A stretch of DNA of 51,051 nt from assembly GCA_027365175.1 (NCBI GenBank), contig DAHXNY010000001.1:1-51051 (forward strand). Reading direction: 5' to 3'. Below, in pieces: positions 1-51,051 of this stretch; position 1 is the stretch's first letter, and the number at the start of each line of letters is the position of its first letter. The notes below the pieces were generated by a model. That model did not search any database. It saw only the letters and a program-made list of their open reading frames with translations, and was not told where the DNA came from. This DNA is from Microcaldota archaeon. GTDB taxonomy: Archaea > Micrarchaeota > Micrarchaeia > Micrarchaeales > CABMGC01. Position numbers and translations under genes: made by a program.

Positions 1-1494
1 GCCGGTTCCTGTTGTTGGTGCTGATATTGAAAGTGTTATTGACTGCCCTGAGTCTATTGTTGGGCTGGTAGGGGTTGGGGCTGCAGAAGCGGCAAGGGTT
101 GGGTTTACCGTTACCTCAGAGTTTATAGAGTTTACAGAGACTGCTTCTGTGTTTATTATTACTACATTGTCGGCGGAGCCACTGCCTACACAAGAGACAT
201 TGCAGTTTACCACATATGCATATGTGCCTGAAGGGGAGAATGCTACCCATTCTGGACTGCTTAATCCTGAGGTTATGGCACCTGTTACTGTGTTGGTTGC
301 TGTGTTTATTATTACTACATTGTTGCTGTTGGCGTTTGTCACATAGGCATATGTACCTGAAGGGGATAAGGCTACTCCTTGTGGGCCGTCGAATCCGGAG
401 GTTATGGAAGCTGTTACTGTGTTGGTTGCTGTATTTATTATCGCTACGCTGACGCTGTTTAGGTTTATCAGATATGCATATGCTCCTGAAGGGGAGATAG
501 ATACTCCGAATGGACCGCTGACTCCGGAGGTTATAGAGGCTGCTACTGAGGGGGAATTAAATAAGTTATCCGTCACGTAGGTGCAGTAATAAGTGTTGGC
601 ATTTGGAGAGACCGGATTAAATGTGGTTTGTGAGGAAGAAAGGCCGATTTGTTGCTGGACAAGCGTACTCTGCTGGTTGCATGTTGAAGTTGGAGAGGAA
701 TAAAGTGATGCGCCGTAGGTGGGCGTACCGCCTGACCATGCAGTAGTGAATGATACACTCTGCCCTGAGTCTATTGTTGGATTGGAAGGTGAGATTGTTG
801 GAGTGGATAGGGCAGGATTTACTGTTACTTCAGAGTTTATGCTGTTTACTGTTACTGGAATTGACGCGCTGTCTGTAACGAATATGCAGTAATATGTTGC
901 TGAGGTTGGACTGACTACTGTGAATAATGCGCTGTCTGAGGTTAAGGAAGACATCGTCTAGACTAATGTTGATCCGGTGTTGCAGGTTGATGTTGTTGAA
1001 GAATATAGCTTTGCAGTGTAGTCGGCGGTTCCGCCTGACCAGGTGGATGAGAAAGTTACTGATTGCCCCGAATCTATTGTCGGGTTGGATGGAGATATTG
1101 TTGGAGTGGTTAAGGTTGGGTTTATTATGAAGTTTGAGGAATATCCTGATGTTACTGTGTTTGCTCCTGAGTCTGTAACCACTACGTTTGCTTCTTCTGG
1201 GCTGTTGGAGGTGTCTGCACTGACTGTCTGGAATGTATAGATTACGGAATTGGCTGAACTTCCTGTTATTAGGTCATTGTGCGTTATTGTTCCGGCTGTC
1301 ACACTGTTTACTACAAGGACATTGTACGTATAAGTTGATACACAGCTTGCCTCTGAAGCTGTGAAGGTTTCATACTGCCCTACATCAGCAATTGCATTTG
1401 AAGGACTTGATATTGAGGAAGTACAGGCATGGACAATAGCTGCACTGGAATATAGTACCAATAATAACGCGATTGCATAAATTCCAGTTTTCAT
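1..1494 (-). pseudogene. Secreted surface protein with Ig-like and YVTN beta-propeller repeats, interrupted by TAG, partial
   Basis: The start is an ATG at 1494 followed by a signal peptide (MKTGIYAIALLLVLYSSAA, then VHAC). The chain reads without frame change to base 1 and leaves the window, apart from one in-frame TAG at 958-960. Modules seen: Ig-like/big-type repeats marked by SPSNPTIDSGQS-V-F and WSGGT, short segments ending ANTYYCTYVTD, then YVTN propeller repeats (SPSGTYAYVTNANSNNVVII) at about 150-525, then another PTIDSGQS module at the edge. The sequence around the stop (STLV*TMSSLTSDS) aligns with an intact copy of the same module (STLVQQQIGLSSS), so the TAG sits where a Gln (CAG/CAA) stands elsewhere. 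The product is probably an exported adhesin or S-layer-like protein. The stop makes it a pseudogene, an expressed 178-residue fragment, or a sequencing error. TAG ends many normal genes in this window, so general recoding is unlikely. Confidence 0.75.
150..525 (-). repeat. YVTN beta-propeller coding repeats, about 126-129 nt each
   Basis: Three near-identical units of about 42-43 codons lie in tandem. Each contains SPSG-YAY, N-N-V-IINTATNTV and ITSG--GP-GVA. The DNA copies are similar enough to recognise by eye (a block around 230-323 recurs at 356-449). This is the surface-layer YVTN repeat signature. A propeller needs about seven blades, so further blades probably lie to the left of the window. 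Confidence 0.8.
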
Positions 1495-1647
1495 GGACGC
1501 TTGCCTTTGTTGATAAATAGTGTGTAGTCAAGTTTATATACATGTTTACTGTGTTTTGACAATCCTGCAGGCGCATGTGGCAGGTTTATAAAAACATGAG
1601 GAAACCGTACAAAAGGTTTAAATTCAATAGCATAGATATATGTTCAG

Positions 1648-1992
1648 ATGTTTTTAATGATTGGAAAGGAAAGCAGCGATAGCAAGCCCGTTTCGATAGC
1701 AAAGGTACTTGAAGTTCTGGAGCACAGGAAGAAGGGAGGGGAGCTTGGCTATGAGCAGGAGCTTGTCTACGAGTATGCAAAGAAGTTCTCGAAGCTCAGC
1801 GAGTCTGATTCAAAGAAGATGTATAAGGAGCTTGAGGAGCACGGCCTTAGGGACAAGACCGCGTTCAAGATAATAGAGATACTGCCTGTAGACATAGCTC
1901 AGCTAAAACTGATACTTGTAATGGAGAGAAGGGCTCTTGAGGAGCAGGAGATAGCCAATATAATGAAGGTTGTCGATAGCTACAGGAAATAG
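1648..1992 (+). CDS. rpoF: DNA-directed RNA polymerase subunit F (Rpb4)
   Basis: A 114-residue protein matching archaeal RpoF/Rpb4, which pairs with subunit E (Rpb7) to form the polymerase stalk. The HRDC-like C-terminal half is visible: KTAFKIIEILPVDIAQLKLIL and then LEEQEIANIMKVVDSYRK. The length is usual for the family. The ATG at 1648 and a second ATG at 1657 (MIGKESS) are both possible starts; conservation begins after either one. It ends in TAG and is followed 21 nt later by the DUF655 gene. The two genes are neighbours in many archaea and are probably cotranscribed. Confidence 0.92.
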   Translation: MFLMIGKESSDSKPVSIAKVLEVLEHRKKGGELGYEQELVYEYAKKFSKLSESDSKKMYKELEEHGLRDKTAFKIIEILPVDIAQLKLILVMERRALEEQEIANIMKVVDSYRK

Positions 1993-2013
1993 GGGTAACC
2001 TGGAGGGGGGAGC

Positions 2014-2583
2014 ATGGAGGATACGAGAAGAGATAATCTTGAGGAATATGCTATTGTGCTAGACTATATGCCTAGCGGAAGAGCATCTTCTGTAAGTGCG
2101 GAACCTCTGGTGCAGCTTCTGGGGGAGAACAGGTTTACGCTTCTTGAGGCAGCTGCCAAGAAGCATGATATTAAGGCAGGAGAGCGGGTATACATAGGCA
2201 AGCAGGAGCGCGATAAGATCTCCATAATAAAGGGCAGGCTGAACTATTCTGATTTGACGGAAGTGGCGAAGAGCGAACTGCCACGGGCCGTCTATAAGGT
2301 CATAAAAGAGAATGAGAAGCACTTTGTAGAGGTCTTCAACAATGCCTCGCCTCTGAACATAAGGATGCATTCGCTTGAGCTCCTTCCTGGGGTTGGTAAG
2401 AAGCACCTCTCCGCCATACTTGATGCTAGGGAGGAGAAGAAGTTCGAGAGCTTCGCAGACATAAGCAATAGGGTCTCTCTTCTGCAGGATCCTGCAAAGC
2501 TTCTGACCGACAGAGTCATAGAGGAGCTTAAGGGAGACAGCAGGTTCTACATACTGACAAGGCCGCCTAGCGCCACGAGATAG
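2014..2583 (+). CDS. DUF655 family protein (OB-like domain plus HhH)
   Basis: A 189-residue archaeal DUF655 protein. The N-terminal half (EYAIVLDYMPSGR, then ERVYIGKQERDKISIIKGRL) looks like an OB-type fold. The C-terminal half carries a helix-hairpin-helix segment (LELLPGVGKKHLSAILDARE), which suggests nucleic-acid binding. A strong purine-rich ribosome site (ggaggggggagc) lies just before the ATG. It usually sits between rpoF and ksgA in archaea; no ksgA follows here, and the next stretch holds a decayed toxin-antitoxin pair instead. The exact function is unknown. Confidence 0.88.
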   Translation: MEDTRRDNLEEYAIVLDYMPSGRASSVSAEPLVQLLGENRFTLLEAAAKKHDIKAGERVYIGKQERDKISIIKGRLNYSDLTEVAKSELPRAVYKVIKENEKHFVEVFNNASPLNIRMHSLELLPGVGKKHLSAILDAREEKKFESFADISNRVSLLQDPAKLLTDRVIEELKGDSRFYILTRPPSATR

Positions 2584-2745
2584 ATTATAAACTGTACGAA
2601 TGCGTGTGATGTTAATGGCAGCAAGGCACTCGGATGGTGCAAAGCGCATGTAGGAACGCGCAGTATGCATGTGCTGATTTTCACAGGAGCGAACTGGAGA
2701 ACGCGAGAGAGAAGGCGTCATCAGGACTGACGTAATTTTGCTATA

Positions 2746-2757
2746 TATAGCCGTATA
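2746..2757. repeat. 12-bp direct repeat, left copy, beside the TA remnant
   Basis: The 12-mer tatagccgtata occurs here and again at 3079-3090, bracketing the decayed RelBE-like pair at 2818-3062. It could be a target-site-like duplication or a duplicated promoter/operator sequence. Confidence 0.5.
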
Positions 2758-2817
2758 TCCCGCCCCTATGGCATATCTTAATTATAAATATTATAATCTC
2801 CTTATTTTTAAATAATC

Positions 2818-2931
2818 CTACGGTCGCTCCAGTATACTTTCTAACTTCGACATTATTCTGCGTCTGGTACCTTTATCTAACGATTCAAGATCTTCTTCGG
2901 CAGCTTGGGAAAAGATTACCTTGTATGTCAT
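2818..2931 (-). pseudogene. Truncated RelE/ParE-family toxin remnant
   Basis: A 37-residue ORF, beginning MTYKVIFSQAAEEDLESLD and continuing to LESILERP before a TAG. This is the normal N-terminus of a RelE-type toxin, which is usually about 85-90 residues. The central and C-terminal catalytic part is missing. The ATG overlaps the stop of the upstream antitoxin-like ORF as ATGA, the usual coupling in TA operons. It is probably inactive. Confidence 0.7.
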
Positions 2932-3062
2932 TTACTCCCGAGTCTCTTCTTGACTTCACCCAACGTATAGACTCTTCCTGCCTTTACGTCTGCAATACCC
3001 TTCTCTATCCTGTTCCTTCTCCAGCTTTCCGCTTTCCTTATTTGTATGGTCGTTGTTCCCAT
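2928..3062 (-). pseudogene. Shortened RelB-like antitoxin remnant
   Basis: A 44-residue ORF starting MGTTTIQIRKAES and ending IADVKAGRVYTLGEVKKRLG. Both ends match archaeal RelB-like antitoxins (TTTIQI dimerisation strand; DIK-GRVY-LEEVKK-LG toxin-binding tail). The middle seems to be lost, so it looks like an internally deleted gene. Its TGA overlaps the toxin start by 4 nt. Confidence 0.6.
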
Positions 3063-3078
3063 GCTCACTATATGTCTC

Positions 3079-3090
3079 TATAGCCGTATA
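3079..3090. repeat. 12-bp direct repeat, right copy
   Basis: Second copy of tatagccgtata (first at 2746-2757). It lies just upstream of the antitoxin-like remnant, where a promoter or operator would be expected. Confidence 0.5.
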
Positions 3091-3118
3091 CAGTTGCCTA
3101 TAGTAAAGGAGTAGATAA

Positions 3119-3406
3119 TTATGCCTTTTCCAGGTGCATCTGCGGGACTATCAGCTTCCTCTTCGTGGACTTCGATACCGCTACTTCGACGACGTATGCG
3201 CCTCCGCGCTTCTCAATCACCACGCCTGTCTTTCCCTTGTACCTTGGGTGCGGGATGTCCCTCTTGTTGCCCTTTGGGAGCACGATGACCTTTGCACCTA
3301 TGTCGAAGCTCTTTATCCTCTTTGTAAGTCCAAGCCTTGAAGGATTGTGCTTTTTGGATAAATATCTTGTCCTTCCTGCGAATAACCCATGAGATTTATT
3401 GACCAT
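3119..3406 (-). CDS. rpl21e: Ribosomal protein L21e
   Basis: A 95-residue L21e of the large subunit. Family features seen: an N-terminal HGLFAGRTRYLSKKH segment, IGAKVIVLPKGNKRDIPHPRYKGKTGVV (a KOW-like SH3 barrel) and a basic C-terminus. The length is normal. It is divergent to the TBP-like gene, and the two share the 86-bp gap that carries an A/T-rich promoter at 3451-3462. Confidence 0.95.
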   Translation of the reverse strand: MVNKSHGLFAGRTRYLSKKHNPSRLGLTKRIKSFDIGAKVIVLPKGNKRDIPHPRYKGKTGVVIEKRGGAYVVEVAVSKSTKRKLIVPQMHLEKA

Positions 3407-3450
3407 AGTAACTACCTAAAAATCATTACAGCACTTTCATAAGGCATAAT

Positions 3451-3462
3451 AATATATAAATA
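3451..3462 (+). promoter_or_regulatory. TATA box for the TBP-like gene
   Basis: The motif aatatataaata lies about 31-42 bp before the ATG at 3493. At the archaeal TATA-to-start-site spacing of about 25 bp, the transcript would have only a very short leader. The spacing to the divergent rpl21e start is about 45 bp, so the site may influence both genes. Confidence 0.5.
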
Positions 3463-3492
3463 CCTTTCATTTCATTTATAAATGGCGTTTAT

Positions 3493-3810
3493 ATGGCAAA
3501 AAAACCTACCGTTAAGAGAGCTGGCAAGATAGATGTTAACCCTAAGTTTAAGATTGAGAATATCGTGGCAAGCGCAGATTTGGGCGTAGAGCTCGATCTG
3601 TATGCGATTGCGAAGTCGTCTGCTGACGTGGACTACGAACCTGAACAGTTCCCTGGTGCCATATGCAAGATACATGACCCCAAGACTGCGATACTCCTGT
3701 TCAAGAACGGGAAGATAATCTGCACAGGGGCTAAGACAGAAGCGGACATAAAGCGCGCGATAGGCCAGGTAGTCAAGATAGTGAAGAACTATATATTGGT
3801 AAAATCCTGA
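3493..3810 (+). CDS. Single-repeat (half-length) TATA-binding protein
   Basis: A 105-residue protein with one TBP repeat after a short basic tail. It shows IENIVASADLGVELDL (residues 21-36), YEPEQFPGAICKI (48-60) and ILLFKNGKIICTGAKTEAD (67-85). Archaeal TBP has two such repeats in about 180-190 residues forming a saddle, and TFB binds the second lobe. Here the stop at 3808 is followed directly by the convergent apt gene, and no second repeat is present in any frame. The two phenylalanines that normally wedge into the TATA box in each repeat are present (F53, F70). If functional it would need to homodimerise or pair with another half. The genome may also encode a full TBP elsewhere. The family call is secure; the role is inferred. 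Confidence 0.88.
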   Translation: MAKKPTVKRAGKIDVNPKFKIENIVASADLGVELDLYAIAKSSADVDYEPEQFPGAICKIHDPKTAILLFKNGKIICTGAKTEADIKRAIGQVVKIVKNYILVKS

Positions 3811-3818
3811 TGCACCTG

Positions 3819-4346
3819 TCAGTACTTTATAAGAGATATAATATTGTTACTGCTAAGTCGCTCTCTTCCTTTAAGGAATTCCAGCTCTATCAGGAATATC
3901 AGGCATTTGACGTCGCCTCCCGCTTCTGTTACAAGTTCTGAGGCTGCCTTCGCGCTGCCTCCTGTTGCGAGCAGATCATCCACTATCACTATCCTGCTTC
4001 CTTTCCTCACTGCGTCGGCGTGAATCTCTATGGCTGCATTTCCGTATTCAAGAGCATACTCTCGGCTTATTGTAGTGTAGGGCAGTTTGCCCTTCTTCCT
4101 TATAGGGATGAAGCCCTTGCCGGTCCTGTACGCAAGGGCTGAGCCTATTATGAAACCGCGGGCCTCTATTCCTGCGATGTAATCGAAATCAATAGGCGTT
4201 AACGCATCTGCCAGGCTATCTATCGCCGTAGAAAATGCTTTGGGATCCTGAAGAACAGGAGTTATGTCCTTGAATATTATCCCCTCTTTAGGATAATCCC
4301 TGACCTCTCTTACCAAAGATATTACCTTGTTTAAAGAATTTTCCAT
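3819..4346 (-). CDS. apt: Adenine phosphoribosyltransferase
   Basis: Salvages adenine with PRPP to AMP. Motifs seen: DYPKEGIIFKDITPVLQDP, GIEARGFIIGSALAY, IPIRKKGKLP and the PRPP-binding loop IVIVDDLLATGGSA. The ATG at 4346 (MENSLNKV) is preferred because the 14 residues from the earlier ATG at 4388 are basic and unlike the family. It converges with the TBP-like gene with an 8-bp gap. Confidence 0.93.
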   Translation of the reverse strand: MENSLNKVISLVREVRDYPKEGIIFKDITPVLQDPKAFSTAIDSLADALTPIDFDYIAGIEARGFIIGSALAYRTGKGFIPIRKKGKLPYTTISREYALEYGNAAIEIHADAVRKGSRIVIVDDLLATGGSAKAASELVTEAGGDVKCLIFLIELEFLKGRERLSSNNIISLIKY

Positions 4347-4436
4347 TTTACGACCACGCGCATGCCGTTTAGGCAGACTTATAAACATTTATTAATCCAA
4401 TAAGGTTAATTATTATGCCGTGGCATAGATGATATT

Positions 4437-5123
4437 ATGGCATCAGGGCATTTACCTAAGACGCTTGCGCTCATACCTGACGGGAACAGGAGGTGGGCAG
4501 AGCAGAACAAGCTCTCCGTATTGAAGGGTTATAACCATGGAGTAGGCAAGTTCATAGACTTCAGCGAGTGGTGCGTTAACGAAGGAATACGCAATATAAC
4601 GGTGTGGGCATTCTCATCAGAGAACATAAACAGGCCCAGGAGAGAGGTCAACGCACTCTTCCACATCTACGAGAGGGCTGCAAAGGACAAGAAGCTGATG
4701 GAGAAGATACACAACAACAGGATGAAGATCAACATAATAAGCAACCCTGCAGTCGTTCCGAAGAAACTTATATCGATACTTAGCAGAATAGAGGAAGAGA
4801 CGGCACATTACAATGAGAATGTAACGAATATACTTCTTGGCTACGGTGGAAGGGCGGATATAGAGTTTGCGATTGAAAAAATGAAGAGGCTGAGGAAGTT
4901 CAATATTGCCGAATTTTCGAATAACCTGATGTCAAAAGCGATACCGAATATAGACCTTATAATAAGAACGTCCGGGGAGATGCGCCTTTCCGGATTCATG
5001 CCATGGCAGTCTGCTTACTCAGAGCTTTATTTCTCGGATAAGCTCTGGCCGGACTTCACCAAAAAAGATTTCTCTCTCGCTCTTGAAGAGTACAACAGGA
5101 GGGAGAGGAGATTTGGCAGGTAA
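4437..5123 (+). CDS. uppS: Cis-prenyltransferase (polyprenyl diphosphate synthase)
   Basis: A 228-residue enzyme of the UppS family that condenses IPP units in cis onto an allylic primer to make the long lipid carrier. Motifs: IPDGNRRWA with the catalytic Asp15, WAFSSEN, LLGYGGRADI and RTSGEMRLSGFMPWQSAYSE at about 177-196. The length is typical. It starts an apparent operon with a DUF2070 protein (9-bp gap) and a dolichol-kinase-like protein, which fits making and activating a polyprenyl-phosphate for surface glycosylation. Confidence 0.95.
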   Translation: MASGHLPKTLALIPDGNRRWAEQNKLSVLKGYNHGVGKFIDFSEWCVNEGIRNITVWAFSSENINRPRREVNALFHIYERAAKDKKLMEKIHNNRMKINIISNPAVVPKKLISILSRIEEETAHYNENVTNILLGYGGRADIEFAIEKMKRLRKFNIAEFSNNLMSKAIPNIDLIIRTSGEMRLSGFMPWQSAYSELYFSDKLWPDFTKKDFSLALEEYNRRERRFGR

Positions 5124-5132
5124 TGTGTTCTC

Positions 5133-6959
5133 ATGAAAGGGAAGAAGAATATCTCTGATTACGCTTCTTATTTTAACATGCAGCTGCCAGGCAGCACTGC
5201 GTTAGTAGCAATACTGGTAGTATTGGGGCTCATAGTAGGCATAATCTCTTCGATAGCCACAAATAATGGGAGTCTGAACGGGGTGGTTCTGCTCAATGGG
5301 GCCAGCACCGGAGTCATAGTGGTCACCATACCTGCTATACTTGCAGCCATTTTCTTCAAGAGCATAAGGAGAAAGCTGCGCATTAAGCATACGCTGTTCG
5401 CGGCACTTATTGCAACTTCGATTTACTCCATATTGATAATAATAGACGTGGTCCTCTTTGCATTCCTCAGGAGCAGTGTGCTCGAGTATGTCATACTTAT
5501 ACTTGCAAACGCAGCGGTTTACGGATACTGGTTTGCCGTTGGCAAGATGGTTGTAGGGCAGCGCAAGAGCGCAGCCCTGACATCTGCCTTCCATCCGGTA
5601 GTGAATGTGCTCTTCTATCTGCTTCTTGGAGAGTACCTTCTTGATATAAGCCTTCCGTTGAATCAGGCGCTGATCAAGCTTTACGGGGGCATGATAGTCT
5701 TCCTTGTGCTCGGCTACGTCTCGATATACCTTATAGAAAGGCCCGGCAAGAAGACCCTTGACACAAGGCCTGTTGAGATCTTCTCTCTTATGTCGGAGCA
5801 GTGGCTTTACAATATAACGAAGAACCAGAGCCCCATGCTTGCAAAGGGCACAAAGAGGGAGATAAGAGTGAATCTGCTCCTCATGAAAGGCTCTAAGAAT
5901 AAGACTGTGTTCGTGATGCCCGACCTGCACTATGGGCCTTTTGCAGGTGTCGGAGGAGGACTGCTGCCTGAGAGGCTGGGCAGCCTCGTATACAGCAGGT
6001 ATGGAGCTGTGCCTTTCGTAATGCACGGCGCTGTGAATATAGATGATAATCCGCTGTATATGCACCAGATAGAGGAGATGGAGGATAAGATATCCGATAA
6101 CCTTGACAGGATGCTTAAAACAGGGGCGAAGACAGCGTATGGAAGCGTAAGCTTCGGATCAAGCGGAAGATGCCATGTTGCAGATATATCGGTAAACGGC
6201 TCTCATATCGCACTGCTCAGCAAGGCGCCGTATATTACAGAGGATATCTCCCGTGACGTCGGTAAGAGGCTTGAGGGTGTAAAGGCTTTGGAGGATAAGC
6301 AGGTCTTCCTTGTAGACTCGCATAACTCCAGATTTGAGTCTGCTCCTGAGGACGAATTGCGCGGAGTTTATGATGGCAGCAAGTATGAGGCCGCGTATGC
6401 GGATGCGATAAAAAAGGCGCTCTCTAAAAGCAGGCGGACAGGCAGGCTTAAGTTCGGATCGAGCACAGTAAAGCTTAGCAGCATGCTGAAAAGGCATGAT
6501 CTTGGAAGCGGCTACACCAGTGCAGCGGTCTTTGACTTTGGTGGCAGGAGATTTTGCATCGTCTACTTCGATGCCAACAACATGCTCCCCGGATTCAGGA
6601 GCAGCATAATATCATACATCAAGAAGAATTTCAATATGGATTCCGAGGTTTGCACTAGCGATACCCACTCGGTCAATACCATTGCGATGTCCGCGATGAA
6701 CTCCCTGGGAAGGTATACCAATGAACGGGACATGTATCCGCATGTGCACAGACTCGTGTGTGATGCCATTGCCAATATGGAATGTGTAAAGGCATCAAGC
6801 AAAACCCTGTTTATAGAGGACTTTTACACATGGGGAGAGCACTCCTTTGAGAACATACTGAAGATGGCAGAGGACATAGGCAGGGTCATAAGGCACGTCA
6901 TTCCTTTCATAATAGCTGCAGCTTTTATAATAGCCGCATGGGTCATATATACCGTTTGA
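5133..6959 (+). CDS. DUF2070 family membrane protein
   Basis: A 608-residue archaeal DUF2070 protein. The first ~200 residues hold about six hydrophobic segments. A large soluble region follows with KTVFVMPDLHYGPFAGVGGGLLPERL (family pattern H-GPF--VGG-NLP) and HGAVNIDDNP. A final transmembrane helix (VIPFIIAAAFIIAAWVIYTV) ends the protein. The histidine- and Asp-rich soluble part hints at a metal-dependent activity, but none is established. It lies between uppS and the dolichol-kinase-like gene, suggesting a link to lipid-carrier metabolism. Confidence 0.85.
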   Translation: MKGKKNISDYASYFNMQLPGSTALVAILVVLGLIVGIISSIATNNGSLNGVVLLNGASTGVIVVTIPAILAAIFFKSIRRKLRIKHTLFAALIATSIYSILIIIDVVLFAFLRSSVLEYVILILANAAVYGYWFAVGKMVVGQRKSAALTSAFHPVVNVLFYLLLGEYLLDISLPLNQALIKLYGGMIVFLVLGYVSIYLIERPGKKTLDTRPVEIFSLMSEQWLYNITKNQSPMLAKGTKREIRVNLLLMKGSKNKTVFVMPDLHYGPFAGVGGGLLPERLGSLVYSRYGAVPFVMHGAVNIDDNPLYMHQIEEMEDKISDNLDRMLKTGAKTAYGSVSFGSSGRCHVADISVNGSHIALLSKAPYITEDISRDVGKRLEGVKALEDKQVFLVDSHNSRFESAPEDELRGVYDGSKYEAAYADAIKKALSKSRRTGRLKFGSSTVKLSSMLKRHDLGSGYTSAAVFDFGGRRFCIVYFDANNMLPGFRSSIISYIKKNFNMDSEVCTSDTHSVNTIAMSAMNSLGRYTNERDMYPHVHRLVCDAIANMECVKASSKTLFIEDFYTWGEHSFENILKMAEDIGRVIRHVIPFIIAAAFIIAAWVIYTV

Positions 6960-6970
6960 CTGGTGGATAG

Positions 6971-7921
6971 ATGGTACTGGATAACCATGTGGTAGGCATT
7001 CTGGGATTCATACTATACATAGTGATTCTCTTCCTATTTGCAATGAAGGCAGTATTTTTCAGGAGGAGGAAGCTCTACCCTCTTGGAATCGCGTTGCTTC
7101 TGGGAGTAGGGATATCACTGCTTTACAACATGGGCCTGCAGACCATAGTTAGCATACTTTTTGGCATAGTATTGTTCAACCTTGTCCTTTCTGATGAGCT
7201 GCGCAGCATAAGGCTGCTGATAGCAGTAGTGGGATTGATCTTCCTGTTGCTATTTTCAGGAGAGGGTGCATTGGCTTTGGCAGTACCGCTTATGCTCGGC
7301 CTTTCGAGCGAGCTCTTTTCCGAGCGCGAGTACGAGAGCCATGTGAATAACAGGGAGATAGAGATCAAGAGGGATTTTGTCCACCTGTTTGGCGGTGCGC
7401 TGCTGTTTGCAGTATTCCTGCTTCTGGGTTATCCACTTGACGGCTACGTGGTGCAGTATGTGTTTATCTTCGGGCTCCTTGCGGTCTTTTATGCAGAGCT
7501 CTGGAAGAACAGCAGGTTCAGCATGGCCCTTTATAGCATAGAGAAGCACAAGGATTACGTAGGTTATGGTGCAATATGGCTCGGCATAGGCACACTGATA
7601 GCCTATATCTTCATGGATAAGAGCTTCTTCCTTCTGGCCCTTCTTGCGATATACTTTGCCGACCCTGTTGCAACCTTTGCAGGCAATTACTGGAGATCCT
7701 CGAAGCTTCCGCACAACAGGAGGAAGAGCATTGCCGGTTCCTTTTCATACTTCTTGGTTGTGGCCATCCCCGGATATATCCTTGTCGGACCTCTGGCAAT
7801 ACCTTTTGCATTGCTGGGAGCAGCGGTAGAGAGTTTGCCGATCAAGTTGGATGATAACTTCTCTGTGTCGGTGGCGCTTTCATTGCTCTTCCTTGCCCTT
7901 CTCTACATCGGAGTGATCTGA
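6971..7921 (+). CDS. Dolichol/phytol-kinase-like membrane protein
   Basis: A 316-residue polytopic protein with about nine hydrophobic helices. The C-terminal half carries the CTP-dependent polyprenol kinase pattern: RDFVHLFGG (134-142), YFADPVATFAG (228-238) and RRKSIAGS (250-257), as in the Sec59/VTE5/cytidylyltransferase-type family. It would phosphorylate polyprenol to polyprenyl phosphate. It follows the DUF2070 gene by 11 bp in the uppS operon and converges on nuoM with no gap. The specific substrate is inferred. Confidence 0.75.
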   Translation: MVLDNHVVGILGFILYIVILFLFAMKAVFFRRRKLYPLGIALLLGVGISLLYNMGLQTIVSILFGIVLFNLVLSDELRSIRLLIAVVGLIFLLLFSGEGALALAVPLMLGLSSELFSEREYESHVNNREIEIKRDFVHLFGGALLFAVFLLLGYPLDGYVVQYVFIFGLLAVFYAELWKNSRFSMALYSIEKHKDYVGYGAIWLGIGTLIAYIFMDKSFFLLALLAIYFADPVATFAGNYWRSSKLPHNRRKSIAGSFSYFLVVAIPGYILVGPLAIPFALLGAAVESLPIKLDDNFSVSVALSLLFLALLYIGVI

Positions 7922-9337
7922 TCATATTGAGGATATGTTAAGGAGCAGGAAGGGCAGCACCCCAAGTATGATAAGCCCTGCAAGCAGCACTATCGCCCCT
8001 GCAGGTATCCTGCGGTCTATCTCCCTGTAAGGCCTCTTCTCTTCCTCCCCCTTTAGGAATGATCTTTCTATAAGCCATAGCATGGCTGCTGCTATGATCA
8101 GTATGCCGATTACAGGTACCAGTCCAAGAGCTCCGAATGTACCGTACGCGCCTATGAATATTAGCACGTCCCCTATGAATCCGGCAGTGAGAGGTATCCC
8201 CACGGTTGCGAATACGCCTGCGATGAAAAGATAGGCTATGCCTGAATAGTTCTTCATAACTCCTGTAATCTTCTTTATCTCAAGCGTGCCGTATACCTCA
8301 TCCATAGTGCCTGCTATCAGGAAGAGTATGGATATTGCAAGTGCATGGCTCATCATCGCATAGGTTCCTCCTATGAATCCCGCAACATTTGCTGCAGCTA
8401 TTCCTACCCCTATTATGCCCATGTCAGTTATGCTCGTATATGCGATCATGCGCTTCATGTTTGTCTGCTTAAGGCTGACTATTGCCGAGTATATTGCAGA
8501 GAAGGCGAATATCGCCGCCATATATGGCGCATATGTGGCAGCTACTGGCAGTATGAGAAACATCAGTATCAGCCCGTATCCTCCGAACTTGAGCAGTATG
8601 CCTGCAAGTATCATGCTTCCTGTCGTAGGGGCTTCGGTATGTGCATCTGGAAGCCAGCTGTGGAATGGGAAGACAGGCATCTTTATCATGAATGAAATGA
8701 GGAGAAGAAGCATTATTGCGAGCTGGGTGCCTTGCGGTATCAGGGAGCCGTTGCTTATCAGGTAGGATATGTCAAAGCTGTGCGCAGGCACTGCGGAATA
8801 GAGCAGCATTATTGCAATCAGCAGAAGAAGGCTTGATGTTATCGAGTAGATTATGAACTTTATAGACGCATAGCGCTTGTTGTATCCCCCGTAGATGAAG
8901 ATTATAAAGAACATCATGACCTCGGTTACCTCCCAGAAGACGTAGAATAAGAAGAAGTTTGCAGCGAGGAAGATCCCAAGTGCCGACATCTCTGATATCA
9001 GAAGTATTGTGCCGTAGAGTTTCTCCTTCTCCCTTATGAAGTAATAACCTACCACAGATACTGAGAGGAAGAGTATCGCAGTCATGGCCAGGAGTATGGT
9101 CGTTATGTTGGTGAGTGCAAGGCTGAATGAGAGGCCTAGCTGGCTTATGTACAGTACAGAGAATGCAACCGAGCCGTATCCCGATGTCTTTGCCATGAAT
9201 ATGGAAAGCACGGCAAGGGCGAGCACCATTATGGAACATGCTATTGTAACCTTTCCTGCATGCTCCTTGTCAAAGTATGCAAGCGGCACTAGGAATAAAA
9301 TAGGAATCAGTACGATTATCGGAAGTATAAAAGACAT
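7922..9337 (-). CDS. NuoM/Mrp-like proton-translocating antiporter subunit
   Basis: A 471-residue, about 14-helix protein of the complex-I antiporter-like family. Key features: the glutamate in FYVFWEVTEVMMFF, the lysine in MIKMPVFPFHSWLPDAHTEAPT, LLKFGGYG and the NMKRMIAYTSI loop. It pumps or conducts protons as part of an NADH dehydrogenase-, hydrogenase- or Mrp-type complex. The other complex-I subunits are not adjacent; only a small NuoI-like ferredoxin is seen at 35521. Its ATG overlaps the stop of the upstream AAA gene (TGATG), so the two are translationally coupled. Confidence 0.88.
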   Translation of the reverse strand: MSFILPIIVLIPILFLVPLAYFDKEHAGKVTIACSIMVLALAVLSIFMAKTSGYGSVAFSVLYISQLGLSFSLALTNITTILLAMTAILFLSVSVVGYYFIREKEKLYGTILLISEMSALGIFLAANFFLFYVFWEVTEVMMFFIIFIYGGYNKRYASIKFIIYSITSSLLLLIAIMLLYSAVPAHSFDISYLISNGSLIPQGTQLAIMLLLLISFMIKMPVFPFHSWLPDAHTEAPTTGSMILAGILLKFGGYGLILMFLILPVAATYAPYMAAIFAFSAIYSAIVSLKQTNMKRMIAYTSITDMGIIGVGIAAANVAGFIGGTYAMMSHALAISILFLIAGTMDEVYGTLEIKKITGVMKNYSGIAYLFIAGVFATVGIPLTAGFIGDVLIFIGAYGTFGALGLVPVIGILIIAAAMLWLIERSFLKGEEEKRPYREIDRRIPAGAIVLLAGLIILGVLPFLLLNISSI

Positions 9338-12120
9338 CAGTTGCCACCATATTTGAACAAAAATTCTGCATACTTTTCTATTACATCCTGGCCTGCAGAA
9401 GGCTTTACCTTTTCAAGGGCCTTTGTTATGCCCTTTACAGATATTGAATACTCTTCGGAATCATTTATCTCACTTTCCATGGCCTCTGTCTTTGCTATGT
9501 TGCATACCTTTGATATGTCAGCGGGAGTGTAGCCATCTGTCATTTCTGCAATCTTTTCGTAATCTATATCGTCGCTCTTTGGCACGCCTTCCAGGTTTTT
9601 CTTGAACAGAAGCTCGCGATCCTCCTTCTCCGGAGGATGCACGAATATGAGTTTCTCGAATCTGCCGCTTCTCAGCAGGGCAGGATCTATCCTCTCAGGG
9701 AGGTTTGTGGCTCCTACAACGACTATGCCTTTAGAAGATCTTATGCCGTCCATCTCCTGGAGGAACTGACTTATCACCTGTGATGCCAATTCAGAAGCGG
9801 CCTTCCTGCTGGGCGTAAGTGCGTCTATCTCATCTATGAATATTATGCACGGTGCATTCTCCCTTGCCCTGTCGAATGTTTCCTTTATCCTTGCAAGATA
9901 CTGGTCGTATCCTCCTTCGGTCAGCTCTGCTCCTGACACGTTTATCATCTTGACATCGCTTATCTGACTTAGCACAGCTTTCATAAGCATGGTCTTTCCG
10001 CATCCTGGAGGTCCGAACATCAATATTCCGCGTATGTCCTTTACCTTGTATTTTGATACGAGCTCGGGCCTCTGCAGCGGCACCTGCACTGCCTCATAGA
10101 GTGCCTTTTTGGCGTCGTCTAATCCTACTACGTCGTCTATTGATGTTGCTCCTGCCTCCTTTGCTATATCCTCCGGGTGCACTCTCCTCTCATAATCGTA
10201 CTTGAATTTCTCGTATTCCGCTATTTGGCGCAGCGAAGTAGATGGCTTCCTGCTCTTTATTGTTGCAACCAGGTCTTCGTCGGTTATCGCAAGTATCTTG
10301 CTCTGGGTGCTCGCGTCTTCGGATACCTCCCTTGCAGTATCCTCGCATATCGCTTTTATGTCTGCTCCAGAGAATCTCTCAGTTAAGGATGCGAGCTTTC
10401 CGTAATCTATGCTCTTTTCTATAGGAAGGTTCTTCAGATATATCTTGAATATCTTCTCTCTGCCAGGCTTGTCAGGAAGGGGCATGTATATTATCTTGTC
10501 GAATCTTCCTGGGCGCATTATACTCGGATCAAGAAGCTGTGGAACATTTGTGGAACCGACTATGACTACACCCTTGGTCCTGATAAATCCGTCCATCTCC
10601 TGGAGCATGGTAGATAGCAGCTCGTTGCTTATCGTATCTCCCATGTTCTCCCTCTTTCCTGCTATTGCGTCTATCTCATCAAAGAACAGGACTGCAGGGC
10701 TGCTGTCTGCCACCCGCTTGAATATCTCCGCAATCTTCTTCGATCCCTCACCGTGGAACGGAGATTCTATGTTGGAGCTCTTTACGTAGAAGAACTTTGC
10801 CCTTACCTCATTGGAGAGCGCACGCATCATTAATGTCTTTCCTGTTCCAGGAGGCCCGAAGAAGAGCAGACCCCTAGGAGGCTGTATCTTATACGCCTCT
10901 GCTATATCCCTCTTCTCTATCGGATCCAGCACTGCATTCTTAAGTTCCTTCTTCGTCTGTTCGTAGTTTGCAATGTCGTCGAAGGTCTCCCTTGCGCGTG
11001 TCAAATCCTCAAAACCCTCGCCGAATTTCTCTATGAAGTCACGCTTTACTACGTCGAGAACCTGGACTATGTTCACATTGTTGTATTCTAATACGAGGAG
11101 AACAGCAGGGGTTATAAGGAAGCCGAATATTACCATCGGATTTACTGTAGAGCCTGCAGCGTATGAGAACACTACAAACGCGGCTAGAAGAACAAACGAG
11201 AAGACGCTTGCTTCTGCGCCTTTATAGTAAGATCTGCTCTTGGTGACATAATTCGTGATTACAAATATAGTTACAAGCCAGACAAGTATCTGCAAGGAGA
11301 TCAGGATAAGGTTGATCCCTGATGCAAGTACGAATAACCAATCAACGAATATGTTCAGGTCCTGCGATATTACATTGAGGCTGAACATGGTGCCGTATGA
11401 GGATGCGAATGAGGGCAGGAAGGTGGAAAGCGTGGTGATGTTCTTGGATGGCACATAGTATGCCACATATGAGCCTGAAAGCTGTGAATGTGCAAGCGAT
11501 GCGTTGAATGCTATCGGTGCAGTATTCTGCACCCCTGTCAATCCCGATATTATTGCAATTAGCAGCAATGCGATGACTGTCATCGCCATTCCCCGTTTGA
11601 GCCCTATGGCAAGCACGCCTAGCACGAATATCGGTATCTCCAGGAATGCACCGAGTATTGAGAATGGGAGCATTATCAGCACGTATGTCAGGGTTATCGT
11701 CCTGTAGTGCTTATACCCTAGGAAGAGCGAAACGGCGACAAACAGGCCCATGAACCATGCCAATAATGGTGTCTGGTATGCGACCATTGGGAAGGTCTCC
11801 CCAAGAAGCACCATGAGCCCTATAAGTGGCGAATACATAGTAAGGACGAAGGCTGCCGCAAGTAGTATGGTAAGTATCGGATACGGATAAAATGGGAAGG
11901 CAAGAGCCATGCTCAGGCATGCAAACGTTATTGCAATCGCGTCCCCGAAGTTTTTGTGGCTTGCGAGCTTCCTGAATAGGTCCTTTACCCAGTAGAAGGT
12001 CAACGGAGTATAGGTGTACCTCCTTCTTTTTATCGGAGGTTTCTCCTGCTTTTCGAACGAAAGCACGTTTTTTCGCTTATCGGCAGTAGCTTTGCCCTTT
12101 TCGGAGATCCCAGCAGGCAT
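9337..12120 (-). CDS. Membrane-anchored tandem AAA+ ATPase (CDC48-like)
   Basis: From the ATG at 12120 (MPAGISEKGK; an earlier ATG at 12192 lies inside the adjacent tRNA-Tyr gene) it is 927 residues. A basic N-terminus is followed by about eight to ten hydrophobic segments (to about residue 350), including an extracytoplasmic-looking loop with Asn-Ala-Ser/Asn-Ile-Thr. Two CDC48-type AAA modules follow. D1 has Walker A GPPGTGKT (~422-429) and Walker B VLFFDEID. D2 has GPPGCGKT (~703-710) and CIIFIDEID, with arginine-finger regions MRPGRFD and LRSGRFE. Cytosolic CDC48 has a double-psi barrel N-domain; here that is replaced by a membrane domain, suggesting membrane-protein extraction. The stop overlaps the nuoM start. 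Confidence 0.88.
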   Translation of the reverse strand: MPAGISEKGKATADKRKNVLSFEKQEKPPIKRRRYTYTPLTFYWVKDLFRKLASHKNFGDAIAITFACLSMALAFPFYPYPILTILLAAAFVLTMYSPLIGLMVLLGETFPMVAYQTPLLAWFMGLFVAVSLFLGYKHYRTITLTYVLIMLPFSILGAFLEIPIFVLGVLAIGLKRGMAMTVIALLLIAIISGLTGVQNTAPIAFNASLAHSQLSGSYVAYYVPSKNITTLSTFLPSFASSYGTMFSLNVISQDLNIFVDWLFVLASGINLILISLQILVWLVTIFVITNYVTKSRSYYKGAEASVFSFVLLAAFVVFSYAAGSTVNPMVIFGFLITPAVLLVLEYNNVNIVQVLDVVKRDFIEKFGEGFEDLTRARETFDDIANYEQTKKELKNAVLDPIEKRDIAEAYKIQPPRGLLFFGPPGTGKTLMMRALSNEVRAKFFYVKSSNIESPFHGEGSKKIAEIFKRVADSSPAVLFFDEIDAIAGKRENMGDTISNELLSTMLQEMDGFIRTKGVVIVGSTNVPQLLDPSIMRPGRFDKIIYMPLPDKPGREKIFKIYLKNLPIEKSIDYGKLASLTERFSGADIKAICEDTAREVSEDASTQSKILAITDEDLVATIKSRKPSTSLRQIAEYEKFKYDYERRVHPEDIAKEAGATSIDDVVGLDDAKKALYEAVQVPLQRPELVSKYKVKDIRGILMFGPPGCGKTMLMKAVLSQISDVKMINVSGAELTEGGYDQYLARIKETFDRARENAPCIIFIDEIDALTPSRKAASELASQVISQFLQEMDGIRSSKGIVVVGATNLPERIDPALLRSGRFEKLIFVHPPEKEDRELLFKKNLEGVPKSDDIDYEKIAEMTDGYTPADISKVCNIAKTEAMESEINDSEEYSISVKGITKALEKVKPSAGQDVIEKYAEFLFKYGGN

Positions 12121-12177
12121 AATCAACCCTGTATATAAACATTTATAATAGTCGTATCTAATATAAATTTGCATCGG

Positions 12178-12276
12178 CCCGTTGTAGCTCAATGGTAGAG
12201 CGGCCGCCTGTAGTTTGTGACTAACTTAAACAAGTTAGAAAGCGGCAGGTTGTGTGTTCAATTCACACCAACGGGA
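12178..12276 (+). tRNA. tRNA-Tyr (GTA) with intron
   Basis: Acceptor CCCGTTG (12178-12184) pairs with CAACGGG (12269-12275), discriminator A. The D-arm is GCTC/GAGC, the anticodon stem GCCGC/GCGGC and the T-arm GTGTG-TTCAATT-CACAC. The anticodon GTA is at 12210-12212. A roughly 27-nt intron (about 12214-12240) sits at the canonical 37/38 position and forms its own helix (CTAACTT/AAGTTAG). The C1-G72 pair is an archaeal tRNA-Tyr hallmark. Confidence 0.9.
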
Positions 12277-12324
12277 AACATATATTGCAGGTTCTTAATG
12301 TTTTGCTGGCAATATATAGTGCAT

Positions 12325-12397
12325 GCCTTGGTAGTGTAGTGGTCCAGCATACGAGCCTGTCACGCTTGCGACCCGGGTTCGAATCCCGGCCAAGGCG
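12325..12397 (+). tRNA. tRNA-Asp (GTC)
   Basis: Acceptor GCCTTGG pairs with CCAAGGC (12390-12396), discriminator G73 as usual for Asp. The anticodon GTC is in the loop CTGTCAC; the T-arm is CCGGG-TTCGAAT-CCCGG. There is no intron. The last 17 nt recur in imperfect form at 13103-13119 and 13853-13869. Confidence 0.93.
12381..12397 (+). repeat. tRNA-Asp 3' end acting as att-like repeat, copy 1
   Basis: gaatcccggccaaggcg matches 13103-13119 at 15 of 17 positions and 13853-13869 more loosely. Integrative elements often duplicate a tRNA 3' end at their junctions. Confidence 0.5.
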
Positions 12398-12417
12398 TAT
12401 TTTATCTGCACAGCACG

Positions 12418-13077
12418 ATGTTCCATTCTCGGCTAAGGGATTTTGGTAGTTTTATGTCAGGAGTAATTGAAGACGAACCGGTGGCCAAGAAACCAGGTGT
12501 GCCTCCTGCAGCCCGTGTTTCAAACCCTTCTTCGGGAAAATTGGATAGCATATACAAAAACATAGAGAATGAACCGTTAATCAACAAAATAAAAGCCTTG
12601 GAGGAGAAGCTCGAAATATTAAGCGGGGAAGAATCTGTTGAATTAGATATCGAAGAGGCAGAAAATCCAAATATGGAAATTGTGAATAAACTGAAACCGG
12701 AGCAAACCGCTGCTGCAGAGAAAGAAATTCTCAATGTACTCCTGAACGACTTCGTGGAGCTGCTCAAAACCAAGTACGGACCTTTAGGTTATCTTGTAAA
12801 ATCAGAATCAGAGCAGATCCTTAAGCTTTACGGAGTAGATACCGACAAGGCGTTTTTCTCCATGATTGAAGGAAGTAAGATGATGATTACCTCCCCAAAA
12901 GGTAAACAGTTCTTCGATGTTGAGAAGATGGCAGTCGCAGGAGGAGGGAAGAGATGGCTTGGAGAGGCCGGGGTCACCTTGAGCAACCCTGCTGAGACTC
13001 AGGCAAATGAAAAGTTGAGCGATGACGCCATACGGGAGATAATAACAGCTATAAGGAAAAGACTCTCGGATCAATAA
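12418..13077 (+). CDS. Hypothetical protein in accessory islet
   Basis: A 219-residue protein I do not recognise. It is hydrophilic, with a helical Lys/Glu-rich middle (residues ~45-105) and a more compact C-terminal half (NVLLNDFVELLKTKYGPLGYLV, FFDVEKMAVAGGGKRWLGEAGV). There is no signal peptide or membrane helix. The ATG at 12454 (MSGVIEDEP) is an alternative start. It lies between tRNA-Asp and an imperfect copy of the tRNA-Asp 3' end, and its base composition is more A-rich than its neighbours. Both suggest acquired DNA. The ORF is likely real because of its length and normal codon structure. Confidence 0.6.
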   Translation: MFHSRLRDFGSFMSGVIEDEPVAKKPGVPPAARVSNPSSGKLDSIYKNIENEPLINKIKALEEKLEILSGEESVELDIEEAENPNMEIVNKLKPEQTAAAEKEILNVLLNDFVELLKTKYGPLGYLVKSESEQILKLYGVDTDKAFFSMIEGSKMMITSPKGKQFFDVEKMAVAGGGKRWLGEAGVTLSNPAETQANEKLSDDAIREIITAIRKRLSDQ

Positions 13078-13102
13078 TAAGATAAAACAGTCTCAACTGT
13101 CC

Positions 13103-13129
13103 AAATCCCGGCCAGGGCGCCCGTTTCTT
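13103..13129 (+). repeat. tRNA-Asp 3'-end-like repeat, copy 2, with outer direct repeat of TA cassette
   Basis: Bases 13103-13119 resemble the tRNA-Asp 3' end. Bases 13110-13129 (ggccagggcgcccgtttctt) recur at 13860-13879 with one mismatch. This copy separates the orphan gene from the TA cassette. Confidence 0.55.
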
Positions 13130-13201
13130 TAGTATAGTCTCCTAAGTGTCCACCTTGCTTATATGTCTGAAAAGGAGATATATAGCAAAACATGGATGAG
13201 C

Positions 13202-13226
13202 GGGATTCCAACTACTTCGCAACTTC
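13202..13226 (+). repeat. 25-bp perfect direct repeat, left copy, flanking TA cassette
   Basis: A 25-bp sequence (starts gggattccaac, ends cgcaacttc) recurs exactly at 13833-13857. The two copies enclose only the RelE/antitoxin pair and its promoter, 631 bp apart. Confidence 0.85.
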
Positions 13227-13239
13227 TGCTTACGCTTGG

Positions 13240-13509
13240 CTAGTAAACTTCGTCATGATGAACGTAGTCTTCAATCCATACAGTATGTGTAGGTTCATCG
13301 GTAGAATAAGTTATCACAAAACTTTTCAATACATGAACTCTTCTTAAATTCTGCATTGGTGCATTAAGAGGTTTAAATTTCTCTGGATTTTCGCAGATTT
13401 CTTCAATTTTTTTATAAATTATCTTAAGATTATGTTTTTCGCGTTTTGCCATCTTAGCGAATAGTTTATCTACGTGCTTTCTAACTTGTAGCTTGTAAGG
13501 CACATCCAC
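13240..13509 (-). CDS. RelE/ParE-family toxin
   Basis: An 89-residue toxin of a type II TA module. Features: an N-terminal YKLQVRKHVDKLFAKMAKRE helix region, NLRRVHVLKSFVITYSTDE and the C-terminal EDYVHHDEVY typical of archaeal RelE-type RNases. The length is complete, unlike the remnant at 2818. It follows its antitoxin by 9 bp. The direct repeats around it suggest the pair moved as a cassette. Confidence 0.85.
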   Translation of the reverse strand: MDVPYKLQVRKHVDKLFAKMAKREKHNLKIIYKKIEEICENPEKFKPLNAPMQNLRRVHVLKSFVITYSTDEPTHTVWIEDYVHHDEVY

Positions 13510-13518
13510 AAAAGCACC

Positions 13519-13761
13519 TTAATCCAAATTGTATCTTTTCCTGAAGTCCTTTAAAGTGCCTACATTGACAAGGGACTCCTTTTGTATCTTCTTCAACTTC
13601 CTCAGATAAGATGGTTTTACTCTTGGTTCAAAGACAAGCTCTTTGTACTCCTTTGCCATTACATTTATAGCCTCAGACTTATCTTTTAAGTCGTACTCAG
13701 CTTTGATTATGTTTAATACTCTGTTTGTGTCTTCTGTTATCGTGACTATTGCCTTTACCAT
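13519..13761 (-). CDS. Antitoxin partner of the RelE-type toxin
   Basis: An 80-residue protein. The N-terminal strand and helices (KAIVTITEDTNRVLNIIKAEYDLKDKSEAINVMAKEY) look like a ribbon-helix-helix DNA-binding domain. The C-terminal tail (PSYLRKLKKIQKESLVNVGTLKDFRKRYNL) matches the toxin-wrapping part of RelB/VapB-type antitoxins. It is first in the operon, downstream of TGTTAATA repeats that are probably its own operator. Confidence 0.8.
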   Translation of the reverse strand: MVKAIVTITEDTNRVLNIIKAEYDLKDKSEAINVMAKEYKELVFEPRVKPSYLRKLKKIQKESLVNVGTLKDFRKRYNLD

Positions 13762-13762
13762 A

Positions 13763-13800
13763 TTAACACAGTATTAACATAGAGTTAATAGATATATAAA
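13763..13800 (-). promoter_or_regulatory. Promoter and operator of the RelE/antitoxin pair
   Basis: Read on the minus strand, a TATA box (tttatatatc, 13791-13800) is followed by tattaac and two tgttaata copies ending at the antitoxin ATG. The repeated element overlaps the expected start site, as in auto-repressed TA operons. Confidence 0.55.
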
Positions 13801-13832
13801 CATTACTATTTGTAGAGTATTTCATATGAACG

Positions 13833-13857
13833 GGGATTCCAACTACTTCGCAACTTC
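13833..13857 (+). repeat. 25-bp perfect direct repeat, right copy
   Basis: Exact copy of 13202-13226. It abuts the third tRNA-Asp-3'-like repeat at 13853-13879. Confidence 0.85.
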
Positions 13858-13879
13858 CAGGCCAGGGCGCCCGCTTCTT
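13853..13879 (+). repeat. tRNA-Asp 3'-end-like repeat, copy 3, outer direct repeat
   Basis: Bases 13860-13879 match 13110-13129 with one mismatch, giving an outer repeat pair about 750 bp apart around the TA module. The tRNA-Asp-like part is weaker here (13 of 17 against copy 2). Confidence 0.5.
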
Positions 13880-13985
13880 AGATGTATAGCCATTAAACAT
13901 GATTTTGGCATGCAGGATCCGATAAGCCAGATTATCAGTTATAGAACTTGGCAATACACATATGCCACTGTAGTAATTAATATTT

Positions 13986-14528
13986 GTGCCGATTAAATTA
14001 TTCGGTGGTAATTTGGCTGAAAGGCCATTGTTTCTGGTAGGTTGTGGATCTGATGACCATATGATCACTAAGAACACTGATGATGCCTTGGGTAAGGCAA
14101 AACCTTTGGTGCTCGCAGGCGATATGGTTTCAGAGAAGCACAGCCCTGTTGCACATTCGGATGGAGATGCTGCTTATCATGCCATAATGAATGCCCTTCT
14201 TCTTGCAATAGGCGAACGGGACATAGGATACCATTTCCCAGATACTGATCCCAAATATTCCGGGATGAGCAGCGAGAAGATGCTTAAGCAGGTGATGGGG
14301 TTCGTAGAGAGAAAGGGATATGCGGTAAGCAATGTGACTGTGATGATAACTGCTATGGAGCCGAAGATAGGCCCTCATGTTGAGAAGATGAAGCAGAATA
14401 TATCTGCGGCGCTTGACATAGATAAGGCATATGTAGGCATAGGCGCTACCAGAGGAGAGGGATTCGGGGAAATGGGATCCGCAGGCATACATGTGGTAGC
14501 TACAGTATCACTGAAAAATCTTGATTAG
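13986..14528 (+). CDS. ispF: 2-C-methyl-D-erythritol 2,4-cyclodiphosphate synthase
   Basis: The MEP-pathway enzyme cyclising CDP-ME-2-phosphate to MEcPP with loss of CMP. Features: GCGSDDH (residues 19-25, the G-x-G-x-D-x-H metal ligands D23 and H25), VAHSDGDAAYHAIMNALL (third metal His, H57), DIGYHFPDTDPKYSG and a C-terminal GATRGEGFGEMGSAGIHV. Residues 26-50 are longer than usual. The GTG at 13986 opens the frame, but a TTG at 14013 (then AERPLF) has a better ribosome site (ggtggt) and may be the true start. The gene ends TAG-TAA and is followed 5 bp later by ispE. A MEP enzyme is unexpected in an archaeon. Confidence 0.93.
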   Translation: MPIKLFGGNLAERPLFLVGCGSDDHMITKNTDDALGKAKPLVLAGDMVSEKHSPVAHSDGDAAYHAIMNALLLAIGERDIGYHFPDTDPKYSGMSSEKMLKQVMGFVERKGYAVSNVTVMITAMEPKIGPHVEKMKQNISAALDIDKAYVGIGATRGEGFGEMGSAGIHVVATVSLKNLD

Positions 14529-14533
14529 TAAGG

Positions 14534-15361
14534 ATGGGGCTTATGGAGCATCATGATGACATTTATTACAGGAGGGTCATCAAGCTTGGAAGCGAGACCT
14601 ATTCTGCATGTGCGCTTGCAAAGCTGAATATAAGCCTGGAGATAGGCAAGAAGGAGAGATCTGGCTTCCATAAGCTGTCAGGCATCATGCAGACCATTTC
14701 TCTGCATGACCGTATTACGCTTACCAAAGTGGATAAGGGAGATGAAGGGATACTGGGCTACTACGTAAAGGATAATATAATAACGAGGGCTATTGATGGA
14801 CTCTCTAGGATGGCAGGGGAGAGGCTATATTGCAGGATAAGCGTGCCTAAGACCATACCAGTAGCTGCAGGCCTTGGGGGCGGAAGCGCGGATGCGGCTG
14901 CAGTCCTTAGGATTGCTAATGTTGCCTTTAGCTTACATATGGATAATATGGAGCTCGAAGAGGTTGCAAGAGAGATAGGAAATGATGTATCCTTCCTTTT
15001 GCATGGAGGCAGAGCGCTTGTCGAAGGAAGTAAAAGCCATAGCATAACTAGTATGGAGACGCCTGAACTGTATTACGTTATAGCAAGGCCTAAGATGAAA
15101 CTGAGTACTAAGGAGATGTATGCGCTGCATGATAAGACAGGTAAGAATTTCACCGAATTGGCTTCGGAGCTCTGCCCTGACACCAAGAAGGCATTGGATC
15201 AGATAAGAGGGTCTGATGCCGTAGAGAGCGGGGTTACCGGAAAGGGGCCTACGGTCTTCGGAGCTTATAGAGCGTATAAAGAGTGCGGGAGTATTGCAGA
15301 TGAGCTTTCCTGGCTTGACGGGGATGTATTCATCGAGAGGTCGGTAGATAAATTTGTTTAG
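14534..15361 (+). CDS. ispE: 4-diphosphocytidyl-2-C-methyl-D-erythritol kinase
   Basis: A GHMP-family kinase that phosphorylates CDP-ME at the 2-OH. Features: ALAKLNISLEI (catalytic Lys30 region), SGFHKLSGIMQTISLHDRI, the ATP loop PVAAGLGGGSADAAAVL (about 109-125, with catalytic Asp120), GNDVSFLLHGG and GVTGKGPTVFGAY near the C-terminus. At 275 residues it is family-sized. The first ~25 residues extend beyond most homologues, and an ATG at residue 4 is possible. It is cotranscribed with ispF and converges on ispD with a 4-bp overlap. Confidence 0.92.
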   Translation: MGLMEHHDDIYYRRVIKLGSETYSACALAKLNISLEIGKKERSGFHKLSGIMQTISLHDRITLTKVDKGDEGILGYYVKDNIITRAIDGLSRMAGERLYCRISVPKTIPVAAGLGGGSADAAAVLRIANVAFSLHMDNMELEEVAREIGNDVSFLLHGGRALVEGSKSHSITSMETPELYYVIARPKMKLSTKEMYALHDKTGKNFTELASELCPDTKKALDQIRGSDAVESGVTGKGPTVFGAYRAYKECGSIADELSWLDGDVFIERSVDKFV

Positions 15362-16062
15362 GCCTTGTCCTTCCGGCTTGACAGGATCGCTTCTGCTATT
15401 GTGAGATCGGCAATTGTTGTTATCTTTATGTTTTCGTAAGAATCCACATATATTTTTACCCGATATCCCATCCTTTCTGCAAGTGCAGCGTCGTCAGTAG
15501 CTTCGAATGCGGGATTCGAATGCACTGCCTTTAAGATGTCATACCTGAAGACCTGCGGGGTGTGTACTGACACAAGTTTGTTCCTATCTAGGGTTTTGCT
15601 GACCAGTAAGGAATCATCAACCTGTTTTATAGTATCTGATATAGGAGATGCAGCTATCGCTACGCCTTCCTTAATCGCTTCGCTTATCCCGGATTCTATT
15701 GCCTCCATGGTAACACATGGCCTTGCACCGTCATGGACCAATACAAAATCGCATTTTGAAGTGGATTTTAGCCCGTTGTTTACAGATTGCTGCCTTGTCT
15801 GGCCTCCTTCGCATATTGCTTCCACCTTAGCATAGCCGTATTTTGCTATAAGTTCCCTCCCCATTTCTATGCTCTTGTTAGGCAATACAAGGATAATGCC
15901 GTCTATCGCTTCGCATCTCTCAAACGCATCCAGAGTGTGTACTATTACAGGCCTGCCAGCTATCTCTGTGAATATCTTGTCTGTGCCGTTCATTCGCCTG
16001 CTCCCTCCCCCTGCAACTATTATGGCTTTTGTAGTTGTCAACAGTATCGATACAATATTCAT
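15358..16062 (-). CDS. ispD: 2-C-methyl-D-erythritol 4-phosphate cytidylyltransferase
   Basis: Couples MEP with CTP to give CDP-ME. Features: KAIIVAGGGSRRMNGTDKIF (nucleotide-binding loop, residues ~12-31), GRPVIVHTLDAFE, GGQTRQQSVNNGL, VHDGARPCVT, SDTIKQV, TLDRNKLVSVHTPQVFRYDIL and ATDDAALAERMGYRV. All are hallmarks of IspD rather than a generic NTP-transferase. At 234 residues the length is normal. It is convergent to ispE and completes three consecutive MEP steps in one locus. No dxs, dxr, ispG or ispH is in the window. Confidence 0.93.
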   Translation of the reverse strand: MNIVSILLTTTKAIIVAGGGSRRMNGTDKIFTEIAGRPVIVHTLDAFERCEAIDGIILVLPNKSIEMGRELIAKYGYAKVEAICEGGQTRQQSVNNGLKSTSKCDFVLVHDGARPCVTMEAIESGISEAIKEGVAIAASPISDTIKQVDDSLLVSKTLDRNKLVSVHTPQVFRYDILKAVHSNPAFEATDDAALAERMGYRVKIYVDSYENIKITTIADLTIAEAILSSRKDKA

Positions 16063-16125
16063 TTATGTGGTTTTTTATCCCTTGGGAGCCTGGTCGTAGC
16101 TTGACGAAGTTGCCAGGCATATGTT

Positions 16126-16572
16126 ATGCGGCCATATATGGATCGGAACTTTTACGCATATATTCAAAATGGCATTTCTAATTCAGAAAATTTAGAAAAG
16201 CATATAAATCATGCAAATATCATATCCTGGGGTGTAATTTTGGAGGCAGCCGTGAATAAATGTATCGAGGGTCAGCGCATACTGGACCTGTGCAGGGCAG
16301 TACGTGAAATACAGGATTACGATAATCCGCATATTGCATTATCTTGGATAAGGCTGATAGAGGAGACTGAAGAACCGCTGAAGCTCACCAGTAGGGAGTT
16401 CATAAATACGGTCAGGGACATTCCGCCTGCTGTACAGAGCGCTTACTTTTCAGCCATAAGAAATACCGAGGATATTGATATGCTAACAAGCATGCCGTTC
16501 ATGTCTGAATTAAAAAAGCTGAGAAATGATGATGCAGTAGACAGGCTGAAGAGCATAGCAAGAAGATATTGA
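16126..16572 (+). CDS. Hypothetical protein
   Basis: A 148-residue soluble, mostly helical protein I do not recognise (NLEKHINHANIISWGVILEAAVNK, LDLCRAVREIQDYDNPHIALSWIRLIEE). There is no metal motif, signal peptide or membrane helix. It precedes the MazG-like gene by 4 bp, so the two are probably one transcript. Confidence 0.65.
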   Translation: MRPYMDRNFYAYIQNGISNSENLEKHINHANIISWGVILEAAVNKCIEGQRILDLCRAVREIQDYDNPHIALSWIRLIEETEEPLKLTSREFINTVRDIPPAVQSAYFSAIRNTEDIDMLTSMPFMSELKKLRNDDAVDRLKSIARRY

Positions 16573-16576
16573 TTTT

Positions 16577-16882
16577 ATGCAGTACAACAAGCTGGTAAGG
16601 GACAATATACCTGAGATTATAAAGAAGGATGGGAAGACTGCGAAGGTTCATATTGCTGATGACAAAGAGTATGACAAAAGGCTTAAGGAGAAACTCCTGG
16701 AAGAGGCTAATGAATTTGCAGCAAGCGGAGATCCAGAGGAGCTTGCTGATGTGCTTGAAGTTATCTATGCTATTGCGATAAACAAGGGCATACATAAGGT
16801 GCAGCTTGAATCCATTGTGCAGAAAAAGAGGAATGAAAAAGGTTCCTTTGAAAAGAGGATAGTGCTTGACGAGATACGCTAA
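16577..16882 (+). CDS. MazG-like/phosphoribosyl-ATP-pyrophosphohydrolase-like protein
   Basis: A 101-residue all-alpha NTP pyrophosphatase-fold protein. It begins YNKLVRDNIPEIIKKDGK, the hallmark of the short MazG-like (YfaO-type) family. The metal-site pattern LLEEANEF--SGDPEELADVLEV (EE..E plus ExxD) follows. It probably cleaves a non-canonical or damaged nucleoside triphosphate; the substrate is unknown. It overlaps the convergent ASCH gene by 4 bp. Confidence 0.85.
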   Translation: MQYNKLVRDNIPEIIKKDGKTAKVHIADDKEYDKRLKEKLLEEANEFAASGDPEELADVLEVIYAIAINKGIHKVQLESIVQKKRNEKGSFEKRIVLDEIR

Positions 16883-17208
16883 TCCTTGTTCTTGTAATCA
16901 ACATTGAACAGGCCAAGGCTTCCTTTTACTCCGAATGGTTTTATCGCAGTTATATCTGAGAGTATCCAGGCATATGCTCCTTTATACACCTTGCAGCACG
17001 CTTCCCCTTCGTCTGTTTTTACCATGGGCCTTATGTCAGCAAGATTTGCAGTGGCAAATGCTTTTCCGGATATTCCGGATTTAGGATTCTTTGATGCACA
17101 CATGAGCAGTTTGCCCCTGTAATTAGTCTTCCAGACCCTTGTCTCTATTGTCTTCTGCCCTTTAAGCACCATTGTTGCCCAGGGTTCCTTTAGAGATATT
17201 GCCTTCAT
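16879..17208 (-). CDS. ASCH domain protein
   Basis: A 109-residue single-domain protein: AISLKEPWATMVLKGQKTIETRVWKTNYRGKLLMCAS at the N-terminus and AYAWILSDITAIKPFGVKGSLGLFNV at the C-terminus. This is the PUA-like ASCH fold that binds RNA or modified nucleosides; some members are amidohydrolases or nucleases. The exact role is unknown. Confidence 0.88.
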   Translation of the reverse strand: MKAISLKEPWATMVLKGQKTIETRVWKTNYRGKLLMCASKNPKSGISGKAFATANLADIRPMVKTDEGEACCKVYKGAYAWILSDITAIKPFGVKGSLGLFNVDYKNKD

Positions 17209-17238
17209 AGCATCTTGTGTTGACTTTGATTAGGAGTG

Positions 17239-19179
17239 TTATTTCAGCCTTTGTGAATCCAGGTTCATCGGGGACCTTGACTCAACGTGCATCATGTTTC
17301 CTAGCACTCTTGAAAGATCCTCGCACTTTGATTCCTCCCCGTGCATCGTGAATATCTTCTTTGGTGAAGGACGTATGTTCTTGACAAAATCTATGAGCTG
17401 TCTCCTGTCGCTGTGGCCTGAGAATCCTTCTACAGTCTTCACCTGCATCTTGACCCTCATCTGCTCCAGCTTTCCATCCTCTCCAGGAAGAGCTATCTCT
17501 GTGACCTTGTTCTGTATTCTCCTTCCCAGGGAGTTTGCGCTGTTGTAGCCTACGAAGACAAGAAGGTTCTTCGGATCCTCTGCCATCTCTTTGAAGTAGG
17601 CAAGACTTGCCCCTCCGTTAAGCATTCCTCCGCTTGCCAGGATTACCGAAGGTCCTTTGTCAAGTATCTCGCTCTTCTCTCCCTTCGCTATTTCGAATAT
17701 CTCGCTCTCGAACGGGGAGTTGTTGTTTAGTATGCGTTGCTGTACGCTGTACTTCAAATATTCGGGATATGCAGTATGTATAGCACTTGCTTCCAGTATC
17801 ATTCCGTCAAGGTATATTGGGGCTTCCATCTTGTACTTGGGGCTGTTGTTTATGTAGTTCTCCAGGACAAGCATCAGCTCCTGTGATCTCCCTACCGCGA
17901 ATAAGGGTATTACCACCTTGCCTCCGTTGTTGACCGTTGCCTGTATTGCATCTAGCAACTCTATCTCAGACTCCTTCCTGTTCTGGGTTATGTCCCTGGG
18001 GCCGCCATATGTGCTTTCGGTGAATAATGCATCTATTCTAGGATACCTTGTATCTGCTTCGTCAAGCAGCCTCGTGAATCCGTACTTGTAATCACCTGTA
18101 ACTACTGCATTGTACATGCCTTCGCCTATGTGAAGGTGGACGGTTCCGCTTCCGAGTATGTGTCCGGCATTGTGATACGTAAGCTTTATCTCGTCTGTTA
18201 CATTTGTTACCTCTCCGTAGTCCCTGGTAACCATGTGCATGAGCATGGTCTTGACATCCTTTTCTCCGTACAAAGGAGTGCCTCCGCTCTTTATCACTAG
18301 CCTTGTGTAATCATATAGAAGCAGTGCGGCAAGATCCCTTGTGGGCGGGGTGCAGTAGACCGGGCCGGTGTAACCGAATTTGTACAGGTATGGAACGAAG
18401 CCCATGTGGTCCATGTGCCCGTGCGTAAGTATGACTGCATCTATGTCGTTTATCGTTGCGTTCATGTTAGCGACGTATGGAAATGCCTTGTTCTCTCCTG
18501 CAGCGTTGGCTTCTGTGCCCTTTATTCCTGGTTCTGGACTTATTCCGCAGTCTATAAGTATCTTTGAGTGGTTGGTCTCTACAAGCATGCAGCTCCTGCC
18601 TACTTCCTTGAAGCCGCCCAGAGCCGTTGCCTTTATCCACTCGCTCTTCATTATAGGCTTGTTTATCTTGTTGCCTATGCTATCCAGGAACCTCTTCCTG
18701 AACGGGCTCTCCTTGAACAGCATGTTCCTTACTCCTTTTATCACATCGCTGTTCATTGTCGGTATCCTAAGCACTTTCGGTATCCACTTTGTATCGCTTA
18801 TTATGTTGATGAGGTTTGTACCGCCCTTGCCTATTACAAGACCGGGCTTAAGCGCCTCTATGTATACTTCTGAGAATTCTGGTACGAAGCGTATGCCTTC
18901 CTCAGGTATGCCGGCCTCTGCTGGCACTATCTCTTTTATCCTTTTTACAGCAGATTCAGGATCCATAAGCTTTGAAGATTCACTCCTGACTATCAGTCTC
19001 TTCTTTATGGCTACGGAGATGTTCCTGATTATGCTCTCGTCCTTGTAAACGAAGGAAACGTCGTTAACGTAGACGGCTACGTCTGGGCCCTCGAAATCCA
19101 CCTTTGTGACTCCGGCCTCTGCTGGCATAAGCCTTCTCACTTCTTCCAATAAGTCTTTGTTTGTTGCTTCTTCTGACAC
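17239..19179 (-). CDS. Archaeal CPSF1-type beta-CASP ribonuclease with KH domains
   Basis: A 646-residue aCPSF1 (FttA) homologue. The N-terminal ~180 residues hold KH-type RNA-binding modules (LKPGLVIGKGGTNLINIISD). The metallo-beta-lactamase core shows THGHMDHMG, NAGHILGSG and GDYKYGFTRL, and the beta-CASP part has ASGGMLNGG, GFSGHSDR and a final MHGEESKCEDL. The zinc-ligand His/Asp set is complete. This family cleaves RNA at U-rich 3' ends and drives transcription termination in archaea. It lies next to psmB on the same strand, a common archaeal arrangement. Confidence 0.95.
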   Translation of the reverse strand: MSEEATNKDLLEEVRRLMPAEAGVTKVDFEGPDVAVYVNDVSFVYKDESIIRNISVAIKKRLIVRSESSKLMDPESAVKRIKEIVPAEAGIPEEGIRFVPEFSEVYIEALKPGLVIGKGGTNLINIISDTKWIPKVLRIPTMNSDVIKGVRNMLFKESPFRKRFLDSIGNKINKPIMKSEWIKATALGGFKEVGRSCMLVETNHSKILIDCGISPEPGIKGTEANAAGENKAFPYVANMNATINDIDAVILTHGHMDHMGFVPYLYKFGYTGPVYCTPPTRDLAALLLYDYTRLVIKSGGTPLYGEKDVKTMLMHMVTRDYGEVTNVTDEIKLTYHNAGHILGSGTVHLHIGEGMYNAVVTGDYKYGFTRLLDEADTRYPRIDALFTESTYGGPRDITQNRKESEIELLDAIQATVNNGGKVVIPLFAVGRSQELMLVLENYINNSPKYKMEAPIYLDGMILEASAIHTAYPEYLKYSVQQRILNNNSPFESEIFEIAKGEKSEILDKGPSVILASGGMLNGGASLAYFKEMAEDPKNLLVFVGYNSANSLGRRIQNKVTEIALPGEDGKLEQMRVKMQVKTVEGFSGHSDRRQLIDFVKNIRPSPKKIFTMHGEESKCEDLSRVLGNMMHVESRSPMNLDSQRLK

Positions 19180-19215
19180 TTAACCACAAGAAATGTAATT
19201 AGAAATTTTGTTGTT

Positions 19216-19857
19216 TTACGCGGCTTTGGAGATCTTATCGATCTCGTCCTTCGTATACTCCTTGTACCCCTTCTTTGTTATAGAGATTATCTTCATGTTT
19301 CCACCGGTAGCCGAATCCCTCCTCATCGCTATGCTCAGTGCTCTTGCAGCATGCTTTACTCCTTCCTGAACGCTCATCTTTTCCTGATATACGCTTTCAA
19401 GGTATCCGAGTGCTGTAAGCGAACCGCTGCCCGTACTTGTATAACTGCTCTCCTTAGTATAACCGCCCAGCGGATCCATGTCATAAAGCTCAGGCGCGCC
19501 GTTTGTGAAACCTGCCATAATCAACTGCACCATGAATGGATACATCTTGTTCTCCTGGAGCACTATGGAAAGCAGTGATGTTGCTGCCCTTGGAGAGAGC
19601 TTTTTCTTCTCTTCCATCTCGTATATCTGATCCTGTGCCGATACGAGCTTTATCAGGTATTCGGCGTCACCTACGCCCCCTGCTATAGTCATTGCAAGCG
19701 TATCGTTTATCCTGTAGACCTTTACTGCTTCCTGGGTGGCTATGAAGGTGTCCATGGTAGCTCTTGAATCTGCTCCCATCACAACGCCATCGTCGCATAT
19801 TATGCCGACAGTTGTAGTGCCCTTTTTCATCTTCTCATAAATTGACTTTTGATCCAT
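19216..19857 (-). CDS. psmB: Proteasome beta subunit
   Basis: A 213-residue catalytic subunit of the 20S proteasome. A 13-residue propeptide ends in Gly before TTTVGIICDDGVVMGADSRAT; cleavage exposes the nucleophile Thr14. The Asp and Lys partners are in DGVVMGADSRAT and EAVKVYRI, and the TSTGSGSLTALGYLE and RDSATGG segments are typical. It sits upstream of the aCPSF1 gene on the same strand with a 36-bp gap. Confidence 0.96.
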   Translation of the reverse strand: MDQKSIYEKMKKGTTTVGIICDDGVVMGADSRATMDTFIATQEAVKVYRINDTLAMTIAGGVGDAEYLIKLVSAQDQIYEMEEKKKLSPRAATSLLSIVLQENKMYPFMVQLIMAGFTNGAPELYDMDPLGGYTKESSYTSTGSGSLTALGYLESVYQEKMSVQEGVKHAARALSIAMRRDSATGGNMKIISITKKGYKEYTKDEIDKISKAA

Positions 19858-19910
19858 TACAAAACCTACATGAAGTACAGATTAGAGGAATATAAAACAA
19901 AATAAAAATT

Positions 19911-20153
19911 CTATATTATAAGACTACCATTACCTATAAAATACTTGCTATTTTCTGTTGACTCCCCATATGCAAAGTCGTGATGCTTATCGGTTATCCT
20001 CACCTTGTAGACCTTTCCTATCCTTGTCTTCTGGTTCTTGACGAAGACAACAAAATTGTTGATTCTTCCCATTCCTTCGCCTTGAGGGCTCTTTGCAGAA
20101 ACCCTCATGTCATATATCTGTCCCACTTCGAGTTCATTCATGTTTGTATCCAT
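19911..20153 (-). CDS. TRAM domain RNA-binding protein
   Basis: An 80-residue free-standing TRAM domain (VGQIYDMRVSAKSPQGEGMGRINNFVVFV, then IGKVYKVRITDKHHDFAYGES). TRAM is an OB-like fold found in tRNA-modifying enzymes. Stand-alone archaeal versions act as RNA chaperones with a cold-shock-like role. It starts at the ATG at 20153; a second ATG at residue 5 also fits. Confidence 0.9.
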   Translation of the reverse strand: MDTNMNELEVGQIYDMRVSAKSPQGEGMGRINNFVVFVKNQKTRIGKVYKVRITDKHHDFAYGESTENSKYFIGNGSLII

Positions 20154-20292
20154 CCTACCAACCCTGTTAAATATAATTGGTCGCTAATTAACCAGGGATC
20201 CCATCCGATATTAAGTATATCGTATAGCCTATTTAAACCTTTTCTCCAGATTATGTGGATAACGATGCACATTTGCAGTCGTTTCGCTGCTT

Positions 20293-22551
20293 TTACTTTT
20301 TCATGAAGGTTATGTTTGAGATGCCGAATGTCAGACCCTGAACCTGTGTCTGGAACGTGGAATTAGGCTGGTAGAAAGAGAGCTGGTTAAAGCCCTGCAC
20401 AAGCTTTGTCTTCAATGCATAGTATTTGCTCCGCGCTCCGATGGTTATATTTTCAACGGGATTGTTGTTGAGGTAGGTGTAGAGGCCTGTGTTGCCGTTG
20501 TAGGTCGTTGCATTGAAGCCTATCGTTACGTTGGTGGTGTTAGGGGCGTATATTATCAGGCTTCTATAATTGCTGCCTATCCACATGCTCGCCAATGAGC
20601 TGTACTGGGGCTGGCTGCATATAGTTGAATAATAGCACGCGACTGCGCCTGAAACCCACTGCGTCGACCCCACAGGATATGCGACTATCGATTTGCCGGC
20701 ATGTTCTGATATTGCCGCTTTTGTAGAGAATATGAATGTCGAATTTGTTGCGACGCCTTTCCCGAATACGGATGTCAGATAGTTGTACATTATCGCTTGC
20801 GCAGTATTATTATATGCAGGCCTGATGACCGTTACAAAACTGGTATTATACAATGCAAGGAAGAGGATGGTCTCGTTCGTAACGTTCTCATTTACAGGGG
20901 AGGCGTATTCCAAGGTTGGGGAATACTGAAGGGTCAGCGCCTGCTCCGAGAGAGGGATAAGCGATACTGAGAGCGCCTGGGTCGTATTTGACCTGCTTGT
21001 GTATCCTCCTACAAGCGGCTTCTTTGTTGCAGTTACATAATAGGTCTCCATGCCAGTGAACTCCGCAGGCAGATTTCCGCCTTGTGGCAGCGAAGGAAGC
21101 ATTAGCACGGATGAATTACCAGTGGTGTTGCCTATCGCATAATATGCAGATGGTATTGTGGCATTCATGTACAACTGTGATGAAGCAGGAGGGGTGGCTA
21201 TGCCTGCATATTCTATCAGTATTATTATTCCGACTATTGCAGTATAGAGCAGCTTTTTCTTGTCATCCTTATTCTCTGTTATTTTCATGAAGCCCATTGC
21301 TGCCATTATGGATATTGCTATCGTAACTATCATGTCGAATCTTCCCGGCTCCCTTATTATGTTAAGGTAAGGAACATGCAAATATAACGAATACAGGGTA
21401 GGTATCCCGGTAACATTGTTATATATCTGCACATACGGCCCCAGGGCAAGAAGCAGGTATATGGCAAATATTATTATCCAGAATATTGAATTTTTCAGTT
21501 GGTTGTTCTTGTAGTCGTAGAATATGCCTATTATCATCAGTATGAGTACGGAATAACCTATGTATGACACCCTTTCGCCTACGTTCATTGTGAATGATAC
21601 GCCCTGGTATGTTAGCGAGTATATCTGGCTTGCATAGGATAGGGATATGCCGTTGAATAAGGGATTGTAATAACTTGGCAGGAAGAAGGAGAGGGCATTG
21701 TCGCTCCATTGGAGATTGTCATATAGTGCGGACTGCTGCGATGCTACTGAGAACGCAGATTTCAGATGGGGTGCCATAGCTATCAGGAACGGGGAGAAGA
21801 GAATGGCTATTGCTGCTACCATTATGCCGAGGTTTATCGCAGCCTGCTTCTTGTTAACTTCCTTTTTCTTTATTATCAGTAGCAGAATCACTGCGATTAT
21901 CGCAAAGAGGAACAGCATTATCCCCTGTTCTATGTCTCCGACGAAAGTAAGCAGAAGGAAACTTATTGCGGCAAATATCGGGTATCTTTTCTTGCTCTCG
22001 AACATGCTCTTTATGAGAAAGAGTATGAAAAGGGGTACGAATTCTATGAGTGTCCAGTCAAGATGGCCCTGTGCCTGCGCTATGTGCATCGGACTGAATG
22101 CAAAGATAAGTCCTGCAATGAACGATGCATACTTGTTGCCGGTTACATAGTATGCCAGCATATACATGAATAGTCCTGACAGGGCGAAGGCGGTGAAGAA
22201 CAGTATGTTGTAGGCGAAGGCGGAGCTTACCTGCTGCAGGGGCCAGGTAATGATACCTGCTAGAGGGCTCATAGTCTGGGTTACAAAGTTAGCCCCTACT
22301 GGATAGTATAGAAGGTGCGTAAAGTATGGGGATGTATGGAGGACAAATAGCGAATACGGCACCCACCAGAGATTGAACATGGACTGGAAGACGTCGCCAT
22401 ACCCTCTCGGCACTGCTGTCGTTATGTTGATTGTCAGGTACCAGAACAGCACAAGCGCTATGGCAAGATATATCAGGAACAGCTTATATTCAAACATATA
22501 TCTCCTGAGCACTCCCTTTACATCCTTGTAATTAACCTCCATATGAACCAA
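20293..22551 (-). CDS. GT-C-like polytopic membrane protein (putative glycosyltransferase)
   Basis: A 752-residue protein. About 12 membrane helices in the first ~450 residues precede a ~300-residue extracytoplasmic, Asn-X-Ser/Thr-rich domain (many NTT, NVT and NST sequons). The first loop has RGYGDVFQSMFNLWWVPYS, an acidic loop after the first helix as in GT-C enzymes, and HLDWTLIEFVPLFILFL. This matches archaeal membrane proteins annotated as GT39/YfhO-like. It probably transfers sugar from a polyprenyl carrier outside the membrane. It is divergent to the flippase gene, which supports a glycan role. The specific reaction is unknown. Confidence 0.65.
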   Translation of the reverse strand: MVHMEVNYKDVKGVLRRYMFEYKLFLIYLAIALVLFWYLTINITTAVPRGYGDVFQSMFNLWWVPYSLFVLHTSPYFTHLLYYPVGANFVTQTMSPLAGIITWPLQQVSSAFAYNILFFTAFALSGLFMYMLAYYVTGNKYASFIAGLIFAFSPMHIAQAQGHLDWTLIEFVPLFILFLIKSMFESKKRYPIFAAISFLLLTFVGDIEQGIMLFLFAIIAVILLLIIKKKEVNKKQAAINLGIMVAAIAILFSPFLIAMAPHLKSAFSVASQQSALYDNLQWSDNALSFFLPSYYNPLFNGISLSYASQIYSLTYQGVSFTMNVGERVSYIGYSVLILMIIGIFYDYKNNQLKNSIFWIIIFAIYLLLALGPYVQIYNNVTGIPTLYSLYLHVPYLNIIREPGRFDMIVTIAISIMAAMGFMKITENKDDKKKLLYTAIVGIIILIEYAGIATPPASSQLYMNATIPSAYYAIGNTTGNSSVLMLPSLPQGGNLPAEFTGMETYYVTATKKPLVGGYTSRSNTTQALSVSLIPLSEQALTLQYSPTLEYASPVNENVTNETILFLALYNTSFVTVIRPAYNNTAQAIMYNYLTSVFGKGVATNSTFIFSTKAAISEHAGKSIVAYPVGSTQWVSGAVACYYSTICSQPQYSSLASMWIGSNYRSLIIYAPNTTNVTIGFNATTYNGNTGLYTYLNNNPVENITIGARSKYYALKTKLVQGFNQLSFYQPNSTFQTQVQGLTFGISNITFMKK

Positions 22552-22619
22552 TAGGATTAAAGAACAATTTGCAGGATAAATTATAAAATCTTACTAAGAT
22601 ATTCTGCTGTGCAGCGTTT

Positions 22620-24266
22620 TTGCATTTCCAAAGGTATTTCATGCCGGATGAAGAGAAAGTGAAAGAGGAGCTTGGTGTTGGAGGAGAGACCGTTAAGAAT
22701 TTCTCAGCCATGTTTACCGGAACGGTAGCAAGCATACTGGTAAGCCTTGTTATCTACATTTCCATCGCCAGGCTTCTGGGACCTTCCAACTATGGAGTGT
22801 ATACGTTTGCATTCGGGTTTGGAAACCTTGCAGTAGGACTGCTTGGAGGTTTCGGCATAGGGAATTACCTTGTTAAGAACATAACAGAGGCAAGGACAAT
22901 GCGCGAGGGCAGGCTTCTGGACAGTATCCTTGCCAGCGGGTATACGGTTATAATCACAATAACCGTTGTGCTTATGGTAATAGGCATACTTATTAGCGGC
23001 AGCATATCCGCCATATCTCTGAACAACAGCTCCGACTACCTGCTCCTTATAATAGCGGTTATTGCGATATTCTTCGGAACGCTTGAAGCTGTTTCGGAAA
23101 ATGCCCTCGTAGGTTTCGGGAAATCGAATATCGCAGTCGCCACGATGATAGGCTCTGACTTTGTATGGCTTTTTGTAGGCATAGCCTTGATACTTCTGGG
23201 TTACGGAGTACTTGGAGCGCTGATAGGGCTGCTTCTGGACAACGTAGTCGGGTTTATAGTTGCATTTTATTTTGTGGTGAAGGAGAAGCACAGGTATGGC
23301 GCGATAGGCTTCAAGTTTGCTACTAAGCAGGAGTTATACGATACTGTGAAGTTTTCTGCGCCCATAGGGATGAAGAACCTTGTAAGCGTAGGCATATCCA
23401 ACTTTGCAATTGTGCTTTTGGGGTTTTACGTTACGAAGAGCATACTTGGAGACTACGGGGTGGCGATGATGGGCTTCGCATTTGTCTCAGCCTTCTACGG
23501 AAATGTAACTCACGTGATGCTGCAGTCCTTCTCAAAAGCAAGGAAGTCGAAGGAGAAGTCGGAGCTCAATAAGACTTATGGACTTACTCTCAAGTATTCC
23601 CTGATGCTGGTTCTGCCCATTTTCGTATATATGATACTCTTTGCAAGGCAGGGCGTTTACCTTATCTTCTCGCACAGTTATGTCAATGCGCCCCTTTACC
23701 TCAGCTTGATGGTAATCGGGGTTTTCATAAATACAATATCCATATATCTGTCGACTCTCTTCATCTCTGAGAGCAAGACCGCCAAGGTCTTCAAGTATTC
23801 AGTAATATCTGCAATAGTCCAGTTTATTCTGCTTATACTGCTCGTCCCTTACGTTGTCCGTTATTTCGGGCCAGTCGAAGGCCCTATAGCAAGCATACTC
23901 TCCATATTCATAATAGGGAGCGCAGTTAACGACATGCTTTACATCGGAGGTACATGGAAGATGCTCTTATTCAGCATAAACAGGGCAAGAGTTTACAGGG
24001 TACTTTTTGCAAATGTGTTGCTTGGGGTCGTAACTGCCCTTGTGCTCCTGATAACAAACAGCACATGGATAATGTTTTTAGGGGCTGCCGTGCTGATATT
24101 TGCATATCCGATACTTTTGGCATTGCTGAAGATAGTTGACAGAGGAGACATAGAGAGGATAAGAGGATTTGCGCATATGCTTAAATTGATAGGCAGGCCG
24201 ATAGTATGGTTCTTAAGATATACTAACTTTTTTATAATCAAGATATGGGGTAAAGATGCAATATAA
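22620..24266 (+). CDS. Polysaccharide/oligosaccharide flippase (Wzx-like, MOP superfamily)
   Basis: A 548-residue protein with about 14 transmembrane helices. The N-terminal signature NFSAMFTGTVASILVSLVIYISIARLLGPSNYGVYTFAFGFGNL is characteristic of Wzx/RfbX-type flippases. They move lipid-linked oligosaccharides across the membrane. ATG codons at 22620 and 22641 (MPDEEKVK) are both possible; the latter matches the soluble N-terminus better. The last 11 bases overlap the following GT2 gene. Confidence 0.9.
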   Translation: MHFQRYFMPDEEKVKEELGVGGETVKNFSAMFTGTVASILVSLVIYISIARLLGPSNYGVYTFAFGFGNLAVGLLGGFGIGNYLVKNITEARTMREGRLLDSILASGYTVIITITVVLMVIGILISGSISAISLNNSSDYLLLIIAVIAIFFGTLEAVSENALVGFGKSNIAVATMIGSDFVWLFVGIALILLGYGVLGALIGLLLDNVVGFIVAFYFVVKEKHRYGAIGFKFATKQELYDTVKFSAPIGMKNLVSVGISNFAIVLLGFYVTKSILGDYGVAMMGFAFVSAFYGNVTHVMLQSFSKARKSKEKSELNKTYGLTLKYSLMLVLPIFVYMILFARQGVYLIFSHSYVNAPLYLSLMVIGVFINTISIYLSTLFISESKTAKVFKYSVISAIVQFILLILLVPYVVRYFGPVEGPIASILSIFIIGSAVNDMLYIGGTWKMLLFSINRARVYRVLFANVLLGVVTALVLLITNSTWIMFLGAAVLIFAYPILLALLKIVDRGDIERIRGFAHMLKLIGRPIVWFLRYTNFFIIKIWGKDAI

Positions 24267-24960
24267 AGAGTTTACAGTGGTGCTGCCGACTCTCAACGAG
24301 GGCAGAAATGTGGCGGAATTGGTCTCCAGACTTAAGAATAGGTACAGGGGGATAAGCGTGATTGTAGCTGACGACGGTTCGAAGGACAATACCAAGGAAG
24401 AAGCTATGCGCATGAACAAGAGGTATGGCAATGTAAAGGTCATGGACAGGAAGAGGCTTGGTAGGGACAGGGGACTTACGGCAAGTGTGATAGACGGGAT
24501 AAGAGAGAGCAGGACCAGATATGTGATAATCATGGATGCTGACTTGCAGCACCCTTACCAGGTTGTCGGGAAGATAGCTGAGAGGCTTCTTGAAGGGGAT
24601 AAGGTAGCTGTAGGCATAAGGGCAGAGGTTGAGAACTGGCCGTTTTACAGGAAATTCGTTTCGAAGAGCCTGATAATAATAGGGTATGCTGTGCTCTTCG
24701 TGCGCAGGGCCCAGTCCTGTGGGGATATCTTCTCCGGATTCTTCGGTGTAGACAGGGAATTTTTCATGAAGGTGTATTCAGGGAACAGGAGCAGGTTTGT
24801 AGGGAGGGGATTTAAAGTGCTCTTTGACCTGCTGAAGTGCGTAAAGAGGGACAGCGTACAGGTATCGGATGTGCCTTATGTATTCAGGAACAGAAAGTTC
24901 GGGGAATCGAAGGCAGGAGCCACGCAGGTTCTTGATCTGCTAAAATCATTTGCTAGCTGA
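24256..24960 (+). CDS. Glycosyltransferase family 2 (dolichyl-phosphate mannosyltransferase-like)
   Basis: A 234-residue GT-A enzyme: FTVVLPTLNEGRNVAELV, IVADDGSKDNTKE (nucleotide site), YVIIMDADLQHP (DxD metal site) and SGFFGVDREFF. It resembles the soluble Dpm1 type, which loads a sugar onto polyprenyl phosphate for membrane GT-C enzymes. It overlaps the flippase by 11 bp, so the two are coupled. It converges on pyrG with a 15-bp overlap. Confidence 0.88.
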   Translation: MQYKEFTVVLPTLNEGRNVAELVSRLKNRYRGISVIVADDGSKDNTKEEAMRMNKRYGNVKVMDRKRLGRDRGLTASVIDGIRESRTRYVIIMDADLQHPYQVVGKIAERLLEGDKVAVGIRAEVENWPFYRKFVSKSLIIIGYAVLFVRRAQSCGDIFSGFFGVDREFFMKVYSGNRSRFVGRGFKVLFDLLKCVKRDSVQVSDVPYVFRNRKFGESKAGATQVLDLLKSFAS

Positions 24961-26550
24961 CCTGTTTGCAGCCTCTTTGACGAAGCTTACAAACAATGGT
25001 GCAGGGCTTTCCAGCCTTGATTTCAGCTCAGGATGCGACTGCGTGCCTATGCCGAAGCCATCCTTCCATTCTATAAACTCGACAAGGTCTTCCTTGGGAT
25101 TTATACCTGCAATTACCAGGCCTTTGCTCTTCATGGCCTGCTTGTACTTGTTGTTGAATTCATACCTGTGCCTGTGCCTCTCTGTTATCTTCCTGTTCGA
25201 GTATGCATCATAGGAATAGGTATTTGGAGAGAGAATGCATTCGTATGCGCCGAGGCGCATCGTCCCTCCCTTGGTCCTTATTCCCCGCTGCCACTCTATG
25301 ATATCTATCACTTTGTATTTTGTCTTTGGATTCATCTCTGTGGAATTTGCATTCTTCAGCCCGCATGCATTCCTCGCGTATTCAACAGCCATAAGCTGCA
25401 TGCCTAGGCAGAGCCCGAGGAACGGCATCTGATTTTCCCTTGCATATTCTATTGCATTTATCATTCCTTCCGTGCCTCGCTTGCCGAATCCTCCAGGAAC
25501 TATTATGCCATCGAGCCCTGAAAGGCGCTTTATGCTGTTCTTCTTCTCAAGGTCTGTCGATTCTATCCAGTCTATGTTTACACGCACATTGTTGAAAGCG
25601 CCTGCGTGTATAAGGGCTTCCCGCAGGCTTGCATAAGAGTCCTTAAGGTCGGTGTACTTGCCTACAATGCCTATGTCAACCTTGCCCTCCGGATTCCTAA
25701 TCTTATCCGTCATGCTGTCCCATGCGTTAAGCTTCTTCCTGTTTATCCTGCCTGAAAGGCCCAGATCCTTTAGCAGGATTTTGTCCAGACCCTGATTCAT
25801 GAAATGAAGCGGAAGGTGATATATGGTATAGTCATCTGAATCGTCTATCACCCTGTCAGGCTCTAGATTTGAGAAGAGTGAGATTTTTTCCTTTGCCTTT
25901 TTCTCAAGCGGAGCCTTTGATCTGCATATCACTACATTTGGAGAGATGCCTACCTGCTGCAGCTGCCTCAGCCCTATCTGCGTGGGTTTTGTCTTCTGCT
26001 CCCCCACGACATCGAGTGCAGGCACGTATGTAAGGCATACGAAGGTAACATCATGATTGGTTGCGAATTGCCTCATGGCCTCTATGAAGTAGCTGTTCTC
26101 TATGTCCCCTACCGTTCCTCCGACCTCTATTACAAGAACGTCCGGTTCCTTCTTCTCGTAGATGTTTTCTACATTACCTATTACCTCGTTGGTGAGGTGG
26201 GGGATTATCTGTACATCTTCTCCCAAGAAGCCTCCCTTCCTCTCCTTTGTTACAAGTTTTGAGAAGAGCTTGCCTCCCGTTATTGAAAGGTCCCCGGTAA
26301 GGTTCTTGTTCAGGAAGCGCTCGTAAAGGCCGAAGTCCATGTCGACCTCGCTTTTGTCATCAAGCACGAATACCTCTCCGTGCCTGTATGGATTCATTGT
26401 ACCGCAGTCATAATTCAGGTATCCGTCGAACTTTACCGGCAGCACCTTAAGATCGTAAAAATCGAACATCTTCATTATCGCAGACGTTACCGCTCCCTTG
26501 CCCAGGCCGCTCATCAGCAGACCTAACACAACGATATATTTCGGGGGCAT
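24946..26550 (-). CDS. pyrG: CTP synthase
   Basis: Converts UTP to CTP with glutamine. From the ATG at 26550 (MPPKYIVVLGLLMSGLGKG) it is about 534 residues; an earlier ATG at 26589 adds 13 non-conserved residues. The synthetase domain has the P-loop, DGYLNYDCGTMNPYRHGEVFV and EVGGTVGDIEN. The glutaminase domain has PGGFGKRG, FLGLCLGMQ (nucleophile Cys) and a C-terminal SHPELKSR. The P-loop differs from the usual GGVVSSLGKG in its early residues, and DPGT is DCGT, so this is a divergent but apparently complete enzyme. Confidence 0.95.
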   Translation of the reverse strand: MPPKYIVVLGLLMSGLGKGAVTSAIMKMFDFYDLKVLPVKFDGYLNYDCGTMNPYRHGEVFVLDDKSEVDMDFGLYERFLNKNLTGDLSITGGKLFSKLVTKERKGGFLGEDVQIIPHLTNEVIGNVENIYEKKEPDVLVIEVGGTVGDIENSYFIEAMRQFATNHDVTFVCLTYVPALDVVGEQKTKPTQIGLRQLQQVGISPNVVICRSKAPLEKKAKEKISLFSNLEPDRVIDDSDDYTIYHLPLHFMNQGLDKILLKDLGLSGRINRKKLNAWDSMTDKIRNPEGKVDIGIVGKYTDLKDSYASLREALIHAGAFNNVRVNIDWIESTDLEKKNSIKRLSGLDGIIVPGGFGKRGTEGMINAIEYARENQMPFLGLCLGMQLMAVEYARNACGLKNANSTEMNPKTKYKVIDIIEWQRGIRTKGGTMRLGAYECILSPNTYSYDAYSNRKITERHRHRYEFNNKYKQAMKSKGLVIAGINPKEDLVEFIEWKDGFGIGTQSHPELKSRLESPAPLFVSFVKEAANRSASK

Positions 26551-26635
26551 GATAGATTTGTCCTGGAAAATATTATATATACTCCGCAATGGAACGTTTT
26601 ATTAAATTTCATAACTATAAGTCGGATGTGATTTT

Positions 26636-27157
26636 ATGAACGTGAAGATAGGAGACGAAGCCCCGAAGAAGGTGAATGCTTTTCTTGAGATACCCAAGGG
26701 TTCGAACATAAAGTATGAGTATGATGAAAAGAATGAAGTGATAAAGGTTGACAGGATACTTCACACCTCTATGGTTTATCCTTACAATTATGGATTTATA
26801 CCTGAGACTCTTGGAGAGGACGATGATCCTCTTGATATAATGGTGATAACTTCGAGCGCATTCGCACCTGGAACGATAGTGAAGGTTAAGCCAATAGGGG
26901 TCTTGCTGATGAAGGATGAGGAGGGCATAGACACTAAGGTAATGGCGGTGCCGGTTGAGAAGATAGATCCTTCTTCTAAGGGCATAAATGATATCAAGGA
27001 CCTTGATGAACACACGAAAGAGATGATAGCGCACTTCTTCTCATACTACAAGAGCATAGAGCCTGGAAAGTGGGCCAAGACGGAAGGATGGAAGGGTGCA
27101 GAGGAGGCCCATAAGTTCATAGAGGAGGCGCTTGACAGGGCAGCTAAAGAAGAATGA
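26636..27157 (+). CDS. ppa: Inorganic pyrophosphatase
   Basis: A 173-residue soluble family I PPase. Features: VNAFLEIPKGSNIKYEYDEKN, HTSMVYPYNYGFIPETLGEDDDPLDIMV (metal-binding acidic run), LLMKDEEGIDTKVMAVP and HFFSYYKSIEPGKWAKTEGW. It pulls biosynthetic reactions forward, including those of the adjacent nucleotide and aminoacylation genes. It converges on the NFACT-R gene with no gap. Confidence 0.96.
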   Translation: MNVKIGDEAPKKVNAFLEIPKGSNIKYEYDEKNEVIKVDRILHTSMVYPYNYGFIPETLGEDDDPLDIMVITSSAFAPGTIVKVKPIGVLLMKDEEGIDTKVMAVPVEKIDPSSKGINDIKDLDEHTKEMIAHFFSYYKSIEPGKWAKTEGWKGAEEAHKFIEEALDRAAKEE

Positions 27158-27934
27158 TCAGGACACGCTGAATGTCCCTGGCGGCAGATGCTGCATTATG
27201 TAGTCTATGTCATCGTAGCCTATTATCTTGGCTATGCGCTTTGCAGCATCTGATTTCTTGTCCTTGCCCGGTTTTATTATAGCTCTTTTCTTTACGTCCA
27301 AGGTTATTGCCGTGGGAACTGGACATACAATGAATGATTGGCCGGCTTCTTCCTCTTTTGTGAATGCGGCAAGCTCTAGCGCCAGGTTCTTGTGCCACTC
27401 CCTCTCCCCGGATAGCAGAAAGCTGCCTGTACCAAGGGAGCCCTTCTCCTTTGACTTTGAAACCTGATCCCTTTTTAATGCGTAGACGTTTATTGTGGAT
27501 GCACCGCTCTCCCATGCTTTTGAGAAGGCTCCTGCGAAGGCTGCAGCCTCCTCCCTTACCTCCGGAGAGGCACTCTCCCCTTTTTTCAATATAGTTACTG
27601 AGGCGCCGAATATATCTGCATGGAAGAACAGGTCGCCGGTTTCGAAGTGCTTCGCGTTTATCTCCTCGTTCTGCTTTGCGCTCCTTCCCCCGATGACCAT
27701 GGAGCCATCGCTTGCGAAGAACCAGTTGAATCTCTCGTACCACTTCTGCTCACGCTTCTCCTTGAGCTCTTTTTTCTTTACGCTTTTCTCTGTGTGCATC
27801 TTCCGCTCTTCCATTTCGCTTATGGCTGCCAGAGCTCCCTCGGCCTTCCTCTTGGCTACCTTTGACATCTTGTAGTACCTGTCTGCATTCTGCTGTGCGG
27901 ACTTGGTAAAGTCTATCTCTATTTTCATGAGCAT
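27158..27934 (-). CDS. Free-standing coiled-coil plus NFACT-R (DUF814) protein
   Basis: A 258-residue protein matching only the C-terminal half of RqcH/NEMF/Tae2. A coiled coil of about residues 10-65 (KVAKRKAEGALAAISEMEERKMH) is followed by NFACT-R (WYERFNWFFASDGSMVIGGRSAKQNEEINAKHF, ETGDLFFHADIFGASVTILKKG, SFLLSGEREWHKNLALELA). Full-length archaeal RqcH is about 650 residues with an NFACT-N domain and HhH domain first; these are missing here. It may be a split gene with its N-half elsewhere, or a reduced form. Family role: binds stalled 60S/50S-peptidyl-tRNA in ribosome quality control. GTG/ATG choices at the N-terminus are minor. Confidence 0.82.
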   Translation of the reverse strand: MLMKIEIDFTKSAQQNADRYYKMSKVAKRKAEGALAAISEMEERKMHTEKSVKKKELKEKREQKWYERFNWFFASDGSMVIGGRSAKQNEEINAKHFETGDLFFHADIFGASVTILKKGESASPEVREEAAAFAGAFSKAWESGASTINVYALKRDQVSKSKEKGSLGTGSFLLSGEREWHKNLALELAAFTKEEEAGQSFIVCPVPTAITLDVKKRAIIKPGKDKKSDAAKRIAKIIGYDDIDYIMQHLPPGTFSVS

Positions 27935-27946
27935 CTGCTAGATAGA

Positions 27947-28138
27947 TTACAGAATAAGAAGGTTTATTATCTCAGCTATTATGAATCCGAGTGTCCCCAG
28001 TATTATTACGCCTATCAGCACTACCTTCAATGTTCTTTTGAAGGTGTTTGCGTCCGGCTTGTAGCTTACGCTGATTATGTGCTTCGAATCTGCATAGAAT
28101 CTCTTTAGTCTAGGAATTGGATTAAGATTTATCTTCAT
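27947..28138 (-). CDS. secE: Protein translocase subunit SecE (Sec61 gamma)
   Basis: A 63-residue single-span protein with an amphipathic N-terminal helix (IPRLKRFYADSKHIISVSYKPD) and a C-terminal membrane helix (VVLIGVIILGTLGFIIAEIINLLIL). This is the SecE/Sss1 layout. It lies 8 bp after ftsZ on the same strand, an arrangement common in archaea. Confidence 0.9.
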   Translation of the reverse strand: MKINLNPIPRLKRFYADSKHIISVSYKPDANTFKRTLKVVLIGVIILGTLGFIIAEIINLLIL

Positions 28139-28146
28139 GCAATCAG

Positions 28147-29217
28147 TTACTCATCAAATATCTGGTCTAGGTCTATATCCTCAGTAGCCCCCACCCTCTC
28201 CTTTATGCCGGTTTCGGTATACTCGGCAAACTCCACTCCGCCAAGGACTACCATTATCTTAAGTGAGCTCTTCTGCATCATGGGCTCTATCCTCGCCCCC
28301 CACTTGAGCATCGCATCAGGGCTTATCCTGCTCGATACCTCCTGGAAGATCCTCTCGGCCTCCCTCAGTGTGAGGTCCTCCCCGCCTATTATGTTGACAA
28401 GGGCCTTCTTTGCTGTTGAAGTATCTACGTCAAGCAGAGGGCTCTTCAGTGTATTGTCAAGCGCTATCTTTGTCCTGTCGCTCTGGTGCGCAACATTCGC
28501 CTCGCCCATGCCTATCACAGCATATCCTGAATCCTTGAGCACGCTCCTCAGGTCTGCAAAATCGAGATTCACCATTCCGGGCTTGGTCACCATCTCTATT
28601 ATGCCCTTGGTTGCATTTGAGAGCACTTCATCGCTTATCTTGAATGCCATGTTTAGCGGCAAATCAGGAGCGACTGCGAGCAGTTTGTCGTTAGGTATTA
28701 TTATCGTCGTGTCGGTGGCTCTTTTCAGCCTCGCGAGCCCTTCCAGAGCGTTGCGCATCCTTATCTTGCCTTCACTTCCGAATGGCAGTGTGGCTATTGC
28801 AACGGTAAGTGCGCCTGCCTCTTTAGCCTCGTGCGCTATTATAGGTATTGAACCTGTTCCTGTGCCTCCTCCGAGGCCGCAGGTTATGAATACCAATTGT
28901 GCGTCTCCCAGAAGATGCCTTATGTCCTCCTTTGATTCTATGGCGGATTCCTCTCCGACCTTAGGGTCGCTGCCTGCCCCCAATCCCTTGGTTATCTTTT
29001 TTCCGAGAAGCACCTTCCTGTGCGCCTTTGTCCTTGCGAGGTGAGGAGCATCCGTGTTCATCGCTATTACCGTGGCGCCTTCTATCTGCAGCTCCGTCAT
29101 CCTTGTTGCAGTATTCGATCCGCTCCCTCCTGCTCCTACCACGTATACCTTTGGCTTCGCTGATTCTATGAATTTAAGAAGTTCTTCGTCATCAGGTGAG
29201 ATTGTTTGTTCTGGCAT
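28147..29217 (-). CDS. ftsZ: Cell division GTPase FtsZ
   Basis: A 356-residue tubulin-fold GTPase. Features: VYVVGAGGSGSNTATRM (N-terminal nucleotide site), LITCGLGGGTGTGS (tubulin signature GGGTGTG), ATLPFGSEGKIR, NLDFADLRSVLKDSGYAVIGMGEA (catalytic T7 region with NLDFAD) and a short C-tail. It forms the division ring. It is followed by secE. Confidence 0.96.
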   Translation of the reverse strand: MPEQTISPDDEELLKFIESAKPKVYVVGAGGSGSNTATRMTELQIEGATVIAMNTDAPHLARTKAHRKVLLGKKITKGLGAGSDPKVGEESAIESKEDIRHLLGDAQLVFITCGLGGGTGTGSIPIIAHEAKEAGALTVAIATLPFGSEGKIRMRNALEGLARLKRATDTTIIIPNDKLLAVAPDLPLNMAFKISDEVLSNATKGIIEMVTKPGMVNLDFADLRSVLKDSGYAVIGMGEANVAHQSDRTKIALDNTLKSPLLDVDTSTAKKALVNIIGGEDLTLREAERIFQEVSSRISPDAMLKWGARIEPMMQKSSLKIMVVLGGVEFAEYTETGIKERVGATEDIDLDQIFDE

Positions 29218-29349
29218 ATTATTACCGGTTGTTAATCTAGTCGCTTTATTGTATATATCTAAAAAGTAATAAAAATGTGTGCTGTTCCTGCAGGCATCTG
29301 CACGATAAAGTTATTAAAGAAGAATCGTATCTGATATGTAGCTGTTTTC

Positions 29350-30432
29350 ATGGACATTGAGACAAAAATGGAAGTGATGAAAGGTTTTGCGCAGGAGATA
29401 ATCACGGTAGACGACCTGAGGAGCCTTTTCGAGACGAATAATCACCCAATAGCATATGACGGTTTTGAGCCTTCAGGCATGGTTCCGATACACTCTGGAT
29501 TGTACAGGGCCAAAACGATAAATAAGATGCTTGGAATAGGCATAAGGTTCAACCTGTACGTTGCCGATTATTTCGCATTCATAAACAACAAGATGGGAGG
29601 AAATCTTGAGCATATAAGAGATGTAGGAAACTATTTTGTCGAGGCTTGGAAGGGTGCAGGGATAGATATAAGCAAGATAAATGTGATCTGGGCGAAGGAC
29701 CTTATGGATGATTTTTCTTATTGGGACAGATTCATAAAGGTAGGGAGGGCTTTCTCGCTTGACAGGGCTAAGCGCGCCATAACCATAATGGGGAGGAAGG
29801 AGGGCGATTCCCTTGATGCCGCACAGCTCTTCTATCCTGCAATGCAGGTAACTGACGTATTCCAGATGGATATAGACATATGCCAATTAGGCCTTGATCA
29901 GAGAAAGGCAAGTATACTCGCACGCGAGGTTGCACAGAAGTACAAATGGAAGGTGCCAGTAGTAGTCAGCCATCCTTACATATTGGGGCTGAAAGGCAAA
30001 CCCCAGGAGCTTAAGACCCAGGATGAGGCTGAGCTTATGCAGTATAAGATGTCCAAGTCGGATCCCAAGTCATCCATACTCATTCACGATACTTACGAAG
30101 AGATTAAGGAAAAGGTGGGCCATGCATACTGCCCAGAGAAGGTTATAGACGGCAATCCGATGTTCAATTATCTTGAACTCATCATACTGGATGATTTCTC
30201 AAAGCCGATAACCATAGACAGGCCTCAGAAATTCGGCGGGGCTATAGAGGCCAAGGACTATGAGGAGCTAAAGCGCATGTACAAAGAAGGCAAGATACAC
30301 CCGGTGGACCTTAAGGCCTTTGTGGCTGATGAGCTTGAGAGGATGATAAAGCCTGTAAGGGAGCACTTTGAGAAGGATAAGCGGGCTAAAGAGCTTTACG
30401 AAAGGGTAAAGGGCTACAGCATTACCAGATGA
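29350..30432 (+). CDS. tyrS: Tyrosine--tRNA ligase
   Basis: A 360-residue archaeal/eukaryal-type TyrRS. Features: YDGFEPSGMVPIHSG (HIGH-like site), YFAFINNKMGG, QVTDVFQMDIDICQLGLDQRKASILAREV and the KMSKSDPKSSI loop. The TyrRS pattern (Y..D..Q..GGxDQ) fits tyrosine better than tryptophan. The C-terminal region is short, as in archaea. It is a single gene with its own leader; its cognate tRNA-Tyr is at 12178. Confidence 0.94.
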   Translation: MDIETKMEVMKGFAQEIITVDDLRSLFETNNHPIAYDGFEPSGMVPIHSGLYRAKTINKMLGIGIRFNLYVADYFAFINNKMGGNLEHIRDVGNYFVEAWKGAGIDISKINVIWAKDLMDDFSYWDRFIKVGRAFSLDRAKRAITIMGRKEGDSLDAAQLFYPAMQVTDVFQMDIDICQLGLDQRKASILAREVAQKYKWKVPVVVSHPYILGLKGKPQELKTQDEAELMQYKMSKSDPKSSILIHDTYEEIKEKVGHAYCPEKVIDGNPMFNYLELIILDDFSKPITIDRPQKFGGAIEAKDYEELKRMYKEGKIHPVDLKAFVADELERMIKPVREHFEKDKRAKELYERVKGYSITR

Positions 30433-30450
30433 TCGAAATCTGATAATCAA

Positions 30451-32196
30451 TCATACTGACTGGTTGCTCTTCACATAGTATAACACTGCCCTGAATGGAT
30501 ATGCATATCCGGTTATTGCCGAGGAATAGTTCTGGCTTGTATTAGGATAAAGCACTGTCTGCCAGCCTGGGCATTGATTTAGAGGATCTGGAGTGTAATT
30601 AAGTGATCCTACCTTTGCATACTTTGTCAGTACCACATATGAACCCTCAGGTATGCCCGTACAGTTTTGTATGTTGTCAAGGCCTCTGAGTCTGCTGAGA
30701 TTGTCGAATCGCATGTAAACCCCTATGTTTGAGAACATCTGCGTGTATGCTGCCGGATAGTATATGACAGTGGTATTCGGCAGTGTGTTAAGGTAGTTTG
30801 ATATCGCAAATGTGTCGTATCTTGAAAGTGACATCGCTTCGTACTGTGTGAAATTTATCTGGAGTGAAGTGATTGTAAGGAATAGTATGACAAGCGCTGC
30901 GATTATTGCAGAGTAAGGGATTGTTTTCAATTTTATCTTTGATGCACCTTTGCTTCCCAATAGACGGAGCTGCTGCTTGCTTGCCTCCGCCCATCTTATC
31001 AACGCCATGGCTATTATTATCGCAGTAGGTACAGCTATCAGAGTAAGGAACCTTGGCAGCCTGTGTGTGAGCAGATACTCGAATGGGATAAGACTGAAGT
31101 GCATAGGTCCGAACTCAAGATAGAGGAGGCCTGCGAGGAACCAGAACAACGCGAAATAAGCGCGTTTTTCTTTTCTTAATATTAGGTATAGTGCAGAGAG
31201 AATGAGTGCATAGAAGAAAAAGCCCACTATGTTGAAATCGGTCACGTATATCTGGCTCCATATTGAGAGTGGATTGAAATTCAGTCTTGATATGTTGCTC
31301 GATACTATTTGCATTATATTATAAGGGAGCATCCATTGCGGATAGAAACTGAGGTTCTGGTTTGCGGAGCCTATTGTCGTATACTGTCCGTTCTTCATCA
31401 CTCCTATCGCGCTGAAATAGTTTGAATTTGTAGTATAGGTTATCAGAGGATGTCCGGAATTAACGTAATTGAACGCCATTAATGCTATGCCTATTGCTAA
31501 AATTCCGTAGATAAGATAGAGGGATGTCATGTTTACCGTTATCTTCTTCCTGAACAGCTCTACCAGCAGATACAGAATTGCAATCGGAATTACTATGAAG
31601 CCTTCTGGAGTTACCAGCGGGGATGCTGTCATGAATATGCCTGCAGCGAAGTACCAGAATCTGGAAGACCTCCTCTGCGCGTAGAGTATAGACAGCATTG
31701 CCATGGTGGTCATGAACATCATAGGTATGTTGTCGCTCACCGTGGGTGCAAGTATTGCGGTTAACGGAAATATTGATAATAAGAAAGCAGATAGAAGCCC
31801 TACTTTTTCATCGTATAGCTCCTTTCCTATATAAAACGCTGCGACTACACTGCCGACAAAACAGAGTATGTCCCAGATGCTATCCGTGAACAGGCTGACT
31901 CCGAATAGCTTGTAGAAAACGGCTATCGGAAAAATCATTAAGAGCCTTACACTGAAGATGTATGAGCTCTGTGTGAAGTTTCCGGTAGCTGCACCGTATG
32001 CAAGGGACAGATAAGTAGGGTCATCCCCATAAGCGGACGGGCCTATTACGAATACTAAAGAGTATATAAGTGCAAACGCCGCTATTGCAATCAGTGCAAT
32101 CTTATAATTTCTTGATAGTTTTTTGCTTTTGGGCTTGCGTTCGGTTCCTTTGGGTTTTCTTTGCGCAGCTTTTTTGCCATTATTACGTTTAGCCAA
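30451..32196 (-). CDS. PMT/GT39-like polytopic membrane protein
   Basis: A 581-residue protein. The N-terminus is very basic (MAKRNNGKKAAQRKPKGTERKPKSK) and about 12 membrane helices follow. The first loop has SAYGDDPTYLSLAYGAATG, the acidic DD of ArnT/PMT-type GT-C enzymes, and a later loop has PTVSDNIPMMF. The C-terminal ~130 residues are soluble and outside, with several Asn sequons. It probably transfers a sugar from a polyprenyl-phosphate donor to a surface protein or lipid. The start may be the internal Met; the basic tail is coded in a normal frame. Confidence 0.7.
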   Translation of the reverse strand: MAKRNNGKKAAQRKPKGTERKPKSKKLSRNYKIALIAIAAFALIYSLVFVIGPSAYGDDPTYLSLAYGAATGNFTQSSYIFSVRLLMIFPIAVFYKLFGVSLFTDSIWDILCFVGSVVAAFYIGKELYDEKVGLLSAFLLSIFPLTAILAPTVSDNIPMMFMTTMAMLSILYAQRRSSRFWYFAAGIFMTASPLVTPEGFIVIPIAILYLLVELFRKKITVNMTSLYLIYGILAIGIALMAFNYVNSGHPLITYTTNSNYFSAIGVMKNGQYTTIGSANQNLSFYPQWMLPYNIMQIVSSNISRLNFNPLSIWSQIYVTDFNIVGFFFYALILSALYLILRKEKRAYFALFWFLAGLLYLEFGPMHFSLIPFEYLLTHRLPRFLTLIAVPTAIIIAMALIRWAEASKQQLRLLGSKGASKIKLKTIPYSAIIAALVILFLTITSLQINFTQYEAMSLSRYDTFAISNYLNTLPNTTVIYYPAAYTQMFSNIGVYMRFDNLSRLRGLDNIQNCTGIPEGSYVVLTKYAKVGSLNYTPDPLNQCPGWQTVLYPNTSQNYSSAITGYAYPFRAVLYYVKSNQSV

Positions 32197-32317
32197 GCTA
32201 TCAACACCCTATAATTAACATTTATCCTTCCTGTTTTGCATTTATATTTGTTAGTGCTCCGGTTGCTGATGAAAAATAGCATGCTTAATAAATGTGCATA
32301 GTATAGATTTAGGTTGT

Positions 32318-32438
32318 GCCAGGGTGGCAGAATCTGGTAACGCGCTGGTCTTGAGTTTGCTCAAGAGCTGATTACAAATGATGCAAAAAGCAAACCAGTT
32401 CCCTTCGGGGATTTAGGGCTCGAATCCCTACCCTGGCG
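32318..32438 (+). tRNA. tRNA-Ser (TGA) with intron
   Basis: Acceptor GCCAGGG pairs with CCCTGGC (32431-32437), with G73 as in archaeal Ser tRNAs. The anticodon stem CTGGT (32345-32349) pairs with ACCAG (32394-32398). The anticodon TGA is at 32352-32354. A roughly 37-nt intron (about 32356-32392) is at 37/38. The variable arm is long (tCCCttcGGGg) and the T-arm is TAGGG-CTCGAAT-CCCTA. Leu is less likely because A73 is absent and the loop reads cTTGAg. Confidence 0.85.
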
Positions 32439-32488
32439 AATTATTTTAAGTTAAGAAGACCTGCCTTTACGCATATTTACATTTGGGC

Positions 32489-32932
32489 TTAATTTCCTAG
32501 TAAGTTTGTCTTTAGTTTTTCATTCTCTGCTGCTTCTACAAGACGCTTATCTGCAGAGACAAAAATGTCTGCATTCTCTTTTTTTGCAGTCGTTATCTGC
32601 AGTGCATCGGCGATGTAGATGTGGTGTTTGATAACGTTGATTATAGAATCCTGCAGAATTGAGTTATTAAGATCGCTTATTTCTATTGCTTGAAGTCTAG
32701 ACAAATCCCTAAATTCATCAAGCATTAGTTCCATGAGTTTTAGAGTATCCTGCTCTTTTGTCCTTCTTGAAAATTTGTCAAAAACGGTAGCTGCTTCTCC
32801 AATGTTCCAGTATGATATGATTATGACGTTCTCGCTATCCAACGCCCCGTTGAATATAACATCAACCGGCTCGCTCCCGGGCTCTGCAATGTACCTTTTT
32901 ACTAAAGCACTCGTATCTAAGTAGTATCTCAT
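32489..32932 (-). CDS. vapC: VapC-family PIN-domain toxin
   Basis: A 147-residue PIN-domain RNase. The acidic residues are in YYLDTSALVKRYIAEPG (D6), ISYWNIGEAATVF (E), HIYIADALQITTA (D) and DIFVSADKRL (D). It is complete and family-sized. It overlaps the antitoxin gene by 4 bp. It lies about 50 bp downstream of tRNA-Ser, a common landing place for mobile cassettes. Confidence 0.9.
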   Translation of the reverse strand: MRYYLDTSALVKRYIAEPGSEPVDVIFNGALDSENVIIISYWNIGEAATVFDKFSRRTKEQDTLKLMELMLDEFRDLSRLQAIEISDLNNSILQDSIINVIKHHIYIADALQITTAKKENADIFVSADKRLVEAAENEKLKTNLLGN

Positions 32933-33210
32933 ATACGACTCGCCCGCATCTCTTTTATAGCTGAAGATGAGTTGAAACCTTCCGGTGCCCTAGGCCTTCG
33001 CTTTTTAATTTCTATAGAAGACATCCTGCGTAGTTTTATGCCTAGTTTTGATGCAAGAGAATTTATTTGGAACTCACTCAGGTGCCCTTCAAGCGCCTCT
33101 TCGAGCACTTCGCTCATGGTCTTGCCACTTAGTGCAAGAGAAGATTTTGCTTTCCTAACAGTATCTTCATCTACGGAGAGTGTTACATTCCGCTTTTTTG
33201 GGGTATCCAT
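32929..33210 (-). CDS. vapB: VapB-like ribbon-helix-helix antitoxin
   Basis: From the ATG at 33210 (MDTPKKRNVTLSVDEDTVRKAKSSLALSGKTM) it is 93 residues; an ATG at 33219 adds MYF. The N-terminal ribbon-helix-helix (NVTLSVDEDTVRKAK, then GKTMSEVLEEAL) binds DNA and the C-terminal tail binds the PIN toxin. Its promoter region holds tandem tatacgta elements. Confidence 0.85.
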   Translation of the reverse strand: MDTPKKRNVTLSVDEDTVRKAKSSLALSGKTMSEVLEEALEGHLSEFQINSLASKLGIKLRRMSSIEIKKRRPRAPEGFNSSSAIKEMRASRI

Positions 33211-33225
33211 AAAATACACGTGTGT

Positions 33226-33252
33226 AATTATATACGTATATACGTATATACT
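33226..33252 (-). promoter_or_regulatory. Operator with tandem tatacgta repeats upstream of vapBC
   Basis: The sequence ta(tatacgta)n at 33229-33252 is made of overlapping, self-complementary tatacgtata units 16-40 bp before the vapB start. Repeats of this type next to a TA promoter are typical binding sites for the antitoxin-toxin complex. A TATA-like cttataaat follows at 33251-33259. Confidence 0.55.
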
Positions 33253-33323
33253 TATAAATATTGTGTAGGGTATAGTAAAGAGTAATTCCTAATATCTGCG
33301 TAAGATATCAGAATATATAGGGT

Positions 33324-33512
33324 GTGAAATACACTTTATATGAACTTTTGCAGGAAGGATTGCTAAAGAATCTTAGAGGCTTTGCAAAGGCTGCAGCAGG
33401 CAATCTTTAGAGGGACGGAATTTTGCTTTCGCATCCTACAGGTTATGGGATGCAGGTATCTTTAGATTCAGAAGTGGCAAAAGAAATAAAGAACCTTTTA
33501 GGTTTATCATGA
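33324..33512 (+). pseudogene. Small ORF with in-frame TAG, unknown
   Basis: A GTG at 33324 opens a frame reading VKYTLYELLQEGLLKNLRG and continuing through FAKAAAGNL. A TAG stands at 33408-33410, and the same frame goes on as RDGILLSHPTGYGMQVSL and DSEVAKEIKNLLGLS to a TGA at 33510. The continuous sense on both sides suggests one 62-residue gene broken by a nonsense codon. The C-terminal part looks like a short DNA-binding or regulator tail, but I do not recognise the family. It lies beside vapBC. The remaining ~100 bp up to 33605 show no gene. Confidence 0.4.
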
Positions 33513-33605
33513 GGGTAGTCCTTTGATATCTGCTTGGAGTCGTGGATAGGTTAGCTGCCCGGAGAATTTTTATCATATATGCTGCGTCTGGCATCTGCGC
33601 ATGTG

Positions 33606-34433
33606 TCATGCTATATTGTAGTTGTTCCTTATTTTAGATACTTCCTTATGTATGAAAGATGTTGCACCGTACCATACGCCTTCCGATACCAGAAATACTA
33701 TCGCATCCAGTGCAAGTAAATATTGATTCTGGGTTGCAAAATATATTGCCAGCAGCACAATTACTGGAAGGAAGATTATCAGATCTGTTGAGACAAGCCT
33801 GATGGTGCTGTTGCTCAGGAGAAGCCATCCGTAGCCGATTGCGTTGCTCCTGTTGTTTTTTGTATCTGCCAGGAAATATGGGAGCATAGACTGGTTTATT
33901 GACGTCAGATATAGGATTGCACCGATTATAAGGGCCGCGGAACCTATCCTGTTCGTAAAGACTGCCGTGAAGGTTAATGCTATTCCTGCAATGAACAGGG
34001 CATATCCCAAAGGCTGCACTGTTGACAGACTACCTGCAATTGCTTTTAATGTTCCCGGATATTTCATCTTGGCAATACGGGATTTGTAGAAACTTGAAAG
34101 CGGAGCGGAGATGAATATAAAATACAAAAAGAATCCAACAATGGTCTCGAGAGTAAGCGTTGTTTGTGAAAAGAATGACGCTGCATTGAATGGTCCGTTA
34201 AGCGCGGCTCCTGGAAGTGTTGCGATTAAATAAATGGTTATTGAAACAACAACGGCATCGGGTATGCTCAAGAGTGAATATCGGGTGTTTTTTGAAAATG
34301 CAGCAACGCCGCTTCTTATTGCCTCTGGTACACTAAACTTTCCCGGAGTGGAGTACATCATGTCCCCGTCTATAGTCTCACTGGGGACGTGTCTTTCCAC
34401 TTTGGCGTTTTCCTTTGCACTGATAGGCATCAT
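33606..34433 (-). CDS. Hypothetical polytopic membrane protein
   Basis: A 275-residue protein with about six membrane helices after a ~45-residue cytoplasmic N-terminus (KFSVPEAIRSGVAAFSKNTRYSLLSIPDAVV). The layout resembles uncharacterised archaeal DUF4013/glycerophosphoryl-type membrane proteins, but no motif fixes a function. ATG codons at residues 1 and 2 are alternatives. Confidence 0.6.
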   Translation of the reverse strand: MMPISAKENAKVERHVPSETIDGDMMYSTPGKFSVPEAIRSGVAAFSKNTRYSLLSIPDAVVVSITIYLIATLPGAALNGPFNAASFFSQTTLTLETIVGFFLYFIFISAPLSSFYKSRIAKMKYPGTLKAIAGSLSTVQPLGYALFIAGIALTFTAVFTNRIGSAALIIGAILYLTSINQSMLPYFLADTKNNRSNAIGYGWLLLSNSTIRLVSTDLIIFLPVIVLLAIYFATQNQYLLALDAIVFLVSEGVWYGATSFIHKEVSKIRNNYNIA

Positions 34434-34467
34434 TTCAGCTCATAGACTATAGGTTATGCAAATGCGC

Positions 34468-34884
34468 TTACTGGGTTAGGTCTCCGCTTACCTTGCTGCT
34501 CTTTAGCTGCATTACCACTGTAGGGTCTATATTTGCTTTTGTAGCTCCAGGCCTGCGTTTCACTGCAGTGCCTACGGCAGTTATCTCCATCTCGGTTCCT
34601 CCGCTTCCATAGCCCCTTATATCGAGTTTTACCCCTACAACACCGTCTGCACCAAGCTTCTCAGCCTCTGCCTTCATGCGCCCCAACGCCATCTCTCGTG
34701 CGTTGTACATTATCTCAGTGAACTGAGGTATCTCTCCTTTTGTCATTCCTTTGAAGCCTCCTGCAATGCCCCCTACAACCCCCATACTGTACACCGTGTT
34801 GCCTAGCACAATTGCTATTGGCTCGTATCCCATATTGTCAAGAAGCCAGAAATCGCTCGTTGACAAATCGCTAGTGAATGCCAT
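34468..34884 (-). CDS. YbjQ/DUF74 family protein
   Basis: A 138-residue protein with the YbjQ (UPF0145) pattern: YEPIAIVLGNTVYSMGVVGGIAGGFKGMTKGEI, then YNAREMALGRMKAEAEKLGADGVVGVKLDI. The family forms pentamers and is sometimes called heavy-metal binding, without proof of function. The first ~15 residues (AFTSDLSTSDFWLL) are also seen in relatives. Confidence 0.85.
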   Translation of the reverse strand: MAFTSDLSTSDFWLLDNMGYEPIAIVLGNTVYSMGVVGGIAGGFKGMTKGEIPQFTEIMYNAREMALGRMKAEAEKLGADGVVGVKLDIRGYGSGGTEMEITAVGTAVKRRPGATKANIDPTVVMQLKSSKVSGDLTQ

Positions 34885-34963
34885 TTTATCACTGGGGCAT
34901 ACTCTCCGTTAATAATTAAATACGCATGCATTGCATGTGACGTGTTTGTTGAACCAGTGTAAA

Positions 34964-35524
34964 TCAGGCAAGTATTTCTTTAAGCACAACTGGCAGCTGT
35001 GTCACATCGTCTTCGTCTGTGAAATGTCCTCTGCTCTCTTCCAGGATAAGCTTTGCTCCGAGCCTGCTCGCAAAGTCCTTTGCGTTTTCTGCAGGAACCT
35101 TCGGATCGTCATCTGAATATATGACAGTGAAGCTTCTGCAGTGCCTCTTTGCACCTTCCCAGTCTATTGGAGTCTCCATCCACTGCCTTGCGATTTCCAT
35201 GTTTCCTTCGCTGATGTTGGTCAGTTTTGTCCATGGGGCTACAAGGACGACCTTGCCTATCGTTTCATTATCCTGCAATGATGATAGATACCTTACTATT
35301 GCCTGGCACCCTACGCTATGGCCTATAATAATTGTCTCTGCGTCTGGCGATGTTATAAGAGTGTGGATCGTGCTTGTCCAATCTGCGATGGCAGGGGTGT
35401 TTGGGTTTGGCATGTCGGGTGCTGTTGCTGTTATTCCTTTTTCCTCAAGCTCCTCCCTTAGCCATGGCACCCAGTCGCTGGTGGAATCTCCGCCCCATCT
35501 GTGTATTATGTATGCACGTTTCAT
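34964..35524 (-). CDS. RBBP9/YdeN-type serine hydrolase
   Basis: A 186-residue alpha/beta hydrolase. The nucleophile elbow is GHSVG (about residues 69-73), the acid is in VIYSDDDPKVP and the base in SRGHFTDED. Start YIIHRWGGDSTSDWVPWLREEL fits the RBBP9-like family of small esterases of unknown substrate. It overlaps the ferredoxin gene by 4 bp, so they share a transcript. Confidence 0.9.
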   Translation of the reverse strand: MKRAYIIHRWGGDSTSDWVPWLREELEEKGITATAPDMPNPNTPAIADWTSTIHTLITSPDAETIIIGHSVGCQAIVRYLSSLQDNETIGKVVLVAPWTKLTNISEGNMEIARQWMETPIDWEGAKRHCRSFTVIYSDDDPKVPAENAKDFASRLGAKLILEESRGHFTDEDDVTQLPVVLKEILA

Positions 35525-35964
35525 TCCATCTCCTCATGGTTCTCCCATGTCTGCGTATTCGATTTGCGCCTTCTGGGCCTGTATATATACTCATGCCCCC
35601 ACGGATCCTTCACTTTTAGCTTGTAAGGCCTTACCTTGGTATACTTTGAGAGTGCGAATTCGTCCTTTGTAGGCTCAGTGTCGAGCATGGGGCCCTGCTT
35701 GGGTTGATACTTCGGCTCCTTGTCCACCTTGACTATCGTTATGCATGATACAGGACATTCGGTAGGGCAGATCATGCATCCGGTGCACCGGTTCACCTGT
35801 ATAGGGTATTCAGTCATGTCCTCTGTTGGCGTGCTGTCTTTAAGCGTGTCTTCAAGCTTCTTATGCCTCGGCCGTGTGAAATCGAGGGCGTTTACAGGAC
35901 AGGAATCTCCGCATGCTCCGCACTGTATGCAGCTGTTGTCATCAAAGGTAAATTTGAATGGCAT
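35521..35964 (-). CDS. 2[4Fe-4S] ferredoxin-type protein (NuoI-like)
   Basis: A 147-residue protein with two cluster motifs, CIQCGACGDSCPV and CTGCMICPTECPV, separated by an insert of ~30 residues. A C-terminal tail (YKLKVKDPWGHEYIYRPRRRK) follows. It resembles complex-I NuoI or hydrogenase ferredoxin subunits and may carry electrons to a membrane complex with the NuoM-like protein at 7922. The adjacent 35971 membrane protein, 6 bp upstream, could be its anchor. The partner is inferred. Confidence 0.8.
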   Translation of the reverse strand: MPFKFTFDDNSCIQCGACGDSCPVNALDFTRPRHKKLEDTLKDSTPTEDMTEYPIQVNRCTGCMICPTECPVSCITIVKVDKEPKYQPKQGPMLDTEPTKDEFALSKYTKVRPYKLKVKDPWGHEYIYRPRRRKSNTQTWENHEEME

Positions 35965-35970
35965 ATTGAC

Positions 35971-36681
35971 CTACTTCTGGACCTGCGCCTGTGGCGTTGG
36001 GATATCAGTCTCCTTTACAATAGGTTTCGCTTTTGGCTCTATCTTTCTATCGAATATACCTCCTTCAAACGAGTATAGTATAGCGATAAGACCGCAGATC
36101 CCAAGTATGACTGCAGATATGTAGAACGTATATATGGATAGGGCAGGGTTGGTTTGTGTATTGAAATAGTGGTAGGCGAATCCCCATATGTTGCTTGTGC
36201 TTGCAGAGACTGTCGGCGGAAGTTTAGCTAGCTGTACTGCGCTTTCTGTTACAAATATTGTCCCGCTAAGATAAAGCACCGAGCCGACTATTACAAGTAT
36301 TGAGACTATGCTGTTGTAGAATGGGTCATCCTCCGTATCTTTTACAAGCATTATTACAAGGGCGATCGCAAACATGTCTATTGCAAGAGGCATGAACGGC
36401 ACTGCTATCGGAAAGTCCTGATATATGCCTGGCCAGAAGAGCATTACTCCTAGGAATACTACAAGGAATATGCTGGCGTCTCTCAGTATCACGTAGATAA
36501 GCCACCATATATCTGCTGCAAACCTCAGTGTGAACTTCCTCAGTATCCTTATGAAGTATCTGCGCGCTATCTGGATCGATAATGCAAGAACGGTAAGCAT
36601 CGTGAGTACCACTACAAGAGTGTTCTCGGTGTATACTGATCCTGCCGTAACATAATTGCCTACTATCACAGTAGAGTTCAT
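35971..36681 (-). CDS. Hypothetical membrane protein upstream of the ferredoxin gene
   Basis: About 236 residues from the ATG at 36681 (MNSTVIVGNYV); a TTG at 36723 would add 14 residues but sits inside an inverted repeat. It has about six membrane helices, a conserved-looking RYFIRILRKFTLRFAADIWWLIYVILRDASIFL segment and a Pro/Gln-rich cytoplasmic C-tail. I do not recognise the family. Its place directly before a NuoI-like ferredoxin suggests a membrane redox module. Confidence 0.6.
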   Translation of the reverse strand: MNSTVIVGNYVTAGSVYTENTLVVVLTMLTVLALSIQIARRYFIRILRKFTLRFAADIWWLIYVILRDASIFLVVFLGVMLFWPGIYQDFPIAVPFMPLAIDMFAIALVIMLVKDTEDDPFYNSIVSILVIVGSVLYLSGTIFVTESAVQLAKLPPTVSASTSNIWGFAYHYFNTQTNPALSIYTFYISAVILGICGLIAILYSFEGGIFDRKIEPKAKPIVKETDIPTPQAQVQK

Positions 36682-36703
36682 CGCGGCTTGCAAGAGAAGA
36701 TTA

Positions 36704-36732
36704 AACAAGTTATTACCCAACAATAACTTGTT
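36704..36732. promoter_or_regulatory. Perfect 11-bp inverted repeat (operator-like)
   Basis: aacaagttatt (36704-36714) and aataacttgtt (36722-36732) form a perfect palindrome with a 7-nt spacer, with nearly matching ttaa beyond each arm. It lies just upstream of the 35971-36681 gene. A dimeric regulator site fits better than a terminator because there is no T-run next to it. Confidence 0.5.
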
Positions 36733-36813
36733 GTTAAACTTTTATTAATATTGGTTTGGAGTCAGGAAGAGTTAGGTACCGGGCTATAATAGGATTCTGC
36801 CTGCAGATGCTGC

Positions 36814-37596
36814 TTATCCCTTAAGTTTTACCCTGTGCTGCTGGGTAGCAGGCTGCTGCACCAGCTCCATCAGCTTAAGATTGATTTCTGGTGCAAACGC
36901 CTGCCTGTTTATCTCTTCGAACAGTTCAGTAGCCTTAGTTCGCGTCTTGTCTGTAGAGAATATTGTGATGTCCTTAACTCCAAGGGCCTTTGGAACAAGG
37001 CCGATGTCAGAAAGCATGTTGTCCTTGCCAGTATACTGTATGAAATATACGTTGTTTGTATCAGTGTGCAATATAGACGCCAGTTCTGAATAGTTGGTGT
37101 GCGACCTTTCAGGAGAGTCCAGTATTATTGCGGCCTTTCTTTCGCCGTTAGGATGTGGCACATGCAGTACGTCCAGACTGTCAGCCATGACCTTAGTATT
37201 AGGGGATATCGAGGCGATGATCTCGGTCAGCGATTTTTGTTGCACGGCCAGGTTTTCCTTGCATAGGTCATCTGGATTTTTTGCAACATACTTCATTGCC
37301 GTAATGTCCCTTTCCCGGTCTTTTTCTGCGTTGCCCTGCTTCCTGTTAGCTATGTCCTTCATGGCTCCGCAGTCATTGTGCACTGCTACTCTTGCTTCAT
37401 GAATATCATAATGGGAAAACACTTCCCTGATTGAATCTTGCAGGTTACTTACGTCTCCTCCAGCATTTCTTAGTACGATTGTTGGCACGCCGGTATTTGA
37501 CCTTCCGTTTTGTGTACGTGCCTCTAGAGCCTCGTTGAGCCGCCTGTCCATGCAGGTTATGATAAGATTCGCTATTTCTTTTGGTTTTTCTTCCAT
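36814..37596 (-). CDS. Beta-carbonic-anhydrase-like protein
   Basis: From the ATG at 37596 (MEEKPKEIANLIITCMDRR) it is 260 residues. Features: TCMDRR (Cys/Asp/Arg of the CxDxR motif), RNAGG and VHNDCGAMK (HxxC). These give the two Cys and one His zinc ligands of beta-carbonic anhydrases. The C-terminal ~120 residues extend past the usual domain and are not recognised. The activity is probable but unverified. Confidence 0.7.
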   Translation of the reverse strand: MEEKPKEIANLIITCMDRRLNEALEARTQNGRSNTGVPTIVLRNAGGDVSNLQDSIREVFSHYDIHEARVAVHNDCGAMKDIANRKQGNAEKDRERDITAMKYVAKNPDDLCKENLAVQQKSLTEIIASISPNTKVMADSLDVLHVPHPNGERKAAIILDSPERSHTNYSELASILHTDTNNVYFIQYTGKDNMLSDIGLVPKALGVKDITIFSTDKTRTKATELFEEINRQAFAPEINLKLMELVQQPATQQHRVKLKG

Positions 37597-37817
37597 GATA
37601 AGACCTAAGCGTAAGCAATAACAAAACACTCAATCTAATTTAGGATTAATTTTCATGCGCTTCTTTTATGTTTTAAAACAAGATAATGTAGTGCACAGCA
37701 TGGTATTTAAATCTAACTAAATTTATGGCTTTGTGCCTTTGGCTTATCTTGCACCAGGAGGCAGGCGCTTACGCCTGAGGTCTGAACTTTAAATCATTCT
37801 GAATGCAAAACCTAAAA

Positions 37818-39137
37818 TTATGGGTAAGCGCGGTTAATAGTCCTTGGAAATGGTATTGCATCGCGTATGTGGTCAAGGTTAAGAAGCCACTTGATTACGC
37901 GTTCCGCCCCTAGCCCGAATCCCGCATGCGGCACGCTTCCGTACCTTCTCAGATCCAGCCACCACTGGTAGTTCTCCAGCGCTATCTTTATCTGTTTCTG
38001 CTTCTCAACCTCGGCTATCCTCTCCTTCAGCTCATCCATCTGCCATATGCGCTCGCTGCCGCCTATTATCTCTCCCTGGCCCTTAGGTGCCTGAAGGTCG
38101 GCACAGAGGACGGTCCTTTCGTCTTTGGGATTTACCGGCATGTAGAAAGGCTTTATCTCCTTAGGCCATAAGGTCACGAATACCGGTTTTTCCTCGTCTT
38201 CCGTTAGCAGTCTTTCATCTTCGACTCCCAGGTCGTCGCCCCATTTCTTGTCCGCCCCTTTTTCATTGAGCACCTCCAAGGCCTTCTCATACGTTATCCT
38301 CTTGAATGGAGGTTTGATCTTAAGTAGGGTCTGTGGATCTACATTGAAATTCTTCAGGAGGTCTGCGTTGTTCTTTGCAAGCATGATTGCAGTGTTGCTT
38401 ACAAGCCTCTCCTGGAGCTTCATGTTCATATCATTGTCATAGTAAGTCATCTCCGGCTCAAGGTGCCAGTACTCCGCCAGATGCTTTATCGTCCTTGATT
38501 TTTCCGCCCTGTACGATGGCGCAAACGAATAGACCTTCTCCAGAGAGAATGCCATGACCTCGGAATAGAACTGTGATGATTCTGTCAGATATGCTTTCTG
38601 CCCGAAGTAATCCACTTCGAAAAGATCTGCTCCGGTCTCTCCTCCGGCCTTGGTAAGCAATGGAGGAGTTATCTCATAGAAGCCCCTGCTGTCAAGGAAT
38701 TTCCTCAGATACCTGAATATGTATGCCCTTGCCTTCATTATGTCGCGCATCCTCTGGCTCCTCAGCCATAGGTGCCTGTTGTCAAGGAGAAGCTCTGCGC
38801 TCTGATACTCCGTTATAGGGAATGGTTCTGAGCTGCCTACTATCTTTACAGAGTCTGCCTCAAGCTCATATCCGGTAGGTGCACGCGGTTCCTTCTTTAC
38901 TGTCCCCGATACAAGTATGCTTGATTCTATGGCTGCTGCAACTGCGGCATCCCACTCCTTTTGTTTTAGCATCGCCTTTTTTACTGAGGCTTGGATGGTA
39001 CCTGTCCTGTCCCTTATAACTATGAACATTATGGCTCCGCCTTCCCTCTTCCTGTGTATCCATCCCCTGACTTGTACTCTCTTCCCTACATTCGGATCTG
39101 CTTCCTCTATGGACATTAACTTTGGCATCTGAAACAC
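37818..39137 (-). CDS. asnS: Asparagine--tRNA ligase
   Basis: A 439-residue class IIb synthetase. An OB-fold anticodon domain (KRVQVRGWIHRKREGGAIMFIVIRD) precedes the catalytic core: GFYEITPPLLTKAGGETGADLFEVDYFGQKAYLTESSQFYSE (motif 2 region), RAEKSRTIKHLAEYWHLEPEM and motif 3 HAGFGLGAERVIKWLLNLDHIRDAIPFPRT. The HAGFGLG--R--W--N--HIRDAIPFPR ending and LEYWHLEPEM favour AsnRS over AspRS. Starts at 39137, 39128 or 39116 are possible. Confidence 0.9.
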   Translation of the reverse strand: MFQMPKLMSIEEADPNVGKRVQVRGWIHRKREGGAIMFIVIRDRTGTIQASVKKAMLKQKEWDAAVAAAIESSILVSGTVKKEPRAPTGYELEADSVKIVGSSEPFPITEYQSAELLLDNRHLWLRSQRMRDIMKARAYIFRYLRKFLDSRGFYEITPPLLTKAGGETGADLFEVDYFGQKAYLTESSQFYSEVMAFSLEKVYSFAPSYRAEKSRTIKHLAEYWHLEPEMTYYDNDMNMKLQERLVSNTAIMLAKNNADLLKNFNVDPQTLLKIKPPFKRITYEKALEVLNEKGADKKWGDDLGVEDERLLTEDEEKPVFVTLWPKEIKPFYMPVNPKDERTVLCADLQAPKGQGEIIGGSERIWQMDELKERIAEVEKQKQIKIALENYQWWLDLRRYGSVPHAGFGLGAERVIKWLLNLDHIRDAIPFPRTINRAYP

Positions 39138-39190
39138 GATTTAATCTTATGTGCGGATAGGCTAATATTCTTTTGGGAAGAGTTATAATT

Positions 39191-39775
39191 ATGCCTGGGG
39201 AGGACTACGAGAATCTGAAGAAGTATAACGACATATACCTAGAGATAATAATGCGCTACAAGGACCATATAGAGGAATCGGAAAGGCTGAATGTTTCAGA
39301 CCTTCCGAAACTTGTGACTCCTGAGAATGCCACCATATCTGCATTGTGCGATTCGATAAGGGCTAGTTTCAATAACTACTCGTATGATAGGGATTTTGCA
39401 AAGGCGGCAGTATCAGCCTTCAAGTATGTGAATGACAAGATAACTAGCGTATCCCTGCCAATACAGTTTTGGCAGAGTCCTGAAGAAACATTGAAGAGAG
39501 GAGCTGGTGACTCTTTCGACAAGGTTGTACTTCTCTGCAGCATGCTCATAAATCTGGGAGCTGCAGATGCAAAGATAGTGGTTGCCGTTTCCGGAGATAG
39601 ACAGAGGTTCTTCGTATGCTTAAAGAGTGATAACGGAGTTGCCGTTTTTGACATAAAAGGAGTCATGAAGGAATATCAGGATATCAAGAGTGCGCTTTCT
39701 GAATTGAACTTCTCAGAATCAGACGGGTCTGAGGCTTATGAGTTCAACAATGTGCTGTATAATGACATTTTATGA
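39191..39775 (+). CDS. Transglutaminase-like archaeal protein
   Basis: About 194 residues from the ATG at 39191 (MPGEDYENLKKY); the earlier ATG at 39173 adds six residues. It resembles archaeal transglutaminase-like proteins: VNDKITSVSLPIQFWQSPEETLKRGAGDSFDKVVLLCSMLINLGAADAKIVV. In papain-like members the key Cys follows the -GDC- motif; here the equivalent reads GAGDSFD, so the nucleophile is Ser or lost and the protein may not be an enzyme. Confidence 0.7.
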   Translation: MPGEDYENLKKYNDIYLEIIMRYKDHIEESERLNVSDLPKLVTPENATISALCDSIRASFNNYSYDRDFAKAAVSAFKYVNDKITSVSLPIQFWQSPEETLKRGAGDSFDKVVLLCSMLINLGAADAKIVVAVSGDRQRFFVCLKSDNGVAVFDIKGVMKEYQDIKSALSELNFSESDGSEAYEFNNVLYNDIL

Positions 39776-39880
39776 GCGTCTGGACATCTTCTTCCTTGCT
39801 GCCTTCTTGAGCTTTGACTGCTTTCTCATCCTGTAGTGCTTTCCTACCTTTCTCTTCTTTTTGCTTACTGTTTTCTGCAT
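39770..39880 (-). CDS. Very small basic protein, 36 residues
   Basis: The ORF on the minus strand starts at the ATG at 39880 and reads MQKTVSKKKRKVGKHYRMRK, then QSKLKKAARKKMSRRS to TAA. Sixteen or more of 36 residues are Lys/Arg. It fills the gap between the transglutaminase-like gene (6-bp overlap) and fen, so it could be a ribosomal- or nucleic-acid-binding micropeptide (L41e-like in composition, though not in obvious sequence). It could also be a chance ORF. Confidence 0.5.
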   Translation of the reverse strand: MQKTVSKKKRKVGKHYRMRKQSKLKKAARKKMSRRS

Positions 39881-39896
39881 AATAACCAGAATAAAT

Positions 39897-40952
39897 TCAC
39901 AGCCAGCTATTTATATCCTTTTGCCTCTTCTCCTTCTTTGCTGTTGAGAGCAGTTCTGCCATCTTATCCACCCTCTCTTCTGAAAAGCCGTGTTCGCTGC
40001 ACATGAACGCCATAAGCCCTTCCTTATCCAGAGTTGCGTCTGTGAGAAGTTTGTGGAATTCGTTGCCGCTGATCTTTTTAACATCAGGCTGCAGGAATAT
40101 CTTCTCTACCTCTTCAGCATCGTCTATGGATGTGTCGTACTTTGACTTGATAGCATTCTGGACGTCTTCCAGAGTATGCGACTCCTTTGTTATCTTCAAT
40201 GCTGTTTTCGGCCCTACTCCTTTTATGCCGTCATTGAAGTCCGTGCCTATCATCATGCCTGCCCATACGAGCTGTTTTCGGCTTATCCCGAACTTTGAGA
40301 GAAGGTCCTTGAGCAGTATCTTCTCAGGCTTTACATTTATGAAAACATTCTTTCCGGGAAGCTTCCTCCTGCCTGTTATTGTTACATTTCTTATTACAAT
40401 CTCCGCCCCGAAAAGAAAGGAGTCGTAATCCTGGCTTGCGGACGCGTACGCCAATCCGTTCTCTACGAGGTATGCAGCCTGGGCCTCCCCCTCGCCTGGA
40501 GCCTGTATAAAAGGCATGCCCATGTATCCTAGAAGCTCCTTCGCGCTGCTTACTACCTCCTTGGTTATCCTGGTGCTTGCCATCGCATGCGTCCTTGCCT
40601 CTTCAAGCATGCCCTTTTCCTGTGCGCTCTTCCACTCCTCCATCGCCTTCTCCCTCCTGCTTATCCTTGCAGCTATCGTCTTGCTCTTAAGGGTCGGAGG
40701 TATTCCGTCAAACACGAAGACAGGTATTGCGCCATAGTTGAGAAGGTTTGTTGTCCTGTAGAGCAGCCCTGACAAATGGCTTGTTACCCTTCCTTTTGAA
40801 TCAGTGAGCGGAGTACCGTCAGGCTGCCTTATTATTGATAGGAATTGGTAGATGGTGTTGTATGCATCTATTGCAATCACTTTGTCCTTCAGCTCATCGA
40901 ACGATAGCTCCTGCTTCACTTCGCTTACAAGCTTGCTTATATCTACAGCTAT
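39897..40952 (-). CDS. fen: Flap endonuclease 1
   Basis: Cleaves 5' flaps in replication and repair. Core motifs: IAIDAYNTIYQFL, PVFVFDGIPP, APGEGEAQAAYLV, SQDYDSFLFGA, GTDFNDGIKGVGPKTAL (H3TH) and a long C-terminal helix region. The acidic two-metal residues are present. A GTG at 40919 gives a protein starting MKQELS, which lacks the conserved FEN N-terminus. Directly upstream in frame the DNA reads IAVDISKLVSEVKQELS, which matches the usual M-G-V-D-I-S-K-L start if the ATA at 40950-40952 is used. That ATA follows the mbf1 TAG without a gap and has ggtgag just before it. I therefore give the longer form, with the start uncertain. Confidence 0.9.
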   Translation of the reverse strand: MAVDISKLVSEVKQELSFDELKDKVIAIDAYNTIYQFLSIIRQPDGTPLTDSKGRVTSHLSGLLYRTTNLLNYGAIPVFVFDGIPPTLKSKTIAARISRREKAMEEWKSAQEKGMLEEARTHAMASTRITKEVVSSAKELLGYMGMPFIQAPGEGEAQAAYLVENGLAYASASQDYDSFLFGAEIVIRNVTITGRRKLPGKNVFINVKPEKILLKDLLSKFGISRKQLVWAGMMIGTDFNDGIKGVGPKTALKITKESHTLEDVQNAIKSKYDTSIDDAEEVEKIFLQPDVKKISGNEFHKLLTDATLDKEGLMAFMCSEHGFSEERVDKMAELLSTAKKEKRQKDINSWL

Positions 40953-41438
40953 CTACTCACCGCCCTTTTTCTTTGATTCCTTCTTTATAGCGGCATCCCA
41001 AAGAGTGAGTGGTTCGTTCTCCCCGAAAGTGCGCTTGTTCTCCTCGCTCTTGGAGTCGGTCTCAAGCTTTATGCCTAGGAGTTTCTCGAGCTTTTTCGCC
41101 ACTCTTTCCTCAGGCATTAGCTGGTTCCTCTCTATCCTTGCGATAAGGCTCTCTTTTTCATTTATTCTTATTGCAAGCTCCTTGTTCGTAAGGCCTGCTT
41201 TCTCCCTTGCATTCTTTATTATGCTACCGTAATCATTCGTTATCTCATTGGCTTCTTCGGAAAATGCATGCTTTATTACCCTTGGTTCCTGCTTGGCATT
41301 TTTGTTTGGGGAGTGGTCGATTATTTCTATCGGCGTCATCCCTTTAGCGCATCTCTCGCATACGTGCAGCTGCGCCTCTTCTACCTCCACGATGTATTCC
41401 TTGTCTGTTTTTCTTCCGCATATGTCGCATTCCTGCAT
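40953..41438 (-). CDS. Multiprotein bridging factor 1 (aMBF1) transcription regulator
   Basis: A 161-residue protein. An N-terminal zinc ribbon, CDICGRKTDKEYIVEVEEAQLHVCERCAKG, is followed by a Cro-type HTH (GSIIKNAREKAGLTNKELAIRINEKESLIARIERNQLMPEERVAKKLEKLLGI). This is the archaeal MBF1 layout, which bridges TBP/TFB or acts in translation. The last codons supply the ribosome site (ggtgag) for fen, whose start touches the mbf1 TAG. Confidence 0.92.
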   Translation of the reverse strand: MQECDICGRKTDKEYIVEVEEAQLHVCERCAKGMTPIEIIDHSPNKNAKQEPRVIKHAFSEEANEITNDYGSIIKNAREKAGLTNKELAIRINEKESLIARIERNQLMPEERVAKKLEKLLGIKLETDSKSEENKRTFGENEPLTLWDAAIKKESKKKGGE

Positions 41439-41484
41439 GTTCCCACTGCTAACATGTTTATTCTCAGGTATAATAATTTATCCA

Positions 41485-42387
41485 TTATGTAAGGATCAGC
41501 AGCATCAGATTGCCAAAGAGAAGCGAGATGACAACACCGAAAAATATGAAGAGTGCGAATGGCACAGAATCCCTATACACAGGTAGCTTTTTCTTGGCAT
41601 CCCTTATATCAGATAGCAGCTTCTTTGTTACCAGTCTGTCGAATCTCTTTGAGATCTTGGTGAAGTACTCTATGTCCTTCTTATCCATCAGGTTTGTTGC
41701 TATCATATCTCCCTGCTCCAGTGATGAAGGAAGCACCATCTCCACCATTCCTGAGTATATGCTGCTCTCATAGATTATTATGAAGAATGAGGCTATCCCT
41801 ATTACGCCAAGCACTATTATGCCAGTAAGCCTTATGTATGATATCGCATACATTATTGCTATGAGTATAGTATATGAAAATAGAAGAACTATCCCGGAAG
41901 TGATTCTTTTTCTGTCTATTTTTGGCTTCTTTGCTGATCTGCCAAGGTAGTATATCGGTATATATATAGATACAGTGTATCCAGCTGCCAGCAGGACCGA
42001 AATTATGAATGGTATTGGAATTTGGACCTCTGAATAAAGCATCGGATTAGGCTGTATAGGAAGTATCAGGGATATCGCTACGAATTCCAAGAAATCTCCG
42101 CCTCCCAGGAACCCTTTCTTGTAAAGCATGTAGCCTGGAATCGCCACTATCACCGCTATCACAATGCTGTACAGGATAGTGCTATACCCGTAGGTAAGGG
42201 TTATCACAAATGCCACTGCTACAGTCAGGTATACGAATGTGTTAGGTATGTTCCTTTTGTTAAGAACATCGAATAACGCGTATATCGCAGTTATTGCTAT
42301 TAGAACTGCAGATACCAACAATTGATTTAACATATTGCTCTTCAGAATATTTGCATAAGTGCTTATATATTTCTTGTTGCTTTGCAA
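41485..42387 (-). CDS. Archaeal prepilin peptidase (A24 family)
   Basis: A 300-residue aspartic membrane protease with about eight helices. The catalytic Asp pair is in YALFDVLNKRNIPN (first Asp) and GFLGGGDFLEF (GxGD). These enzymes cut the class III signal of archaellins and pilins; the likely substrates in this window are the proteins at 45322 and 50263. The C-terminal third (KISKRFDRLVTKKLLSDIRDAKKKLPVYRDSVP then a helix) is a cytosolic loop and final span. Confidence 0.85.
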   Translation of the reverse strand: MQSNKKYISTYANILKSNMLNQLLVSAVLIAITAIYALFDVLNKRNIPNTFVYLTVAVAFVITLTYGYSTILYSIVIAVIVAIPGYMLYKKGFLGGGDFLEFVAISLILPIQPNPMLYSEVQIPIPFIISVLLAAGYTVSIYIPIYYLGRSAKKPKIDRKRITSGIVLLFSYTILIAIMYAISYIRLTGIIVLGVIGIASFFIIIYESSIYSGMVEMVLPSSLEQGDMIATNLMDKKDIEYFTKISKRFDRLVTKKLLSDIRDAKKKLPVYRDSVPFALFIFFGVVISLLFGNLMLLILT

Positions 42388-42806
42388 TCAACGCTGCAGC
42401 TTTAGAAAGGCATGTTCGAAAAGATGGCAGCTCCACTCGTAAACAGTATGGGCTTCCTCTGCCTTCATACAATCACTGCATCCTGCAAAGGATGTGTTTA
42501 CCGGCTCTCAGCTCTTCGAGAACTGGCTCATTTTGAGGTCTTATGCCCTATTCCCGAGTGCGACTTGCCCTATGTACGAGAGAGACTCTTTCGCCAGGTT
42601 TGTAGAAAAGGTTTAAGAATCTGATTGCAGACCTTTATTTACGTGTAAGTATGGCTGCGAAGTGGACACATTCTCTAATCACCTGTTTCTGGTCATTCGT
42701 AGTCATAGGGATAGACGCTTACAATACGAAGCCTATGTACCTGCTGTGCAATAAGGCTTCAACTCTTGCGTAAGAGCGTAATAATCTTTTTGGGTGTTGT
42801 GCTCTT
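42388..42806. other. Gene-poor stretch with hairpins; possible small RNA or peptide
   Basis: No recognised protein gene covers this 419-bp gap. Several hairpins can be drawn, e.g. gcatcc-tgcaaa-ggatg near 42479-42494 and, at about 42715-42782, a nested structure with outer arms acgcttac/gtaag-agcgt and inner arms gaagcc/ggcttc. A possible 40-residue ORF (42651-42773, MAAKWTHSLITCFWSFVVIG...) overlaps the last hairpin. Neither is convincing. Base composition is coding-like rather than A/T-rich, so a decayed gene is another option. Confidence 0.3.
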
Positions 42807-43148
42807 ATGCAAGTGTTAACTACTATTGTAAATTCTAAATCTTCCGGAATTAGCCTTAGTGAAAAGAAGCTGGTTCTGGTGTATGAGATAGGATTGCACC
42901 TTATTCCTACAGCTACGGAGTTCGTCAGTTATGTTGCTGCAAAGCATGGATTTTCTGAGAGCGGGGTATGGTATATGCTGAAATCACTTAAGAGGGTTGG
43001 GGTAGTGGACTTCACGGAGAAGGGAGAGGAGCAGAGACCTTTGACATTGACAGATACCGGGATGGTATTGATGAGGACTGTCCCGAGATATGGCAACGTG
43101 TCTTCGATGCAGAGCATGCGCAATGACAGGAGCTTCTCCCTCTCCTGA
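42807..43148 (+). CDS. Winged-helix DNA-binding protein
   Basis: A 113-residue protein with a wHTH-like order: SEKKLVLVYEIGLHLIPTATEFVSYVAAKHGFSESGVWYMLKSLKRVGVVDFTEKGEEQRPLTLTDTG. The segment from FVSYVAAKHGFSESGVWYMLKSL is a recognition-helix pattern and the following strand pair is the wing. It is probably a small transcription regulator; the target is unknown. It converges on the P-loop kinase gene with a 5-bp gap. Confidence 0.7.
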   Translation: MQVLTTIVNSKSSGISLSEKKLVLVYEIGLHLIPTATEFVSYVAAKHGFSESGVWYMLKSLKRVGVVDFTEKGEEQRPLTLTDTGMVLMRTVPRYGNVSSMQSMRNDRSFSLS

Positions 43149-43153
43149 AGCAT

Positions 43154-43690
43154 TCATATCTGAAGAGCTTCCAGGATTCTGCGTATGTTGGAGTCTGCAG
43201 AATTCTTAGTATAATCGTTTGCCAGCACCATGTCCGGGATTATATCGTCAGAGCTGGTCTCGGTTACATCGTTAAGTTCCTTTTCTGTAGGATCCTTCCC
43301 GTATTTTGACCTGTACACGCCTCTTCTGTAGACATCGTCAGACTCTATCTTGATAACCAGAAGGTCGAAATTCTCCTTTAGCAGGTCTACCTCCTCCTTG
43401 AATCTCACGTCGTCTATTATGAATGGCATCTTCCCTTCCTTCTTCACGTGATATATGAGATACTTGATCCATACGTCTTCGTCTATATCGCGCATCTTCC
43501 CTGCTATCTTTTGAAGCAGGTCGCGGTCCTTATCCCTCATCCCGAAAAGCTCCGCTGCCAGCTCCTTTATCTTGGATGATATGTGGACTACGTTGGAATT
43601 TATCCCTTTGTCGATCAGATCCTGCCTTAGTAGCGAGGCATAGTAGCTCTTGCCTACTGCCATTTTGCCTACAAACGCTACATTCTTCAT
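43154..43690 (-). CDS. P-loop nucleoside monophosphate kinase-like protein
   Basis: A 178-residue kinase. Walker A is VAFVGKMAVGKSYYA and a Walker-B-like strand is MPFIIDDVRFKEEVDLL. The pattern KIESDDVYRRGVYRS, then DVTETSSDDIIPDMVLAND resembles the phage T4 dNMP kinase/dephospho-CoA kinase group. It probably phosphorylates a nucleoside monophosphate. It is 4 bp downstream of the tRNA-binding-domain gene and likely cotranscribed with it. Confidence 0.75.
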   Translation of the reverse strand: MKNVAFVGKMAVGKSYYASLLRQDLIDKGINSNVVHISSKIKELAAELFGMRDKDRDLLQKIAGKMRDIDEDVWIKYLIYHVKKEGKMPFIIDDVRFKEEVDLLKENFDLLVIKIESDDVYRRGVYRSKYGKDPTEKELNDVTETSSDDIIPDMVLANDYTKNSADSNIRRILEALQI

Positions 43691-43694
43691 GCTA

Positions 43695-44024
43695 TCAATG
43701 TATTTTTGATCCTGGAATCAGTCTCTTGTCTGGTGTCAATAGGGCTATCTTTTTGCTGTCTTCTGCTGCAAGCAGCATGCCGTTCGATTCCGCTCCTGCT
43801 ATCTTCTTTGGCTCCAGGTTTACTATGCATATGACATATTTGTCTATAAGCTCCTCTTTTGAGTAGAATTCCCTTATGCCTGCGACTATCCTCCTCTCCC
43901 CTATTTCAGGACCCAGGTAGACTCGCAGTTTGTACATCGGCTTCCTCGCTTTTGAGTGTTCCTCAACGCTTACTATCCTGCCCACCCTTAGGTCAACTTT
44001 AAGGAAATCTTCTATCTTTATCAC
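43695..44024 (-). CDS. Free-standing tRNA-binding domain (EMAP/CsaA-like)
   Basis: A 109-residue OB-fold tRNA-binding domain: FLKVDLRVGRIVSVEEHSKARKPMYKLRVYLGPEIGERRIVAGI, then CIVNLEPKKIAGAESNGMLLAAED. This matches the C-terminal domain of MetRS or the CsaA chaperone. As a separate gene it may assist MetRS in trans. Confidence 0.9.
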   Translation of the reverse strand: MIKIEDFLKVDLRVGRIVSVEEHSKARKPMYKLRVYLGPEIGERRIVAGIREFYSKEELIDKYVICIVNLEPKKIAGAESNGMLLAAEDSKKIALLTPDKRLIPGSKIH

Positions 44025-44066
44025 AGAATCGATAGAGATTTAAGCAGGGATTATTTATATTCCTAT

Positions 44067-44609
44067 ATGCGGGCGTTCATAGCTGCAGATATTCCTGAGC
44101 ATGTAAGGGAGATGCTTGCAGAAGCGGCGCTATCACTTGGCCTTTCTGGAGTAAGAACCGTGGATAAAGATAATATGCATTTCACACTGGCCTTCCTAGA
44201 CGAATTGGAAAACGATAGAATAGATAAGGTCAAGAGTGCTATCGATAGGGTTCGCTTCCGAGGATTTGATGTAGACATTAAAGGGATGGGTCATTTTGGC
44301 AATCCTGGTGCCATATACTCGGCAGTTGCTTCCGGGGCAGGTAAGATAATTGAGCTCGCAAACTCCCAGCGTGCCGAATTGGCAGCTTCTGGTATTTATT
44401 TTGATAAAAAGGATTTTGTTCCGCACGTAACTATAGCCAGGATAAAAAGAATGGTTGATGAAGAAGTTTTAATGGGTGAACTATACAGGTTTGCAGATAA
44501 GAGATTTGGGAGTTATACTTTAGATACTATCTCGCTTTTTAGGAGCGTCCTTGGCCCTGACGGGCCGAAGTATGAAAAGTTATACGAACGAAAGGCTGGC
44601 AGTACTTGA
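44067..44609 (+). CDS. thpR: RNA 2',3'-cyclic phosphodiesterase (ThpR/LigT family)
   Basis: A 180-residue 2H phosphoesterase. The two catalytic HxT motifs are MHFTLAF (~39-45) and PHVTIAR (~117-123). It opens 2',3'-cyclic phosphates in tRNA-splicing products, which fits the many tRNA introns here. It overlaps the convergent hypothetical gene by 30 bp. Confidence 0.9.
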   Translation: MRAFIAADIPEHVREMLAEAALSLGLSGVRTVDKDNMHFTLAFLDELENDRIDKVKSAIDRVRFRGFDVDIKGMGHFGNPGAIYSAVASGAGKIIELANSQRAELAASGIYFDKKDFVPHVTIARIKRMVDEEVLMGELYRFADKRFGSYTLDTISLFRSVLGPDGPKYEKLYERKAGST

Positions 44610-45161
44610 TTGGAAATCCTCTTCTTTCTCATCGTTCTTCAGCTCCCCGGGCCTATATATCCTGTTCTCTAGGAGCAGGTCATAGGAAAGTCCGGTTTTC
44701 ATGTCTATTGCCACATGCCTCTTCTCCTCTCCGAACATGTCTATCTCCATGCAGTGGCCTTTGCTCGCTTTGTATATATCGTTAAATGATTTGGCATATC
44801 CTCTCCAGCCGTTCTGCAAGCCTATCGCACGTATTTCGATGTTTGCATTCCTCATGCGGTTAAGCCTTTTCTGCGCATCTTTTAGATCATTTGCTTCAAT
44901 TGGTAGAGCAGGCCTTATTGCCAATATCGCTTTTGAGTTTACATCATACGCTGTAAGTAGCATATCGAATGTAATAGATTTTGCGATAAGGTATCTCTGC
45001 TTCTCGGAGTATTTTAGGAATATGCCTTTGTTTCTTTCAACGGCGACGCTTCTTGACTCTATCTGCGCTATGGATGCATGATTTCTTTTGCCTGTGGTTA
45101 GATATAGCCTTTGACTGCCCATATTTGAGGCTGCTGCAGAGTATGGTCTGAAAAGATCCAT
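44580..45161 (-). CDS. Hypothetical protein
   Basis: A 193-residue soluble protein I do not recognise. It has a repeated alpha/beta feel (LIAKSITFDMLLTAYDVNSKAILAIRPALPIEANDLKDAQKRLNRMRNANIEIRAIGLQNGW, GLSYDLLLENRIYRPGELKND). There is no metal motif or membrane segment. It converges with thpR with a 30-bp overlap, so its C-terminus may end earlier in nature. Confidence 0.65.
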   Translation of the reverse strand: MDLFRPYSAAASNMGSQRLYLTTGKRNHASIAQIESRSVAVERNKGIFLKYSEKQRYLIAKSITFDMLLTAYDVNSKAILAIRPALPIEANDLKDAQKRLNRMRNANIEIRAIGLQNGWRGYAKSFNDIYKASKGHCMEIDMFGEEKRHVAIDMKTGLSYDLLLENRIYRPGELKNDEKEEDFQSSTASLSFV

Positions 45162-45264
45162 GATTTATAGATAGTGTGAAAAGTTATAAAGCGTGATATT
45201 ACCCTTTTTATGTGAGGCATTGGAATTGACAGACTGCTCTTAGAATTTAACTAAAATTGGTGAA

Positions 45265-45277
45265 GTTTTATATATAC
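45265..45277 (+). promoter_or_regulatory. TATA box for the surface-protein gene
   Basis: gttttatatatac lies about 45-57 bp before the GTG start at 45322, at the usual archaeal position for transcription starting near 45300. Confidence 0.5.
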
Positions 45278-45321
45278 GCAATGTGTCAATATAATTATTA
45301 CATTTTGCAGCGGGAGTTGGT

Positions 45322-47133
45322 GTGGCTGTGGGTAAAAAACGTGTGCGTTCGAAGAAGGAGCAGATATCGTTAGAGTACATGATGATATTTGCATTCGCAT
45401 TCCTTATAGTTGCGGTTGTTGTGGTCTATCTTTATGTCACAGGAGTACACAATACCACTTATACTAATTCATACTGCTATCTGACACCGGATATGCCCTG
45501 CCAGGGAATGTATGTGATAGGCAATTCCGTTTCTCCAACAAATGCAAAGGCATATGTGATATTTACAAACGACAAAGGGACAGGCATAAATGTTAGGCCA
45601 GGATCTTTCTACTTCTACCCTAGTACAAGCAATACAGTTTATTCTGGGGAGTGCATCCCCTCCAATGTGCCGCAGGGTGGTGTTGCCGTATGCAATGTTA
45701 CTGTTAACAACTTGAACGGAGGATTATCTGCAGGAGAGCAGATGAATCCTAAGTTCAATATCGCATACAGTGTTTGCAGCAATAATTATTGTAATGGATT
45801 GAGTGCAAATGCCCCTGTATTCAATACCACAGGCACAGGCACAACATATGTTGCAACCGGTGCCCCATCGCTGTATTATGTTACTGTAAAGAGTAGTAGC
45901 ATAAACGTTACTGTGGATGGAGTGGAGTATGCACCAGGTTCAAAACTGGCAGTGTTTAAAGGGATAAGATACACTCTGTTCGGAGAGGTTCCTGCAGGTT
46001 ATAATTTTGGTTCATGGACAGGCACAGGAGGAATCAGTATTGTTTCTATAATTTCCCAATCAACCACATTCACAGCAACAGCTAATGGAACCGTTTATGG
46101 GAGCAAGACTGGCACTACAACTTCATCAACCTCTACTTCCTCAACATCTACTTCATCAACCTCTACTTCCTCAACATCTACATCAACTACCTCGAGCAGC
46201 ACCACATCTACTTCTTCTTCAACTTCTACTTCATCCACATCAACATCGACCTCTACTTCGACAACTACGTCTACCAGGACTTCTACAAGCACATCCACTT
46301 CGACTTCTACAATATCTACCACAACCTCTACTTCGACAACAACATCCACTACATCTTCAACTACAAGCGTAAGCTGCACTCCTGGTTCGCAGAGTTACAC
46401 CTCTTCGGGGACCTATCAGTTCACAACACCTGCGGGATGCGGCACTTCGATCACTTATACAATAAGCCTTGTTGGTGGAGGAGGGGGAGGAGCCATACCT
46501 CAGCTGATGTTTTGCAATATCCAGCACACTGCAAGTCCGCCATACTGCGGATACTCTGCAGGAGCAGGCGGAGGCGGTGGAGGATATGAAGTTGTAACTG
46601 CTTCAGGATTGGCAGCAGGTACTTCGATTACGATAAATGTAGGTTCTGGAGGTGCGGCTTACTGCTCTGGCGGATGCATAGCTCCGGAGGGAGGAGATGC
46701 GAGCTACCCTGGCGGGGCAAGCAGCGTGAGTGCAGCAAACCTTGATGCAAGTGCAGGAGGAGGTGGCGGAGCTGTAGAATCTACACAGATATATGCTTCT
46801 GTGTGCAGCGGCAATCCGCCTCATGCGTCTGTTGCTGGAAGCGGTGGTACTGATACTTATAGCGGAAGCACAGTGATTTCTGTGCCAACAAATGATGTAG
46901 GAAGTGCGGGCGTTTCTGGTCCTGGTGCATCTTGTTCAACATACGGAGGTGCAGGAGGGGCTTCGGGAGGTAGTATGGGTGCAGGAGGGGCAGGTGCCAC
47001 ATACACAGTAAATGCAGGTACAGGTGGCCCGTATGGCGGAGGCGGTGGAGGAGGAAGCGGATCGAGTAGCGGAACAGGAGGCATGGAGGCAGCAGGAGGG
47101 GCTTCGGGAGAGGTAGTCATCTCCTGGAACTGA
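45322..47133 (+). CDS. Surface protein with pilin-type signal, Thr/Ser stalk and Gly-rich head
   Basis: A 603-residue protein with a GTG start preceded by cgggag. The N-terminus is basic then pilin-like: KKRVRSKKEQISLEYMMIFAFAFLIVAVVVVYLYV. This is the class III signal (cut before Q-I-S-L-E) recognised by prepilin peptidase. A ~225-residue globular part with paired Cys follows (YCYLTPDMPC, CIPSNVPQGGVAVC, CSNNYC). Next comes a ~90-residue Ser/Thr run (46118-46372), probably O-glycosylated. Last is a Gly-rich domain (GTYQFTTPAGCGTSITYTISLVGGGGGGA onward) ending VVISWN, as in Gly-rich phage-tail and adhesin modules. It is probably a large pilin-like adhesin on the cell surface. Confidence 0.8.
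   Translation: MAVGKKRVRSKKEQISLEYMMIFAFAFLIVAVVVVYLYVTGVHNTTYTNSYCYLTPDMPCQGMYVIGNSVSPTNAKAYVIFTNDKGTGINVRPGSFYFYPSTSNTVYSGECIPSNVPQGGVAVCNVTVNNLNGGLSAGEQMNPKFNIAYSVCSNNYCNGLSANAPVFNTTGTGTTYVATGAPSLYYVTVKSSSINVTVDGVEYAPGSKLAVFKGIRYTLFGEVPAGYNFGSWTGTGGISIVSIISQSTTFTATANGTVYGSKTGTTTSSTSTSSTSTSSTSTSSTSTSTTSSSTTSTSSSTSTSSTSTSTSTSTTTSTRTSTSTSTSTSTISTTTSTSTTTSTTSSTTSVSCTPGSQSYTSSGTYQFTTPAGCGTSITYTISLVGGGGGGAIPQLMFCNIQHTASPPYCGYSAGAGGGGGGYEVVTASGLAAGTSITINVGSGGAAYCSGGCIAPEGGDASYPGGASSVSAANLDASAGGGGGAVESTQIYASVCSGNPPHASVAGSGGTDTYSGSTVISVPTNDVGSAGVSGPGASCSTYGGAGGASGGSMGAGGAGATYTVNAGTGGPYGGGGGGGSGSSSGTGGMEAAGGASGEVVISWN
46118..46372 (+). repeat. Low-complexity Thr/Ser-coding tandem repeat
   Basis: Tandem acttcaacatctacttcatcaacc-type triplets encode an STSSTSTSSTST-like run. 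The repeat is prone to length change by slippage and would vary a surface stalk. Confidence 0.9.
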
Positions 47134-47179
47134 TCCGTCCTTTGTTCATATAGATATGAATTGGTAGGCATACGAATAA

Positions 47180-47192
47180 TTTTTATATATAT
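47180..47192 (+). promoter_or_regulatory. TATA box of the rpoD/ribosomal operon
   Basis: tttttatatatat sits about 55-67 bp before the rpoD ATG and is the only strong promoter before the rpoD to rpoN genes. Confidence 0.5.
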
Positions 47193-47246
47193 GCATGCAT
47201 AATATGAACGCAATTCTTAGGCATTTTAACATGGCTAGATGATTTT

Positions 47247-47816
47247 ATGAAGGTAGAGATGCTCGAAAACAACAGCAATTACATGCGCTTCAAGCTTAGC
47301 GGAAGTGATTACTCTACTGCAAATGCCCTGAGAAGGATGCTGATAAACAGCATTGATTGCTTTGCCATAGACAGAGTCACCTTCTATGAGAACAACAGCG
47401 TGATGTTTGACGAGTATATAGCCCACAGGATAGGCATGATACCTATAAAGACTCCGAAAGGGCACGATGAGAAGGATGAGGTGCTCTTTTCGCTTGAGGC
47501 TGAGGGGCCTAAGACAGTATACTCAAAGGACATAGAATCGAAGGACAAGGATGTAAAGGTAGCTAATGAGGACATACCGATAATAAAGCTCGGAGTGAAC
47601 CAGAAGATAAAACTTGATGGAAAGGCGGTGATAGGGCGCGGCATGAAGAGTTCGAAGTTCCAGCCATGCATAGCAACCTACAAACAGATAGATGATGACA
47701 ATTATGATTTTTATATAGAAAGCTTCGGCCAGATGCCGCCTGCTGAAATCTTAAAAAGAGCCGTAAGTATAATAAACAGCGAGCTAAAAGAGATAGCAAA
47801 AGAAGTGAAGAAGTAA
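47247..47816 (+). CDS. rpoD: DNA-directed RNA polymerase subunit D (Rpb3)
   Basis: A 189-residue alpha-like subunit: MKVEMLENNSNYMRFKLSGSDYSTANALRRMLINSIDCFAIDRV (dimer interface), DEYIAHRIGMIPIKTP and SFGQMPPAEILKRAVSIINSELKEIAK. It forms the D-L assembly platform. The Fe-S cluster insert of some archaeal D subunits is not present. The TAA at 47814-47816 is followed directly by tRNA-Leu without any spacer. Confidence 0.95.
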   Translation: MKVEMLENNSNYMRFKLSGSDYSTANALRRMLINSIDCFAIDRVTFYENNSVMFDEYIAHRIGMIPIKTPKGHDEKDEVLFSLEAEGPKTVYSKDIESKDKDVKVANEDIPIIKLGVNQKIKLDGKAVIGRGMKSSKFQPCIATYKQIDDDNYDFYIESFGQMPPAEILKRAVSIINSELKEIAKEVKK

Positions 47817-47918
47817 GCGGGGGTGGCAGAGTTTGGCCAAATGCGCAGGATTGAGGAGTTTTTACGCAAAATTCCTGTAGCTTTAGTGCTTGCGTGAGTT
47901 CGAATCTCACCCCCCGCA
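47817..47918 (+). tRNA. tRNA-Leu (GAG) with intron
   Basis: Acceptor GCGGGGG pairs with CCCCCGC (47911-47917), A73. The anticodon stem CAGGA pairs with TCCTG. The anticodon GAG reads from the TTGAGG loop and a short intron of about 15 nt follows position 37. The variable arm is long and the T-arm is GTGAG-TTCGAAT-CTCAC. It begins at the base after the rpoD stop and lies inside the rpoD-rpl18e transcript, so RNase P/Z cutting would separate the mRNAs. Confidence 0.88.
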
Positions 47919-47922
47919 TAAA

Positions 47923-48270
47923 GTGATTAACGTGATAGAAAAAGAGTATTTGAAAAGGGCAATCGCCGATGCAAAAGCCAGTGCTACTGACAAGAATAAG
48001 AAGAGGTCGGAGTACATAGTCAGGCTGATGTCAAAGCCGAAGAGGCAGAGAGTGAGCGTGAACCTTGCTAAGCTGGAGAAGCTTGCGAACAGCGGTGAGA
48101 ATGTGATCATTCCAGGAAAGGTTCTTGGAAGAGGCAGCGTGACTAAGAAGATAAGCGTTGCTGCAGTAGTGTACTCGGAAGATGCGGAGAAGAAGCTTAA
48201 GGAAGCAGGCTGCACAGTCATTGGCATAAAGGAGATGCTTAAGAAGGACAATGTAAGAATAATAATATAG
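47923..48270 (+). CDS. rpl18e: Ribosomal protein L18e
   Basis: About 115 residues from a GTG at 47923 (then INVIEKEYLKRAI); a GTG at 47932 is the other option. Starts further upstream lie inside tRNA-Leu and are not plausible. Features: KRSEYIVRLMSKPKRQRVSVNLAKLEKLA and VIIPGKVLGRGSVTKKISVAAVVYSE. Its stop overlaps the rpl13 start region (TAGTGATG). Confidence 0.95.
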   Translation: MINVIEKEYLKRAIADAKASATDKNKKRSEYIVRLMSKPKRQRVSVNLAKLEKLANSGENVIIPGKVLGRGSVTKKISVAAVVYSEDAEKKLKEAGCTVIGIKEMLKKDNVRIII

Positions 48271-48272
48271 TG

Positions 48273-48710
48273 ATGTTAATGGCAGAATACTTGATAGATG
48301 GAAGAGGAAAGGTTGTTGGAAGAGTTGGCAGCAGCGTTGCCAAGAAGCTTCTCTTAGGGGATTCTGTTTTCATAGTCAATGCAGAGGAGATGATTATCAG
48401 CGGACATCCAAAGAACATCGTAGCGAAGTACAAGAGATTGTATGAGCTGAAGGACAAGGCAAATCCTGAGCACTCTCCTTACTGGTCGAGAAGGCCCGAT
48501 CTTTTCGTCAAGCGCATAGTTAGAGGCATGCTGCCATACAAGAAGGCGAAGGGCAAGGAGGCATACAAGAGGCTCAGGGTATACATAGGCTTCCCAGAGG
48601 AGCTGAAGAAGCTCAAGGAGCAGGATGTTCATACAAAGAATGCTGAAGAGATATACGAGAATACGATGACTGTCAAGCAGGTAGTCACGAAGCTCGGTTA
48701 CGCAGGTTGA
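48273..48710 (+). CDS. rpl13: Ribosomal protein L13
   Basis: About 145 residues; the ATG at 48273 (MLMAEYLIDGRGKVVGRV) or 48279 is preferred over the GTG at 48270. Features: GRVGSSVAKKLLLGDSVFIVNAEEMIISG, YWSRRPDLFVKRIVRGMLPYKKAKGKEAYKRLRVYIG. L18e-L13-S9-RpoN is the standard archaeal order. Confidence 0.95.
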   Translation: MLMAEYLIDGRGKVVGRVGSSVAKKLLLGDSVFIVNAEEMIISGHPKNIVAKYKRLYELKDKANPEHSPYWSRRPDLFVKRIVRGMLPYKKAKGKEAYKRLRVYIGFPEELKKLKEQDVHTKNAEEIYENTMTVKQVVTKLGYAG

Positions 48711-48711
48711 T

Positions 48712-49254
48712 TTGACGACAGATGCAAAAAAAGAAGGATTGGAGAAATTAGACGCAGAATTGCAGAATCTTTACACAGGGCAGAGCCCTGCAAAGAAAGA
48801 GGCCAAGAGCAGCAAGGCAAAGCCGAAGAAGGCTAAGGTCGTAAAGCAGAAGGTCATCTTCGTAAAATCGAGGAGGAAGGCAGCTGTCGCAAGGGCCGTG
48901 CTTAAGAGCGGCACAGGAAGGATACTCATAAATGGAAAGAGCGTAGGGATGATAAAGCCTCTTGAAGTGAGGGAGCTCATACTCGAATCCATAAGAATAA
49001 ATGGCAGTGCAAAGGAGATAGCAGACAGATCTGACATAAGCATAAACGTCTATGGAGGAGGCATGAGCGGCCAGGCGCAGGCGGCAAGGACGGCGATTGC
49101 AAAGGCCATAGTTGCAGCCTCAGACAGCGAAGCGATGAAGAAGGAGTACATGAGTTATGACAGGACCCTGCTTGTGGACGATACAAGAACTGTGGAGCCT
49201 AAGAAGTTCAAGGGACCTAAGGCAAGAGCCAGGTTCCAGAAGTCCTACAGATGA
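48712..49254 (+). CDS. rps9: Ribosomal protein S9
   Basis: A 180-residue S9 starting at TTG (48712) one base after the L13 stop. The conserved part begins at about residue 47 (KVIFVKSRRKAAVARAVLKSGTGRILINGKSV) and ends with the canonical KKFKGPKARARFQKSYR tail that reaches the P-site. The first ~45 residues are a Lys/Ala-rich, probably disordered extension; archaeal S9 is usually about 135 residues. An internal start is possible. Confidence 0.93.
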   Translation: MTTDAKKEGLEKLDAELQNLYTGQSPAKKEAKSSKAKPKKAKVVKQKVIFVKSRRKAAVARAVLKSGTGRILINGKSVGMIKPLEVRELILESIRINGSAKEIADRSDISINVYGGGMSGQAQAARTAIAKAIVAASDSEAMKKEYMSYDRTLLVDDTRTVEPKKFKGPKARARFQKSYR

Positions 49255-49269
49255 TATTTAAGTGATACT

Positions 49270-49470
49270 ATGATGATCCCAGTAAGATGTTTCTCATGCG
49301 GCCAGGTAGTTGCCGACAAATGGGAAGAGTTCAGCAAGCGCGTCAATGAAGGCAAGGAGGATCCGCAGAAGGTACTTGATGACCTTAAGGTCAATAGATA
49401 CTGCTGCAGGCGCATGCTCATAGGTCATACCGACCTTATAGACGAGATTATAGAATATAACAAGAAGTAA
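49270..49470 (+). CDS. rpoN: DNA-directed RNA polymerase subunit N (Rpb10)
   Basis: A 66-residue zinc-bundle subunit: [20 protein letters not shown] and [21 protein letters not shown], with the CFSCG and YCCRR Cys pairs that bind zinc. The first Met may be extra. It closes the L18e-L13-S9-RpoN run. Confidence 0.96.
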
Positions 49471-49523
49471 TCTTGCAAGTTTGATTTAGATAGAGATAAA
49501 AATATAGATGGTACATAAGATTA

Positions 49524-49628
49524 GGGGTCGTCTGCTAGTCTGGTTAGGCTCTATGCTTAGGGAGCATATGACCCGAGTTCAAAATGGCTTTTGTGTTTGC
49601 AAAAACCATGAGGCTCTCGGCGACCCCA
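49524..49628 (+). tRNA. tRNA-Pro-like gene with T-loop intron
   Basis: Acceptor GGGGTCG (49524-49530) pairs with CGACCCC (49621-49627), A73. The anticodon stem TATGC/GCATA encloses TTAGGGA, reading AGG (Pro codon CCU). T-stem CCGAG (49573-49577) pairs with CTCGG (49616-49620), but the loop is 38 nt rather than 7. Removing about 31 nt gives the normal TTCAAAT. The insert folds with atgg/ccat and ttttg/caaaa arms, as expected for a splicing-type intron. The overall sequence resembles archaeal tRNA-Pro. An A at position 34 is unusual for archaea, so the anticodon reading should be treated with care. Confidence 0.7.
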
Positions 49629-49647
49629 ATAAATTCATGGTGAAAAA

Positions 49648-50262
49648 ATGGCTGAAGAACTGTTGATAGACCAAAACGTTTACCTAGAGGCAGGAATACA
49701 TATAGGGACAAAGATAAAGACCCCTGGAATGAAGAAGTTTGTTTACAAAGTCAGAGAGGACAGGCTCTATCTGCTAGACCTTAATACAATAGACGGCAGG
49801 ATAAAGGCTGCGGCATCACTGCTTGCGCAGTACGACACTAAGGACATCGTAGTTACGGCTTCTAGAATATATGCGGTTGCAGCTGCAGAGAAGTTCGCAG
49901 AGATAACAGGAGTAAAGGTAATAACCGGCAGAGTGATGCCAGGAATCCTCACAAATCCAAACCGTGAGGATTACATGGAGCCTGAAGTCATACTTATAAG
50001 TGATACAAGGAACGAGAAGCAGGCTGTAAAGGAGGCAAGCGAGACGAACATACCCATAGTGGCGCTCTGCGACACAGATAACTGGATAAAGTTCGTTGAT
50101 CTAGTAATACCTTGCAACAACAAGGGAAGGAGGTCACTGGCGCTTGTCTACTATCTGCTCTCAAGGCAGTTCCTGAAAGAGAAAGGGTTAATAAAATCAG
50201 ATGAGGAATTCAAGTACAAAGTCTCCGATTTCGAAGCGAAGATGGAGATGAAGGCGAAGTAA
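49648..50262 (+). CDS. rps2: Ribosomal protein S2
   Basis: A 204-residue archaeal S2 (Sa): EAGIHIGTKIKTPGMKKFVYKVREDRLYLLDLNTIDGRIKAAASLL, ITGRVMPGILTNPNREDYMEPEVILISDTRNEKQAVKEA and IPIVALCDTDN. The family length is normal. Its start is 20 bp after the tRNA-Pro-like gene. Confidence 0.95.
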   Translation: MAEELLIDQNVYLEAGIHIGTKIKTPGMKKFVYKVREDRLYLLDLNTIDGRIKAAASLLAQYDTKDIVVTASRIYAVAAAEKFAEITGVKVITGRVMPGILTNPNREDYMEPEVILISDTRNEKQAVKEASETNIPIVALCDTDNWIKFVDLVIPCNNKGRRSLALVYYLLSRQFLKEKGLIKSDEEFKYKVSDFEAKMEMKAK

Positions 50263-50796
50263 TTGAATCCGAAAGTTTTGAAGGGGCAGGCGGCCGTAGA
50301 CTTCATGTCATCGTATGGCTTTGCCATTCTTGTCATAATCATAGCCATAGTGATAATATACGAAGTGGGATTCGGAAGCGTATATGGCTTTACACAGAAT
50401 ACATGCACCGCGCAGCCTGGATTCAGCTGCGATTATATGAACATGAATGCATCAGGATTGCTAACTATTAAGATGTCACAGAGCGTAGTTACAAACATGC
50501 GCATAAACGGCTTCGCATGCTCTTCGCAATTGAACTCCACCGGCACAGGCCCCGAATACGGAAATACAGGAGTTACTACATCTAATTCCTTCTATCCTTC
50601 AGGAGATAGTCCGGTAGGAACCGCCTTCTATGGCAGTTCTGAAGGGACCTTTTACATTTACTGCTATGGAGTAGCGGGAAGACTCAGCGGCGAGGTCAGC
50701 AAACCGGTTATCGCATATATCTTCCTGAATTATACGCCTCCTGGATACCAGCCGACAACGCAGTTGATAATAACCTATGATGGCGCCTACACCTGA
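50263..50796 (+). CDS. Pilin-like secreted protein
   Basis: A 177-residue protein with a TTG start directly after the rps2 stop. The N-terminus NPKVLKGQAAVDFMSSYGFAILVIIIAIVIIYEVGF looks like a class III (archaeal pilin) signal, with G-Q-A-A-V-D-F as the cut-site region, followed by a hydrophobic helix. The remainder is extracytoplasmic, with Cys pairs (CTAQPGFSC, FACSS) and Asn sequons. It shares signal and helix features with the 45322 protein. Confidence 0.75.
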   Translation: MNPKVLKGQAAVDFMSSYGFAILVIIIAIVIIYEVGFGSVYGFTQNTCTAQPGFSCDYMNMNASGLLTIKMSQSVVTNMRINGFACSSQLNSTGTGPEYGNTGVTTSNSFYPSGDSPVGTAFYGSSEGTFYIYCYGVAGRLSGEVSKPVIAYIFLNYTPPGYQPTTQLIITYDGAYT

Positions 50797-50809
50797 TACG
50801 CCCTGTGTC

Positions 50810-50986
50810 TTACTGGTTGAAAAGGAGCATGGATTCGTATCTTGAGAACCTCTCCAACTTGCCGCCGCACCTGCACATGAAATCCGCGTCCTTGGCCGAG
50901 TCATAAGGGTATACTACCTTATAATCCTCGAAGCAAGAAATACAGGTGAAGAACTGCCTCTCCTTCCTTCCGTACCTTTCCCCCAT
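50810..50986 (-). CDS. Small zinc-ribbon protein
   Basis: A 58-residue ORF from the ATG at 50986: MGERYGRKERQFFTCISCFE, then VVYPYDSAKDADFMCRCGGKLERFSRYESMLLFNQ. Two CxxC pairs (CISC, MCRCGG) make a zinc ribbon. The order F-xC--C---Y----A---DF-C-CGGKLE is close to the C-terminal ribbon of archaeal TFE (TFIIE-alpha), so it could be a separate TFE-like ribbon. It converges with the pilin-like gene with a 13-bp gap. Confidence 0.65.
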   Translation of the reverse strand: MGERYGRKERQFFTCISCFEDYKVVYPYDSAKDADFMCRCGGKLERFSRYESMLLFNQ

Positions 50987-51051
50987 GAAGCTATATTTGG
51001 CAGGATAGATTTATCAGGCTTGCTAAAACGTCTGTTTACCTGCAACTAAAG

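Follow-up and report, generated by a model that had tools for sequence, protein, structure and literature searches.

The window analyzed here, a stretch of DNA of 51,051 nucleotides, carries at 3493-3810 of the forward strand a gene confirmed as a complete and intact TATA-binding protein (TBP) of one repeat, without truncation. It is quite probable that its product is a basal TBP reduced to a single lobe, acting as a homodimer in which the saddle is rebuilt and descended from a two-repeat TBP that collapsed. The positions of the gene, its key codons and its neighbors are listed in Table 1.

Table 1. Positions of the single-repeat TBP gene, its key codons and neighboring features in the window, with two related frames from other genomes.
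Feature	Position	Strand	Basis
rpo4 (RNA polymerase subunit Rpb4), conserved neighborhood	1648..1992	+	Pfam, synteny
DUF655 gene, conserved neighborhood	2014..2583	+	Pfam, synteny
rpl21e, divergent neighbor marking the conserved tbp locus	3119..3406	-	Pfam L21e; adjoins TBP in nearly all families tested
Candidate promoter of the TBP gene: TAATATATAAATA and 10-bp palindrome ATTTATAAAT (3474-3483)	3450..3483	+	sequence only
Single-repeat TBP gene, 105 aa, stop included	3493..3810	+	Pfam TBP, sole genome match, AF2 model
Codon N23 of IENIV, presumed minor-groove Asn beside the dyad	3559..3561	+	invariant in single repeats
Codons E49-P-E51-Q-F53, putative TFB-contacting-loop glutamates and first intercalating Phe	3637..3651	+	invariant in 45 single-repeat relatives
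Codon F53, intercalating Phe	3649-3651	+	invariant in 45 single-repeat relatives
Codon F70, presumed second intercalating Phe	3700..3702	+	invariant in 45 single-repeat relatives
Phosphoribosyltransferase (APRT-like), convergent	3819..4388	-	Pfam Pribosyltran
Divergent TBP-like frame, example	G450:C7:25815-26012		
Divergent TBP-like frame, example	G195:C1:420110-420310		

The open reading frame runs uninterrupted from ATG to TGA and encodes 105 residues. It matches the Pfam TBP family PF00352 with E = 9.1e-30 and a score of 102.8 bits (cut-off 22.9), and residues 18-100 cover all 85 profile positions (1-85) once, from end to end of the domain. The NCBIfam models of full-length TBP were aligned over just half of each model, with scores well under their cut-offs, the best being 95.7 against 255 for PRK00394, a model of two repeats in a chain of about 180-190 aa that the 105-aa chain does not match. 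Aligned to solved archaeal TBPs, the protein showed no preference for the first or the second repeat. The single 105-aa repeat described in the initial annotation is thus borne out by the full, one-time coverage of PF00352, as is its clean frame end with no second repeat in any frame: the six-frame search returned a single match, and the convergent APRT-like gene starts 9 bp past the TBP stop, leaving no room for a second repeat. A truncated gene, frameshift or assembly artefact is scarcely credible. In its favor, the chain has half the usual length and derives from a metagenome assembly, but the same length recurs in many independent assemblies, in many genera and in other phyla, with dN/dS of about 0.02. 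A frameshift was rejected on the equal length and C-terminus in independently assembled members of the genus (L011, L014, and L019), relative to which codon comparison gave dN/dS of 0.013-0.022; the gene is under strong purifying selection.

The residues facing DNA and the transcription factor TFB are intact. N23, which we take from established TBP structures to be the minor-groove Asn adjacent to the dyad, is also invariant in both repeats of tandem TBPs, and F70 is presumably, on the same structures, an intercalating Phe. T78 is present, so that the intercalating Phe pair and the minor-groove Asn and Thr are all found. F53 and F70 were pointed out in the initial annotation, and both stand at those positions and do not vary across 45 single-repeat relatives. 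Regarding the TFB-facing side, the YEPEQFPG motif suggests that E49 and E51 correspond to the Glu pair of the TBP loop that contacts TFB (PMC7221094). The C-over-N log odds of the protein amount to -8.5 bits, compared with means of -72 for canonical N repeats and +73 for canonical C repeats, and it therefore cannot be assigned as a distinct N-type or C-type repeat. The blend of first-repeat and second-repeat traits noticed earlier is real, but it is not peculiar to this gene and marks the whole clade. A simple N/C crossover chimera was also considered and rejected, since the diagnostic residues alternate along the sequence with no single switch.

The AF2 monomer model has a pLDDT of 89.9 and matches one half of a solved TBP structure with an rmsd of about 1 Å, whereas the model of L129, a natural tandem whose lobes are nearly identical, with a pLDDT of 95.8, matches the whole TBP with its full saddle. 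The first strand comprises 11 residues in both lobes of the tandem and 6 in the lone lobe, as would be expected where this edge has no partner strand. Weak matches to OGG1 were returned by Foldseek.

In the source genome (795 kb, 89% complete), this gene is the only TBP match of a six-frame search. The check for a second TBP or a missing half proposed in the initial annotation thus led back to the gene itself, and no second TBP was found in the source genome with PF00352 or with a profile built from divergent B copies of TBP, which recovers the A gene at 1e-39. Each of 25 phylum genomes with a completeness of 90% or more, among them a single contig of 771 kb, carries exactly one TBP repeat; were gaps independent, the probability of a second gene being missed in every one of them would be about 1e-29. 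Over 15 such genomes the B-type profile detected no second gene, its one marginal match falling within a 988-aa frame that is unrelated.

Within Micrarchaeota, single-repeat frames occur in the family of the window (f1), its sister f2, and f13-f24, and two repeats in one frame occur in f3-f12. One genome with single-lobe TBPs also includes an 8 kb contig bearing a canonical two-repeat TBP (L146, G159:C43), which is probably contamination, possibly from a host archaeon. Confinement of the single-lobe TBP to one phylum was rejected, the same form being present in a second phylum (that of G261). There, most members have a single-lobe TBP in frames mostly of about 88-167 aa, and some have two or three such genes; one genome of this phylum holds a 726-aa frame with four TBP repeats (G224:C8:9538-10695) and, on C3, a further TBP of two repeats. 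In the phylum of G252, the third, TBPs are mostly of the two-repeat form with the same signature, and many of its genomes carry, besides the two-repeat TBP, an additional single TBP-like frame that is strongly diverged, of about 95-118 aa with E of about 1e-4 to 1e-7. A viral origin was rejected, viral contigs having yielded no relatives.

The gene lies at the orthologous tbp locus, which in sister families holds the two-repeat TBPs. Whether a family has the two-repeat or the single-repeat form, TBP and rpl21e point away from each other, and rpo4 and DUF655 lie alongside. Elsewhere in the window, at 6971-7921, a 316-aa hydrophobic protein with no Pfam match lies between DUF2070 and an antiporter-like gene.

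The genome also encodes a canonical TFB, one in number, as a 353-aa frame on C22 with a zinc ribbon and two cyclin folds, aligned to the TFB of 1d3u and 1ais. Its BRE-reading helix is kept and is close to that of Pyrococcus TFB in 1d3u. No BRE/TATA motif was resolved among 121 upstream regions of the source genome. BRE+TATA-like motifs were observed in two single-gene relatives, AA..TTTATATA in G032 and AA.gcTTTAAA in G168, and both cover a full box, about 8 bp long. In single-gene genomes the TATA core is nearly palindromic, and the same holds for controls; palindromy was dropped as a sign of homodimerization, the asymmetry overlapping between single-lobe and canonical control genomes.

A homodimer is the simplest working form, since the lone lobe corresponds to half a TBP, the tandem to a whole one, and the edge strand lacks a partner. 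Two identical subunits would pair via their first strands to rebuild the two-lobed saddle, and the dimer would sit on a roughly palindromic TATA box with a TFB-binding loop at both ends. Promoter direction may then be chosen by a single TFB reading the BRE. The homodimer had been proposed in the initial annotation, and it gains support from the sole TBP, the conserved tbp locus and the strong purifying selection, while the dimer, its geometry and the direction rule are what we infer. A monomer is very unlikely. One lobe would grip half of the TATA box while TFB adds the remaining contact and the bend, which is in keeping with the stabilization of weak TBP-DNA complexes by TFB in many archaea (PMC7289017), but the first sheet strand would be left without a partner and half of the box unread, and the motifs found cover the whole box.

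The lobe might instead pair obligately with a divergent B-type single-lobe TBP lost from the assembly, an unlikely arrangement. Separate A and B genes do occur in nearly all sampled members of f2 and in many f1 genera, and the complete genome of Micrarchaeum A_DKE has one of each. The B-type paralogue may be the partner in an A/B heterodimer. However, that paralogue is absent from several f1 genera, and no B gene was detected, even by the B profile, in the source genome, its genus mates G002, G003, and G005, or near-complete representatives of genera g2, g10, g18, g24, and g25. The B copies (L169, L170, L172, L175, L177-L185, and L343 in f1 and f2), which carry IQNIVVSADLHA, are located outside the tbp locus. 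In other archaea, additional TBPs modulate transcription, and a modulating paralogue, dominant negative or regulatory, beside a normal two-lobed TBP was the other reading offered initially. It is highly improbable. No full TBP was found in the source genome or in the 25 relatives at least 90% complete, two-lobed TBP is missing from the single-gene relatives, and the gene sits at the orthologous locus; a two-lobed TBP would have to lie in the missing 11% of the assembly and to have been lost in all relatives.

The two lobes of two-repeat Micrarchaeota TBPs are unusually similar, sharing 50-74% identity (mean 62%), where 21 TBPs from other archaea range over 39-55% (mean 48%). The phylum contributed 99 repeats, all of which group in a single clade (100/99). 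Together with two further phyla of the same signature, a 96-row clade was obtained (100/99), located next to the C repeat of G231 (97/86), a genome that keeps a canonical TBP; the canonical N repeats are cleanly grouped on the opposite side (99/99). The best trees nest the three-phylum clade on the canonical C side. An origin on the branch between N and C is possible, since trees with the canonical C repeats held together were not rejected (AU p 0.32 and 0.51). In a weakly resolved marker tree (L21e, Rpo4, and DUF655), the two-repeat families fall nearly together with single-repeat families around them.

The lobes of the L129 tandem are each other's nearest kin, as are those of L359, which lies inside a group of single-repeat proteins; a tree holding these single-repeat proteins together was not rejected (p 0.30). 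L024 (G021:C39) and L060, at a contig end, comprise the final 33 codons of one repeat, then a linker and a full repeat. L024 appears to be a fresh in-frame tandem duplication still in progress, identical at 98 of 99 bases, its contig ending inside the first repeat. The sequences suggest that TBP duplication was replayed in some lineages (L129, L359, and L024), although gene conversion could mimic such a replay. Repeat loss, followed in certain lineages by re-duplication, is a better fit than a pre-duplication relic: most likely, a canonical two-repeat TBP was reduced to one repeat, most like the C-terminal one, before these DPANN phyla diverged, and some lineages then doubled it anew, either in tandem or by forming separate genes. 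Survival of a pre-duplication form is unlikely, and it is quite unlikely that the three DPANN phyla never had the canonical duplication, with the single-lobe homodimer as a survivor and the tandems as independent later replays. Of the earlier idea of an ancestral TBP, the resemblance in form stands, whereas direct descent from the pre-duplication ancestor is unlikely according to the trees.

Compared with canonical archaeal TBPs (M. jannaschii 2z8u, P. woesei 1pcz/1ais, and S. acidocaldarius 1mp9), the protein shares the lobe fold, the DNA-facing Phe, Asn, and Thr, the YEPEQFPG loop, the TFB partner and presumably the basal role. It differs in having one lobe rather than two, in a symmetric sequence that is neither N- nor C-type, and in KNGK where the canonical protein has SSGK. 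The two-repeat Micrarchaeota TBPs (f3-f12, e.g., L129) belong to the same locus and repeat clade, but carry two lobes of nearly identical sequence on one polypeptide. Bacterial TBP-domain proteins (the RNase HIII N-domain and glycosylases) likewise place a single TBP-like domain on nucleic acid according to the literature, but as parts of enzymes rather than as promoter factors.

TBP is treated as universally two-lobed, and its ancient duplication is regarded as beyond reach. Brindefalk et al. in 2013 reportedly dealt with single-lobe archaeal TBPs, as cited by Ravarani et al. 2020. In one sentence of the methods of the latter (PMC7221094), single-lobe archaeal TBPs are identified, with organism and role not given. 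The one-lobed form is common to that report and the present protein, and its existence was therefore already known; sole-TBP status, distribution, locus and history are added here. No account of the function, sole-TBP role or distribution of a single-lobe archaeal TBP was found in the searchable literature, to which Brindefalk 2013 does not belong, and the sole-TBP role, distribution and history appear to be undescribed. Basal transcription on one lobe would make the proposed homodimeric ancestor directly testable, and a symmetric TBP raises the question of how promoter direction is set. The natural tandems of nearly identical lobes provide intermediate states for study.
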